Source: a virus. Taken from it: a stretch of DNA of 40,174 nucleotides. Location: positions 1 through 40,174 of the IMG/VR virus record IMGVR_UViG_3300006641_000012; one strand, given 5' to 3'. Positions 1 through 40,174 of this stretch are shown here, piece after piece (the first letter of the stretch is position 1; each line of letters starts with the position of its first letter). A model generated the notes under the pieces. It saw only the letters and a list, made by a program, of their open reading frames with translations. It searched no databases and was not told the origin of the DNA. The translations under genes and the position numbers were made by a program.

Positions 1-120
1 AGTATCAAAGTCAATCTCCACCATACCTGCTGCAAAGCCATAGGTGTAATACCAGTCTGCTGCCTGATACATCTGAAGTTGTAGATCAGACTTGTTGGCA
101 TAGTGGTTGGCAATGCGTGT
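1..120. repeat. Terminal direct repeat, left copy
   Basis: These 120 bases are identical to the last 120 bases of the window (40055-40174). The repeat lies inside the portal gene and the reading frame continues across the join. This is what an assembler leaves when a circular or circularly permuted genome is closed, so it is more likely an assembly overlap than a biological terminal repeat. The unique genome length would be 40,054 bp. Confidence 0.95.
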
Positions 121-399
121 ACGAATCTCAGCCTTTTTACGAGCTGCATCGGAAGTCATGTTGGATGAGGCACAGTTAATTGCTGGAAGAGGTGCAGTTA
201 CCTCGGCAAGGTCACGAGCTGCAATGTCAACCATGTTAGCGATGAGTGGCTTCGGATACTCATCTGAGAATTGACCGAAGAAAACATCTTGCATACGACC
301 TTGACGGACAGCAAGAACATCTGCCATACGGCGATCACGATCCATGTTGCGTGATTTAAGGCGTTCAACCTTAGCTGCAACTTCTTGAACTGAAAGCAT
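1..399 (-). CDS. Phage portal protein, N-terminal 133 codons (cut by window edge)
   Basis: This is the start of the portal gene, whose remainder lies at 38699-40174. The ATG (399-397) follows a GGAG-type ribosome site and opens with MLSVQEVAAKVERLKSRN. The 399 bases are exactly 133 codons, and the frame continues at the equivalent of position 40054, giving a full protein of 584 aa. The portal is the dodecameric ring at the capsid vertex that carries the packaging motor and the tail. The gene starts 8 bp after the terminase stop, the usual terminase-portal order. The fragment is an artefact of where the circle was opened, not a broken gene. Confidence 0.85.
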   Translation of the reverse strand, partial: MLSVQEVAAKVERLKSRNMDRDRRMADVLAVRQGRMQDVFFGQFSDEYPKPLIANMVDIAARDLAEVTAPLPAINCASSNMTSDAARKKAEIRTRIANHYANKSDLQLQMYQAADWYYTYGFAAGMVEIDFDT

Positions 400-407
400 T
401 TTTCTCC

Positions 408-2261
408 TTATGCCAAACGGCGATCTGCGGCCCACTCATCAAGGTTGATGACCTGTCGCTTTTCGGCATCTGCTCGGGTGAGGAATTCATTGTGTACGAA
501 CTTTCCGCCATACTCACCAAACTGGCAGATCTCTCTTGCTCTAATCTCACAGAACCAGAGGGCCATAACAAGATCTGTCTTGTTCTTAGTCTCTGGCGAC
601 CATGTTACTAACTGGTCAATAAGTAATCGGATGCCTTCGTGTCTATCTGAAGGCAAGTGCATCAAGTTGTCTCGATGGTGCTTACCATTGGATTCAACGC
701 TTCCAAACAAGGAAGCCATTGCAGCGACACCAAATCCAACATCCCACTTATTTCTAGAAGTAGTGTGTTCCCGAAGAAGCACACCACGACTTGCTAACCA
801 TTGCCGTAAATTCTCATCCTGTGTCAGATAACCCTGAAAGGCGTTTCGTTCAACCATCCATTCCGATGGTTTGTACTTTTCCGTAAATGTAGTGATGAGA
901 TCACGGATGGCTTGCGGTGACGGTTTAGTAATCGTAGCGGCATCCAAGATGTATCTCTTCTTCCGTCTACGATCTACAGCCATGACGACTGCCGCCGTAT
1001 CACCAACTATCGCTGGGTCAAGCCCTGCGATGATAGTGAGACCTTCTACTGTCTCGGGGTGTCCGGGATTGCCCGGAACGATTGGCCCGATCATTCTCAT
1101 TCTGTCGATAGAACCTTTAACGCAAGTCATGTTGAAGGTTGAGTCTTCATCAACATCTGCTTGTTGGTAAACCATCGACCAAGTCTTTGGGTCTAATGCA
1201 CTTCTACGCATGGATAGATACTTGCCATCCCAGCGTGGGTATAGACCGTCTTCGTCTGCCTCTTCATCGCTGCCCTGCCAAGGGCGGTCTGATTTAGGCC
1301 AAAGTGTTTTCCAGTCCTTCTGGTCTTCTGCAAACTCTAGAACTGCTGGCATGGCCAGATATGTCCAAGGTGATTTACCTGTTGGATAGCGTTCACCATT
1401 ACGGAGTTCTCTATAGAGGTCAATGGAATCTACTCGAGTTCCAAGGACTAAAAGTTTGCCGGTAGGCCCGAGACGAGTAAGGACTTCCTGTTGGATCCAA
1501 CGGATCTGCTTCTCATATTCGTGGGCATTCGACATGGTTACGCAGTCGTCTAGAATAATCAGGTCGGCTCTCGCACCGTATACCTGTCCTCCAATACCGA
1601 TTGCTTGAATCGTAGGATCCTTCTGGTCTGAGTCACGCAGTTCGTCTCCAAGGTAGACTTGCGTAGCCTGCCATGTGGCTGACTTAGACTTGAAGCCTGA
1701 GCCAGCAGCGTAAGCGAGTTGTAGCTTCTGCCACGATGGGTGAGTCAAACGCTGTTTAATAGCGTAGATAAATTCTGTTGCCTTCTGCTGTGACTTCGAG
1801 ACAATCATGATACGGACATTGGGATCCATACAGATCCGATATACCGGATAGTCAATCGAGGTAGTCATCGACTTGGCGTGTTCAGGGGGCACATTCACCA
1901 GCACATACTGGGGGCGGCCTTGCTCAAATTGCATAGAGCTATGCATCCACTCAGGTTCATTACCTTCAAGAAGGTTGATGATATTCATCTGATGTGGAAA
2001 GGTGTCTGCTTCTAGATACTCCTTGCGGAAAGTACGGAAGTCCATCTCAAGGGATTCTTCAGACTGGATGCGGCCATGCTTTGATCTAGCAGCACGAACC
2101 TTATCTACAGTCTCTTTGAATTCTTTATCCGTGGAGCGGTAGTAATCCCATAGCTTTGCTGATCTGCCGACCTGCCGCATGGCATCTTCGACTGTGCAAC
2201 CCTCTGTAATCAGACGGATTACTTTTGCCTTGATCTTGGCTGTCTCTTCTTGTTTACTCAT
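408..2261 (-). CDS. terL: Terminase large subunit with N-terminal helix-turn-helix-like region
   Basis: 617 aa. This is the ATPase/nuclease motor that packages DNA through the portal. The first ~60 residues (TEGCTVEDAMRQVGRS) look like a helix-turn-helix of the kind found in small terminase subunits; no separate small subunit was seen. A Walker A-like PPEHAKS lies near residues 125-131, Walker B LIILDD near 234-239 and a GTR coupling motif near 274. GLDPA in the second half fits the first acidic residue of the RNase H-like nuclease, followed by VERNAF and DLVMALW. The ATG at 2261 was chosen because AGGAGAG lies just upstream; a 29-residue upstream extension in the same frame lacks a ribosome site and looks spurious. 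First gene of the leftward virion arm. Confidence 0.9.
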   Translation of the reverse strand: MSKQEETAKIKAKVIRLITEGCTVEDAMRQVGRSAKLWDYYRSTDKEFKETVDKVRAARSKHGRIQSEESLEMDFRTFRKEYLEADTFPHQMNIINLLEGNEPEWMHSSMQFEQGRPQYVLVNVPPEHAKSMTTSIDYPVYRICMDPNVRIMIVSKSQQKATEFIYAIKQRLTHPSWQKLQLAYAAGSGFKSKSATWQATQVYLGDELRDSDQKDPTIQAIGIGGQVYGARADLIILDDCVTMSNAHEYEKQIRWIQQEVLTRLGPTGKLLVLGTRVDSIDLYRELRNGERYPTGKSPWTYLAMPAVLEFAEDQKDWKTLWPKSDRPWQGSDEEADEDGLYPRWDGKYLSMRRSALDPKTWSMVYQQADVDEDSTFNMTCVKGSIDRMRMIGPIVPGNPGHPETVEGLTIIAGLDPAIVGDTAAVVMAVDRRRKKRYILDAATITKPSPQAIRDLITTFTEKYKPSEWMVERNAFQGYLTQDENLRQWLASRGVLLREHTTSRNKWDVGFGVAAMASLFGSVESNGKHHRDNLMHLPSDRHEGIRLLIDQLVTWSPETKNKTDLVMALWFCEIRAREICQFGEYGGKFVHNEFLTRADAEKRQVINLDEWAADRRLA

Positions 2262-2270
2262 ATCTCTCCT

Positions 2271-2287
2271 CGCCAGCTTCGCTGGCG
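2271..2287 (-). promoter_or_regulatory. Hairpin abutting the terminase ribosome-binding site
   Basis: CGCCAGC and GCTGGCG form a perfect 7-bp stem with a 3-nt loop, ending one base before the AGGAGAG that precedes the terminase ATG. It could protect the transcript 5' end or tune translation. The structure is directly visible; the role is inferred. Confidence 0.5.
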
Positions 2288-2391
2288 TGGTCGCCAAAGA
2301 TTTTTCATTGGGTTTAGCGGTTCTGAAAAAGAACAGACTACTGGGCATTTACTAGGGGCTTTTAGGTCGCCTTTGCTCGCTAGGGCTCGCT

Positions 2392-2483
2392 CCGGCTCCC
2401 TAGAGCCGGTGTAGTCGTCTAATTACTTTAGCAAGTAATTATCCTCCTACTATATATAAGCCGGGATAAATGGGTTTTATCCC
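2392..2483. repeat. Three consecutive perfect hairpins
   Basis: Three inverted repeats follow each other: CCGGCTC/GAGCCGG (2392-2409, loop CCTA); TAATTACTT/AAGTAATTA (2420-2441, loop TAGC); GGGATAAA/TTTATCCC (2463-2483, loop TGGGT). None has a clear T-run, so simple terminators are unlikely. Between the second and third lie TATATATA and, on the minus strand, AGGAGG. They could be operators, origin structures or leader-RNA folds. Confidence 0.6.
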
Positions 2484-2494
2484 ACACTATGCCC

Positions 2495-2510
2495 TGTGAT
2501 TTGTATCACA
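2495..2510. promoter_or_regulatory. CRP/GlxR-type palindromic operator candidate
   Basis: TGTGATTTGTATCACA matches the TGTGA-N6-TCACA consensus of CRP-family regulators, including actinobacterial GlxR, with both half-sites perfect. On the minus strand TTTACA lies 17 bp upstream of GATACA, which overlaps this box, so binding could affect a leftward promoter. The match is direct; binding by a host regulator is inference. Confidence 0.5.
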
Positions 2511-2651
2511 TTCTATCCATTGTGTGTAAAAGTCCTGTTCAGAGCCTATTTTACAGCTCGAGATCCTATCAAAAATATTTTTCTGGGTACATATATACAG
2601 GGGCCCCAGCCGTTTTAAGCACTCGGGTCAATTTGTCTCCCCTGCGTGTCG

Positions 2652-2684
2652 AACCCCTATAAGCCGATAACTAACATTATGTTA
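2652..2684. repeat. AACCCCTATAA repeat and TAACAT-T-ATGTTA palindrome
   Basis: AACCCCTATAA at 2652-2662 recurs exactly at 2938-2948. Its TATAA part may be a -10-like element of early rightward promoters. Ten bases after the first copy is the 13-bp palindrome TAACATTATGTTA (2672-2684), a possible operator. No matching -35 element is obvious. Confidence 0.4.
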
Positions 2685-2840
2685 AGTGGAATTTACGGCG
2701 TGTCGAGCCGACTCGATACAGGGCAGACCCTCGGCAACTAGGCCTCTTTAAGTGTTCGCCGTTTAAGTAATCGCCTAAGACCTAGGGCATTACTCGGCAG
2801 GGCTTGGCAGGTAATCGAGGGGGCAAGGCTTGGGGAATCG

Positions 2841-2912
2841 GGCAGACCTTGGCAGACCTCGAGGCCTTGGGGTCTTGGGTCTTGGCCTTGGGTCTCGGGT
2901 CTTGGGTCTTGG
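2841..2912. repeat. Iteron-like tandem repeats (GGCAGACCT and GGGTCTT units)
   Basis: GGCAGACCTT is followed at once by GGCAGACCTC (2841-2860). Then come GGGTCTT units at 2870-2876, 2877-2883, 2890-2896 (last base C), 2897-2903 and 2904-2910, with a 6-base variant GGCCTT at 2884-2889. GGCAGACC also occurs near 2722. Short direct repeats in the only large intergenic region suit an origin or a regulator-binding array. An open frame on each strand across this stretch is only a by-product of the repeat. Confidence 0.6.
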
Positions 2913-3084
2913 AATCTTCTCTCTCTGGTATCTCTGAAACCCCTATAAATGGCTCACTTTCGAGGGGTCTCGATTCCGGCAACACGATCTAATAGGTGGT
3001 TGATTCTTTCGAGCTGCTGCCTCATAATTGAGACCTCGAGGGAATCTCTCTCTCGATTCATTACCTACAGAATGAGGCTCTACT

Positions 3085-3567
3085 ATGAAAGACATCAAGA
3101 CCGATTTACCTACTCACCTCGAGGCTAAGAATGCCCTCGATTCTCTTCTCGATTCATTCCAAGATTCTCGAATGCTTGAAGAGGTAGCAATTAAGACCGC
3201 CACGATTGGAATCGCTAACTCGATTCAGATTCGAGACTATGCACTCGGGGCGATTGGAATCACTTTAGATTCTGAAGATTCACTCGCATTCATTACGGCG
3301 ATTCAATTACTCGGCCAAGATTCGGCAGGTCTCGAGGCGATTCGAGGGGCTTATCTTTACGAGTTAGGCAACCAAGCCGAGGCGAATAAGGCACTCGATA
3401 AGTCTCTCGAGTTGCAGAATGGCTACTCTCTCGCCTTGCTTCTCCGCCGAGTTATCTCGGCAGGTTGGCCACCTGCCTCTTTCGCTTCAATGCGTAATGA
3501 GTTGCATCATAAAGTCGAGGCAGGTCTGAAAGACCTCGAGGGGGTTGCCGTAAATGCGAACCGCTAA
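3085..3567 (+). CDS. DUF4192-like protein
   Basis: 160 aa, function unknown. The C-terminal half (about residues 85-150: GAYLYELGNQAEANKALDKS, then GYSLALLLRRVISAGWPP) closely follows the helical repeat pattern of DUF4192, a family found in actinobacteria and their phages; full-length members are about twice as long, so this is a short version. It is the first gene of the rightward arm. Its leader carries ACCTACAGAA (3063-3072), also present in front of two later early genes. CTCGA and GATTC words are extraordinarily frequent in its DNA. Confidence 0.7.
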   Translation: MKDIKTDLPTHLEAKNALDSLLDSFQDSRMLEEVAIKTATIGIANSIQIRDYALGAIGITLDSEDSLAFITAIQLLGQDSAGLEAIRGAYLYELGNQAEANKALDKSLELQNGYSLALLLRRVISAGWPPASFASMRNELHHKVEAGLKDLEGVAVNANR

Positions 3568-3694
3568 CCCTGTAATTACTCTCCTCGATTCCGAGACTCG
3601 AGAGGTCTTGGTCTATGCACCTCTAAGCAAGACTCGACTTAATGCACTCGTTAAGGCTTACTCGAGGGCAGGTATCGAGGCCGTAATCGCTTAG
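3554..3694 (+). CDS. Small hypothetical protein, 46 aa
   Basis: An ATG inside the end of the preceding gene (14-bp overlap) opens a 46-codon frame beginning MRTANPVITLLDSETREVL and ending at TAG 3692-3694. It is followed 12 bp later by a terminator-like hairpin, so the two genes form a short coupled unit. The protein looks folded (alternating VITLLD, EVLVYAPL, then a helix) but matches no family I recognise. CTCGA-rich codon use is the same as in its neighbour. Confidence 0.6.
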   Translation: MRTANPVITLLDSETREVLVYAPLSKTRLNALVKAYSRAGIEAVIA

Positions 3695-3706
3695 GCCGTA
3701 AAGTGA

Positions 3707-3730
3707 GGGCAAGGCTTTCGGGTCTTGCCC
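3707..3730 (+). terminator. Hairpin terminator candidate after early block 1
   Basis: GGGCAAG and CTTGCCC form a 7-bp stem around a 10-nt loop, with flanking TAAAG (3699-3703) and CTTTA (3734-3738) able to extend it. The T-run is poor, so it may be a weak terminator or a processing site. It lies between the first early block and the leader of the second. Confidence 0.5.
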
Positions 3731-3768
3731 TTGCTTTATGTCTAAGGGAATCGAATCCCCGAGGCATA

Positions 3769-3789
3769 ACCAACCAACCTACAGAAAGA
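3769..3789 (+). promoter_or_regulatory. Early leader repeat, copy 1
   Basis: A 21-bp sequence beginning ACCAACCAACC and ending AGAAAGA is identical at 4911-4931. Each copy sits 7-10 bp before a start codon and downstream of a hairpin, and its AGAAAG end could act as the ribosome site. A 10-base part, ACCTACAGAA, also precedes the first early gene (3063-3072). It is probably a shared translation enhancer or transcript 5' end. Confidence 0.6.
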
Positions 3790-3799
3790 GAATAAGTAA

Positions 3800-4159
3800 A
3801 TGGATCAACAGAATAAAGAAAGTGAATTCCGCCCAGTTAATTGCGGCGAAATTGTCCGGCAACTCGGCAGAAATAATCTCTTAGCGATTAGCGGTGGGCG
3901 AGTGCTACAGCGTGAAACTGGTATCACTCTCCCGATTTCTAATGGCTACTCGCTAACGATTGACCTCGCTTGGAATGATACTTACACAGTAAGAAGAATC
4001 TTTACTCGTAGCGGTAAGGCAACTATTAAGGCTCAGCTCGAAGGTGTTTATTGTGAAGACCTCGGAGATGTTGCCTACTACGGCTCTTGCTTTAGGTCTC
4101 ACCCTGATTGGGGCAACAAGACTTGGCAAGACACAGTAAATGGAAAGGAATCCGCCTAA
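3800..4159 (+). CDS. Conserved-type phage protein, 119 aa, unknown function
   Basis: First gene of the second early block. The stretch YTVRRIFTRSGKATIKAQ then GVYCEDLGDVAYYGSCF resembles small uncharacterised proteins common in actinophages; I know no function for it. It appears soluble, largely beta, with three cysteines and no membrane segment. The ATG at 3800 follows the 21-bp leader. Its TAA overlaps the ATG of the next gene (TAATG), indicating coupled translation. Confidence 0.65.
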   Translation: MDQQNKESEFRPVNCGEIVRQLGRNNLLAISGGRVLQRETGITLPISNGYSLTIDLAWNDTYTVRRIFTRSGKATIKAQLEGVYCEDLGDVAYYGSCFRSHPDWGNKTWQDTVNGKESA

Positions 4160-4326
4160 TGAAACTTAATAAGAGAGGCGAGATTCTCTTCGCCGTATCG
4201 CTTGGAATAAATGCCCTGATTCTGCTCGGTCTGATTATGTGGGGTCTCGACCACCTGAACTGGGTCGGAGACCGCTACTGCTTCGAGTCTTCTCTCGAGT
4301 GCTACTTTCCAGAAGAGGGGCGGTGA
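4159..4326 (+). CDS. Small single-pass membrane protein, 55 aa
   Basis: Starts MKLNKRGEILFAVSLGIN at the TAATG overlap. A basic N-terminus precedes one hydrophobic segment (about residues 9-29), followed by a short domain with two cysteines (RYCFESSLECYF). Topology should be N-in, with the cysteine tail outside. An in-frame GTG 17 codons earlier is less likely because it would run deep into the previous gene. Unknown function; early inner-membrane phage peptides often act in exclusion or host takeover, but nothing in the sequence decides this. Confidence 0.6.
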   Translation: MKLNKRGEILFAVSLGINALILLGLIMWGLDHLNWVGDRYCFESSLECYFPEEGR

Positions 4327-4332
4327 TTCTTT

Positions 4333-4479
4333 ATGCCTCTAATGTGTGAAGAATGTAAATGCTCGAATTGGGTCTGCCTCGAGTGTGGGTATTACTCGAA
4401 TGATTGCGGCTGTAAATGCTGTGAATGCGAATGCCAAAAGCGTTCAAGCGGTGAAGGCGACAGCGAGGGGGATAAGTAA
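4333..4479 (+). CDS. Cysteine-rich microprotein, 48 aa
   Basis: Eleven of the first 34 residues are cysteine (positions 5, 8, 10, 15, 18, 25, 27, 29, 30, 32, 34), in CxxCxC, CxxC and CxCxCCxCxC spacing, followed by an acidic tail. This strongly suggests binding of several metal ions (zinc or a cluster), as in a metallothionein-like or double zinc-knuckle peptide. It starts at ATG 4333, 6 bp after the previous stop, and its TAA overlaps the next ATG. No family recognised. Confidence 0.6.
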   Translation: MPLMCEECKCSNWVCLECGYYSNDCGCKCCECECQKRSSGEGDSEGDK

Positions 4480-4589
4480 TGCCTACGATTCCGACTAAGG
4501 CGAGATGCCCCGAGTGTTCTCGGGTCTTTGATTTACTAGACGATAACGACTGCCAAGAGTGGTCTTATGGTCATGACTGCGAGGTGTAA
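4479..4589 (+). CDS. Zinc-binding microprotein, 36 aa
   Basis: Begins MPTIPTKARCPECSRVFD and ends EWSYGHDCEV. Cys10 and Cys13 with His32 and Cys34 form a likely single zinc site. The ARCPxC-RVFD...EWxYGHDCE layout is familiar from small actinophage proteins of unknown role. It overlaps the previous gene by TAATG and lies in a row of four Cys-rich or tiny genes. Confidence 0.6.
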   Translation: MPTIPTKARCPECSRVFDLLDDNDCQEWSYGHDCEV

Positions 4590-4592
4590 AGC

Positions 4593-4691
4593 GTGGCTAT
4601 GACTATTCATGCAGGAGACTGCACTACCGACTGCCCGATTTGTGTGGCGAATTGTGATTGCAATAAGTGCCGAGAGGGGGTGACTGCGTGA
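4593..4691 (+). CDS. Cysteine-rich microprotein, about 32 aa
   Basis: From GTG 4593 the frame reads MAMTIHAGDCTTDCPICV and continues NCDCNKC to TGA 4689-4691, giving six cysteines. GTG 4593 is preferred because GAGGTG (4581-4586) lies 6 bases upstream; ATG 4599 is the alternative and would give 30 aa. A CxxxCxxC...CxCxxC arrangement suggests metal binding. The frame is short, but the coupling to both neighbours and the cysteine pattern support it. Confidence 0.5.
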   Translation: MAMTIHAGDCTTDCPICVANCDCNKCREGVTA

Positions 4692-4855
4692 CTGTTCATA
4701 AGACTTGGGTCGTGATTTATTCTAGTGATCCATTGGCAAACCATGACCTAGCGAGGAGACTCGAAGGGCTTGAGTGGTGGATTACCGATAGGGCTAACGC
4801 TGAAGAAAGCAAGACAGCGACTCGAATGATTGACCTTACCAAGCTGAAAGATTAG
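4688..4855 (+). CDS. Small hypothetical protein, 55 aa
   Basis: GTG 4688 overlaps the preceding TGA (GTGA) and has GAGAGGGGG about 5 bases upstream, so it is chosen over an in-frame GTG at 4667. The protein starts VTVHKTWVVIYSSDPLAN and contains RRLEGLEWWITDRA; it looks like a compact alpha/beta domain. No family recognised. Last gene of the second early block; a hairpin follows 10 bp later. Confidence 0.55.
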   Translation: MTVHKTWVVIYSSDPLANHDLARRLEGLEWWITDRANAEESKTATRMIDLTKLKD

Positions 4856-4865
4856 TAGCCGATAG

Positions 4866-4889
4866 GGCAGGGGGAATTCTCTCCCTGCC
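4866..4889 (+). terminator. Hairpin terminator candidate after early block 2
   Basis: GGCAGGG and CCCTGCC form a 7-bp stem around a 10-nt loop. The downstream tract is TCTTCGGGTGTT, only weakly T-rich. Its position between the last gene of block 2 and the second leader repeat (21 bp downstream) mirrors the hairpin at 3707-3730. Confidence 0.5.
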
Positions 4890-4910
4890 TCTTCGGGTGT
4901 TCATCTGAAT

Positions 4911-4931
4911 ACCAACCAACCTACAGAAAGA
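4911..4931 (+). promoter_or_regulatory. Early leader repeat, copy 2
   Basis: Identical over 21 bp to 3769-3789, here ending 7 bp before the ATG of the 129-aa gene. Conservation of this leader upstream of unrelated coding sequences implies a function in transcription start or translation rather than coding. Confidence 0.6.
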
Positions 4932-4938
4932 AAGAGAA

Positions 4939-5328
4939 ATGCAAATAAAAGACAGCGACATAAAGGTTATCGAGGCTGATAACTTTTCTATTGAAACCAA
5001 ATACCGCATGACCCTCGAGCATGAAGGCGACACTTATTACTGGGTCGGATTCATTGGCGAGTATGGATTGCATGAAGATTGGTATAACTCTGATGAGAAG
5101 AAGATTTCTCAACCCGATTGGGCTGATGATGTTGATTCTCTCTTTGATGTATGCCAAGAGAAATGCGAAGAGAACGAGAAGAGTTTCGATTGGCTATGCG
5201 TAAAGGTATTGGAACTAATACCTAGTGCTACTTTCGAAAGAGATAATGACGGACAGATTCTTATCTATACCGGTCTCGAAGAAGATGAGACTGGCACAGT
5301 AAAGAAACTCGAGGTGGATAATGCCTAA
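4939..5328 (+). CDS. Acidic hypothetical protein, 129 aa
   Basis: Opens MQIKDSDIKVIEADNFSIE and is strongly acidic, with aromatic-rich YYWVGFIGEYGLHEDWY and DWADDVDSLFDVCQEK. No family is recognised. High negative charge with exposed aromatics is seen in early phage proteins that mimic DNA or bind host polymerase, but that is only a possibility. First gene of the third early block, behind the second leader copy; overlaps the next gene by 8 bp. Confidence 0.6.
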   Translation: MQIKDSDIKVIEADNFSIETKYRMTLEHEGDTYYWVGFIGEYGLHEDWYNSDEKKISQPDWADDVDSLFDVCQEKCEENEKSFDWLCVKVLELIPSATFERDNDGQILIYTGLEEDETGTVKKLEVDNA

Positions 5329-5626
5329 GTATCGAATCACCCTGAAGGAAGTAGTTCTGCATGAGTTATTCGTTGATGCAGAATCTGAATCCGAGGCAAG
5401 AGAGATCGCCGAGGGTCGAGGCATTGAGTCGGCGACTGAAGTTCAAGACGGCGGCTGGGTTGAAACTGGTGAAGTCGAAGAGTATGACGGCACTATTTCG
5501 TGGGGTGAGTTGGCACAACTAACTCACAAGACACAGGTCGAAAGATTCGGCTGGTGTATCTGCGAAGGCACAGACGGAGAAGGACAACTAGCCGAGGACT
5601 GCCCTAGAAACGAGGTGGCTTCATGA
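5321..5626 (+). CDS. Hypothetical protein with DpnD/PcfM-like N-terminus, 101 aa
   Basis: The first 35 residues (MPKYRITLKEVVLHELFVD, then AESESEAREIAEG) have the beta-beta-alpha look of DpnD/PcfM-type small domains, in which a strand pair is followed by a helix of D/AxSExEAxxIA type. The rest is acidic and ends with a CIC...C cluster that could bind metal. Family assignment is weak. The ATG overlaps the previous stop region and the TGA overlaps the next ATG. Confidence 0.5.
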   Translation: MPKYRITLKEVVLHELFVDAESESEAREIAEGRGIESATEVQDGGWVETGEVEEYDGTISWGELAQLTHKTQVERFGWCICEGTDGEGQLAEDCPRNEVAS

Positions 5627-5760
5627 CTACTGGCTTAGCGTGTGTGCCACCTAGCGAGTGGACATGGAGTGATTGCGACATCAAGGGGCATGAAGAGGGT
5701 TGCTACATGGCGACCTGCCCTGCGTGTGGCACTACCGACAGAGATTGCGAGTATAAGTGA
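5623..5760 (+). CDS. Cysteine-rich microprotein, 45 aa
   Basis: MTTGLACVPPSEWTWSDCD continues to GCYMATCPACGTTDRDCEYK. Six cysteines (7, 18, 27, 32, 35, 42) with a CxxC and His23 indicate a zinc-ribbon-like fold. The ATG overlaps the preceding TGA (ATGA), and its own TGA overlaps the next ATG. It is the fourth Cys-rich microprotein of the early arm. Function unknown. Confidence 0.55.
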   Translation: MTTGLACVPPSEWTWSDCDIKGHEEGCYMATCPACGTTDRDCEYK

Positions 5761-5903
5761 TGAGAGATTATGAACTTATCGAGGCTATCGAGAAGGTGGT
5801 TGCTACTGATGGTGAAGAAATGACTGACGGCGAGTGCTTGGATCAAGTAATCGAGTTAGTCAATGAATACAAGAGCTTCAATTTCGAGAGTAAGGGGGCA
5901 TAG
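5760..5903 (+). CDS. Small helical hypothetical protein, 47 aa
   Basis: Begins MRDYELIEAIEKVVATDG and ends NFESKGA; two predicted helices (ELIEAIEKVV and CLDQVIELVNEYKSF) could form a helical hairpin. The start is fused to the previous stop (TGATG). No family recognised. Confidence 0.5.
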   Translation: MRDYELIEAIEKVVATDGEEMTDGECLDQVIELVNEYKSFNFESKGA

Positions 5904-6032
5904 TTGGTAGGATTCTTACTAGTCATACTCTTATTCTTTACTCTCCCTGTTGGGATAGCCGAGAATCAACCGATACTAATTGCGATACCGATACTGGGGC
6001 TGATAACAGCCTTACTGTGGAAGGAGAAATGA
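5904..6032 (+). CDS. Small two-pass membrane protein, 42 aa, TTG start
   Basis: TTG 5904 directly follows the previous TAG and has AGTAAGGGGG about 5 bases upstream. The product is almost all hydrophobic: one segment at residues 1-18 (VGFLLVILLFFTLPVGI), a short ENQP turn, and a second at 24-38, ending in WKEK. Its TGA overlaps the ATG of the Rpf-like gene. Size, hairpin topology and the downstream secreted muralytic gene make a holin or membrane partner possible, but this is inference. No ATG exists in the frame. Confidence 0.45.
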   Translation: MVGFLLVILLFFTLPVGIAENQPILIAIPILGLITALLWKEK

Positions 6033-6436
6033 TGCATCACCGATTCATAATCGGATTGGTGGCTTTGGGGTTGGCGATTACGCTGACCCCAAACGCCCCG
6101 ATTCACCTCGAGATAAAACCTAAAGAGGTAGTTCCAAAAGTGGTAGAGATTCCGGACTTATCTTTGGATCAACTACCGGTTTCGTGGCAGAAATTGGCTA
6201 TGTGTGAATCTTCAGGTCGGCTTAATGCTGTCAGCGGCAAACGCAAACAGTTCCAAGGGCTATTCCAGATCGAGTATCCACGAACTTGGGTTGCTCACGG
6301 CGGCAGCAAGACCAAGCCACCGAAGGATTCAACCTTACTCGAACAGTTCTGGGTAGCTCTTCACATCTATGTTGATCGAGGCTCTAAACCTTGGCCTTAC
6401 TGCGGCAAATTCCTAAAGGAAGACTACGGCAAGTAA
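6032..6436 (+). CDS. Secreted Rpf-like (resuscitation-promoting factor) muralytic protein
   Basis: 134 aa. Rpf domains are lysozyme/transglycosylase-like and cleave peptidoglycan glycan strands outside the membrane; in actinobacteria they wake dormant cells. An N-terminal hydrophobic segment (residues 4-20, MHHRFIIGLVALGLAITL) serves as signal peptide or anchor. The domain spans about residues 51-128: SWQKLAMCESSGR with catalytic Glu59, FQGLFQIEYPRTWVAHGG, an EQFWVALHIY helix and KPWPYCGKFL. Cys58 and Cys124 match the usual disulfide. ATG 6032 is preferred over 6029 because AAGGAG is better spaced. The gene closes the early arm, far from the CHAP lysis genes, so an early or entry-related role is possible. 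Confidence 0.8.
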   Translation: MHHRFIIGLVALGLAITLTPNAPIHLEIKPKEVVPKVVEIPDLSLDQLPVSWQKLAMCESSGRLNAVSGKRKQFQGLFQIEYPRTWVAHGGSKTKPPKDSTLLEQFWVALHIYVDRGSKPWPYCGKFLKEDYGK

Positions 6437-6437
6437 C

Positions 6438-6465
6438 TTGACAATGCCGACAGCGGCATTAAACT
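6438..6465 (+). promoter_or_regulatory. Sigma-70-like promoter candidate with palindromic spacer
   Basis: TTGACA (6438-6443), a 16-bp spacer and TAAACT (6460-6465) resemble a -35/-10 pair. The spacer is mostly the inverted repeat AATGCCG-ACAG-CGGCATT (6443-6460), which would be an ideal operator. Transcription would begin only a few bases before the strong terminator, predicting a tiny RNA. Alternatively the hairpin is just a read-through guard after the Rpf-like gene. Confidence 0.4.
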
Positions 6466-6471
6466 GATACC

Positions 6472-6517
6472 ACTAAGACCCCTCCGGACTGTAGGCCGTG
6501 AGGGGCTTAGTCTTTTT
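6472..6517 (+). terminator. Strong Rho-independent terminator ending the rightward early arm
   Basis: ACTAAG/CTTAGT and CCCCTC/GAGGGG form a long stem with one bulged A and an inner CGG/CCG pair, followed by TCTTTTT on the plus strand. It lies between the converging early arm and the end of the leftward replication arm; the minus strand lacks a T-run, so it mainly stops rightward transcription. Confidence 0.85.
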
Positions 6518-6698
6518 ATCCTCTTGGATTATCTACCGAGTAGAAACCACCAGCCTTGAATACTGTAGGCGTTGCTGTCCATACTCGAGACATCATCAAA
6601 CCGCAATCACATTTAGGTGCAGCTTCTTCTTCTGTCATCTTGCGTTCGATCTCAACGCTGATCCCACACTTACTGCAACTGTATTCGTATGTAGCCAT
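6516..6698 (-). CDS. FmdB-family zinc-ribbon protein
   Basis: 60 aa. MATYEYSCSKCGISVEIER with a second pair in KCDCGLMMSRVW and the ending GGFYSVDN match the FmdB putative regulatory zinc-ribbon family (MPTYEYxCxxCG...CxxCG...GGGFYxTD). The four cysteines should hold one zinc. Family role is poorly defined; transcription-related functions are suggested. Last gene of the leftward replication block; its ATG overlaps the previous stop. Confidence 0.8.
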   Translation of the reverse strand: MATYEYSCSKCGISVEIERKMTEEEAAPKCDCGLMMSRVWTATPTVFKAGGFYSVDNPRG

Positions 6699-7174
6699 TA
6701 GTTATTGTAACTCCCTCTGAATTTTCTTAGACTCTCCTCTGGTACACAATAGATCTCTGGTCTACGCCAGTCAGGTTTATCCAACCACTCCGGGTTCTTT
6801 GCTTCTGCACCCATGATCCAACCAATCAATTCGTAGTTAGGCATACCACCTCTAACCAATACGAACTTCACATCATCTTTAGCATCGGGTCTAACAAGCA
6901 ATCTGCCCTGCTCATGCTTTGTATATTTAACATCGATGTTCGGTTCAATATCTACACCACCTTGACCGAAGGCACCGCCCCAGTAGACACCAAGATACTT
7001 AGCTACTGCTATCTCTGCACCGCAACCATCTACATCAAGAAGGATTCTCTGCCATGCATCCATGTCCTGTAGTCCACGCATCTGTTGGTTCTTCATCGTA
7101 GATACATAGCGTTCAATCGCTGTGTTAGCAGCGAGAACAACTTCGTATCTCTCGAGAACTATCTTCAGACCCAA
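6698..7174 (-). CDS. Conserved phage protein, possible restriction-like nuclease fold
   Basis: 158 aa. The pattern GCGAEIAVAKYLGVYWGG, then GGVDIEPNIDVKYT, GRLLVRPDAKDD, FVLVRG and a C-terminal PEIYCVPEESLRKF is shared by uncharacterised proteins in many phages. An early Glu-containing helix, Asp in VDIEPN and D-x-K in IDVKYT could be a PD-(D/E)xK-type core, so a nuclease is possible but unproven. It overlaps the sigma-factor gene by 10 bp. Confidence 0.6.
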   Translation of the reverse strand: MGLKIVLERYEVVLAANTAIERYVSTMKNQQMRGLQDMDAWQRILLDVDGCGAEIAVAKYLGVYWGGAFGQGGVDIEPNIDVKYTKHEQGRLLVRPDAKDDVKFVLVRGGMPNYELIGWIMGAEAKNPEWLDKPDWRRPEIYCVPEESLRKFRGSYNN

Positions 7175-7806
7175 GGCGTTGGCCCCCCTAAGTGATCGAT
7201 GATCTTTCTTAGTGAGCCTTGAATCTTTCTATCTACTGTTGAATCACTTATGCCCATCTCTTCTGCTATCTCAGACAAAGTCATTGGACTATTGGAATAC
7301 CTATTGCGTAACATCACCTGCTCATCTGCATCTAGCAGATCTATTGCAGATCTAATATCAATTACTACAGCCAAGATATTGCCACCCTCACTTGGAACTG
7401 ATGGCTTGCGTGGGGTGCCATCGTCTACCTTTTCAACCATTACTGCACCATATGAATCAAACTCAAATGCAACTGGCAACATCTTGGCTATCGTTATCGT
7501 GTCGTAGAAGAACTCATCGCCGGTTGAATAGCCCAGCTTTGCAGCCTTCTCTTTCCTTGCATACTTCTCAACTGTCCTGCGTAATCGTGCCATGATTCGC
7601 CTTGCTACCCACTTGGTTTCATCTTTGCTTACTTCGTAAGCCTCATCCAACATCTTGGCCAAGTGAGGTCGCTTAAGAACATAGACTCGAAGCTCTTGAA
7701 TTAAATCCTCTTTGTCTACATAGCCAGCAAACCTGCGATGGATGTGTGCTGCGGATATATGCACGAGATCCTCGAGGTGATCCTCAGCACGATCTTTCTC
7801 TTGCAT
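7165..7806 (-). CDS. Sigma-70-family-like RNA polymerase sigma factor
   Basis: 213 aa. The N-terminal part (RRFAGYVDKEDLIQELRVYVL, residues ~24-45) resembles sigma region 2 and the C-terminal part (LLDADEQVMLRNRY, then LSEIAEEMGISDSTVDRKI) is a clear region-4 helix-turn-helix for -35 recognition. The central part is unusual and may be phage-specific. It likely directs host RNA polymerase to phage promoters, alongside the WhiB gene in the same block. Start ATG 7806 overlaps the stop of the small membrane gene (TAATG). Confidence 0.75.
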   Translation of the reverse strand: MQEKDRAEDHLEDLVHISAAHIHRRFAGYVDKEDLIQELRVYVLKRPHLAKMLDEAYEVSKDETKWVARRIMARLRRTVEKYARKEKAAKLGYSTGDEFFYDTITIAKMLPVAFEFDSYGAVMVEKVDDGTPRKPSVPSEGGNILAVVIDIRSAIDLLDADEQVMLRNRYSNSPMTLSEIAEEMGISDSTVDRKIQGSLRKIIDHLGGPTPWV

Positions 7807-7907
7807 TAGTCCTCATCTTCTAGCTCGATGATGGCATCCATTACAAACTTAGCAACGAAGAACACCAATGTAATTACAAGAGTTGCAATTAAAAAAAATT
7901 TCTTCAC
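7806..7907 (-). CDS. Small single-pass membrane peptide, 33 aa
   Basis: GTG 7907 overlaps the TGA of the preceding gene (GTGA) and the TAA overlaps the sigma-factor ATG (TAATG). The product, VKKFFLIATLVITLVFFVAK followed by an acidic tail LEDED, has one hydrophobic segment after a basic start. Double coupling supports it being translated. Function unknown. Confidence 0.5.
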   Translation of the reverse strand: MKKFFLIATLVITLVFFVAKFVMDAIIELEDED

Positions 7908-8344
7908 TTGTTCTCTGGCCACTTTCCACGATTGACCATCATGGCAATGATGCAATAGTTAGCAAGATCCTTAAAAGAATCCTCAATGGATTCATGCTGT
8001 GGCTTCTCACCGGATGCAAGTAGATTCTTTAGTCGTTCGAACTTATCACCCATACGAACCATCAACCCATTGATAGGGCCACCGTATGCATTGTTGATAT
8101 TGCCCGGGCCGTAGTCTCTTTGCTTACTGATAAGTAGGTTTCCAAGCTCATCGATAATATCCCACGAGTCAGCAACGAACTTGTTCATCGCTGGGTCGGC
8201 GGTAGTTGAACTACTATCTCGAGGGCCAAAGGCAGATCCGGGTTTATACTTAGGCTTAGGACTCTTAGGCCGAAGCTTTCCAGTAAGTCTTTCAAACTCT
8301 GCATCGTCATTGGATCTATTGATTCCGTACTCATACTCGCTCAT
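7904..8344 (-). CDS. DUF1599/Nmad1-like (MazG-like fold) protein
   Basis: 146 aa. The C-terminal ~95 residues carry LISKQRDYGPGNIN, GLMVRMGDKFERLKNLL, then HESIEDSFKDLANYCIIAMM, the signature of DUF1599 (nucleotide modification associated domain 1), an all-helical family related to MazG-type nucleotide pyrophosphatases; acidic residues of the ESIEDSFKDLANY helix would hold magnesium. Probably acts on a nucleotide pool during replication or on modified nucleotides. The N-terminal ~50 residues are low-complexity and basic. Sits between the TOPRIM primase gene and a tiny membrane gene. Confidence 0.75.
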   Translation of the reverse strand: MSEYEYGINRSNDDAEFERLTGKLRPKSPKPKYKPGSAFGPRDSSSTTADPAMNKFVADSWDIIDELGNLLISKQRDYGPGNINNAYGGPINGLMVRMGDKFERLKNLLASGEKPQHESIEDSFKDLANYCIIAMMVNRGKWPENK

Positions 8345-8942
8345 CTATTCCCAGTCTCCTTCGTAGCCCATCTAAACCCTCATCTAATACTATAGAGTTT
8401 ACATCACTTCCGAGTGGAAGTGGTATCAATTCTGCGTGTTCAACTTCTTGTAAAACTTTCTCGGCCAACTCCATTCCCGGATTAGATCCATCTTTCTTGT
8501 CATCATTGTCTGCCAAGATAAGGACTCTTCGATAGCCACCAAATAATCTATTGAAGTGTGGTCGCCAAGCTTTAACACCCGGCACTCCAACTGAAGGCAA
8601 GAGTTGACTAGCAATGACTGCATCCAACTCTCCCTCGCAAATTGCAATGGTATCCGAAGGCTTTTGTAGATCAACTGCGTTGAACAATCTTGCTGGTTGG
8701 TGCATTGGTGCCATGTATCTAGGCCCCGGAAGTTCATCGATCCTTCTGAACTTGAAACCTGCAACGCCATTGACGACTCGATATGGGATGGATAACCATC
8801 CGATAAACTGGACATGGCTCGGATCACAGTCGACTGGTACGCTTCCCAGTAGATGCTCGCTTGCCAGTTCCTGACTGAACCCCCGACCTTTTAGGTAAGA
8901 GACCGTCTCCTCGTTTATCTTTTTGTGATATGTCGTAGCCAA
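8331..8942 (-). CDS. Primase/TOPRIM subunit (C-terminal half of a DnaG-like primase)
   Basis: 203 aa from TTG 8942. TOPRIM motifs: ICEGELD (Glu103, Asp107) and LILADNDD (Asp145-Asp148), plus GWLSIPYR and GPRYMAP typical of phage DnaG-like proteins. It should catalyse RNA primer synthesis together with the zinc-finger protein encoded just upstream. The frame stays open to 9029, inside the zinc-finger gene, at +1 relative to it; the homologous-looking sequence begins near residue 4 of the TTG form, hence that start. The absence of a good ATG raises the alternatives of programmed +1 frameshifting or a sequence indel. Confidence 0.75.
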   Translation of the reverse strand: MATTYHKKINEETVSYLKGRGFSQELASEHLLGSVPVDCDPSHVQFIGWLSIPYRVVNGVAGFKFRRIDELPGPRYMAPMHQPARLFNAVDLQKPSDTIAICEGELDAVIASQLLPSVGVPGVKAWRPHFNRLFGGYRRVLILADNDDKKDGSNPGMELAEKVLQEVEHAELIPLPLGSDVNSIVLDEGLDGLRRRLGIDERV

Positions 8943-9204
8943 CTCGTTTAGCAATGTCAGCCGCTCTATCGAAAGCAACACGAAAGTCCACCCCTTCTTT
9001 CCACATGAGTAATGAATATGCATCTCCACCTATGCCACAGGTGTGGCAAAAGTAAAGCCCTGCCTTCTCGCCGTCTGTACTCATAACAGCAGACCTTCGA
9101 GTATCGTTATGAAAGCAACATCTAACAGGCTTTGAATAGCCTTCTCTTACTTCTCCACCATAGTGTTCGACCACAGCCTTGAGAAGCTCTGGGTCGGCAG
9201 CCAT
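8824..9204 (-). CDS. Primase zinc-binding subunit (N-terminal half of a DnaG-like primase)
   Basis: 126 aa. The CHC2-type zinc finger is visible: CCFHNDTRRSA (Cys30, His32) and AGLYFCHTCGIGGDAYSL (Cys53, Cys56), followed by a helix EGVDFRVAFDRAADIAKRVG. This domain positions template DNA for primer start. After about residue 100 the frame becomes a basic, low-complexity tail (GKRASTGKRTSRL) while the +1 frame carries the primase continuation, so the two genes overlap by 119 bp or more. Follows the helicase and resolvase genes. Confidence 0.8.
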   Translation of the reverse strand: MAADPELLKAVVEHYGGEVREGYSKPVRCCFHNDTRRSAVMSTDGEKAGLYFCHTCGIGGDAYSLLMWKEGVDFRVAFDRAADIAKRVGYDISQKDKRGDGLLPKRSGVQSGTGKRASTGKRTSRL

Positions 9205-9395
9205 TAGTAAGTCTTTCTTACTGGCTTCTTCTTCTGTGTTCGTTCCAACTGCTTAAGGTAAGAGTTGTATTCTTCAATACGCTTTTCCATTTTCTTCTGC
9301 TCTAACCTTGCATCGAATGTGTAATACAAGTGTTCTAAGAAGTGATATAAAGCAACACCTGCTACTACGATCAATACGCCTACTACTGTTTCCAT
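9204..9395 (-). CDS. Small membrane protein with coiled-coil tail, 63 aa
   Basis: METVVGVLIVVAGVALYHF forms one N-terminal membrane segment; the remaining ~40 residues are a charged helix (ARLEQKKMEKRIEEYN...) probably a cytoplasmic coiled coil. Its TAA overlaps the ATG of the zinc-finger primase gene and it overlaps the nuclease gene at its start. Function unknown; tethering of the replication complex to the membrane is conceivable. Confidence 0.6.
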   Translation of the reverse strand: METVVGVLIVVAGVALYHFLEHLYYTFDARLEQKKMEKRIEEYNSYLKQLERTQKKKPVRKTY

Positions 9396-9760
9396 TTTAA
9401 TACCTCCGTAAATGTATCTAACTCCATGATTACAAACGACTTGCCTATGCCATGCTGTCTACGCTTGGCGATAACTATTGGTATCGCTGGCGAAGACTTT
9501 CTTTTCTTCATCCAGTTCTTTACTTCAAGACTTGCTTCCTCTATCCATGGCCCAAGCTTGAATGACTTCTCATTCTTTGCCTCAACTACGATAAAGCTTT
9601 GGATGTCCGGTGCCCATAACCATAGATCACCTTCATCGCTAGTGCCTGAGAGTCTTAGTCTTTCAACAGGATTGAATTCCTTCTCCCTGAAATACTCAAC
9701 TAGATCCGTCTCCCATGTTGCACCCTTTCTTTTATTGGCCCGAGATTGCTTGGAGTCCAA
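9383..9760 (-). CDS. Holliday junction resolvase-like nuclease (PD-(D/E)xK)
   Basis: 125 aa. RANKRKGATWETDLVEYF supplies the N-terminal helix with its Glu; RLRLSGTSDEGDLWLWA gives the catalytic Asp and FIVVEAKNEK the E-x-K motif; a WIEEASLE helix and PIVIAKRR complete the pattern of phage Hjc-like resolvases. It would cut branched DNA formed in replication and recombination before packaging. It overlaps the helicase gene by 29 bp, so translation is coupled. Confidence 0.75.
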   Translation of the reverse strand: MDSKQSRANKRKGATWETDLVEYFREKEFNPVERLRLSGTSDEGDLWLWAPDIQSFIVVEAKNEKSFKLGPWIEEASLEVKNWMKKRKSSPAIPIVIAKRRQHGIGKSFVIMELDTFTEVLKWKQ

Positions 9761-10586
9761 CGAAGTTCACCCCCGGTCTTAGATCAGCCATGCCCTGAAC
9801 ATCTCGATCCACTATCTGGACTCGTGATGCATCGATACCCAGCGTTACAAAGTTAGATGCATCTGCTGAGTGTTCACCGAATCTATTCTTAACTGCTGCA
9901 ACCCTGAACTCCTGATACTCCGGGTTCATTGCAATAGATAAGATCATCGATGGAAGTTGCGAGGCCTTACCGAGGATTGCTCGGCGAGGTGCTGGCATCT
10001 TTGGATCTCCAGTTCCTGCCTCACTCATGTGAGTTAGTGCAAGAACACAAGCACCAGTCTTACGAGCCACATGGTGCAGCTCTGACATAATGGCTCTGAT
10101 ACCAGACCACTCTTCACCAGTAACAGATACACAGTTCATCAAGTTATCAATCACAATCAATGCAGGTGCCATGCCATAGACCTCGCCATAAGCGAGGATC
10201 TCTAGCTCGATTGCATCAATGTCCGGTGATGGATCAAAGACCCACTTAATATGTGAGCCTCTCTCCTGTAATAATGGATCAAAGTAATGTGAGTCTGCAT
10301 CCAAATATGTTTCAACCTGTTGCTGTGGTAGCCCAGTTAATCCAGCGACTGTTCTAAACATCTGAGTAATGGGGTCGGTATCCGCCGAGAAGTAAAGAGT
10401 TGGAACTCCTGTCTTCAAGGCGTATACCAACGCCATCAAACTCTTACCTGAGTTTGGTTGACCTGCGATAAGACACAACTGTGACTGACGGAATCGCATA
10501 CCATGCTGTCTAAGTCCAGCCCATACATCAGGTAAGGGTTTAGCAGAGGAGCTTGTGCTGTGAACTGCTTGCAGTAAGTTCAACAT
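9732..10586 (-). CDS. DnaB-like replicative helicase / RecA-fold ATPase
   Basis: 284 aa, only the ATPase core, without the DnaB N-terminal domain. Walker A GQPNSGKS at residues 42-49, Walker B ALIVIDNL at about 142-149, a LALTHMSEAG segment resembling the H3 motif and a late KNRFGEH that may be the arginine-finger/KNR region typical of DnaB. It should unwind DNA at the fork with the split primase. ATG 10586 overlaps the WhiB stop (TAATG). Confidence 0.8.
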   Translation of the reverse strand: MLNLLQAVHSTSSSAKPLPDVWAGLRQHGMRFRQSQLCLIAGQPNSGKSLMALVYALKTGVPTLYFSADTDPITQMFRTVAGLTGLPQQQVETYLDADSHYFDPLLQERGSHIKWVFDPSPDIDAIELEILAYGEVYGMAPALIVIDNLMNCVSVTGEEWSGIRAIMSELHHVARKTGACVLALTHMSEAGTGDPKMPAPRRAILGKASQLPSMILSIAMNPEYQEFRVAAVKNRFGEHSADASNFVTLGIDASRVQIVDRDVQGMADLRPGVNFVGLQAISGQ

Positions 10587-10864
10587 TAGGCTGCGACACT
10601 CCTCTTTCTTTCCAGTTTAAGTTCTTGACGGATCTTTCGCCGTTCGATTGCAGAAGATCCTCCCCAATAGTGGAAGTCTTCATTATGTAATGCCCAATTA
10701 AAACAAGATACTAATAGTGGGCAAGTGGCACACACATTACGAAGTGTTTCATAGTGTGAGAAGTCTCTTTCTTCTGTGCAGAAATGTTCATTACCGATAG
10801 ATGCACAAGCTTCGGTACCGGTGAAGGCCGGGTAAGAAGGCTTACCCGGCTCCACCAACGACAT
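10586..10864 (-). CDS. WhiB-family iron-sulfur transcription factor
   Basis: 92 aa from ATG 10864, which overlaps the previous TAA. The four cluster cysteines are Cys20, Cys45, Cys48 and Cys54 (C-x24-C-x2-C-x5-C), followed by the HYWGGSS turn (WhiB GVWGG loop) and a basic DNA-contacting tail ERRKIRQELKLERKR. WhiB proteins bind a [4Fe-4S] cluster and the major sigma factor and occur only in actinobacteria and their phages; in phages such as mycophage TM4 they repress host genes. This is the best host marker in the window. An in-frame 17-residue upstream extension is unlikely. Confidence 0.92.
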   Translation of the reverse strand: MSLVEPGKPSYPAFTGTEACASIGNEHFCTEERDFSHYETLRNVCATCPLLVSCFNWALHNEDFHYWGGSSAIERRKIRQELKLERKRSVAA

Positions 10865-11271
10865 TAAGAAGCGTTTGCTCTGAAGTCGCATTGCTGGCCC
10901 TGTGGTCGTGAGCAAGCATAGAAAGCACGATAAGGCTTTCCCGATGCCTTGGATACACCAGCAGGAACTTGCTTTGCTGGTTCTCCGTGCTTACATACTG
11001 GGCCGTTAGTAGGGGCAGCATTCGCTGGCTGACCCCATGCATCTTGCGGTGGTGTGATTACAGTTGCATTGAATGCTTGTGCAATCGCTTGCGTTGTCAT
11101 TGGTTGAGAGCCTGTGAAGGCGTTAGCCATGGCTTGTAGTAGCGACTCGGCACCACTTGGATCTAAAGCTTCTGCTAGTTTCTGTGAGAAGCCTTGATAT
11201 GTTGCATCTGCAATGACAAAGATTGTTCCATCGTTTGTCTTTGTTGATACTTGAAAGCCTAGTTCGGCCAT
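10864..11271 (-). CDS. Zinc-ribbon-tailed hypothetical protein, 135 aa
   Basis: The N-terminal half (MAELGFQVSTKTNDGTIFV...) is a small beta domain; the C-terminal 45 residues (VCKHGEPAKQVP, GKPYRAFYACSRP, QQCDF) resemble a zinc ribbon with Cys and His in C-x-H...C...C order. Similar tails occur in small actinophage proteins coded next to exonucleases. ssDNA binding is plausible but not shown. It ends on the WhiB start and follows the exonuclease gene by one base. Confidence 0.6.
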   Translation of the reverse strand: MAELGFQVSTKTNDGTIFVIADATYQGFSQKLAEALDPSGAESLLQAMANAFTGSQPMTTQAIAQAFNATVITPPQDAWGQPANAAPTNGPVCKHGEPAKQVPAGVSKASGKPYRAFYACSRPQGQQCDFRANAS

Positions 11272-11272
11272 C

Positions 11273-12229
11273 TTATTTCTCCTTCGTGTGTTTGATGTTT
11301 AGTCGGACTGATTCTTTGCCGACTGGTTTTTTAGGTACGAAGCCCAAGAGTTTCTCTACTTCCTTCTCATCGATAGATGCACGGCCAGCAACAGTTGTCC
11401 AACTGATGTCGATCCCACTCCGTGTCCTACCGAAGATGCCTTCGAGTGAAGCTCGAAGACTCTCACGCTTCGCTTCCAGATCATCGATCTGGTTCCCTAA
11501 CTGTAAGAACAACAAGGCATTGCTGTCCACCTCAGTATCTAGAATTTCGACTTCCGAGGGTTTAGTAAGTTCTTTTTTTAGTCCAGTACAACCCAACTCC
11601 CCAGAAGGATCGTAGAACTTGCAATAGAACTGACAGTAGCTGGCATCCTTTTCAGGTTCAGGTGCATCGGTTGTGTTCTTAATACTCTCAAGCCAAGCCA
11701 ATGCTTCCTCTGCAATGGTTGGATCGTAGTCTTCAGAGTGAACCTTTACATCTCGTTCATCACCATCCCGGGCTATGGCACACAAGTTTACAGTCTTAAC
11801 TTCAAAACCGTTCTTCTCCAACAAGTAGCCATATGTATGAACTTGCCAACGCTGGTTCTTCGATGGGAAGTAACTTAGGTTCTTAACCTTCGTAGTCTTC
11901 CAGTCAACGACTGCACCAGTTTCAGGAATGAATAAATCTATATGGGCTTTCATTCCATTGTATTCGACCTCGGTCTCAACTAGATACTTCTTGCCTTCGG
12001 GATCTAATGCTTCGATTGATTTCTCAATCTCTGCATGGATGGCAGTTCCCATGATGGCTGCTAGTTTTAGTTCGTTGTCGTTTGTTTCGGCTTGTCCATT
12101 TAACCGAAACCAAACCTTGCGTGAACAGCCACCAAGTTCTGATGGCCCTATCTGCACCTGAGTGCTACGAGATTTACTTGCATCCTTAGCTCGTAGAACT
12201 TGGATAAGTAGATCCTTGATCTCACTCAT
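11273..12229 (-). CDS. Cas4/RecB-like exonuclease with probable Fe-S cluster
   Basis: 318 aa. PD-(D/E)xK nuclease core: HAEIEK, AHIDLFIPETGAVVDWKTTK (catalytic Asp and D-x-K) and QRWQVHTYGYLL, the QxxxY motif of RecB/Cas4 nucleases. One cysteine near the N-terminus (GGCSRKVWF) and three after the core (CQFYCKFYD...LGC) are placed like the four [4Fe-4S] ligands of Cas4/AddB. It may resect DNA ends in phage recombination. No CRISPR array is present, so it is not part of a CRISPR system here. Confidence 0.8.
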   Translation of the reverse strand: MSEIKDLLIQVLRAKDASKSRSTQVQIGPSELGGCSRKVWFRLNGQAETNDNELKLAAIMGTAIHAEIEKSIEALDPEGKKYLVETEVEYNGMKAHIDLFIPETGAVVDWKTTKVKNLSYFPSKNQRWQVHTYGYLLEKNGFEVKTVNLCAIARDGDERDVKVHSEDYDPTIAEEALAWLESIKNTTDAPEPEKDASYCQFYCKFYDPSGELGCTGLKKELTKPSEVEILDTEVDSNALLFLQLGNQIDDLEAKRESLRASLEGIFGRTRSGIDISWTTVAGRASIDEKEVEKLLGFVPKKPVGKESVRLNIKHTKEK

Positions 12230-13025
12230 TGTCTTCTCCTCTGTTGCAACATTTGCAATCTTTTACTACATCACTTGGTTTATGATTGCAAGAAGGACAA
12301 AGATCATCCTTCTTTAGACTATCTTGCACCTGATTATACGCTGTCCAGAATAGTGCATAGTAAGAAATATCAAAAGGAAAAGTCTTCATATGCGTAACCA
12401 ATGCACCTGTGTGTGCATAGGCTTGAATCCCTGCTTCTTTCAGTAGATTGAAGAAGATAATATCTTCGCCAATAAACTTATCTTCCGTAAGATCATTCTC
12501 GTGGAAGAAACTTTTATCCGGAAACTTCTCTCTTAGCTTTGGAATGATTGACTTGTGCATCAATACACAGCCAAACCCAGCAGAGTCAATCGGAATAATT
12601 TCATTCTCTGGTAATGGATGTATGTATTCAATCTCGTATTTACTTCTACCTTCCTTGAAGATAGTTGGCATTGGAACCGGTAAGTTATTGAGACTGTCTT
12701 TCCATACAAAGTATACGCCAGATACAACAGGTCGTGAAACCTTGTCTGCTGTATCCCATAAAGTCTTGAGAACTTCTTTAGTTAATACAATATCTGAATC
12801 AACCCATAGTAGCCAATCGGTTTTAGCTTGGTCTGCCCATAGATCAAACAACTGCATACGCTGACGAGAGATTTGATTACCCTTAACTCTCATTGCGTTA
12901 TTGATAGGCACACCAACTGTGTGTGCCATAAGCATCGTGTATACAAGTCCTTCTGTGAACTTGCCATCAGTCACACCGTTGTCACACCATGAGATTGATA
13001 GGGTTTCTTTACTGCTGTGTGGCAT
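12222..13025 (-). CDS. GT-A glycosyltransferase with C-terminal zinc knuckle
   Basis: 267 aa. WLLWVDSDIVLT (D-x-D type, residues ~72-83) is the nucleotide-sugar/metal motif; SAGFGCVLMHKS and GEDIIFFNLLKEAG followed by AYAHTGALVTH are typical acceptor-side elements. After residue 240 comes CPSC...CKCC (Cys243, 246, 257, 259, 260), a probable zinc knuckle not usual in this family. The gene lies among DNA-processing genes rather than virion genes, so modified DNA bases are a possible acceptor, as is a host surface polymer. It overlaps the exonuclease gene by 8 bp. Confidence 0.75.
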   Translation of the reverse strand: MPHSSKETLSISWCDNGVTDGKFTEGLVYTMLMAHTVGVPINNAMRVKGNQISRQRMQLFDLWADQAKTDWLLWVDSDIVLTKEVLKTLWDTADKVSRPVVSGVYFVWKDSLNNLPVPMPTIFKEGRSKYEIEYIHPLPENEIIPIDSAGFGCVLMHKSIIPKLREKFPDKSFFHENDLTEDKFIGEDIIFFNLLKEAGIQAYAHTGALVTHMKTFPFDISYYALFWTAYNQVQDSLKKDDLCPSCNHKPSDVVKDCKCCNRGEDNE

Positions 13026-13173
13026 TGTGTGATTCTTCCTTAATCTGTTCGAGTATTTGAATTGCTTTATTTAGACCTGCATTCCACGCATCAGATATAT
13101 CTGAGTCTGATGGCTTCTTAGCTGCATCAATTCTTTTTATGAAGTTGTCGATATAGAATTCTTTAAGCAACAT
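13009..13173 (-). CDS. Small helical hypothetical protein, 54 aa
   Basis: ATG 13173 opens MLLKEFYIDNFIKRIDAAKK and the frame ends at TAA 13009-13011, overlapping the glycosyltransferase start by 17 bp and the upstream gene by 11 bp. DAWNAGLNKAIQILEQIKEE indicates a long amphipathic helix. Charged helical content and overlaps on both sides support expression. No family recognised. Confidence 0.6.
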   Translation of the reverse strand: MLLKEFYIDNFIKRIDAAKKPSDSDISDAWNAGLNKAIQILEQIKEESHNATQQ

Positions 13174-13522
13174 TCTGTAGCCCCTTTATATATTGCTCTG
13201 CCAGTTCGGAGATCTTCGCTTCTCCATCGAGTGGTTTCCAGATAATCATTACTCCGGGCAAAATCAAATTCTTTTCCTCGGGCAATGGCACTAGGTTAAC
13301 CATTGTGTCTGCAATGAAATCATTTTCATGCATCCAATCTACGAGATCAAACTTTGCTAGTTGATACTTAGTCGACTCATAAGCATGATCCCACCATACA
13401 GATACTGCACCCTCTTTACCATAGGCAAATCCCATTACCCAAGGATGAGGGCGGAATGAACGATCCGAGAACTCAGACATCTGTGCATAGATTGTGTCTA
13501 CCTCTACAAGCTTCTCGTTCAT
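13163..13522 (-). CDS. Hypothetical protein, 119 aa (first gene of replication block)
   Basis: ATG 13522 (MNEKLVEVDTIYAQM) is preferred to an in-frame ATG 33 bp upstream that lacks a better ribosome site. Contains WVMGFAYGKEGAVSVWWDH and LILPGVMIIWKPLDGE, an alpha/beta pattern ending in an ISELAEQYIKGL helix. I recognise no family. It is the promoter-proximal gene of the leftward replication arm, just after the late terminator and the structured intergenic stretch. Confidence 0.55.
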   Translation of the reverse strand: MNEKLVEVDTIYAQMSEFSDRSFRPHPWVMGFAYGKEGAVSVWWDHAYESTKYQLAKFDLVDWMHENDFIADTMVNLVPLPEEKNLILPGVMIIWKPLDGEAKISELAEQYIKGLQNVA

Positions 13523-13726
13523 GGCATAAGTGTGGCACACAGGACTGACAAGCATTCGGCCATTTTGCCAAGGTCGGCGTGGCGTGTTATTGTCCTGCCA
13601 CCTCGCAAGAGGTGGGGCAGAAACTTCAAGGCGACACTATACGGTGTAGCACCCAACCACCATAATTTTTTATGGGGGGTAGGGGGGCATTTCTTAAAGC
13701 TCTTCTGCCGGTGTAGTTTTATGGCA
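13523..13726 (-). promoter_or_regulatory. Structured intergenic region, candidate replication-block promoter or leader RNA
   Basis: About 200 bp between the late terminator and the replication block. It holds CCACCTC-GCAA-GAGGTGG (13598-13615), CCATAA-TTTT-TTATGG (13660-13675), ACAC...GTGT around a minus-strand TATAGT (13636-13641), and a GC-rich run GGGGGGTAGGGGGG. TATAGT is a good -10 candidate but no convincing -35 stands 17 bp away, so an unusual or phage-sigma promoter is possible. Confidence 0.45.
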
Positions 13727-13756
13727 CAAAAAAAGAGGGGCCCCCGAAGGGGCCCC
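13727..13756 (-). terminator. Rho-independent terminator ending the leftward virion/lysis arm
   Basis: GGGGCCCC (13737-13744), loop CGAA, GGGGCCCC (13749-13756) form a perfect 8-bp all-GC stem. On the minus strand it is followed by TCTTTTTTT, a textbook intrinsic terminator 20 bp after the last lysis gene. Confidence 0.92.
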
Positions 13757-13775
13757 ATCTAGTTACTATTAAGTT

Positions 13776-13985
13776 TTAGTCAGCATCTTCTGGATCTGTA
13801 TACAGAGCTGCCAATGTCTTTTCATTCTCGATCTTCTGAGCCTTCAAAGAAAGTCCGGTTGCTGCTGCAATGAAAGCCAATACTGCTTCCTGTGGAATGT
13901 CTGCATAGGTTGCAACAACTGCCACCAATGCCTGAATAAGGCCAGCCCATGCGGCTGGGTTCTTCATGAATAGGTTGATCTTCAT
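13776..13985 (-). CDS. Small membrane protein, putative holin, 69 aa
   Basis: Starts MKINLFMKNPAAWAGLIQ at ATG 13985, with GGAGGAC upstream; an earlier in-frame ATG 54 bp upstream lies inside the endolysin gene and is less likely. Two short hydrophobic stretches (AWAGLIQALVAVVATYA and AVLAFIAAATGLSL) separated by DIPQE are followed by a charged tail, as in small actinophage holins. It is the last gene before the terminator and follows the endolysin. Confidence 0.6.
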   Translation of the reverse strand: MKINLFMKNPAAWAGLIQALVAVVATYADIPQEAVLAFIAAATGLSLKAQKIENEKTLAALYTDPEDAD

Positions 13986-14004
13986 ACTTAGTCCTCCTTT
14001 GGAC

Positions 14005-14517
14005 TTATGACTTAAAGACTGGCTTACCAAAGCCAACAACTGTCACGGCTTGTGACTTGCGTAGCTTTGAACCATTCTTCTTTTTGAAGGCACGAACCTT
14101 CAGGCAGACTTGTCCACCATTGCGTTGGTCACCCTTCTTATCAGGGGCAGTATTGCCCTCGACACAGGTAACAGTACCATCGCCGTTATCCTTGACCACG
14201 ATACCGACATGAGAGATGCGATCTACTCCATCGTTAGGGAAGTCAAAGAAGACTATGTCTCCGGGTAGAGGGGTCGCTTCATCGCTGGCCTTCTCCCATT
14301 GATTCTTCTTCATAAATGCTGTGGCTCCGGCTACTGTGGATACACAGTTAGGGATCTTTAGGCCAACTTCGTTGGCACACCACATGACAAATGAACCACA
14401 CCAAGGAAGGAAGTTAGCCTTAGTAAAGGCTCCATACTTGGTTTCGTTATCTTTTGGGCCTTCGATGACATCGAGTTCACCCTTTGCTACTGCAATAAAG
14501 TCTGCTCTTTGACCCAT
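14005..14517 (-). CDS. CHAP-domain endolysin
   Basis: 170 aa. NFLPWCGSFVMWCANEVGL contains the catalytic Cys40; GDIVFFDFPNDGVDRISHVGI gives His103, and VTCVEGNT the third polar residue. CHAP domains cut peptidoglycan as amidases or endopeptidases. There is no signal peptide and no separate wall-binding domain, so release should depend on a holin. It is flanked by two small membrane proteins that are holin candidates. Confidence 0.85.
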   Translation of the reverse strand: MGQRADFIAVAKGELDVIEGPKDNETKYGAFTKANFLPWCGSFVMWCANEVGLKIPNCVSTVAGATAFMKKNQWEKASDEATPLPGDIVFFDFPNDGVDRISHVGIVVKDNGDGTVTCVEGNTAPDKKGDQRNGGQVCLKVRAFKKKNGSKLRKSQAVTVVGFGKPVFKS

Positions 14518-14519
14518 GA

Positions 14520-14759
14520 TTAGCTCGCCTTCTTATCAACTTTAGCAAATGCTTCGTTGATCTCTTCGGCTGATAGTTGGCCATCTGCTAGATAGAATCG
14601 AGCAAGAGCTTCTAATACTCGTGCTGCACCCAAGGCACCGGCAAGGACTGCTGCCTGCCATACCTCAATGCCAACGAGTGAACCAGCACCGATTACTCCC
14701 AATGATTCTGCTGCAATTACTGCAACGATTCTTGAGAGAATGCTTTTTAATGTATCCAT
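14520..14759 (-). CDS. Putative holin, 79 aa
   Basis: MDTLKSILSRIVAVIAAESL leads into hydrophobic residues ~10-55 with a GAGSLVGIEVWQ turn and LAGALGAARVLEALARF, then a helical LSAEEINEAFAKV tail. The layout matches r1t-like actinophage holins. It directly precedes the endolysin in transcription order, and its ATG overlaps the stop of the 56-aa membrane gene. Confidence 0.65.
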   Translation of the reverse strand: MDTLKSILSRIVAVIAAESLGVIGAGSLVGIEVWQAAVLAGALGAARVLEALARFYLADGQLSAEEINEAFAKVDKKAS

Positions 14760-14929
14760 TATTCATCCTCATCTTGTCTTAACTTAAATGTAATTGACCA
14801 AACAATCAGGGATAGAATGATTGCGTAACCAACTACTGTCTTTGCTGATCCTTCTAGTACGACCCAAGCAATGAACATTCCGAGAAGTGTCCATAGTTGA
14901 TTGGCTATATCTGAGAAGAAAGACTTCAT
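14759..14929 (-). CDS. Two-pass membrane protein, 56 aa
   Basis: ATG 14929 (ATGA overlap with the Pro-rich gene stop) opens MKSFFSDIANQLWTLLGMF; two membrane segments (LWTLLGMFIAWVVLEG and VVGYAIILSLIVWSITF) end in KLRQDEDE. The stop overlaps the holin start (TAATG). It may be a second holin, an antiholin or another lysis-cassette membrane factor. Being double-coupled in the lysis cassette supports expression. Confidence 0.6.
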   Translation of the reverse strand: MKSFFSDIANQLWTLLGMFIAWVVLEGSAKTVVGYAIILSLIVWSITFKLRQDEDE

Positions 14930-16344
14930 GGTTTCCTCCTATAGGCTGCTGCTGCGGCGGCCCCAGCCGCTGCTTGAGTTGCAATGTTTCCTGCGATGAT
15001 CGCTGAAACAATTACTTTCTCTGCACTTGCACGAACCTCTGGGGATAGGTCGGCACCTATATTGGATAGTGCTGTGAGAACTTGTCCGGGATCTGTAAAT
15101 ATCTCGGCTAGTAATTCCGCTGGGTCTTCAAATAACTGCAATGCAATTACTACCTCTGCTGTTAGAACTACACCGTTCTCTAACTCGATTGGAGTTTGTG
15201 GATCCAATGATTCAAGATCCGTGTCGTCTGTGAGTACGACCACATCGGGTGTAACATTTTCTTCAGGTATTACAACAGGGGGTTCAGGTTGCGTAGGTTC
15301 ATCAGGTTCTGTCACAGGCTCTGGAGCAGGTTCAGGTTCTGGCTCTGGCTGAGGTTCAACCGGTAATGGAGGTTCAGGCTCAGGTTCAGGAGCTGGTGGA
15401 TCAGGAACTACCTCTGGCTCTGGAACAGGCTCTGGCTCAGGGGCAGGATCCGGAATTGCTTCGGGTTCTGGAGCTGGTGGTTCAGGCTCTGGAGCAGGTG
15501 GTTCGGGTAACGGCTCAGGAGATGGAGCAGGTTCGGGCTGAGGTGCTGGAGCTGGCTCTGGAAGTGGGGTTGGTTGAGGCTGAGGATCTGGAAGAGGAGT
15601 TGGAGTCGGCACCGGTTCTGGCTCTCGTACCGGATCTGGTACAGGTTGAGGAGTCGGTTGAGGTTCTGGAGCCGGGGCAGGTGTAGGTTCTACAGGGGCT
15701 GGAACAGGGGTTACAGCCGTTGAAGTATCAGGGGAAGGTGTAGGAGATGGATCAACAGATGGTGTTGGCGTTGGCTCTGATGTTTGGGTTTCTGTTGGGC
15801 TGGGTTGTGGGCTTGGTTCAGGGGTCGGCTCCGCAGAAGGTGAAGCTACAGGAGTTGGAGTCGGGCTTGGCTCAGTCGCAGGCTCATTTGATGGTGCTGA
15901 AGTCGGACTTGGTGAAGGCTCAGGTGAGGGAGAAGGACTCGGAGATGCTGTTGGGTCGGCTGTCGGCTCAGGTGAAGGAGTTGCAGTCTCAGTTGGAGTC
16001 GGTGTTGGACTCGGAGATGGAGAAGCTTCCGGAGTCGGAGCAGGTGTAGGCACTACTCCGTTGTAATACAAAGTGTTTTCAGGTGCAGTAGTAGATACAA
16101 AAGTTTGCCATTGATTCTGTGTGGCAATAGAACAAAATAAAGCTGCAATATTTCCCTTGCCTTCAAAGAATTGATTGCTGTTATCCCAACCAACATTAAA
16201 GACTCTAGATTCGCCACCTGTATTTGCACAGGTAACTGTTATCTGTCCTGTCTGCTCTGCATGGGATGCTGGTATAAACCAGATTGATGTTCCGAAAGTT
16301 AAGAAGAATACTGCTAGTAGGCCTCTAACTCTTTTCTTATCCAT
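14926..16344 (-). CDS. Secreted proline-rich low-complexity protein with hydrophobic C-terminus
   Basis: 472 aa, no family recognised. A signal peptide covers residues 1-29 (KKRVRGLLAVFFLTFGTS...ASHA). A small domain with two cysteines (TCANTGGESRVFNVGW, LFCSIATQ) follows to residue ~95. About residues 96-355 are proline alternating with S/T/A, then E/A, in PSPSPTPTP, EPAPAPQPEP and PEPEPPAP style; such regions are extended and can span a cell wall. The last ~110 residues are folded (VVVLTDDTDLESLDP) and end in a hydrophobic stretch plus YRRKP, like a membrane anchor lacking LPxTG. Lies between the methyltransferase and holin genes. Roles in exclusion, adhesion or lysis are guesses. Confidence 0.8.
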   Translation of the reverse strand: MDKKRVRGLLAVFFLTFGTSIWFIPASHAEQTGQITVTCANTGGESRVFNVGWDNSNQFFEGKGNIAALFCSIATQNQWQTFVSTTAPENTLYYNGVVPTPAPTPEASPSPSPTPTPTETATPSPEPTADPTASPSPSPSPEPSPSPTSAPSNEPATEPSPTPTPVASPSAEPTPEPSPQPSPTETQTSEPTPTPSVDPSPTPSPDTSTAVTPVPAPVEPTPAPAPEPQPTPQPVPDPVREPEPVPTPTPLPDPQPQPTPLPEPAPAPQPEPAPSPEPLPEPPAPEPEPPAPEPEAIPDPAPEPEPVPEPEVVPDPPAPEPEPEPPLPVEPQPEPEPEPAPEPVTEPDEPTQPEPPVVIPEENVTPDVVVLTDDTDLESLDPQTPIELENGVVLTAEVVIALQLFEDPAELLAEIFTDPGQVLTALSNIGADLSPEVRASAEKVIVSAIIAGNIATQAAAGAAAAAAYRRKP

Positions 16345-16919
16345 ATTTGGGAACCTGTTCCTATTAAAGTTAAGTGGTCTTTCATCAAGATAATGAATAG
16401 ATCAATGGCGGCTTGTGGCCGCAGATTGATTGGGGCATCTAGCTCCCATAGATAATCATCAAATGCCATAATCCCACCGGGCTTAAGTGCTTTCCACGCT
16501 AGGCTGGCATCTATAAATACTGCTTGTGCTGTGTGATCTCCATCGATGTATATGAAATCGTAGATCTCTTTATCATCTGTGGTTGCAAGAAACTTATGAC
16601 TTTCCATCTTGCATTTAATTACATTAGAAAAATCTTTTAACTTATCATCGTAGACTTTCTCAACATCCGAGAAGTCCATCGTATGGTGGATCTCTTCATC
16701 AGATCCTTGCCAAGTATCAACATCCGTAAGGATGGAACTCTTGTCAGTAAGTATGTTCTCCATCAGCCATAGGCTGGCATCGCCGGTATAGACACCTATC
16801 TGTAGGAAGTGAAGGTTTGTCTTACCCTTGAACTCTTGAAGGTATTCGCTGAAGTAGCCCTTAGATGCAATGTTAAACCAGTTAGGGTATTTACTTTCGC
16901 TTGGATGTGACGATGTCAT
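16314..16919 (-). CDS. Class I SAM-dependent methyltransferase (Methyltransf_24-like)
   Basis: 201 aa. LHFLQIGVYTGDASLWL is motif I for S-adenosylmethionine binding; FIYIDGDHTAQAVFIDASLA and LKPGGIMAFDDY match the IDGxH...LxPGGxxxxDD signature of Methyltransf_24 enzymes, which often methylate sugars or small molecules. The substrate is unknown. It lies in the tail/lysis region, so modification of a virion or surface glycan is possible, perhaps in concert with the glycosyltransferase. Overlaps both neighbours by about 30 bp. Confidence 0.8.
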   Translation of the reverse strand: MTSSHPSESKYPNWFNIASKGYFSEYLQEFKGKTNLHFLQIGVYTGDASLWLMENILTDKSSILTDVDTWQGSDEEIHHTMDFSDVEKVYDDKLKDFSNVIKCKMESHKFLATTDDKEIYDFIYIDGDHTAQAVFIDASLAWKALKPGGIMAFDDYLWELDAPINLRPQAAIDLFIILMKDHLTLIGTGSQIWIRKELEAY

Positions 16920-17091
16920 ATATCAAGTCTACCTTTATTTGTAGGGCATTGACCTGATCCTTGAGGCTTGAGCCACCATTGGTTTTAAGTTCTTGTAGAT
17001 AGTGGATAACCATCCAACGGATACCGGCAGCAAAGCCACCAATAATTGCAAGGATAGATACTGTAAATGCTGCCCAGTCCATAGCCGACAT
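16891..17091 (-). CDS. Membrane protein with NGGSSLKD motif, holin-like, 66 aa
   Basis: MSAMDWAAFTVSILAIIGGF gives one membrane segment; LQELKTNGGSSLKDQVNAL is a motif shared by small actinophage membrane proteins (often DUF2746-like or called minor holins), followed by a coiled-coil helix. The start overlaps the stop of the large tail gene (ATGA). A role in lysis or at the tail-membrane interface is possible. Confidence 0.65.
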   Translation of the reverse strand: MSAMDWAAFTVSILAIIGGFAAGIRWMVIHYLQELKTNGGSSLKDQVNALQIKVDLIYDIVTSKRK

Positions 17092-19088
17092 CAGACTACC
17101 GTTCTCATAGTAATGGTAATGATTCCACCAAAGTTCTCATTATTGCCAGATGGTGGAGTCATTCTTGTAAAGGCAATCTCTTCGATAACAGCATCGAAGT
17201 TTTCACCAGATGTAAAGTCTTGCACAAGAACTGTTGCACCTTCCGATTCAACAGTTTCTAAAGCTGATAGGCGATACTTGGCTCCGCCCAAAGTTCCGTA
17301 ACGAGTATTACGGCGATCTGATTCAAAGTCATAACACATCAATGGGAGTTGAATAAGGCGTGATCGAGTAGGGCTAGGGATAGCCTTGATGGCATAACCC
17401 TTCATAATTGCACCCTTGGTTGAATCAGATGTATTGCGATATAAGGTAAAGGCTAACTGGCCATTGACCTGAGTCGATGGGTAAGCAGCAGATAGATCGA
17501 AGTCTGTGTTGTATGCATTGCCGGTAGTCAGGGTTGTAATCTGAGTACGGCCTTCATTAGCATCAGCATAAATTTCAATGTTTCCTGAAAGAGTTCCGGT
17601 CTCAACACGGACACGCTTCCATGCTTTCTTTTCTAGCGTTCCCCAGTTAACGATTGCTGTTTGAACTGTTCCTTCTGATACAAGGTTTGTTGCGTGTTGT
17701 AACCATGTTCCACTTGAATGAACGGAGAAGAATAGTTGTGCAGATGTAGGGAAGAATCCCAAAGCATCTACTGATCCTGTAGTTCCAGTTCCAACGATGT
17801 CTGTTGCATAAGGATAAGTTCCATCATCAAGTAGTTGTCCAAGATAAATGCGATAAATGCCAGAGGAGCCACCAATTCCAGCCTTAACACCTGCATAGAT
17901 GTAAGAATCTCTAGCTGCAAAACCAAGGATTGGGTTAGTTGTATTAAAGATCAATGGGCCATAGACGATAGTTGCATCATCTGCGATGGCTGCAATACGG
18001 ACACCTCGAGAGGTTCCGATGGCAAGGTAGGTTCCAAGGTATCCAAAAAGTGATCGAACTGTCTCACCTCGAGGGATGTCGGCTACAGATACAGCAGCAC
18101 CTAAAGCACCGGTTGAGTCTGGAGCAATCTTAAAGATTGCAGACTTATCTCCAGCATAACCTGCTACATAAATTGCACCACGACCTTCTGCGATGCTAGA
18201 CCAAGTCCAACCAATAGGAACTGTGGTTGTATTAGCAACGGCAGTTACTGTTGAAAGGTTAGTAGTTGTTCCATGGCTTGTAAATAAAAGTTCGTATACG
18301 GCAGCAATAGGTGAAGTTCCTGTTACATAACTAATACCAAGCATAAAGCGATTCTTTACATACTTGATAGCAGCAGATGTAATATTTGCTGTGTTAATTG
18401 AATAGTGATTATGAAGGCTTGGGCTTGTAGCAGTTAAATCATAATCATAAATATTTGTAGCCGTGACAAGAACTAAAGATGTTCCGTCTGTTTCTGCCGC
18501 TAGAATCTCAGTAGACAAAGCTGATCCAAGAATAAGAGAAGTGGCTGTGCCATCTGCCGTTACTCTGGCAACTCGAACTGCTGTGCTGCCTGCTGCTGCA
18601 CAATCAATGTGTAATAAGTAATCTGTTCCGTTAATGGTGGCAGGTAATGAGATTACTCTTCTAGATGAGTTGGTTGCTGCTGGATAAACCTTAGTTGTAT
18701 CTTTAAGTAAAGATATTTGGCCCGGAGTCCATGGGTCAATGCCTTGTCCGGTAAAGTAACGGAAGCGTAATTGTTCTGCGTTACCTTCTAGTGCTTCCTG
18801 AAATTGAACACCTTCACCAAGGTGAAAGGATGTCTGAGATCGAACCCAAAGACCTGAGTCAAGGGTCTGTTCACCCGGTTCACGAGCTTGGTCAACACGC
18901 TCATACTTCCATCGAGCAGTAGATCTACGATAAGGAGTTGTGTCGTTAACATTCAAAAGGAATGGCAGACCACCAATAGCCACATCAAAGGCATAGGTAT
19001 TTGGATCATAGTATTGAGAGCTTCGACCTGTGAGGTCGAGGATGACGGACTCTGAAATGTCCGGTGCTTTAGATTGCTTTAATACCAC
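17091..19088 (-). CDS. Large tail protein, probable beta-propeller (tubular/nozzle-like)
   Basis: 665 aa from GTG 19088, with AAGGAG upstream. The middle (~residues 150-480) is a series of beta strands with repeated blade-like segments such as GRGAIYVAGYAGDKSAIFKI, YLAIGTSRGVRIAAI and DSYIYAGVKAGIGGSSGIY, which resemble a propeller; the C-terminus is also beta-rich (GNIEIYADANEGRTQITTL). Phage nozzle/tail tubular B proteins and other podoviral tail components share this design. It lies between fibre genes and lysis genes. Exact tail position is inferred. Confidence 0.65.
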   Translation of the reverse strand: MVLKQSKAPDISESVILDLTGRSSQYYDPNTYAFDVAIGGLPFLLNVNDTTPYRRSTARWKYERVDQAREPGEQTLDSGLWVRSQTSFHLGEGVQFQEALEGNAEQLRFRYFTGQGIDPWTPGQISLLKDTTKVYPAATNSSRRVISLPATINGTDYLLHIDCAAAGSTAVRVARVTADGTATSLILGSALSTEILAAETDGTSLVLVTATNIYDYDLTATSPSLHNHYSINTANITSAAIKYVKNRFMLGISYVTGTSPIAAVYELLFTSHGTTTNLSTVTAVANTTTVPIGWTWSSIAEGRGAIYVAGYAGDKSAIFKIAPDSTGALGAAVSVADIPRGETVRSLFGYLGTYLAIGTSRGVRIAAIADDATIVYGPLIFNTTNPILGFAARDSYIYAGVKAGIGGSSGIYRIYLGQLLDDGTYPYATDIVGTGTTGSVDALGFFPTSAQLFFSVHSSGTWLQHATNLVSEGTVQTAIVNWGTLEKKAWKRVRVETGTLSGNIEIYADANEGRTQITTLTTGNAYNTDFDLSAAYPSTQVNGQLAFTLYRNTSDSTKGAIMKGYAIKAIPSPTRSRLIQLPLMCYDFESDRRNTRYGTLGGAKYRLSALETVESEGATVLVQDFTSGENFDAVIEEIAFTRMTPPSGNNENFGGIITITMRTVV

Positions 19089-19170
19089 GCCATCTCCTTA
19101 TAGAAAATTATGAGAGTTCTTACTTACGACATTGGGCGAGGACACTCCCGAAACTGCCCCTGTTTCAAAC

Positions 19171-19428
19171 TTAAAGAACTATTAGTGCTGCTTCTTCTTC
19201 AGTTAACGGTTCTCCTGCTACAAGTTTTGCTTTAGCAGATGCTCTAAGTGCTTCCTTTGCTGCTAATGCAGCTCTTTCTGCACTTACCTGTGCATCAAGT
19301 TCTATGCGAAATGCTTCTTCTGCCGCAACTTCGGCATCTGTCATTTCAATCTGAACCGGGATACCGCAGTTTCCACACTTGGGTTCGCAGCCTCCACAGC
19401 AAATTACTGTACGAGTTGGGTTTGGCAT
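19171..19428 (-). CDS. Small protein with Cys cluster and helical tail, 85 aa
   Basis: N-terminal cysteines 10, 11, 14, 18 and 21 (CCGGCEPKCGNCG) could bind metal; the remainder is Ala/Glu-rich helix (AALAAKEALRASAKAKLVAG) ending EPLTEEEAALIVL. Such short proteins are common next to tail fibre genes, possibly as assembly helpers; no function assigned. About 80 bp between it and the tail gene hold no clear element. Confidence 0.55.
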   Translation of the reverse strand: MPNPTRTVICCGGCEPKCGNCGIPVQIEMTDAEVAAEEAFRIELDAQVSAERAALAAKEALRASAKAKLVAGEPLTEEEAALIVL

Positions 19429-19437
19429 TTTTTCTCC

Positions 19438-19941
19438 TTATGTGTTTGATAGTCCATATAAATGCATTGATGTTCCAACAACAAAAGTGCCGTTACGAAT
19501 GTTAAGTGCAAGAGATGATACCGCTGAGGTGACTGCTGTAAAAGTTCTTGACAGACCATTGTATTGATTAGATGCAGAATTTTCTGTGTTGAAAAGAGAA
19601 GCTATGTTTTTTTCTTGCGAGCCAGTATAATTTGGAATTACTATTTCAGTAAAACCAAAGATGTTTGTGCCATAGTTGCTTGGCACAGTAATGTTTTGAT
19701 AGTAACCAGCTTGACCGCTTCTTGGACTTCCGCCATCGTTTGCATCCACATATCCATTTACATATGAGTTAGCATTTCCACCATTAAGCCATAATTCAGA
19801 TGCATCCAAAACTGTAGATGATCCACGATCACTAATAAAAAGCTTGAGATGTGTGTATGTTGTTGGAATCGAAGACAATGTAATTGTAGTTGTGGTTGCA
19901 CTTAAGATATTTTTGCTTATCAATTTGTAAGTGATTGCCAT
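19438..19941 (-). CDS. Fibre/receptor-binding candidate, paralog 3 of 3
   Basis: 167 aa, beta-rich. Shared landmarks with the next two genes: TTITLSSIPTTYTHLKLFI near the start, LWLNGGNANSYVNGY, IVIPNYTGSQEKNIASL, and the ending FVVGTSMHLYGL. The pattern suggests a jelly-roll head domain at the end of a tail fibre. This copy is the most divergent (GGNAN replaces the DTGNNYY motif). It has the last position in the tandem. Confidence 0.6.
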   Translation of the reverse strand: MAITYKLISKNILSATTTTITLSSIPTTYTHLKLFISDRGSSTVLDASELWLNGGNANSYVNGYVDANDGGSPRSGQAGYYQNITVPSNYGTNIFGFTEIVIPNYTGSQEKNIASLFNTENSASNQYNGLSRTFTAVTSAVSSLALNIRNGTFVVGTSMHLYGLSNT

Positions 19942-19942
19942 A

Positions 19943-20455
19943 TTAAGCCGCCTTTATTCCATAGATATTTACTGTGGATCCAACTTGAAAAGCATCACCA
20001 GAAGTATCACAAACAAATTTTACTGAGTTTACTGCCGCAGTTCCAAACCATGCTGTCGAAAACATTCCCGGAGCATTTCCATAAAATTTACTTAAAATTT
20101 GTTTATACGCTGAAGTGCTTGAGTAGTCATTGATATGAATTGTATCTGCTGAAAATCTTCCAGATGCAGATGGCATATCGTTTACGACTAAAGCTGCTGC
20201 CCGACCTGATGTTCCACTTTGATTACTATATGGACTTCCGGCTGTAGGGCCCTTAATTTGAGTCCAATAATAGTTATTTCCAGTATCGTTATTTAATACA
20301 AGAGAAGCACTATCATCTGCGTAACTAGAAGAACATCTAAATGATGTAATTATTTCAAGATCTGTATATGTTGAAGGAATTGAAGAAAGAGTAATGCTTG
20401 CTGTTGCAGATCCAGTTACCGTATAACTGGCAATATGGTCATATGTTGCTGGCAT
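19943..20455 (-). CDS. Fibre/receptor-binding candidate, paralog 2 of 3
   Basis: 170 aa. SITLSSIPSTYTDLEIITSF, LVLNNDTGNNYYWTQIKG, IHINDYSSTSAYKQILSKF and FQVGSTVNIYGIKAA align with its two neighbours. One base separates it from paralog 3 and three bases from paralog 1, so they form a tightly packed set. Predicted structural protein with a beta-sandwich fold; receptor binding is inferred from position among tail fibre genes. Confidence 0.6.
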   Translation of the reverse strand: MPATYDHIASYTVTGSATASITLSSIPSTYTDLEIITSFRCSSSYADDSASLVLNNDTGNNYYWTQIKGPTAGSPYSNQSGTSGRAAALVVNDMPSASGRFSADTIHINDYSSTSAYKQILSKFYGNAPGMFSTAWFGTAAVNSVKFVCDTSGDAFQVGSTVNIYGIKAA

Positions 20456-20458
20456 TTT

Positions 20459-21025
20459 TTACCCCTTTATTCCGTAAAGCGAGACACGAGTTCCGACTCT
20501 GAAATTTCCTGCTTGAGCAAAAAACCTTAAACTTGATATTGCAGCAGTTCCTGTCCAATGACCAGAACGATTTAATACATATCCAGTTTGGGTAGCATTA
20601 GCTTGCGATCCAGTAATAGCGTTGACAGTTTTCTTTTTTGAAGTATTTGCATAATCAAGTATTGTTGTAACATTTTGCCCAGATATAGATGTTCCACTAG
20701 TATGTGTGTATCCTGTTTTAATATGGTTTACTGCTCCGGAAGACCATCCACTTGATATGGCACTTCCATCACCAAATAATTCGTGCCAGTAATAATTACT
20801 TCCTGTGTCTCCATTGATCTGCATATACACATTTGCTTGGTCAGTTTGTATTGAATATATTCTTATTTGCAGATGTGCATATGTGCTTGGTATGGATGAA
20901 AAGTTAACCTCAGAGGTTGTGCTTGATGTCAATACTGATGCAATAGATTCAAAAGAAGTATCTCCTCCTGCTGCAAAAGATCCAAAACCAAAACCTTTAG
21001 CAGATTGCGTTGTAAGCAATGGCAT
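20459..21025 (-). CDS. Fibre/receptor-binding candidate, paralog 1 of 3
   Basis: 188 aa. An extra N-terminal ~20 residues (GFGFGSFAAGGDTSFESIA) precede the shared domain: VNFSSIPSTYAHLQIRIYS, MQINGDTGSNYYWHELFG, TILDYANTSKKKTVNAI and FRVGTRVSLYGIKG. It is the first of three tandem paralogs and follows the Mtd-N-like gene. The extra N-terminus may attach it to the tail. Confidence 0.6.
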   Translation of the reverse strand: MPLLTTQSAKGFGFGSFAAGGDTSFESIASVLTSSTTSEVNFSSIPSTYAHLQIRIYSIQTDQANVYMQINGDTGSNYYWHELFGDGSAISSGWSSGAVNHIKTGYTHTSGTSISGQNVTTILDYANTSKKKTVNAITGSQANATQTGYVLNRSGHWTGTAAISSLRFFAQAGNFRVGTRVSLYGIKG

Positions 21026-21037
21026 GACTACCCCCTA

Positions 21038-21604
21038 TTAAGCAAACTTGGTTTGTGATGCTAATACAGTAAATGTAGCAGATGCTGTCTTAATGATTGT
21101 GAATACATAGGCATCAATAGATGATGCGTTTCCAGCAGCTACTGCTGTTCCGCCTTGCCACTTTGGAGTGACTGATGATCCATCAATCTGGATTGTATTT
21201 GGATAGTAGGCAGTAGTTCCATTGGTATTTAGCCACACTACAGTCATGGAGTCACCAGTAGCCAATGCAGTATTAAGAGATACAGTAGAGCTGTATCGAA
21301 TGTTAAGAGTATGGTTTGCTGAAGCATTAGATGTGTAATACCAGATAGATGCTGTCTCAACATTTAAGTTGATTGTTCCTGTTGCAGCAGAAGCTACAAC
21401 ATTGACATCTTCTTCAAGCCCTCGAACTATTGTGTCTTCAAGGGTTCCACCCTTTGCTCGGGCTAGAGGGAATCCACCTGCTGTGGATCCATCGTGGACT
21501 ACTACAACATCCTTATCAGTATCTACTGTCAATTCGCCCAGTAGTCCTGTAAAGGATGCGTGTTGTGCCGTAGTTCCTCTACGGCGTTGGAATGCGAATG
21601 GCAT
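21038..21604 (-). CDS. Tail fibre protein with Mtd-N-like domain
   Basis: 188 aa from ATG 21604, at a TAATG overlap with the fibre gene; a longer in-frame start at 21637 is unlikely. The first 45 residues (FQRRRGTTAQHASFTGLLGE, LTVDTDKDVVVVHDGST, GGFPLA) match the short beta domain at the N-terminus of major tropism determinant and similar fibre proteins, where it joins the fibre to the baseplate. The rest is a beta-rich distal domain (NHTLNIRYSSTVSLN). No variable repeat or reverse transcriptase was seen. Confidence 0.7.
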   Translation of the reverse strand: MPFAFQRRRGTTAQHASFTGLLGELTVDTDKDVVVVHDGSTAGGFPLARAKGGTLEDTIVRGLEEDVNVVASAATGTINLNVETASIWYYTSNASANHTLNIRYSSTVSLNTALATGDSMTVVWLNTNGTTAYYPNTIQIDGSSVTPKWQGGTAVAAGNASSIDAYVFTIIKTASATFTVLASQTKFA

Positions 21605-23094
21605 TAGATCGTTCCCCAATCTGATAAGGAAGCCCAAGAAGCTGAGGTTCCGTTGTTTGTTAAGAAGTAACCACTAACCCCAGCGGAGATCGCTGGAATA
21701 TAGCTTGCTGCTGCGGTTGCACTATTAGCCGCCGAGGTGGCTGAAGTAGCCGCAGAAGATGCGGATGTTGCTGCACTAGATGCTGAAGTGCTTGCACTAG
21801 ATGCGGATGTTGCTGCTGATGTAGCAGAGGTAGATGCAGAACTTGCTGAAGTTGCTGCTGCTGTAGCCGAGTTATTAGCTGATGCAGCAACAGTAGAGAT
21901 ATTGATATAAGTAGTTGATGTTGTATCAGATGTTGTTATGTCACCCATATCACGGACAAGACCTGCACCTGTAACATCAATTAAGGATGAATAGGTTGAT
22001 GCTGCTGAACTTGCTGAAGTAGCAGCAGATGAGGCACTCGTTGATGCAGAACTTGCAGATGTTGCGGCAGCAGATGCTGAGTTTGCAGCAGAGGTAGCAG
22101 AATTTGCTGCACTTGTTGCTGATGTAGCAGCAGATGTAGCGGAAGTAGCAGCCGAAGATGTTGATCCAAACAAGGTATCAATGTATGACTTGTTGGTTGC
22201 ATCGGTAGATGATGTAGGGGTAGCAAGATCTGTAATCTTGTTATTGCCCATTGACAAGGCACCTGTCATGGAATCGCCAGCTTTGGCAACCTTGGTTCCA
22301 ATAGATGTGGCTACGGTTGTAGCAAAGTTTGGATTATCTCCAAGAGCATTGGCTAACTCATCAAGAGTATCAAGGGTTCCCGGAGCAGAAGCAACTACAT
22401 TGGCTACTGCTGTATCTACATAAGACTTGGTTGCAGCATCTGTGTTGGCAGATGGTGTTCCAAGACCGGTTACCTTGTAACCACCACCGGCAAGATCAGA
22501 ACCTAATGTTCCGCTTGTGATTGTCTTAGATGTAAGAGTGGATGCAACTCCATCGAGGGTTACTGTTCCGGTTGCATTAGGAAGAGTGATTGTTCGGTCT
22601 GCTGTTGGATCAACTACTGTAAGGGTAGTCTCATAAGAATCAGCAGTTGCACCCTCGAATTGAATTCCACCGTTTGCAATTACTGCACCATCTAAAATCT
22701 TTGATGAAAGAGTTTGTGCATCCGTATCGCCAACCACATTACCGGTTACTCCGTGGACACCTGCTGTTGTTGGAACGGCAGCAGATCCAATGTGAGCTGA
22801 GAACTCATTAAAGTCCTGACCAGAAACCACATGGCGAACCGTAGCTCCTGCGGAGTGAGCCACATTCGATGTTGAGTCTTCACCACGAGTTACAGTAAGT
22901 GTAGTTCCACCACCTGATGCAGTTACCTTAACAAGTTCTTCCTTGTTGGTATCTGGATCGATAACTAAGGTGTAAGGGTAGTTGCTTGGAAAACCTGTTA
23001 CTAGGTCAAGCGTGATTGATAGAACAGTACTATCGATACCGGTTGATAGCGATGCCTGTTTTGCTGTTGAGGCGTAGTATCTTTTTTGGGCCAT
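21604..23094 (-). CDS. Tail fibre with fibre repeats and Ser/Ala/Thr coiled-coil blocks
   Basis: 496 aa. N-terminal virion-attachment domain (GGGTTLTVTRGEDSTS, HSAGATVRHVVSGQDFNEF); a central shaft with two phage-fibre repeats ending TDAATKSYVDT and TDATNKSYIDT; then two low-complexity helical blocks of SAATSATSAATSA type (about residues 310-370 and 405-470) separated by a short folded segment; and a C-terminal GYFLTNNGTSASW motif common at fibre ends. Forms trimeric fibres for host binding. Start ATG 23094 follows the connector gene by 3 bases. Confidence 0.8.
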   Translation of the reverse strand: MAQKRYYASTAKQASLSTGIDSTVLSITLDLVTGFPSNYPYTLVIDPDTNKEELVKVTASGGGTTLTVTRGEDSTSNVAHSAGATVRHVVSGQDFNEFSAHIGSAAVPTTAGVHGVTGNVVGDTDAQTLSSKILDGAVIANGGIQFEGATADSYETTLTVVDPTADRTITLPNATGTVTLDGVASTLTSKTITSGTLGSDLAGGGYKVTGLGTPSANTDAATKSYVDTAVANVVASAPGTLDTLDELANALGDNPNFATTVATSIGTKVAKAGDSMTGALSMGNNKITDLATPTSSTDATNKSYIDTLFGSTSSAATSATSAATSATSAANSATSAANSASAAATSASSASTSASSAATSASSAASTYSSLIDVTGAGLVRDMGDITTSDTTSTTYINISTVAASANNSATAAATSASSASTSATSAATSASSASTSASSAATSASSAATSATSAANSATAAASYIPAISAGVSGYFLTNNGTSASWASLSDWGTI

Positions 23095-23097
23095 TAG

Positions 23098-24003
23098 TTA
23101 CCTCGTATAGTGGAGTCGGGGTGGATAAAGATCTCGAAGGCCAGCAGCTTCTTGCTGTAGTCGTTGCTGGTATAGACCAAGATAGAATCGTGCAACGGAT
23201 GTTCCGCCACCGATTGGCTTGGATTGATCCATCATGTCTGCTTCTACTGACTGAGAAGGAATTCGTGCAGCATCTGAACCAACGATAAGTCGAGCAATAG
23301 TTCCATAAACAATTACATCGATAGTAGATGATGGAAGACCGGTTACAGTCTCAAAGATGTCGCTTTCAGATGACATAACAGATGGGGCTTTTGCATAGAT
23401 AACCTGAACAGTTCTGCCCGGATCAATCATGTCAAAAATATTGATGGTCTTACCATTGGCAAATTCTGTTGTATTGGCAGTCTTGTCTGTGTCATACCTA
23501 CGGACATTGAGCCATTCCTTGGTTGAGCCAATGGTCTGCCACTTGACATTGAGGACATAGTCGGCAGTAGCCGGAAGTGAGTAGGCAGTAACGGCTGAGT
23601 TGAAGCTAAAGGTGTGTGTGCCTACCCCAAAGAGTTCTGGGTAGACAGCCAAGATTGTGTCGTTAATAGCCTGCTTGACCATGAAGCGTGGGTATTGAGG
23701 TGCAATTACCACCTTGGTCTGATTGGCCGCCGTAGAGGCTGTGGTGCCTCTAAAACCCCTACCCCAAGGGGCAAGGTAGACCTGCTTGGTTAGGTTGTCT
23801 GTTCGATCTACATACATCAGTTCAGAGCCAACCTCGATGATTCCACGGCCCATCTGGGCAGTCTCATTTACTACGAAGTCTGTGGCTGTGGTTGATGCAA
23901 TTCCACCGGATTGGTTAATCCAAGTAGCAGTCTCCTGCTGGGCCCCATAACTCTGGATCTGCCCAAGGACTCGTTCTACGATTCCGCCAAATGTTGTTGT
24001 CAT
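23098..24003 (-). CDS. Head-tail connector / tail structural protein
   Basis: 301 aa. The segment PRFMVKQAINDTILAVYPELFGV with following FSFNSAVTAYSLPATADYVL, then ARLIVGSDAARIPSQ and ARFYLGLYQQRLQQEA, has the helix-beta-helix layout of phage adaptor/connector proteins that sit under the portal. GRGFRGTTASTAAN in the N-terminal part resembles virion-attachment loops. Gene order, between small head proteins and the tail fibre, supports it. It may equally be a short-tail tube protein. Confidence 0.55.
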   Translation of the reverse strand: MTTTFGGIVERVLGQIQSYGAQQETATWINQSGGIASTTATDFVVNETAQMGRGIIEVGSELMYVDRTDNLTKQVYLAPWGRGFRGTTASTAANQTKVVIAPQYPRFMVKQAINDTILAVYPELFGVGTHTFSFNSAVTAYSLPATADYVLNVKWQTIGSTKEWLNVRRYDTDKTANTTEFANGKTINIFDMIDPGRTVQVIYAKAPSVMSSESDIFETVTGLPSSTIDVIVYGTIARLIVGSDAARIPSQSVEADMMDQSKPIGGGTSVARFYLGLYQQRLQQEAAGLRDLYPPRLHYTR

Positions 24004-24269
24004 GAAGACCTTGCTCTCAGGGCTGCGGCAGCAGCCTTATCAGTAGTTCCACCAAGTTGATTACAGACCCCACGAAGGTCTTTGTAATTAGGCCGAGTGT
24101 TTCCAGCCTTGACATTTAAGGCACCAACAACACTAAGTCCTGTAGTTCCAGCCCAAGTGTTTGCAGCTTGTGCTGCACCTACATATGACTGAATAGCAGG
24201 ATAGGTGCCACCGTTAGCGAGGCGATTAAGTTCTGCATGGAGTGTGCTTCCGTTGGTACCAGTTGCCAT
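24000..24269 (-). CDS. Conserved-type small virion-region protein, 89 aa
   Basis: MATGTNGSTLHAELNRLANG opens the protein; TTGLSVVGALNVKAGN and YKDLRGVCNQLGGTT are recognisable in phages of this type, where the gene stands beside the connector. Predicted mainly helical. Function unknown; a minor head or neck role is likely from position. Overlaps the connector start by 4 bp and the preceding stop by 1 bp. Confidence 0.55.
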   Translation of the reverse strand: MATGTNGSTLHAELNRLANGGTYPAIQSYVGAAQAANTWAGTTGLSVVGALNVKAGNTRPNYKDLRGVCNQLGGTTDKAAAAALRARSS

Positions 24270-24430
24270 TACTTAGCCTTTCTCTTTGCTGCTGCGTTAT
24301 CTACTAAATTTGGATACGGTCTTCCAGCCTTCTTAGCAGCAGCCTTAGCCTTTGCTTTCTGTGCCGGAGTCAATGGAGTAGATTTTTTATTGGGATTCTT
24401 TTTATCCCAGAATGCTGTTTTCTTTTTCAC
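24269..24430 (-). CDS. Lysine-rich basic protein, 53 aa
   Basis: From GTG 24430 (GTGA overlap with the DUF6321-like gene) the product reads VKKKTAFWDKKNPNKKS followed by PLTPAQKAKAKAAAKKAGRP and ends AKRKAK. Nearly a third of residues are Lys or Arg. It resembles histone H1-like tails and probably binds DNA or acidic virion surfaces. An upstream in-frame ATG (24451) is possible but would overlap the previous gene by 25 bp. Confidence 0.55.
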   Translation of the reverse strand: MKKKTAFWDKKNPNKKSTPLTPAQKAKAKAAAKKAGRPYPNLVDNAAAKRKAK

Positions 24431-24702
24431 CACTTCACCTTGTCTGCCCAATAGGCTGCTGACATTTTGCCCTTGGCAATGTTCTTAGCATGACGAGCTT
24501 TGAATGATTTCTGTCGTGCTGTTGGAGTCTTATCTCCAGATACACCCTGCTGCCCAAAGCGAATTGTCTTCACCTTGTCTCCAACCTTTGCAACCACAAC
24601 ATGAGATTTCGTTGGGTGTGATGGAGTTTTCTTTGGCTTGTTAAAGCCAGATACACCTGCCGCCTTTAGGCGAGAGTCTGGTTTACTTTTTCTTTCCGCC
24701 AC
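24427..24702 (-). CDS. DUF6321-like basic protein, 91 aa
   Basis: The sequence SRLKAAGVSGFNKPKKTPSH, KSHVVVAKVGDKVKTIRFGQ, SFKARHAKNIAKGKMSAAYW and ending ADKVKW is a close match in memory to DUF6321, found in many aquatic phages. Strongly basic; probably DNA-associated or internal to the head, role not established. GTG 24702 is proposed because earlier codons overlap the DUF6496-like gene and look shadow-like; about 20 bp of overlap remains. Confidence 0.7.
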   Translation of the reverse strand: MAERKSKPDSRLKAAGVSGFNKPKKTPSHPTKSHVVVAKVGDKVKTIRFGQQGVSGDKTPTARQKSFKARHAKNIAKGKMSAAYWADKVKW

Positions 24703-24853
24703 TCTTCTTGCCCTTCTTGGACATTCCTGCCTCTGACATCGCAATAGCAACTGCTTGCTTGCGAGATTTAACTACAGGGCCTTTTTTAGATCCTGAGTGA
24801 AGAGTTCCTGATTTGAACTCTTTCATAACCTTCTTGATCTTTGCTGGCTTCAT
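24683..24853 (-). CDS. DUF6496-like basic protein, 56 aa
   Basis: MKPAKIKKVMKEFKSGTLHS then GSKKGPVVKSRKQAVAIAMS and EAGMSKKGKK is the DUF6496 pattern (KVMxEFKxGxLHSGSKKGPxVxxRKQAIAIAxSEAG), common in phage genomes next to head genes. Lysine-rich, helical, role unknown. The ATG at 24853 overlaps the stop of the proteasome-like gene; its own stop lies inside the next gene. Confidence 0.75.
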   Translation of the reverse strand: MKPAKIKKVMKEFKSGTLHSGSKKGPVVKSRKQAVAIAMSEAGMSKKGKKSGGKKK

Positions 24854-25569
24854 TACTTCTTCTTGCCCATTTTCTTAGGCATAGCCTTCTTCTTAGGGCC
24901 ATACTCCATCATCTTTTCTTTCTTGCCTTCCATCTTTTCGTGCTTCTTCTTCATAGATGGTGACTTGTACTTCTCGCCTTTAACTGACATTTGCTTCTCC
25001 CTCTGAGTGATGACTTTGACTTTCCCACCGCTGTTTATGTCAAACGAGATGGAAATCTCTATTGCCTTACGAGCTTCATTAGCTGCTGTTCTTGTATTCG
25101 TTGGGGATAGTGTGGCTCTAGCCAATGCACCGAGTGCATATGAACTGCCAGATCCAACTCCATATATTCCACGATCATCTCTTACCCAAGAAAAGTCATT
25201 ATCAATTTGATAAATCTTTCCTCGAAGGCAGATCAATGCATCAAACCCTGCTCCGTCTTTTGGATCATTATCGGCAGTCTTAGGTGCTGGGTCATATCCA
25301 TAGTCTGCGTATGCTTGCTTAAGTGATGGCAATAAATCTGTCATCATAAATTTATCTAGGTTCACACCTCGTGGAATCTTGGGAGCATTCCAACTGTGTA
25401 GGGCTATATCCCCGGCGATTGCATCGCCAGCAAAAGCGATTACATACTCACCCTTTTCAACTACCTTATCCATACCTGTAGCAATAAACTTCTGATCTGC
25501 ACCCACTATTAGGGATTCGGCTGCGATTAAACCCCAGCCCTTACCTTGAATCCCAATTATGGTTGTCAT
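24853..25569 (-). CDS. Proteasome/HslV-like Ntn-hydrolase with lysine-rich tail
   Basis: 238 aa. MTTIIGIQGKGWGLIAAES is the start of a proteasome beta/HslV-type fold, with Thr2 or Thr3 as the exposed nucleophile; GMDKVVEKGEYVIAFAGDA gives the expected Lys and the AGD turn, and IYGVGSGSSYALGALA the GSGSxxA motif near the end of the fold. The usual Asp17 position reads Glu (AAES). After residue ~190 comes a Lys-rich tail (MKKKHEKMEGKKEKMMEYGP...) absent from bacterial HslV. No HslU ATPase is present. It stands between capsid and connector genes, so a prohead maturation protease is a reasonable hypothesis. Confidence 0.7.
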   Translation of the reverse strand: MTTIIGIQGKGWGLIAAESLIVGADQKFIATGMDKVVEKGEYVIAFAGDAIAGDIALHSWNAPKIPRGVNLDKFMMTDLLPSLKQAYADYGYDPAPKTADNDPKDGAGFDALICLRGKIYQIDNDFSWVRDDRGIYGVGSGSSYALGALARATLSPTNTRTAANEARKAIEISISFDINSGGKVKVITQREKQMSVKGEKYKSPSMKKKHEKMEGKKEKMMEYGPKKKAMPKKMGKKK

Positions 25570-25571
25570 AC

Positions 25572-25844
25572 TCAGTCCTTAAATGAGTTGTTGGTTGAGT
25601 CGAATGCCTTACCGGCTATGTTGCTTAGTTCGACTGCACCACGAATATCCTTCATGTTTGTTGTCGCTGGTTCAATGCCTTGATCGATAGCAGACTTGTA
25701 TGCATTTAATTCTGCATCCCATTTCTTCTGAGACATTAGGCGAGAACTATTGGCATCACCTGTATTGACCTGCAAACCTGATTGCTTTAGGCAATCACCC
25801 CAGTTTGCATGATCTTGCGTTGGGCAACCTGTTCTGCATCCCAT
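25572..25844 (-). CDS. Conserved actinophage head-region protein, 90 aa
   Basis: MGCRTGCPTQDHANWGDCLK, KKWDAELNAYKSAIDQGIEP and VELSNIAGKAFD are strongly reminiscent of a small protein next to capsid genes in many actinophages (CPTQDHxxWGxC...KKWDxELxxYxxARxQGIxPAxT). Function unknown, possibly a minor head component. Its three N-terminal cysteines could bind metal. ATG overlaps the preceding TAA. Confidence 0.65.
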   Translation of the reverse strand: MGCRTGCPTQDHANWGDCLKQSGLQVNTGDANSSRLMSQKKWDAELNAYKSAIDQGIEPATTNMKDIRGAVELSNIAGKAFDSTNNSFKD

Positions 25845-26155
25845 TAAACTATCTCCACTAAAAATCCATTATGGGCTATATTCGAATCGGAGTCGGCTTG
25901 AGCCTGAGTCCTGATTGGAAATCCTTGAGCTACAAGAATATCCTTCGTGGCTTCATTCACGATGTGACCTCGCCCACCGAGAAACACATAATCATAATCT
26001 CTAAGTTCATCTTCGGTAACTGCTCGAGATAAAGACAATTCACCATCGTTGATAAGCACAGCAACCCCTCGCTGGGATACGACTCTACGCCACCACTTGT
26101 CAGCTAATGGATAACCTTCCATTACCTGTGGTGGGTAAAATGTATAACTTGCCAT
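25844..26155 (-). CDS. Conserved head-region protein, 103 aa
   Basis: ATG 26155 (MASYTFYPPQVMEGYPLADK) has AGGAGAATC upstream, so it is chosen over an in-frame start 16 codons earlier. Later parts read RGVAVLINDGELSLSRAVT and DYVFLGGRGHIVNEATKDIL. Compact alpha/beta domain found adjacent to capsid genes in similar phages; probably a minor head or adaptor protein. Sits 60 bp after the capsid gene. Confidence 0.55.
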   Translation of the reverse strand: MASYTFYPPQVMEGYPLADKWWRRVVSQRGVAVLINDGELSLSRAVTEDELRDYDYVFLGGRGHIVNEATKDILVAQGFPIRTQAQADSDSNIAHNGFLVEIV

Positions 26156-26214
26156 GATTCTCCTTTTAATAGAGAGGGAGGCAGGTTGCCCTGCCCCCCT
26201 CAACTAATGCTCTA

Positions 26215-27138
26215 CTAGAGAGCAGATCCGCCTGTTTCCAAACGGCAAACTGCTGCATCACGGAAGATGCCCCAGCCACCGAAGTACTTCCAGCCAAGTG
26301 CTGACTTACGGCGAAGGATGTCGATCTGAGGTGCTACGACTGTTTGCACATCGTAAACATTAGCCTCAAGAAGAGCTTCCTTACCGACTGCAACTGCTGA
26401 GTAAACAGTAGCTGAAGATGCACCGGATGTTGTTGATGGAACACGAGATGTCTGAACAACTTGGAATCCTTCAAGAACACCAATGGTGCCTGTCAATAGG
26501 TTTCCAACATTTTCAGTTGTGTACTTGTGGATGTCCACAAATCCGCCTGAACCAGTCTCGGCACGAAGGTCGAAAGCTTGGCGTGGGTGGATGAACAATG
26601 TGTAAAGGTCACCAACACGAGGTTGGGCGTTAGCCTCAAGAAGTGTTGTCTGTGCCTTACGAAGCATTGCTGTTGAAAGAACATCTGAAGCTGTAAGAGT
26701 AGCTGTTGATGTACGGCTTCCACCGTACTTAACTACTGATCCAGATGTTAGTGCTGTTGCAACAAGCTGATCCAAAGTATCAGCAGCGTTGTAAGCGATT
26801 GCATCACCGATCATGGTGTCGATAGAAGAGAATGTGGCCATATTGACCTTCTCTGTCTGCTCAACAGCATTACCGTATTCAGTAACAGTAACTGTTACCT
26901 GTGATGGGTTTGCCAATGCAACTGGTGTTACATCAGATGTTTCTGTTAATGCTGTGGTTGCTGCTGCCAAGTTAGCATAAACTGCAAACTTGAGAGTAGT
27001 TCCCGGGTTGGTGAGGGCTACTGGTCGTACATCTGCGACTGAACGCATGACAGGAAGTGAGCGGAGTGCAGCTCTTACATATGTGTCATATGCATTGACT
27101 ACGAGGTTGCCTACACCAGAGATTTGAGTGGTTGCCAT
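26215..27138 (-). CDS. Major capsid protein, N4-gp56-like
   Basis: 307 aa. A capsid of HK97 fold and the N4-gp56 family: ALRSLPVMRSVADVRPVAL, GTTLKFAVYANLAAATTALT, TVTVTEYGNAVEQTEKVN, LYTLFIHPRQAFDLRAE and SALGWKYFGGWGIFRDAAVC follow the family order (N-arm, E-loop, P- and A-domain). It forms the icosahedral shell. Located directly after the scaffold gene, 21 bp apart. Confidence 0.88.
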   Translation of the reverse strand: MATTQISGVGNLVVNAYDTYVRAALRSLPVMRSVADVRPVALTNPGTTLKFAVYANLAAATTALTETSDVTPVALANPSQVTVTVTEYGNAVEQTEKVNMATFSSIDTMIGDAIAYNAADTLDQLVATALTSGSVVKYGGSRTSTATLTASDVLSTAMLRKAQTTLLEANAQPRVGDLYTLFIHPRQAFDLRAETGSGGFVDIHKYTTENVGNLLTGTIGVLEGFQVVQTSRVPSTTSGASSATVYSAVAVGKEALLEANVYDVQTVVAPQIDILRRKSALGWKYFGGWGIFRDAAVCRLETGGSAL

Positions 27139-27159
27139 TTACGGCACCGCCTTTCTGGG

Positions 27160-27633
27160 TTAGTACCCAGCCTTACCAAGATCTGCAAATAATTGCTTCA
27201 ATGCTTCAGGCCCCTTTACAGCGGCCTCATCCATCTGGGCTTGAATCATCTGTTCACGATCAGCACTAATGCCGCCATCTACAGTTGCTTGAGCCTTTTT
27301 GTAATTATCTACGAAACCTTCTGGTATCGCTGAGTTTGATTGGTTTGGTTGTGACACACCGAATACATCTCCGTATTCAGTAAGCCATGACGACAACGAT
27401 TCCTCCGTGAGGTCGATGTCCTGTGGAATGAAAGCCGAAATCTTTGGATTCACTCCTCGAGCTGTAAGGACTTCTGAGATAGTTCTCTCTCGTTTTTCTT
27501 TACGCAAATTTTGAAGCTCTTCCTGAATTTCCTTCAGTTGCTTCTCTTTTGCCTTATTGGCCTTGCGTAGTTGTCCGAGAACATCGTTCGAATCAAGTTC
27601 GAAGTCATCCTCTTCCAGTTCGTAATTGGACAT
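27160..27633 (-). CDS. Capsid scaffolding protein
   Basis: 157 aa. Very acidic start (MSNYELEEDDFELDSNDVLG), a coiled coil (KANKAKEKQLKEIQEELQN) near residues 23-50, then a Gln/Glu-rich helical C-terminus (DREQMIQAQMDEAAVKGPEA). This acidic-coiled-coil design, and location immediately before the capsid gene, are characteristic of scaffolds that guide prohead assembly and then leave. AGGA precedes the ATG. Confidence 0.8.
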   Translation of the reverse strand: MSNYELEEDDFELDSNDVLGQLRKANKAKEKQLKEIQEELQNLRKEKRERTISEVLTARGVNPKISAFIPQDIDLTEESLSSWLTEYGDVFGVSQPNQSNSAIPEGFVDNYKKAQATVDGGISADREQMIQAQMDEAAVKGPEALKQLFADLGKAGY

Positions 27634-27742
27634 TTGTCCTACTCCCTTTTCATGTTAGTCGCTGGCCACAATGCAATCGGGGAAATGCATTGGCTCCAAC
27701 TTCCGGGTTTATACTCATCTCAAGTTCCGGCATTTCTAGAGA

Positions 27743-27790
27743 TGGAGTGGGTGTCCGGGTCTCGAACCCGGATGATTGCCAATCACCCTG
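27743..27790 (-). other. tRNA-like T-arm element upstream of the scaffold gene
   Basis: On the minus strand TCCGGG-TTCGAGA-CCCGGA (27772-27754) is a perfect T-arm with the conserved TTCGA loop, preceded by hairpin TGATT-GGC-AATCA, enclosed by GGGTG/CACCC and ended by CACTCCA. No D-arm or full acceptor stem can be drawn, so it is not a complete tRNA. It may be a tRNA 3'-end fragment (relic attachment site) or a structured leader RNA about 110 bp before the scaffold ATG. Confidence 0.5.
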
Positions 27791-27794
27791 TTAC

Positions 27795-29378
27795 TTAAAC
27801 TGTTTTAACTCTTAGTGCCTTAGATCCGATACCACTTGTGCCACCGAATGCTGCTGCACCTGTTGCTTTAATTCGTGCTGCTTGTGCTTGTGCTTGGACA
27901 TCTCCACCGAACTCGGCAGCGATTGCTTCCTTGGCTCCAAAGTTCTCACCATAGATAGCAGCAAGGTTTCCAGTTGTCTGGAGTTCACGCTGAACTTGTG
28001 AATACTTCTGGCGTTGTGATCCATAACCAAGAGATCCTGCACCGTATGTCTGAGCCATATTTGCTTCTTCTGCTGTTAGGCCTTCGATGAGAGCTGCTGC
28101 TGTATTCATATTCTTGCCAGCAATCTGCTCAAGGATTCCCTGACCCTTTGCTGGGTCAATCATGTATGCAGTAAGAGCTTCGTCACCAATACCGTATAGA
28201 TCCTTAAGCTGCTTACGAACATTGGAATCTGTGCCTGTGGTTACAAAGTCACGGTATGCCTGAATGATGTTTGCAACATCGACATTGGTGAGGTTGTTCT
28301 TTAGGAAAGATTGGAAGTCTGTTGTCTGATCGTAGAAGCCTGTTGGCATATTGTATGAAGTCAATACCTTCTGGTATTCATCTTCCATTCCAACGATTGT
28401 CTTCTCATCTAGTGCCTTGTATCCAGCAGCTAAACGAGCCTCATTGACCTTGCCAAAGCGTTCGTAGTAAGACTTGGTGTTAATCAACTGAAGGTAGAAA
28501 CCTTCTGAAGTTGTAGGAATTTCATCAAACGCCTTGCCAAAACGATCTGTGCCTTTGCCAGCAAAGATTGCAGCAATGTCATCTCCAACCTCTTTAATAC
28601 CCATCTGGGTAAAGCGTTCCCGGATAACATCGAATGCTGACTTACGCTGGGCTGCCACTTGCTCTGCCTTAGCAGTCTCAAGTGCCTTCTGCTGTGCAGC
28701 AAGCATTTTCTGGAATTCTGCATTTTGATTAGCAATAGCAGATTGAATAAGTTTATTTACATCATCTGCTGAAAGTCCTGCTACTTGCTCTGGTGCAGGA
28801 ACTTGATCTGTAGTTCCATCATCATATTCAGTAATCTGAATACGGTTGGCACCAGATCCTGAGAAGTAAGTACGAACTACTTTTTTAGTAGTTGTTTTTG
28901 TGCCTATGACCTTCGTAGTTCCATCGCTATATGTAACAGTAAAGGTTCCGTCACCGTTATCTACTCGACCAGTTTCAGTTACTCCAGCAGGTGGGTTATC
29001 TCCACCAATTCCTGTTGTATCGGTAGTTGTTGCACCGGTATTACCCATACCAAGAATCTTCTTTTCGGCATCGGTTAGCGTTGCACCTGATGTAAGTCTG
29101 CGTAGTGCATCAGCAGCTTCATTAACTGGAACAGTTGCTGTTCCTACATTTGTGCCTGCACCTGCGGCTGGGCCAGATGTTGCAGCGGCATAAGGATTAG
29201 TTGCTTGCTGAGGAGCAGTAATTGCAACTTTTGTTCCACTAAAGAGAACTGTTTGTCCTGCTGCTGCTCGAGCTGCAAGCGTTGGATTGTCGGCGAGGAT
29301 CTGGGCAACAGTAGTGCCATTGGCTTTTGCAATACCTGAAAGGGTATCTCCGGATTTAGCCGTTACTTTTTCTGCCAT
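27795..29378 (-). CDS. Putative internal virion protein with N-terminal LysM domain
   Basis: 527 aa. Residues 1-45 form a LysM peptidoglycan-binding domain (GDTLSGIAKANGTTVAQIL, NPTLAARAAAGQTVL). A linker rich in Gly/Thr/Ala and a beta part (NGDGTFTVTYSDGTTKVI) lead to a long helical region from residue ~200 (VNKLIQSAIANQNAEFQKML...) typical of ejected proteins of podoviruses. LysM could hold the protein at the host wall during DNA entry. Coupled to the upstream gene (TAATG) and last of a four-gene set. Confidence 0.65.
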   Translation of the reverse strand: MAEKVTAKSGDTLSGIAKANGTTVAQILADNPTLAARAAAGQTVLFSGTKVAITAPQQATNPYAAATSGPAAGAGTNVGTATVPVNEAADALRRLTSGATLTDAEKKILGMGNTGATTTDTTGIGGDNPPAGVTETGRVDNGDGTFTVTYSDGTTKVIGTKTTTKKVVRTYFSGSGANRIQITEYDDGTTDQVPAPEQVAGLSADDVNKLIQSAIANQNAEFQKMLAAQQKALETAKAEQVAAQRKSAFDVIRERFTQMGIKEVGDDIAAIFAGKGTDRFGKAFDEIPTTSEGFYLQLINTKSYYERFGKVNEARLAAGYKALDEKTIVGMEDEYQKVLTSYNMPTGFYDQTTDFQSFLKNNLTNVDVANIIQAYRDFVTTGTDSNVRKQLKDLYGIGDEALTAYMIDPAKGQGILEQIAGKNMNTAAALIEGLTAEEANMAQTYGAGSLGYGSQRQKYSQVQRELQTTGNLAAIYGENFGAKEAIAAEFGGDVQAQAQAARIKATGAAAFGGTSGIGSKALRVKTV

Positions 29379-31195
29379 TATGGAATCACTCCGAATCTCG
29401 AACCGACATCAACTAAGATGCTGTCGGCTTTAGCTCTTGCGTTGGCTGTGTATTGCCAACGGCTGTCTTTGTATAGGTCTTGCTCGAACTGCCACAATGG
29501 AGTGACTGTTGACGATGTCTTGTCTCCGACAGTTGTTGTTGAGCCAATCATTGCCTTACGGACTGTTGGATCCTCTAGATCTAGTGAACCCTCTGGAACC
29601 TCGAGGATACGAGATATTGCACCAATGTAAGGGCTTGCGATAGATAGTGGAGACTCTCCGTTGAGGATACGATCACGGAATGCTGGGAACAACTTAACCG
29701 CTTCTTGGCGAAGGTTCTCATCAATCTGTTCGTTAGATGTATCTCCAAGGAAAACATTCTTTGCAAGGTTATCTGCCGCTGCGGCAGTAAGGGCCAAGCC
29801 AAACTGACGATACTTGGTAGTAACCATAATTTTGTTGGCATTGATCTGTTGCTGGACTTTAGGCTGAGATAGATACTGGTCAGTCCGGCGAAGCTTCTTC
29901 TCAAAGTCGCTGATATTAGATGATCCAATAAGAAGTGTCTGGAATTGCTTATCATCTATCTTAAAGGCAGATGATGCAATTTCAAGGTTCTTACGATAGA
30001 TCTCAATATAGTCAGCAGCAGCCTGAGCAAAAGTATTTCCTGCACGGATAGAGTTAGCAACATCTGGCTTAACTGTATCCAACTGGAACTGAGCAATAGT
30101 CTTTAGACCAATGTCATACTTGATCTCATCCATGCTCTTAACTTTGGCAAGGTATTGATCTCGGTAAGTATCTTTAGTTGCCTGATCTAACTTGAGACCA
30201 TTAGCAAGTTCGGCAGCACCAATAAGTGCATAAGTTCTTTGGTTAACATCTTTAGCCCAAGCAGTTCCTGAAAGGTATGCCTCAACATTGGCAGCAGACT
30301 CATTGAGTCGTGCCATGCTTTCAAGCTTCTTGTAAATGTCTGGGTAGTTAGCCTTAAAATAATCGATAAGATACTTGCTACCATATTCACCAAGCTTTGA
30401 TTGCTGTTCTGGTGTCAAGGCATTTGGATCTATAACGATTCCACCTTGATAGGTTTTACCACCAGCAGTTCCTGTAAATGGCTTACCGTTCTTTAGGTAT
30501 GGCTTATCAGCAGTTCCCTTACCGGTGAACTTATCTCCACCACCGGTATTGCCTCCGGTGTTTCCACCAGTATTACCACCTTTGTTGCCGCCTTTATCGC
30601 CGCCTTTATTGCCACCTACTGCTTGATCTACAACAGTTGGGCCACCACCTACTTTTCCAGTATCTTGCTTTGGATTAGGGTAGTTAGGAAGATTATCTGT
30701 GATGTCTGGAATTCCATCTTTGTCAGTATCTTTTTCACCTGTTGCTCCGCCTACTACTCCACCTGCTTCAGGTGTTGGTGTAGTTCCAACTGTTACTTTG
30801 CCAGTCTTTGTATCTAACTTAGCAGTATTCTTTGTAAGACCAGTTACTTCTTTAAGAAGAGTGTTCTGTTGTTCTACTGCTTGGTTGTAAAGTTTTTCTA
30901 AACGCTTAAGTTCTCTTTCATCACCGGGGCTTTGAGTTCCAGCAGCGATGTTTCTAACAATACGATTGATGCCAAATAGGCTATCTGCAATAGATTGCTC
31001 GAGTGTTTGAATGCGATCATTCTTCTGGCCAACTACAAACTTGACTGCTTGATCGTATTGACTTGCTGCCTTCTTAGCAGCATTGGCTTTGGCAGCAGCT
31101 TCTGACTCTGCCTTAGCCTTAGCGGCTCGTTCCTTCTCAGTCTTGAGAAGTGCATCAATATCAATAGTGCCTTTAGGCTTTACTGTCTCTGCCAT
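29378..31195 (-). CDS. Putative internal virion protein with calcium-loop and Gly-rich linker
   Basis: 605 aa. Lys/Ala-rich coiled coil first (~residues 15-60), then TDKDGIPDITDNLPNYPNP (~155-175), a thrombospondin type-3-like calcium loop (DxDxDGxxDxxDNxPxxxNP), then a GGNKGGDKGGNTGG linker (~195-225). The last ~350 residues are helical (YKKLESMARLNESAANVEAY...). Presumed ejected or internal virion protein by position between the 1969-aa and LysM proteins. Confidence 0.6.
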   Translation of the reverse strand: MAETVKPKGTIDIDALLKTEKERAAKAKAESEAAAKANAAKKAASQYDQAVKFVVGQKNDRIQTLEQSIADSLFGINRIVRNIAAGTQSPGDERELKRLEKLYNQAVEQQNTLLKEVTGLTKNTAKLDTKTGKVTVGTTPTPEAGGVVGGATGEKDTDKDGIPDITDNLPNYPNPKQDTGKVGGGPTVVDQAVGGNKGGDKGGNKGGNTGGNTGGNTGGGDKFTGKGTADKPYLKNGKPFTGTAGGKTYQGGIVIDPNALTPEQQSKLGEYGSKYLIDYFKANYPDIYKKLESMARLNESAANVEAYLSGTAWAKDVNQRTYALIGAAELANGLKLDQATKDTYRDQYLAKVKSMDEIKYDIGLKTIAQFQLDTVKPDVANSIRAGNTFAQAAADYIEIYRKNLEIASSAFKIDDKQFQTLLIGSSNISDFEKKLRRTDQYLSQPKVQQQINANKIMVTTKYRQFGLALTAAAADNLAKNVFLGDTSNEQIDENLRQEAVKLFPAFRDRILNGESPLSIASPYIGAISRILEVPEGSLDLEDPTVRKAMIGSTTTVGDKTSSTVTPLWQFEQDLYKDSRWQYTANARAKADSILVDVGSRFGVIP

Positions 31196-31986
31196 TATCG
31201 GACACCTGCAATCTTCGCTATAACATCGCCGTATGAATTAAGAGTCTTGTTGACCGCTTCTGTTTCTAACTCTGGGTTGGCCATGATTGCCTGTTCAACT
31301 ACTTGACCCTTACCAGCCATCGATAGGCCTCCAGTTGTTGTAGTTGAGTATTGACCCGGTGCTGTCTGTGTCTGTGTAGTGATTGAAGGGTTAGCCTTCT
31401 CAGCAGATGTAAGAGTTTGAAGCAGTTGATTGTATTCAGCATCACGAGGATCACGACCAAGTTTTGCACGAAGTGCATTCTGAACGATTGCCTGTGCTTC
31501 TTCTTTGGTTGAGATACTTGAGACTCTCTGAGTTGTTGTCTTTGGTTCCCCACCACCGGATCCAATGGCTGCTAACTTCTCTTGCCATGTTCGACCACCA
31601 TCAGCATTGGCTTCACCAAGAAGTTTCTTAAATGCTTCTGTGTCAGCCTTGCCCCAATAGGCAGTCTGAAAATCAGACTTAGCAAGTTGTCCACCTTGAA
31701 TCAAAAGAGCTTTAACTTGGTTCTGATCTGATAAAGATTTAATCTGTTCTCCAAGAATCTGATATACCTGAAGGTCTGAAACTTGATATAGGGCAGAATA
31801 AATCTTGCCAGTTACATCTGTTTTCTTACCAGTCTTAGGATCTGTAAAGACAACACCCGGGCGGAATACACCAGTTCCCTGTGCAGGATATGACTTGCCA
31901 CCACCTACTGAAGGTGCAGCATAAGGATTAGTTCCTGTTGGAACTTCCTTGGAATCATCGATTCCATTCTTGTTTAGATCAACCAT
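31195..31986 (-). CDS. Putative internal virion protein with EF-hand-like start
   Basis: 263 aa. Residues 3-14 (DLNKNGIDDSKE) form a calcium-loop like that of EF-hand/TSP3 modules. NPYAAPSVGGG and the NPYA motif recur in the LysM protein linker (NPYAAATSG), suggesting the four genes are a functional set. The body is helical, with repeated KxLL and NALRAKLGRDPRDAEYNQLL. Start overlaps the preceding stop (TAATG). Confidence 0.55.
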   Translation of the reverse strand: MVDLNKNGIDDSKEVPTGTNPYAAPSVGGGKSYPAQGTGVFRPGVVFTDPKTGKKTDVTGKIYSALYQVSDLQVYQILGEQIKSLSDQNQVKALLIQGGQLAKSDFQTAYWGKADTEAFKKLLGEANADGGRTWQEKLAAIGSGGGEPKTTTQRVSSISTKEEAQAIVQNALRAKLGRDPRDAEYNQLLQTLTSAEKANPSITTQTQTAPGQYSTTTTGGLSMAGKGQVVEQAIMANPELETEAVNKTLNSYGDVIAKIAGVR

Positions 31987-34900
31987 TAGTTATTTCCTGT
32001 CTCTGTTGCAAATACACGCCAGTACATTACAGAGAAATCTGGGTGTTCGGAGATTATCTGGTAAGCAGTTTGGTCTAACCATTGTGCTACATTTTCAACA
32101 GCTTTACCTGTAAGTGTCTTGTATCCTGCTTCTGCAACAGAATTCAACGCTGACTCACGAGCCTGTAAGAACTTAGCCAAGCCCTTACCTGATTCAGTTT
32201 CAGCAAACTTAGGGTTACTAAGAGCCTGAGTTACTTCTTTAACGAGTGTCTCACGAGGAACACCTGCTGCACGGAAGTCTGGCTGTCCACCAAAGTCATC
32301 ATCCATTGCTGCCTTACGAGTCATGTAGACCTGATGGGCTTGCTTTGGATCTGCACCCTGCTGGATAGCGATGGCCTCATCGCTTTGTAACTTAGCCTTA
32401 CGAGCTGTGTATACATAACGAGCCGCTTCCATCTGCATTTCAGCAGGTGATAACTTGAATCGCTGGCCACGCTGTGCTTGCCATTTAGCAAATTCTTGTG
32501 AGTATTGTCCACCGGGGAAGAAGAGGGCAAACGCATTTGGCAAGGCATTGGCATCCTTGCGGTTGTTCTGATAGAAGTTCCATGCATCTCCAGTAGGTGT
32601 AATACCACCACGAGATCCAGATACCAGAGCAAAGAGTGCTGACTCACCATACTTGTCAGCCCACTTGGCTACAGCAATTTCATAACTGTCTGGGTTGTTT
32701 GCACGGATCTGCAAGAAGTCATTGAACATAAGAGCCTGAACATGGAGTTCACCTTCTTTGTCCTTAGCAAGAATCTGAGGTGCAATAGATCCGGGAGCCA
32801 CATTCTGTGTAATACCACGCCATAAAGCGAGGACTCGATTGACCTTACCTGCATCTTCTAGAAGCTTTGCTTGTGCTTCTCCACCAAGTGGGAAGTCTCC
32901 ATAGTTACCAGTTGATGCAAGGTATGTCATCAATGGTCGAAGAGTAGACATACTCTTCTCCTCGAATGAGTTAACACCTAGACCATAAAGAACTCGCTGG
33001 GCCCAAGCAGGGGTAAATGACTCGACAATTCCAGTCTTACCTTCAGGGGCTCCGAATGGATAGATCACATTGCGGAGTTGATCTGCCGCCCAACCTTCTT
33101 GGCTCTGAATGATTCGACCCAATGAGAGTTGAATAGCAGGGCCTACACCCGGTAGCAATTCATTGCTGAACGCAAGGTTCAAAGATGGAATCGATAGCGA
33201 TGTTGGCATCGATGGAACTGCTTCACCTGTTGCTGTTGAAAGCATCCAGCCAAGTGCATTACCTGCTAGAGGGATAACCATACGAGGATCACCATAGGTT
33301 GGATCCTTGTAGATAAATCCTTGGCTTGGGTCATTCCAGTTCTGACCAGTCCATTCGTAAATGACACCAGTCTCTGGATGAGTCAAGAATTCAAAAGCAT
33401 TAGCAGCCTTGTAAGTACGAGCCTTGCCTTGTAGACGGAAAGTATTGGCTACATCTGTGCCAATTAACTTACTCCATGTAGCAATAGTGTTACCCCACGC
33501 TGCTGCAAAGGGAGCCACTAAACGAGCTGCAACCGCATACTGCTTCTGTCGCATTGCATCATAGTAAAGCTTCTGTAGTTTGTTAGCAGCAAAGTTATTT
33601 GCGATTGTATGCATATCATCAGCAGCAAGTCCTCGATCATCGAGTGTCTTGATTGCTTCACGCATACGAACCAATGATGGGTTTTCAAACCCTGCCTTAA
33701 GTCCAAAGACTTTAACGCCACGAAGTTCCTTCTCAGCAATAGCAAGGATCTTGACTGCCTCATCCTTGGTAAGAAGGTTCATATTCTCTGCAACACCGTT
33801 CCAGTATTGCTGCTTAAACTCTGGGCCAAGTGCTGCTCGCTTTTCAATCGATGCAGAGACTTGGAAGAACTTAGATGCTGCACGATCCCATTGACCCTTG
33901 AATGATGCAACGGCACGGACATCATCTGTTGGAAGCTTGAGTTGACCGATAGCCTTTGAGATGTCTGTTGAATCAACATATCCCTTAAGGATATTGGCAA
34001 GCCATACATCCTTTGACTGAGTTCCCTTTGGATTGAATCCGGGAGTTCTCTTGCCATCTACAGCAACCATTGCCTTACCGGCAATAAAGTCACGCAGTTC
34101 TCGGCGGCCACCAGATAGGTTATCGACACCTTCTGTAACTACCTTGAAGTAATTCTCCATAGCTTGACGAGCAATAGCCTCATCTGCATCAAGCATCAAT
34201 GCACGATTAAGTTCATCAACCTTGGCAATCTGTGTACGAAGCAAGATTCCCTGCTCTGTCTCAAACATAAAGTCAACAATGAACTTCTCGTAATCACGAG
34301 ATAGATCCATGCCTTGTGCTTGCTTTTTGGCAATGAAAGATTCTGCCTCTTTGAACCAAGGAGTGAACTTTCCATTTGCACCCTTGATGCCACCATCAAG
34401 TCCACCTGCAACTAGACGAGCCATAGCTGACTCACGGAACTGAAGGATTGCTCCGGCCCATGCCCGATTGAATCCTCGTTCTTCTGGTGTAATGAAACGC
34501 ATACCGGTAGGCAGGATCTGTGAAAGACCACGAGTGCCTTGACCCATACCAACACCGATAGATCGAGACATCATTACGGCAAACTTATCTGCATCTGCAA
34601 GTGCTGCTGACTTAAAGCCGACTGCATCAAGCTCTTCAACTGCTTTATTAAAGTTTGTTCCAAAGACTGTGTTATCGAAGCGAGACCAGCGACTAGCAAA
34701 CTTAGCGATTGCATTACCCTCTGGGTTAGCCATCATCATTGCAGCAAACTGCAATGGGTGATTGAACAAGGTTGTAGATCCACCAAGGAATGAACGAACC
34801 TGCATATCACCAACATTTCGTAGGATGTATGAAACACGACCTACGAGAACTGTCTGCTTGAAGAATGAATCGAATAGATCAGTAGTTACTGTTCTGAGTT

Positions 34901-37895
34901 GCTGTGCATTTTGTGACTGTGAGAAAAGGTTTCTAGTCTTTCCTGTGAGCTGACGGATTGAGTCGATGTCAGGCCACTTGATAAAATTTGCAAGTTGAGA
35001 GTCAATAAGCGGATCCAACTGAGTGAACTTCTGGGTCTTTCCAGCGACCTTAAATTCTCTTGTGCCTATGTCCTTGCCAGCAACTTGTGCCAAGAACTTT
35101 CGGTTAGCATCTGCTTCCTTCTTAAATACTCGAGCCGCATCATTAAGCATACGGATTTGTTCTTCTGTTAGGTTAGGAGCCTTCTCCTTAACCAAAGACT
35201 TAAGCGTGTCAATGAATACATTGAAGCGTTCAGTCGAGGTTGTAGCAGCCATCATTGCCTTAATGGATGTCTTCTGTAGTTCAGGAGATGCCTTAAGGAA
35301 TGGTAAAGTGTCATTCATTTCCTTGACCAATGTATCTACATCGTCTAGGTGAATAAGATTCTTAGTAGGTGCAAACCGTGTGAATGGTGCAGTTACTTTA
35401 TTAGTCCTCAAGAATGATCGTGCTTCATTCTCTGCGTTAAGCAGGAAGTTAGCAAAGCCTTCATGGTGCAACTTCAATGAGTTAGGGGCATAGAAACTTG
35501 ACTGGAACTGGATTGCACGAGATTGAGCTGCAAGTCCAACTCTAGTTCCACGAGATAGTTCTAGTCCGACTTCACCGGCAAGTAATCCCATAACTTCTTT
35601 TTCAGAAGTAGCAGCAGCCAAACGCTTGGCTAGATCAACCGTGATGTTGCCATTCATTGCTCGCCATAGATCATCGTATTGTTCTGGGCCATAGTGGACA
35701 GCAATAAACTTTGCAGCGTTCTGACCCATTGGGCCAAAGAATGCTTTAGCAGCTTGCTGGTAATCAAGGATCTGCTTACCACCTATGGTCATAAGACCAA
35801 ACTCTGCTTCCATCGCTAATTGCTTGCGACCTCGTGCCTCTTCAAGAAGCATACGAGCCTCATCATCAGACTTGACTCGATCTTGAACATACTTAAGATT
35901 ATTCTTCCAAGCCTCTTCAGCCTTAGCAAGTTCCTTTTGGACACCTTTTGTAACCTTGCCCATTTCGGAAAGCTCTTTGTTTATGTTGGCAAGTTGTTCC
36001 ATGACTGTAAGGCGAGGTGCTGCTGCACCTTCGACTAGCCCTGTAACCTGCTGGGTAATTGCACCCTTAGTTGTAAGTGCTTGAACACCAAGATCGTTGA
36101 TGTCAGGTGAGTTAATAGCATCAGCCTTGAAGCGACCAAAGTCAGAAATCTTTGCATCGAACGGATCTACTGTTCGTGGGAAGTAAGCGTATCCGCCACC
36201 ACCCATGCCACGAGTTGCACCAACATTTTCAAAGCCTTGGATACCGGCTCTTTCATATGCTGCAAATAGTTGTTCTGTTAGTCCAGCCTTCTTTGCCGAA
36301 TCAATAAGTTCTGCGTGTGTTGCACCGGGTGTATCGATTACATCGAGAACAGTCTGCAACTTAGACTCTTGGATACCAGCAGCAGTTCCAATATCAATAA
36401 GGTTGGAACCAATCTCGTTAGATACACGAGTTGCCTGTGGTGAATCTCCAGCCTTGATAAGACCTGTCCACTTGATAAGGCGTGGCTTCTGCTTTGCTGC
36501 TACACGAACTACAGCATCTACTCCATTACGGATACCTTGAGTTGCTGCACGATCACCCTTCTTAAGGGCTGCTTCATCAAGAGTATGGATAAGTCCGGGA
36601 GCCAACTGCTCTTGCTCTGTGAGTGTTTGTCCTACACGGACTACCTCATCAAAACCTTTTTCATCGAGGATGCTTTGAACTTCTGCTGCACGACCAGCAG
36701 TATTAAGTTCAATACGGTGAGCCATAAGGTCTTCAGCCTTACGAGCCTGTCCAACAAGTTGACCACTTGTATCCTGTGCAGACTTAAGTCCTGCAAGTAA
36801 AGTGTCACGCTGTTGGCGGAGTTGACCGTATTCTGCATCTAATAAATCTGCTTCAGACTTTGCTTTGTAATAAGTCTGGTATGTGTTATCTACTTTTTCG
36901 GCGATAGTGTTGAGATCATCTTGATGCTTGATGATGTCTGCTTCAAGCATATTGATGTCGCCAGATGCAGCTCTTGCTTCTGCACGGACTTTACCGACTT
37001 CACCCATGACATCTTCAACATCACGAGCCACAGCCTTGATCGGTGCTTCCTTCGCTTCTGCTGCACGAGCTGCGGCCTTTGGCCCAACACGAAGTGTTAC
37101 GCCAACCTTTCCAGCTTCTTTACCGATCTTAAGTAAACCTACACCGGGAACATAAGTAAGTGGGTCTGCTGCTAGGTTAAGAACGAATCCTGAAACCGCT
37201 TGGAATGTTCTAGCGGCTTTAGTCTCTGGGTTATCGAATAATGCTTGTGTGAGTCCACTTGAATAAGTCCAAGGAACTCCACCCTTCATAGTAGGGCCAG
37301 CAGCAATCTTTGCATTAAGTAATGCTTTACCTACCGCAGAGTTTTGATCTGCACCAAGAAAACCAGTACCTACATCAATCTTGCCTGTTTTGAAAAGGTT
37401 GATAAGAGCTTGCCCTGTTTGAGTCTCATCAAGAACATTCATGCCACCCTTGCCAGATACACCGTTACGAACGGTGGCTTCTAGCATTTCAAATGGTGTT
37501 GATAAAAGCATGAAAGCAGTACGAGTAAGTGGTGCTAAGAAGTCAGCAGGTGAACCCTTCTTTGCAGAGTTCTGTTCTTTCAACTTAGCAGCAGCAGCAA
37601 TGGCTGCGTTACGCTGTGCATCAATCAATGCTGATCCATCGAGTGTGGTCATAGCATTGGCTGTATTGCCACCGATAGGGGCTCCAGATTTTGTAAGACC
37701 CATTACGGTGCCGACAGATGCAGCAGGGTATGCCTTAGCCATAGCAGCTAACTGCTTGGCAAAATCTGGACTTAAATACTTAGATTGCTGGGCTTGAATG
37801 TATGTATCGTAAGCTGCTGTTCCTTCTTGAGGAATTGAACTTAACGATGCACCGAGACTACCAGCACCAAATGTGCCTCCGGTTTTTCCTGCCAT
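31986..37895 (-). CDS. Giant virion protein (putative ejection protein), 1969 aa
   Basis: The largest gene, one-seventh of the genome. A flexible N-terminus precedes coiled-coil regions (~290-420, ARAASGDINMLEADIIKHQD...) and a largely helical body; a conserved-looking block is GVQKELAKAEEAWKNNLKYV. There is no clear transglycosylase or polymerase motif. Size, helicity and location just after portal-adjacent genes fit T7 gp16-like or N4-like proteins that enter the cell to form a DNA channel; vRNA polymerase as in N4 was considered, but no catalytic motif was found by eye. Confidence 0.65.
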   Translation of the reverse strand: MAGKTGGTFGAGSLGASLSSIPQEGTAAYDTYIQAQQSKYLSPDFAKQLAAMAKAYPAASVGTVMGLTKSGAPIGGNTANAMTTLDGSALIDAQRNAAIAAAAKLKEQNSAKKGSPADFLAPLTRTAFMLLSTPFEMLEATVRNGVSGKGGMNVLDETQTGQALINLFKTGKIDVGTGFLGADQNSAVGKALLNAKIAAGPTMKGGVPWTYSSGLTQALFDNPETKAARTFQAVSGFVLNLAADPLTYVPGVGLLKIGKEAGKVGVTLRVGPKAAARAAEAKEAPIKAVARDVEDVMGEVGKVRAEARAASGDINMLEADIIKHQDDLNTIAEKVDNTYQTYYKAKSEADLLDAEYGQLRQQRDTLLAGLKSAQDTSGQLVGQARKAEDLMAHRIELNTAGRAAEVQSILDEKGFDEVVRVGQTLTEQEQLAPGLIHTLDEAALKKGDRAATQGIRNGVDAVVRVAAKQKPRLIKWTGLIKAGDSPQATRVSNEIGSNLIDIGTAAGIQESKLQTVLDVIDTPGATHAELIDSAKKAGLTEQLFAAYERAGIQGFENVGATRGMGGGGYAYFPRTVDPFDAKISDFGRFKADAINSPDINDLGVQALTTKGAITQQVTGLVEGAAAPRLTVMEQLANINKELSEMGKVTKGVQKELAKAEEAWKNNLKYVQDRVKSDDEARMLLEEARGRKQLAMEAEFGLMTIGGKQILDYQQAAKAFFGPMGQNAAKFIAVHYGPEQYDDLWRAMNGNITVDLAKRLAAATSEKEVMGLLAGEVGLELSRGTRVGLAAQSRAIQFQSSFYAPNSLKLHHEGFANFLLNAENEARSFLRTNKVTAPFTRFAPTKNLIHLDDVDTLVKEMNDTLPFLKASPELQKTSIKAMMAATTSTERFNVFIDTLKSLVKEKAPNLTEEQIRMLNDAARVFKKEADANRKFLAQVAGKDIGTREFKVAGKTQKFTQLDPLIDSQLANFIKWPDIDSIRQLTGKTRNLFSQSQNAQQLRTVTTDLFDSFFKQTVLVGRVSYILRNVGDMQVRSFLGGSTTLFNHPLQFAAMMMANPEGNAIAKFASRWSRFDNTVFGTNFNKAVEELDAVGFKSAALADADKFAVMMSRSIGVGMGQGTRGLSQILPTGMRFITPEERGFNRAWAGAILQFRESAMARLVAGGLDGGIKGANGKFTPWFKEAESFIAKKQAQGMDLSRDYEKFIVDFMFETEQGILLRTQIAKVDELNRALMLDADEAIARQAMENYFKVVTEGVDNLSGGRRELRDFIAGKAMVAVDGKRTPGFNPKGTQSKDVWLANILKGYVDSTDISKAIGQLKLPTDDVRAVASFKGQWDRAASKFFQVSASIEKRAALGPEFKQQYWNGVAENMNLLTKDEAVKILAIAEKELRGVKVFGLKAGFENPSLVRMREAIKTLDDRGLAADDMHTIANNFAANKLQKLYYDAMRQKQYAVAARLVAPFAAAWGNTIATWSKLIGTDVANTFRLQGKARTYKAANAFEFLTHPETGVIYEWTGQNWNDPSQGFIYKDPTYGDPRMVIPLAGNALGWMLSTATGEAVPSMPTSLSIPSLNLAFSNELLPGVGPAIQLSLGRIIQSQEGWAADQLRNVIYPFGAPEGKTGIVESFTPAWAQRVLYGLGVNSFEEKSMSTLRPLMTYLASTGNYGDFPLGGEAQAKLLEDAGKVNRVLALWRGITQNVAPGSIAPQILAKDKEGELHVQALMFNDFLQIRANNPDSYEIAVAKWADKYGESALFALVSGSRGGITPTGDAWNFYQNNRKDANALPNAFALFFPGGQYSQEFAKWQAQRGQRFKLSPAEMQMEAARYVYTARKAKLQSDEAIAIQQGADPKQAHQVYMTRKAAMDDDFGGQPDFRAAGVPRETLVKEVTQALSNPKFAETESGKGLAKFLQARESALNSVAEAGYKTLTGKAVENVAQWLDQTAYQIISEHPDFSVMYWRVFATETGNN

Positions 37896-38278
37896 TAACG
37901 CTTCTCATAATCTAATCTTTGACCTAATCGAACCAAGTCTGGATCTGGATATAGGGCAATAAGTTGACGGACAAGTGTGGCAGTTTCATCCGGTGCTTGT
38001 GGTGGAATAGGTAATACTTCATTACCCGGGCCAGCACCAAAACCTGCACCATATGTAATCTCTTGATCTACATTTGGATTTGGTGTAGAAAAGTTTCTGT
38101 TTGGCATAGCAGGTGCTGCAATCATAGGGCCCATTCCGCCACCCATTGCACCTGTTTCAGTTGCTGCTAATGGAACTCCGGGAGCAGTTTGTAATTGAGT
38201 GAGTTCTGTGTTCTCACCATATGCTCCACCGGTAATGGATTGTGCTGCCTGCCTACCTGTGTAAGGGCCTTCAGCCAT
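37895..38278 (-). CDS. Gly/Pro/Ala-rich virion-region protein, 127 aa
   Basis: ATG 38278 (MAEGPYTGRQAAQSITGGAY) has GGAGG upstream and is preferred over an in-frame ATG seven codons earlier. The middle is flexible (GAMGGGMGPMIAAPAMP), and a helix ends the protein (DETATLVRQLIALYPDPDLV). No family recognised. Couples the 79-aa and giant genes by overlaps of 8 and 1 bp. Its flexible nature suggests an internal virion or assembly role. Confidence 0.55.
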   Translation of the reverse strand: MAEGPYTGRQAAQSITGGAYGENTELTQLQTAPGVPLAATETGAMGGGMGPMIAAPAMPNRNFSTPNPNVDQEITYGAGFGAGPGNEVLPIPPQAPDETATLVRQLIALYPDPDLVRLGQRLDYEKR

Positions 38279-38510
38279 CTTTAGCCTCCATTTTTTCAAT
38301 GTCTTTGGTCATCTTCTCCCACATATACTGCTTCTTTGCTTCGTTTACAGAATGTGAATGGATAATCTTTGTTATCAATGAGAAGAAATCTGCGAATGAA
38401 TAACTTATTTTATATAGTAAATCTGCTGTTGCGTAAACAAAATCTATCTTCTTTGCAGGGCGAGCCAATACAAACATATCATCGAGTTCATCGAAGTTAT
38501 CTTCTGACAT
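38271..38510 (-). CDS. Hypothetical protein, 79 aa
   Basis: MSEDNFDELDDMFVLARPAK has an acidic start, followed by an amphipathic or weakly hydrophobic helix (YATADLLYKISYSFADFFSL) and a charged tail (WEKMTKDIEKMEAKDG). Possibly membrane-associated. No family recognised. Located between the 48-aa basic protein and the Gly-rich gene. Confidence 0.5.
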   Translation of the reverse strand: MSEDNFDELDDMFVLARPAKKIDFVYATADLLYKISYSFADFFSLITKIIHSHSVNEAKKQYMWEKMTKDIEKMEAKDG

Positions 38511-38531
38511 TGACTCGCCCTCCTAAGATTA

Positions 38532-38678
38532 TTACTTAGCTTTCTTTCCTGCTGCTGATGCTGGCTTTCCTGTTTCGCCAAGCTTCTGCATTCCTGCTTT
38601 GCCTGATGCAGACTTCTTACCCATGATTGGGCCAAGAACTAGAGCCTTAGCTACTGCACCCTTTTTTACTCCGAACAT
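38532..38678 (-). CDS. Small basic protein, 48 aa
   Basis: ATG 38678 with GGAGG six bases upstream opens MFGVKKGAVAKALVLGPIMG followed by KKSASGKAGMQKLGETGKPA and ending AAGKKAK. Eleven lysines give a strongly basic peptide with an amphipathic N-terminal part. It is placed 20 bp after the portal stop and likely packed with DNA or virion proteins. Similar basic peptides lie in the head region near 24269-24853. Confidence 0.6.
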   Translation of the reverse strand: MFGVKKGAVAKALVLGPIMGKKSASGKAGMQKLGETGKPASAAGKKAK

Positions 38679-38698
38679 ATTGCACCTCCAGATGCGTG

Positions 38699-40174
38699 TT
38701 AAGCCGCCCCAGTCAGGGAAGCTAAAAGATCAGCCATCGGTGGGGTTCCACCTTGTGCTAGATCAGTTCTACGAGAATACTGGCCGGGGCCAGATACCAT
38801 TTGGGAACCGGCAGCCGGGGCCGCTCCCGGAACCCCCATAGGGGGTTGCGAAGCACCGGGGGCCATCGCAGTCGCTGCCGGTTGTTCTACTGGAGCAAAC
38901 GCTTTAGAAACGATTGACTCCAATGCTTGACCTTTTGCTCGACCTTCGATGATGTCGGCGAGCCTCTTAACAGCTTCTGTTGGATCCCCACCCTGAGTAG
39001 CAAGCATTGGGATTGCGTTTGCATATTGTGCTACTGCGGTTCTTAATGAGTCACGAAGTTCTTCGATGTCGATTCGTTGTTCTTCTTGTGTGACATTGAT
39101 TGAGAATGGAAGATTGCGGCGGAGGAAGTCACGAGAAATCAACTTATCTCCACGAAGTTGCAATCCAAAGATTGCGGCACGGTTAGGATCTAGTCCTGCC
39201 ATGAGGCCATACTGGACATCTACTGTGTAATCACCATTGATGTCTCGTGATGGAATGTATTTTAATTCGTATGGTGTTCCGTCATCGGATCCACGAATAG
39301 TCTTCTGAGTTGAACCAAAGATTTGCTCATCTACACAGAATGCAATACCGATAAGATTTACAAAGAAGCGAGCAAAGACTGCCTGTGCTGCCTTGATCTG
39401 TGAATCGAAGCCACCCATAAGGGCTTGAACGCCACGACCTGTAACGATAGATGCATCGATCTGACCTGTTCGACCTTCTGGATAACGAGATCCCATACGG
39501 AGTTCTCGTTCAAGGTTCTGTGTTTCAGCAAAGACTCCGTTAGGAAGTTCGATTGGAACTCTACGGATTCTCTCTGGTGTGTTAGATCGAAGCAAAGCAT
39601 CTGGGCCAAGGGTAAATTCTTGGACATCTGGTGGAATAGCGATAGGTGCATTGACTGACTTCTTCGCTGCTTCAAGCTGAAGGAGTGCAAATCGAGCCTT
39701 AGCCATCTGAACTGGTAGGACATCATCGAACTGACCACGAGTTTGACCATCAACTGTTGGTCGTTCTGCTACATCTACAAGAATTTTGCCTAGAAGATTA
39801 GGGGTATTAGATAGAACTAGGTTATCTAACTCCGGTAAAAAGATTAAATCTTGATACTTATCATGGTAGCGAACCATGGAAATCGTAGACTTCATACGAT
39901 ACTTGCTGTTGATCTGAGCCTTATACTCTGGATACTGGGCAGATAAAGTCTCTGAATCAGTCATAATGATCTGAGCCATTGAAACTACTGAGCCAAAGCG
40001 ATCCTTTTCAAAGTAAAGACCGAAAGGATTGAGCATACGAATGCGTGGATTGTTAGTATCAAAGTCAATCTCCACCATACCTGCTGCAAAGCCATAGGTG
40101 TAATACCAGTCTGCTGCCTGATACATCTGAAGTTGTAGATCAGACTTGTTGGCATAGTGGTTGGCAATGCGTGT
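38699..40174 (-). CDS. Phage portal protein, main part (N-terminus at 1-399)
   Basis: 451 codons belong to the unique genome; the last 40 codons at the right edge repeat 1-120. The full protein is 584 aa. The body has LNPFGLYFEKDRFGSVVSMA and ARFALLQLEAAKKS, then FTLGPDALLRSNTPERIRRV, and PEGRTGQIDASIVTGRGVQA, consistent with portal clip/wing/stem elements. The C-terminal ~60 residues are Pro/Ala/Gly-rich (PGASQPPMGVPGAAPAAGSQ), probably disordered. It lies directly downstream of terminase and upstream of the internal virion proteins. Confidence 0.85.
   Translation of the reverse strand, partial: TRIANHYANKSDLQLQMYQAADWYYTYGFAAGMVEIDFDTNNPRIRMLNPFGLYFEKDRFGSVVSMAQIIMTDSETLSAQYPEYKAQINSKYRMKSTISMVRYHDKYQDLIFLPELDNLVLSNTPNLLGKILVDVAERPTVDGQTRGQFDDVLPVQMAKARFALLQLEAAKKSVNAPIAIPPDVQEFTLGPDALLRSNTPERIRRVPIELPNGVFAETQNLERELRMGSRYPEGRTGQIDASIVTGRGVQALMGGFDSQIKAAQAVFARFFVNLIGIAFCVDEQIFGSTQKTIRGSDDGTPYELKYIPSRDINGDYTVDVQYGLMAGLDPNRAAIFGLQLRGDKLISRDFLRRNLPFSINVTQEEQRIDIEELRDSLRTAVAQYANAIPMLATQGGDPTEAVKRLADIIEGRAKGQALESIVSKAFAPVEQPAATAMAPGASQPPMGVPGAAPAAGSQMVSGPGQYSRRTDLAQGGTPPMADLLASLTGAA
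40055..40174. repeat. Terminal direct repeat, right copy
   Basis: Exact copy of 1-120, beginning AGTATCAAAGTCAATCTCC in both cases. Marks the circular join; see the left copy for the interpretation. Confidence 0.95.

Follow-up and report, generated by a model that had tools for sequence, protein, structure and literature searches.

A proteasome-type threonine hydrolase kept in the head module of freshwater actinophages and its possible part in head assembly

Introduction

Why would a phage keep a proteasome-like protease among the genes for its head? The question is raised by an open reading frame (ORF) in a viral DNA of 40,174 nucleotides (hereafter the window, meaning the whole stretch that was analysed), which an initial annotation, made from the letters alone, read as an Ntn-hydrolase of the proteasome beta/HslV type. 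Neither the enzyme family nor its occurrence in phages is new: both were on record by 2021 at the latest (PMC8665760). In that year, Fuchs, Alva and Lupas described AAH and PPH, group I proteasome homologs of tailed phages with no AAA+ partner and no assigned function; PPH has ~140 residues and misses the second helix, H2, and in their survey AAH was found in no phage specific to actinobacteria, nor was the gene context informative (PMC8665760). Searches of the literature for a function of phage proteasomes returned only that paper and passing mentions.

What is new here is a strict head-module context in actinophages with two interchangeable slots, the replacement of the gene in place by divergent homologs, and what a lysine-rich tail really is. 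The hosts, 'Ca. Nanopelagicales', are among the most abundant freshwater bacteria. The strict context gives a concrete hypothesis, assembly-coupled proteolysis, that is testable in E7 and F5 (LanE43AprE7 and LanE43AprF5; OX376640, OX376641), cultured Planktophila phages of this host group (PMC10202952).

Results

The protease gene lies in the head module of a complete actinophage genome

The first and last 120 bases of the window are identical, so that it is circularly closed and represents a complete phage genome. A WhiB gene (10586-10915) and relatives among the cultured Planktophila phages (E7, F5) place the phage with the actinophages. The ORF, of 238 aa, occupies exactly 24853-25569 as first annotated, with the strand now corrected to minus. 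Its protein starts with MTTIIGIQGKGWGLIAAES, contains all three motifs that had been singled out (GMDKVVEKG, AGD and GSGSSYA) and ends in 45 Lys-rich residues. The gene order on the minus strand is scaffold-like protein, MCP, g119, g90, protease, DUF6496, g107, g60, g89 and adaptor, which confirms a place between capsid and connector (Table 1). The initial annotation had also named DUF6496 and DUF6321 proteins as Lys-rich neighbours; the former was recovered, and the latter was found in none of the small neighbours when these were compared with Pfam.

Table 1. Positions of the protease gene, its parts and its neighbours in the window
Feature	Position	Strand	Evidence or remark
Direct terminal repeat, 120 bp	1-120		identical to 40055-40174
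Head-tail adaptor/connector	23098-24003	-	PF24175 SU10_adaptor E 4e-4, under its cut-off; phrog_7578
g107, basic protein	24427-24702	-	phrog_7595 5e-36; start GTG 24702 by comparison with relatives
DUF6496 small basic protein, next to the protease gene	24683-24853	-	PF20106 E 4e-10
Small basic cassette MSVKGEKYKSPSMKKKHEKM...KKK, 45 aa, joined in frame to the protease	24853-24990	-	stand-alone in L052, L058, E7 and others; pLDDT < 50
Shine-Dalgarno-like AGAGGGAG 5' of the internal ATG	24997-25004	-	duplex energy -9.4 kcal/mol
N-terminal-threonine hydrolase domain of the proteasome type, residues 1-193; predicted nucleophile Thr2, the mature Thr1	24991-25569	-	Pfam/PHROG, AlphaFold2, Foldseek, catalytic census, dN/dS
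g90, conserved head-module gene directly upstream of the protease	25572-25844	-	phrog_10483, synteny
g119, conserved head-module gene	25844-26203	-	phrog_8987, synteny
Major capsid protein (MCP), N4-gp56 family	26215-27138	-	TIGR04387 2e-34, phrog_1357 3e-64
Acidic coiled-coil-like protein, 157 aa, putative scaffold from its place upstream of the MCP	27160-27633	-	phrog_7813, no assigned function

The core is an Ntn-hydrolase with BPH as its closest solved structure

The ORF is matched by PF00227 (Proteasome) at 6e-5, with 23.1 bits against a curated cut-off of 22.4, and by phrog_1040 ('peptidase HslV family') at 4e-25, and several hundred relatives of the protease are present in IMG/VR. Its similarity to the proteasome family is far beyond chance. 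When a profile of 26 relatives was compared with the PDB, the matches were BPH (6e-12), HslV and proteasome beta chains. The AlphaFold2 model of the protein has a core with a mean pLDDT mostly around 90, and the last 45 residues, below or near 50, are predicted to be disordered. Foldseek comparison of the model with the PDB returned 1183 matches at E <= 0.001, the best 50 of which were all BPH, HslV or proteasome; BPH came first, followed by proteasome beta5 and HslV. At the same threshold, 32 viral predicted structures matched the model. Judged by sequence and predicted structure, residues 1-193 are an Ntn-hydrolase of the proteasome beta/HslV/BPH type with an alpha-beta-beta-alpha sandwich fold. 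The comparison with HslV and proteasome beta subunits that had been proposed at the outset thus agrees with Pfam, PHROG and the profile alignment on the family first named.

The protease is not HslV proper, since its scores with the HslV equivalog models NF003964 and TIGR03692 (22.4 and 21.4 bits) are far under the cut-offs of 137 and 157.75 and since no HslU-like ATPase accompanies it. The absence of an HslU partner had been remarked upon earlier, and across the complete window genome no AAA_2 or AAA match, of the kind that an HslU/ClpX-type unfoldase would give, was found. The AAA match in genomes of the E7 type is a single ORF of 260-276 aa, distant from the protease; an unfoldase partner may be supplied by the host. 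The protease is not PPH either, because the model places helices at residues 50-59, 71-89, 142-150 and 159-176 of the 193-aa core, and both helix pairs are therefore present.

The first-ranking solved structure, BPH (betaproteobacterial proteasome homolog; PDB 5ovs/5ovt/5ovu), superposes on the model with a TM score of 0.78 by target length and an E-value of 3e-10. BPH resembles the window protease in its N-terminal Thr and in having neither a propeptide nor an unfoldase partner, and has as its own class features a tetradecameric assembly with an acidic cavity. It assembles into a 14-mer to which epoxomicin binds, with no unfoldase partner apparent (PMC5777263). In contrast, the identity between the two proteins is ~22%, and the window gene is a phage head-module gene known from sequence and model. 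Among cellular organisms, no relative of the protease was found in the GTDB genomes scanned, and only weak homologs, 28-30% identical, on Rhizobium plasmids.

Active-site residues are conserved

In the profile alignment with BPH and HslV, the residues Thr1, Asp17, Lys33, Gly47, Ser129 and Asp166 correspond to Thr2, Glu18, Lys35, Gly48, Ser140 and Asp177 of the ORF. All of the 62 distinct core sequences compared have Thr1, Lys33, the oxyanion Gly47, Ser129 and Asp166, and either Asp or Glu at position 17. The free N-terminal Thr predicted earlier is therefore kept in homologs, with Thr2 aligning with the mature Thr1. The Glu in place of the usual Asp17, which had been listed as an anomaly, proved to be normal: Asp/Glu17 is an accepted member of the triad in proteasomes (PMC4792962), archaeal Glu17 is on record, and the 62 relatives divide into 28 with Glu and 34 with Asp. 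The idea that the Glu betrays a changed catalysis was rejected on these grounds. The median pairwise dN/dS of the 62 distinct core sequences is 0.062, which places the core under strong purifying selection.

Four proteases encoded after the portal (L164, L168, L170 and L176; see below for this slot) do not keep the Asp166 equivalent (ARVSAYTAAP) and keep Thr1, Asp17 and Lys33; altered catalysis is possible in these proteins, as judged from their residues.

The protease occupies one of two head-module slots

Every window-type locus that was reached by way of the protease has the order MCP-g119-g90-protease-basic-(DUF6496)-g107-g60-g89-adaptor. To remove the bias of this search, loci were also collected through the MCP instead of the protease, and those reaching 2 kb or more downstream, 73 in all, were counted. 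By a simple pattern, the gene was found in the slot after MCP-g119-g90 in 71 of them; in the other two, the very same slot is filled by divergent proteasome homologs. In phages of the E7 type, including the cultured E7 and F5, the protease gene comes directly after the portal gene; 13 long records of this type were collected by their MCP, and 11 of them have the gene. The record G031 starts just past the portal slot. On G030, an E7-like contig of 35.9 kb, no recognisable copy was found in either slot and a different ORF follows the portal. A single copy per genome was counted in all of the 20 relatives examined. Combined, these results identify the protease as a near-obligate head-module gene of these actinophages, present in one of two slots; the tie to the head module drawn at first from one genome is borne out by synteny, by the loci found through the MCP and by the portal slot of E7-type phages.

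The ORF in the portal slot of G030 (L343:2589-2858) encodes 89 aa with a Lys/Arg-rich start.

Slots and protease lineages do not coincide. At the loci L336 and L337, the portal slot holds proteases of the same lineage as that of the window, and the protease of L340, in the MCP slot, groups with those of L338 and L339, in the portal slot. A single clade for all MCP-slot proteases was rejected (AU p = 1.4e-4), indicating that different protease lineages have been placed into the same head positions; the window and E7 lineages as one clade gave a p of 0.23 in the first trees. Slot and lineage thus appear, from the trees, to be partly independent, a proteasome homolog being kept where the actual gene is replaced or moved.

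The portal-adjacent protease of E7 and F5 is ~33-35% identical to that of the window and of the same enzyme kind; it differs in its place right after the portal and in carrying no basic fusion. The 'HslV' of Actinomycetia phage DSL-LC01 (OQ999401) is 34% identical, keeps Thr1, Asp17 and Lys33 and has a basic C-terminal extension of its own. Its gene, unlike that of the window, is found outside the head module, among small unannotated genes adjoining WhiB, several kb upstream of the terminase. Among named phages, XacN1 has its homolog near dCMP deaminase and NAPRT, Vibrio phages near RNR and PhoH, Pumpernickel near ThyX and MazG, and VpV262 where the non-structural region ends; in LeeroyJenkins and D'Alembert the homolog is found beside a separate capsid maturation protease. 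The named phages thus mostly have their homolog outside the head module, and the head-module habit belongs to this actinophage group. It is in this fixed context, and in being actinophages, that the present phages differ from those with AAH and PPH surveyed in 2021 (PMC8665760).

The lysine-rich tail is a fused small gene

The ~45-residue Lys-rich tail attributed to the enzyme is present, with 45 aa, and turns out to be a fused adjacent small gene that is not intrinsic to the enzyme. Behind the protease, the sequence of this basic cassette is either MSxKGEKYKS...KKK or an alternative MPxVGxK...KKK. It is fused in frame at 58 of 83 loci and separate at the other 25, where it overlaps the protease gene in the +1 frame (15) or follows a stop codon (10). 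In E7 and F5 the basic gene stands alone after g90, which in E7 is far from the protease. A strong Shine-Dalgarno sequence precedes the cassette ATG at all 83 loci, with duplex energies of -7.8 to -10.4 kcal/mol, and partly overlaps the codons for the conserved TQRE end of the protease; the internal ATG of the window, at 24990, has the strongest value of the 367 in-gene ATGs scored. The stand-alone relatives, together with the cassette's own start and ribosome-binding site, indicate that a small basic gene, joined in frame, makes up the tail. From the signal at ATG 24990, the fused and the free basic protein are probably both made. A functional part of the enzyme was considered for the tail and rejected, since it stands alone in relatives and since cassettes of the MSxKGEKYKS, MPxVG and MAAAKK types are swapped behind one ribosome-binding site. 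Phages of the L079 type are fused within an otherwise unfused group, and fusion or fission therefore occurred at least twice.

The junction illustrates well how one gene boundary can be in frame, overlapping or stop-separated among close relatives, and it warns against taking such tails for enzyme domains.

The protease of Vibrio phage 166E36-1 (L095:4833-5816) is extended at its C-terminus by a long acidic stretch, the reverse of the basic cassettes.

Discussion

A possible role in head assembly

That related phages almost always keep the gene in the head module suggests a role in head building. We consider, with a probability of about 0.45, that the protease is a BPH-like ring that works without an ATPase, is expressed late and has the scaffold or unassembled head proteins as its substrate. 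We read residues 1-193 as a group I proteasome homolog, of the HslV/BPH kind, with an active-type site. What the sequences or a model show is the homology, the fold, the residues of the active site, purifying selection, conservation of the slot and the fusion; the ring, the activity, the substrate and the dual translation are what we infer beyond that. Removal of Met would expose Thr2 as the nucleophile, Lys35 (Lys33) would serve as the base, Glu18 (position 17) would orient Lys35, and Ser140 and Asp177 would handle the N-terminus. By analogy with BPH, the enzyme would probably form a self-compartmentalising ring, which, with no ATPase partner, would degrade polypeptide that is unfolded or flexible. 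As a product of the late head operon, it would most likely digest the scaffold or unassembled or misfolded head proteins during prohead formation, and the strong internal ribosome-binding site would direct synthesis of the basic protein in both predicted forms, fused and free.

The place of the E7-type gene after the portal is that of head maturation proteases of the ClpP-like, S78 and U35 types, whose fold is unrelated to the proteasome type; in HK97-like phages, the prohead protease gene comes directly after that for the portal. To our knowledge, no class with a threonine nucleophile serves in phage head maturation. The MCP has no obvious N-terminal pro-domain, its alignment to the N4-gp56 model beginning close to the model's first position, which makes classical capsid cleavage less likely than action on scaffold or unassembled proteins. 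The wider family is not a family of maturation proteases, since LeeroyJenkins and D'Alembert carry a separate one. We regard as unlikely the more far-reaching proposal that in these freshwater actinophages, an abundant group, the prohead or scaffold protease is a threonine protease of the proteasome type, acquired on more than one occasion by the two head positions and bearing an in-frame dual-start junction to exchangeable basic cassettes.

Several facts speak against this reading: the homologs of most named phages lie near genes of nucleotide metabolism or other non-structural genes, G030 has no recognisable copy, and a position in the late operon fits a general late-expressed protease as well. 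Such a protease would degrade host or damaged cytosolic proteins for amino acids or stress relief, the head operon setting its timing only. The neighbours RNR, ThyX, MazG, dCMP deaminase, NAPRT and PhoH in other phages do suggest that the wider family serves in metabolism or takeover, and host-protein degradation is among the functions annotated for E7 and F5 (PMC10202952). However, this explanation, which we find rather unlikely, accounts neither for the near-constant retention of the gene in the head slot nor for the repeated placement of divergent lineages in the same two head positions.

The basic cassette could instead point to a protease packaged in the virion, where the cassette would bind DNA or the acidic scaffold and the enzyme would act in the head or after ejection; the several Lys-rich small proteins encoded nearby and the fusion in many relatives speak for this. 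The cassette is, however, separate in the 25 loci described above and the aligned E7-type proteases are tailless, so the tail is dispensable for enzyme function, and a ring of ~300 kDa, if built of 14 subunits as in BPH, would be a large cargo. Packaging is accordingly improbable in our view. That the gene is an orphan moron or an inactive remnant, without any particular role, would be in keeping with the scattered distribution of the family across phages and with its absence from G030, but is very hard to reconcile with invariant catalytic residues, a dN/dS of 0.062 and near-universal retention in place, and we give it hardly any weight. Action of a late-expressed, BPH-like protease on scaffold or unassembled head proteins is the reading we prefer.

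Other genes of the window

Three further genes deserve mention. The g107 proteins (~90 aa) of the window phage and of the cultured phage E7 share 90% identity, against only 42% for their MCPs; this conservation is unusually high for a small protein with no assigned function. An ORF of 1969 aa (31986-37895, minus strand), with no Pfam or PHROG match, is in the position of an ejection or internal virion protein, and its counterpart in E7 has 1764 aa. Lastly, the segment 14926-16344 (minus strand) encodes a protein of 472 aa made up mostly of Pro-Glu and Pro-Ser-Pro-Thr repeats after a signal-like N-terminus.
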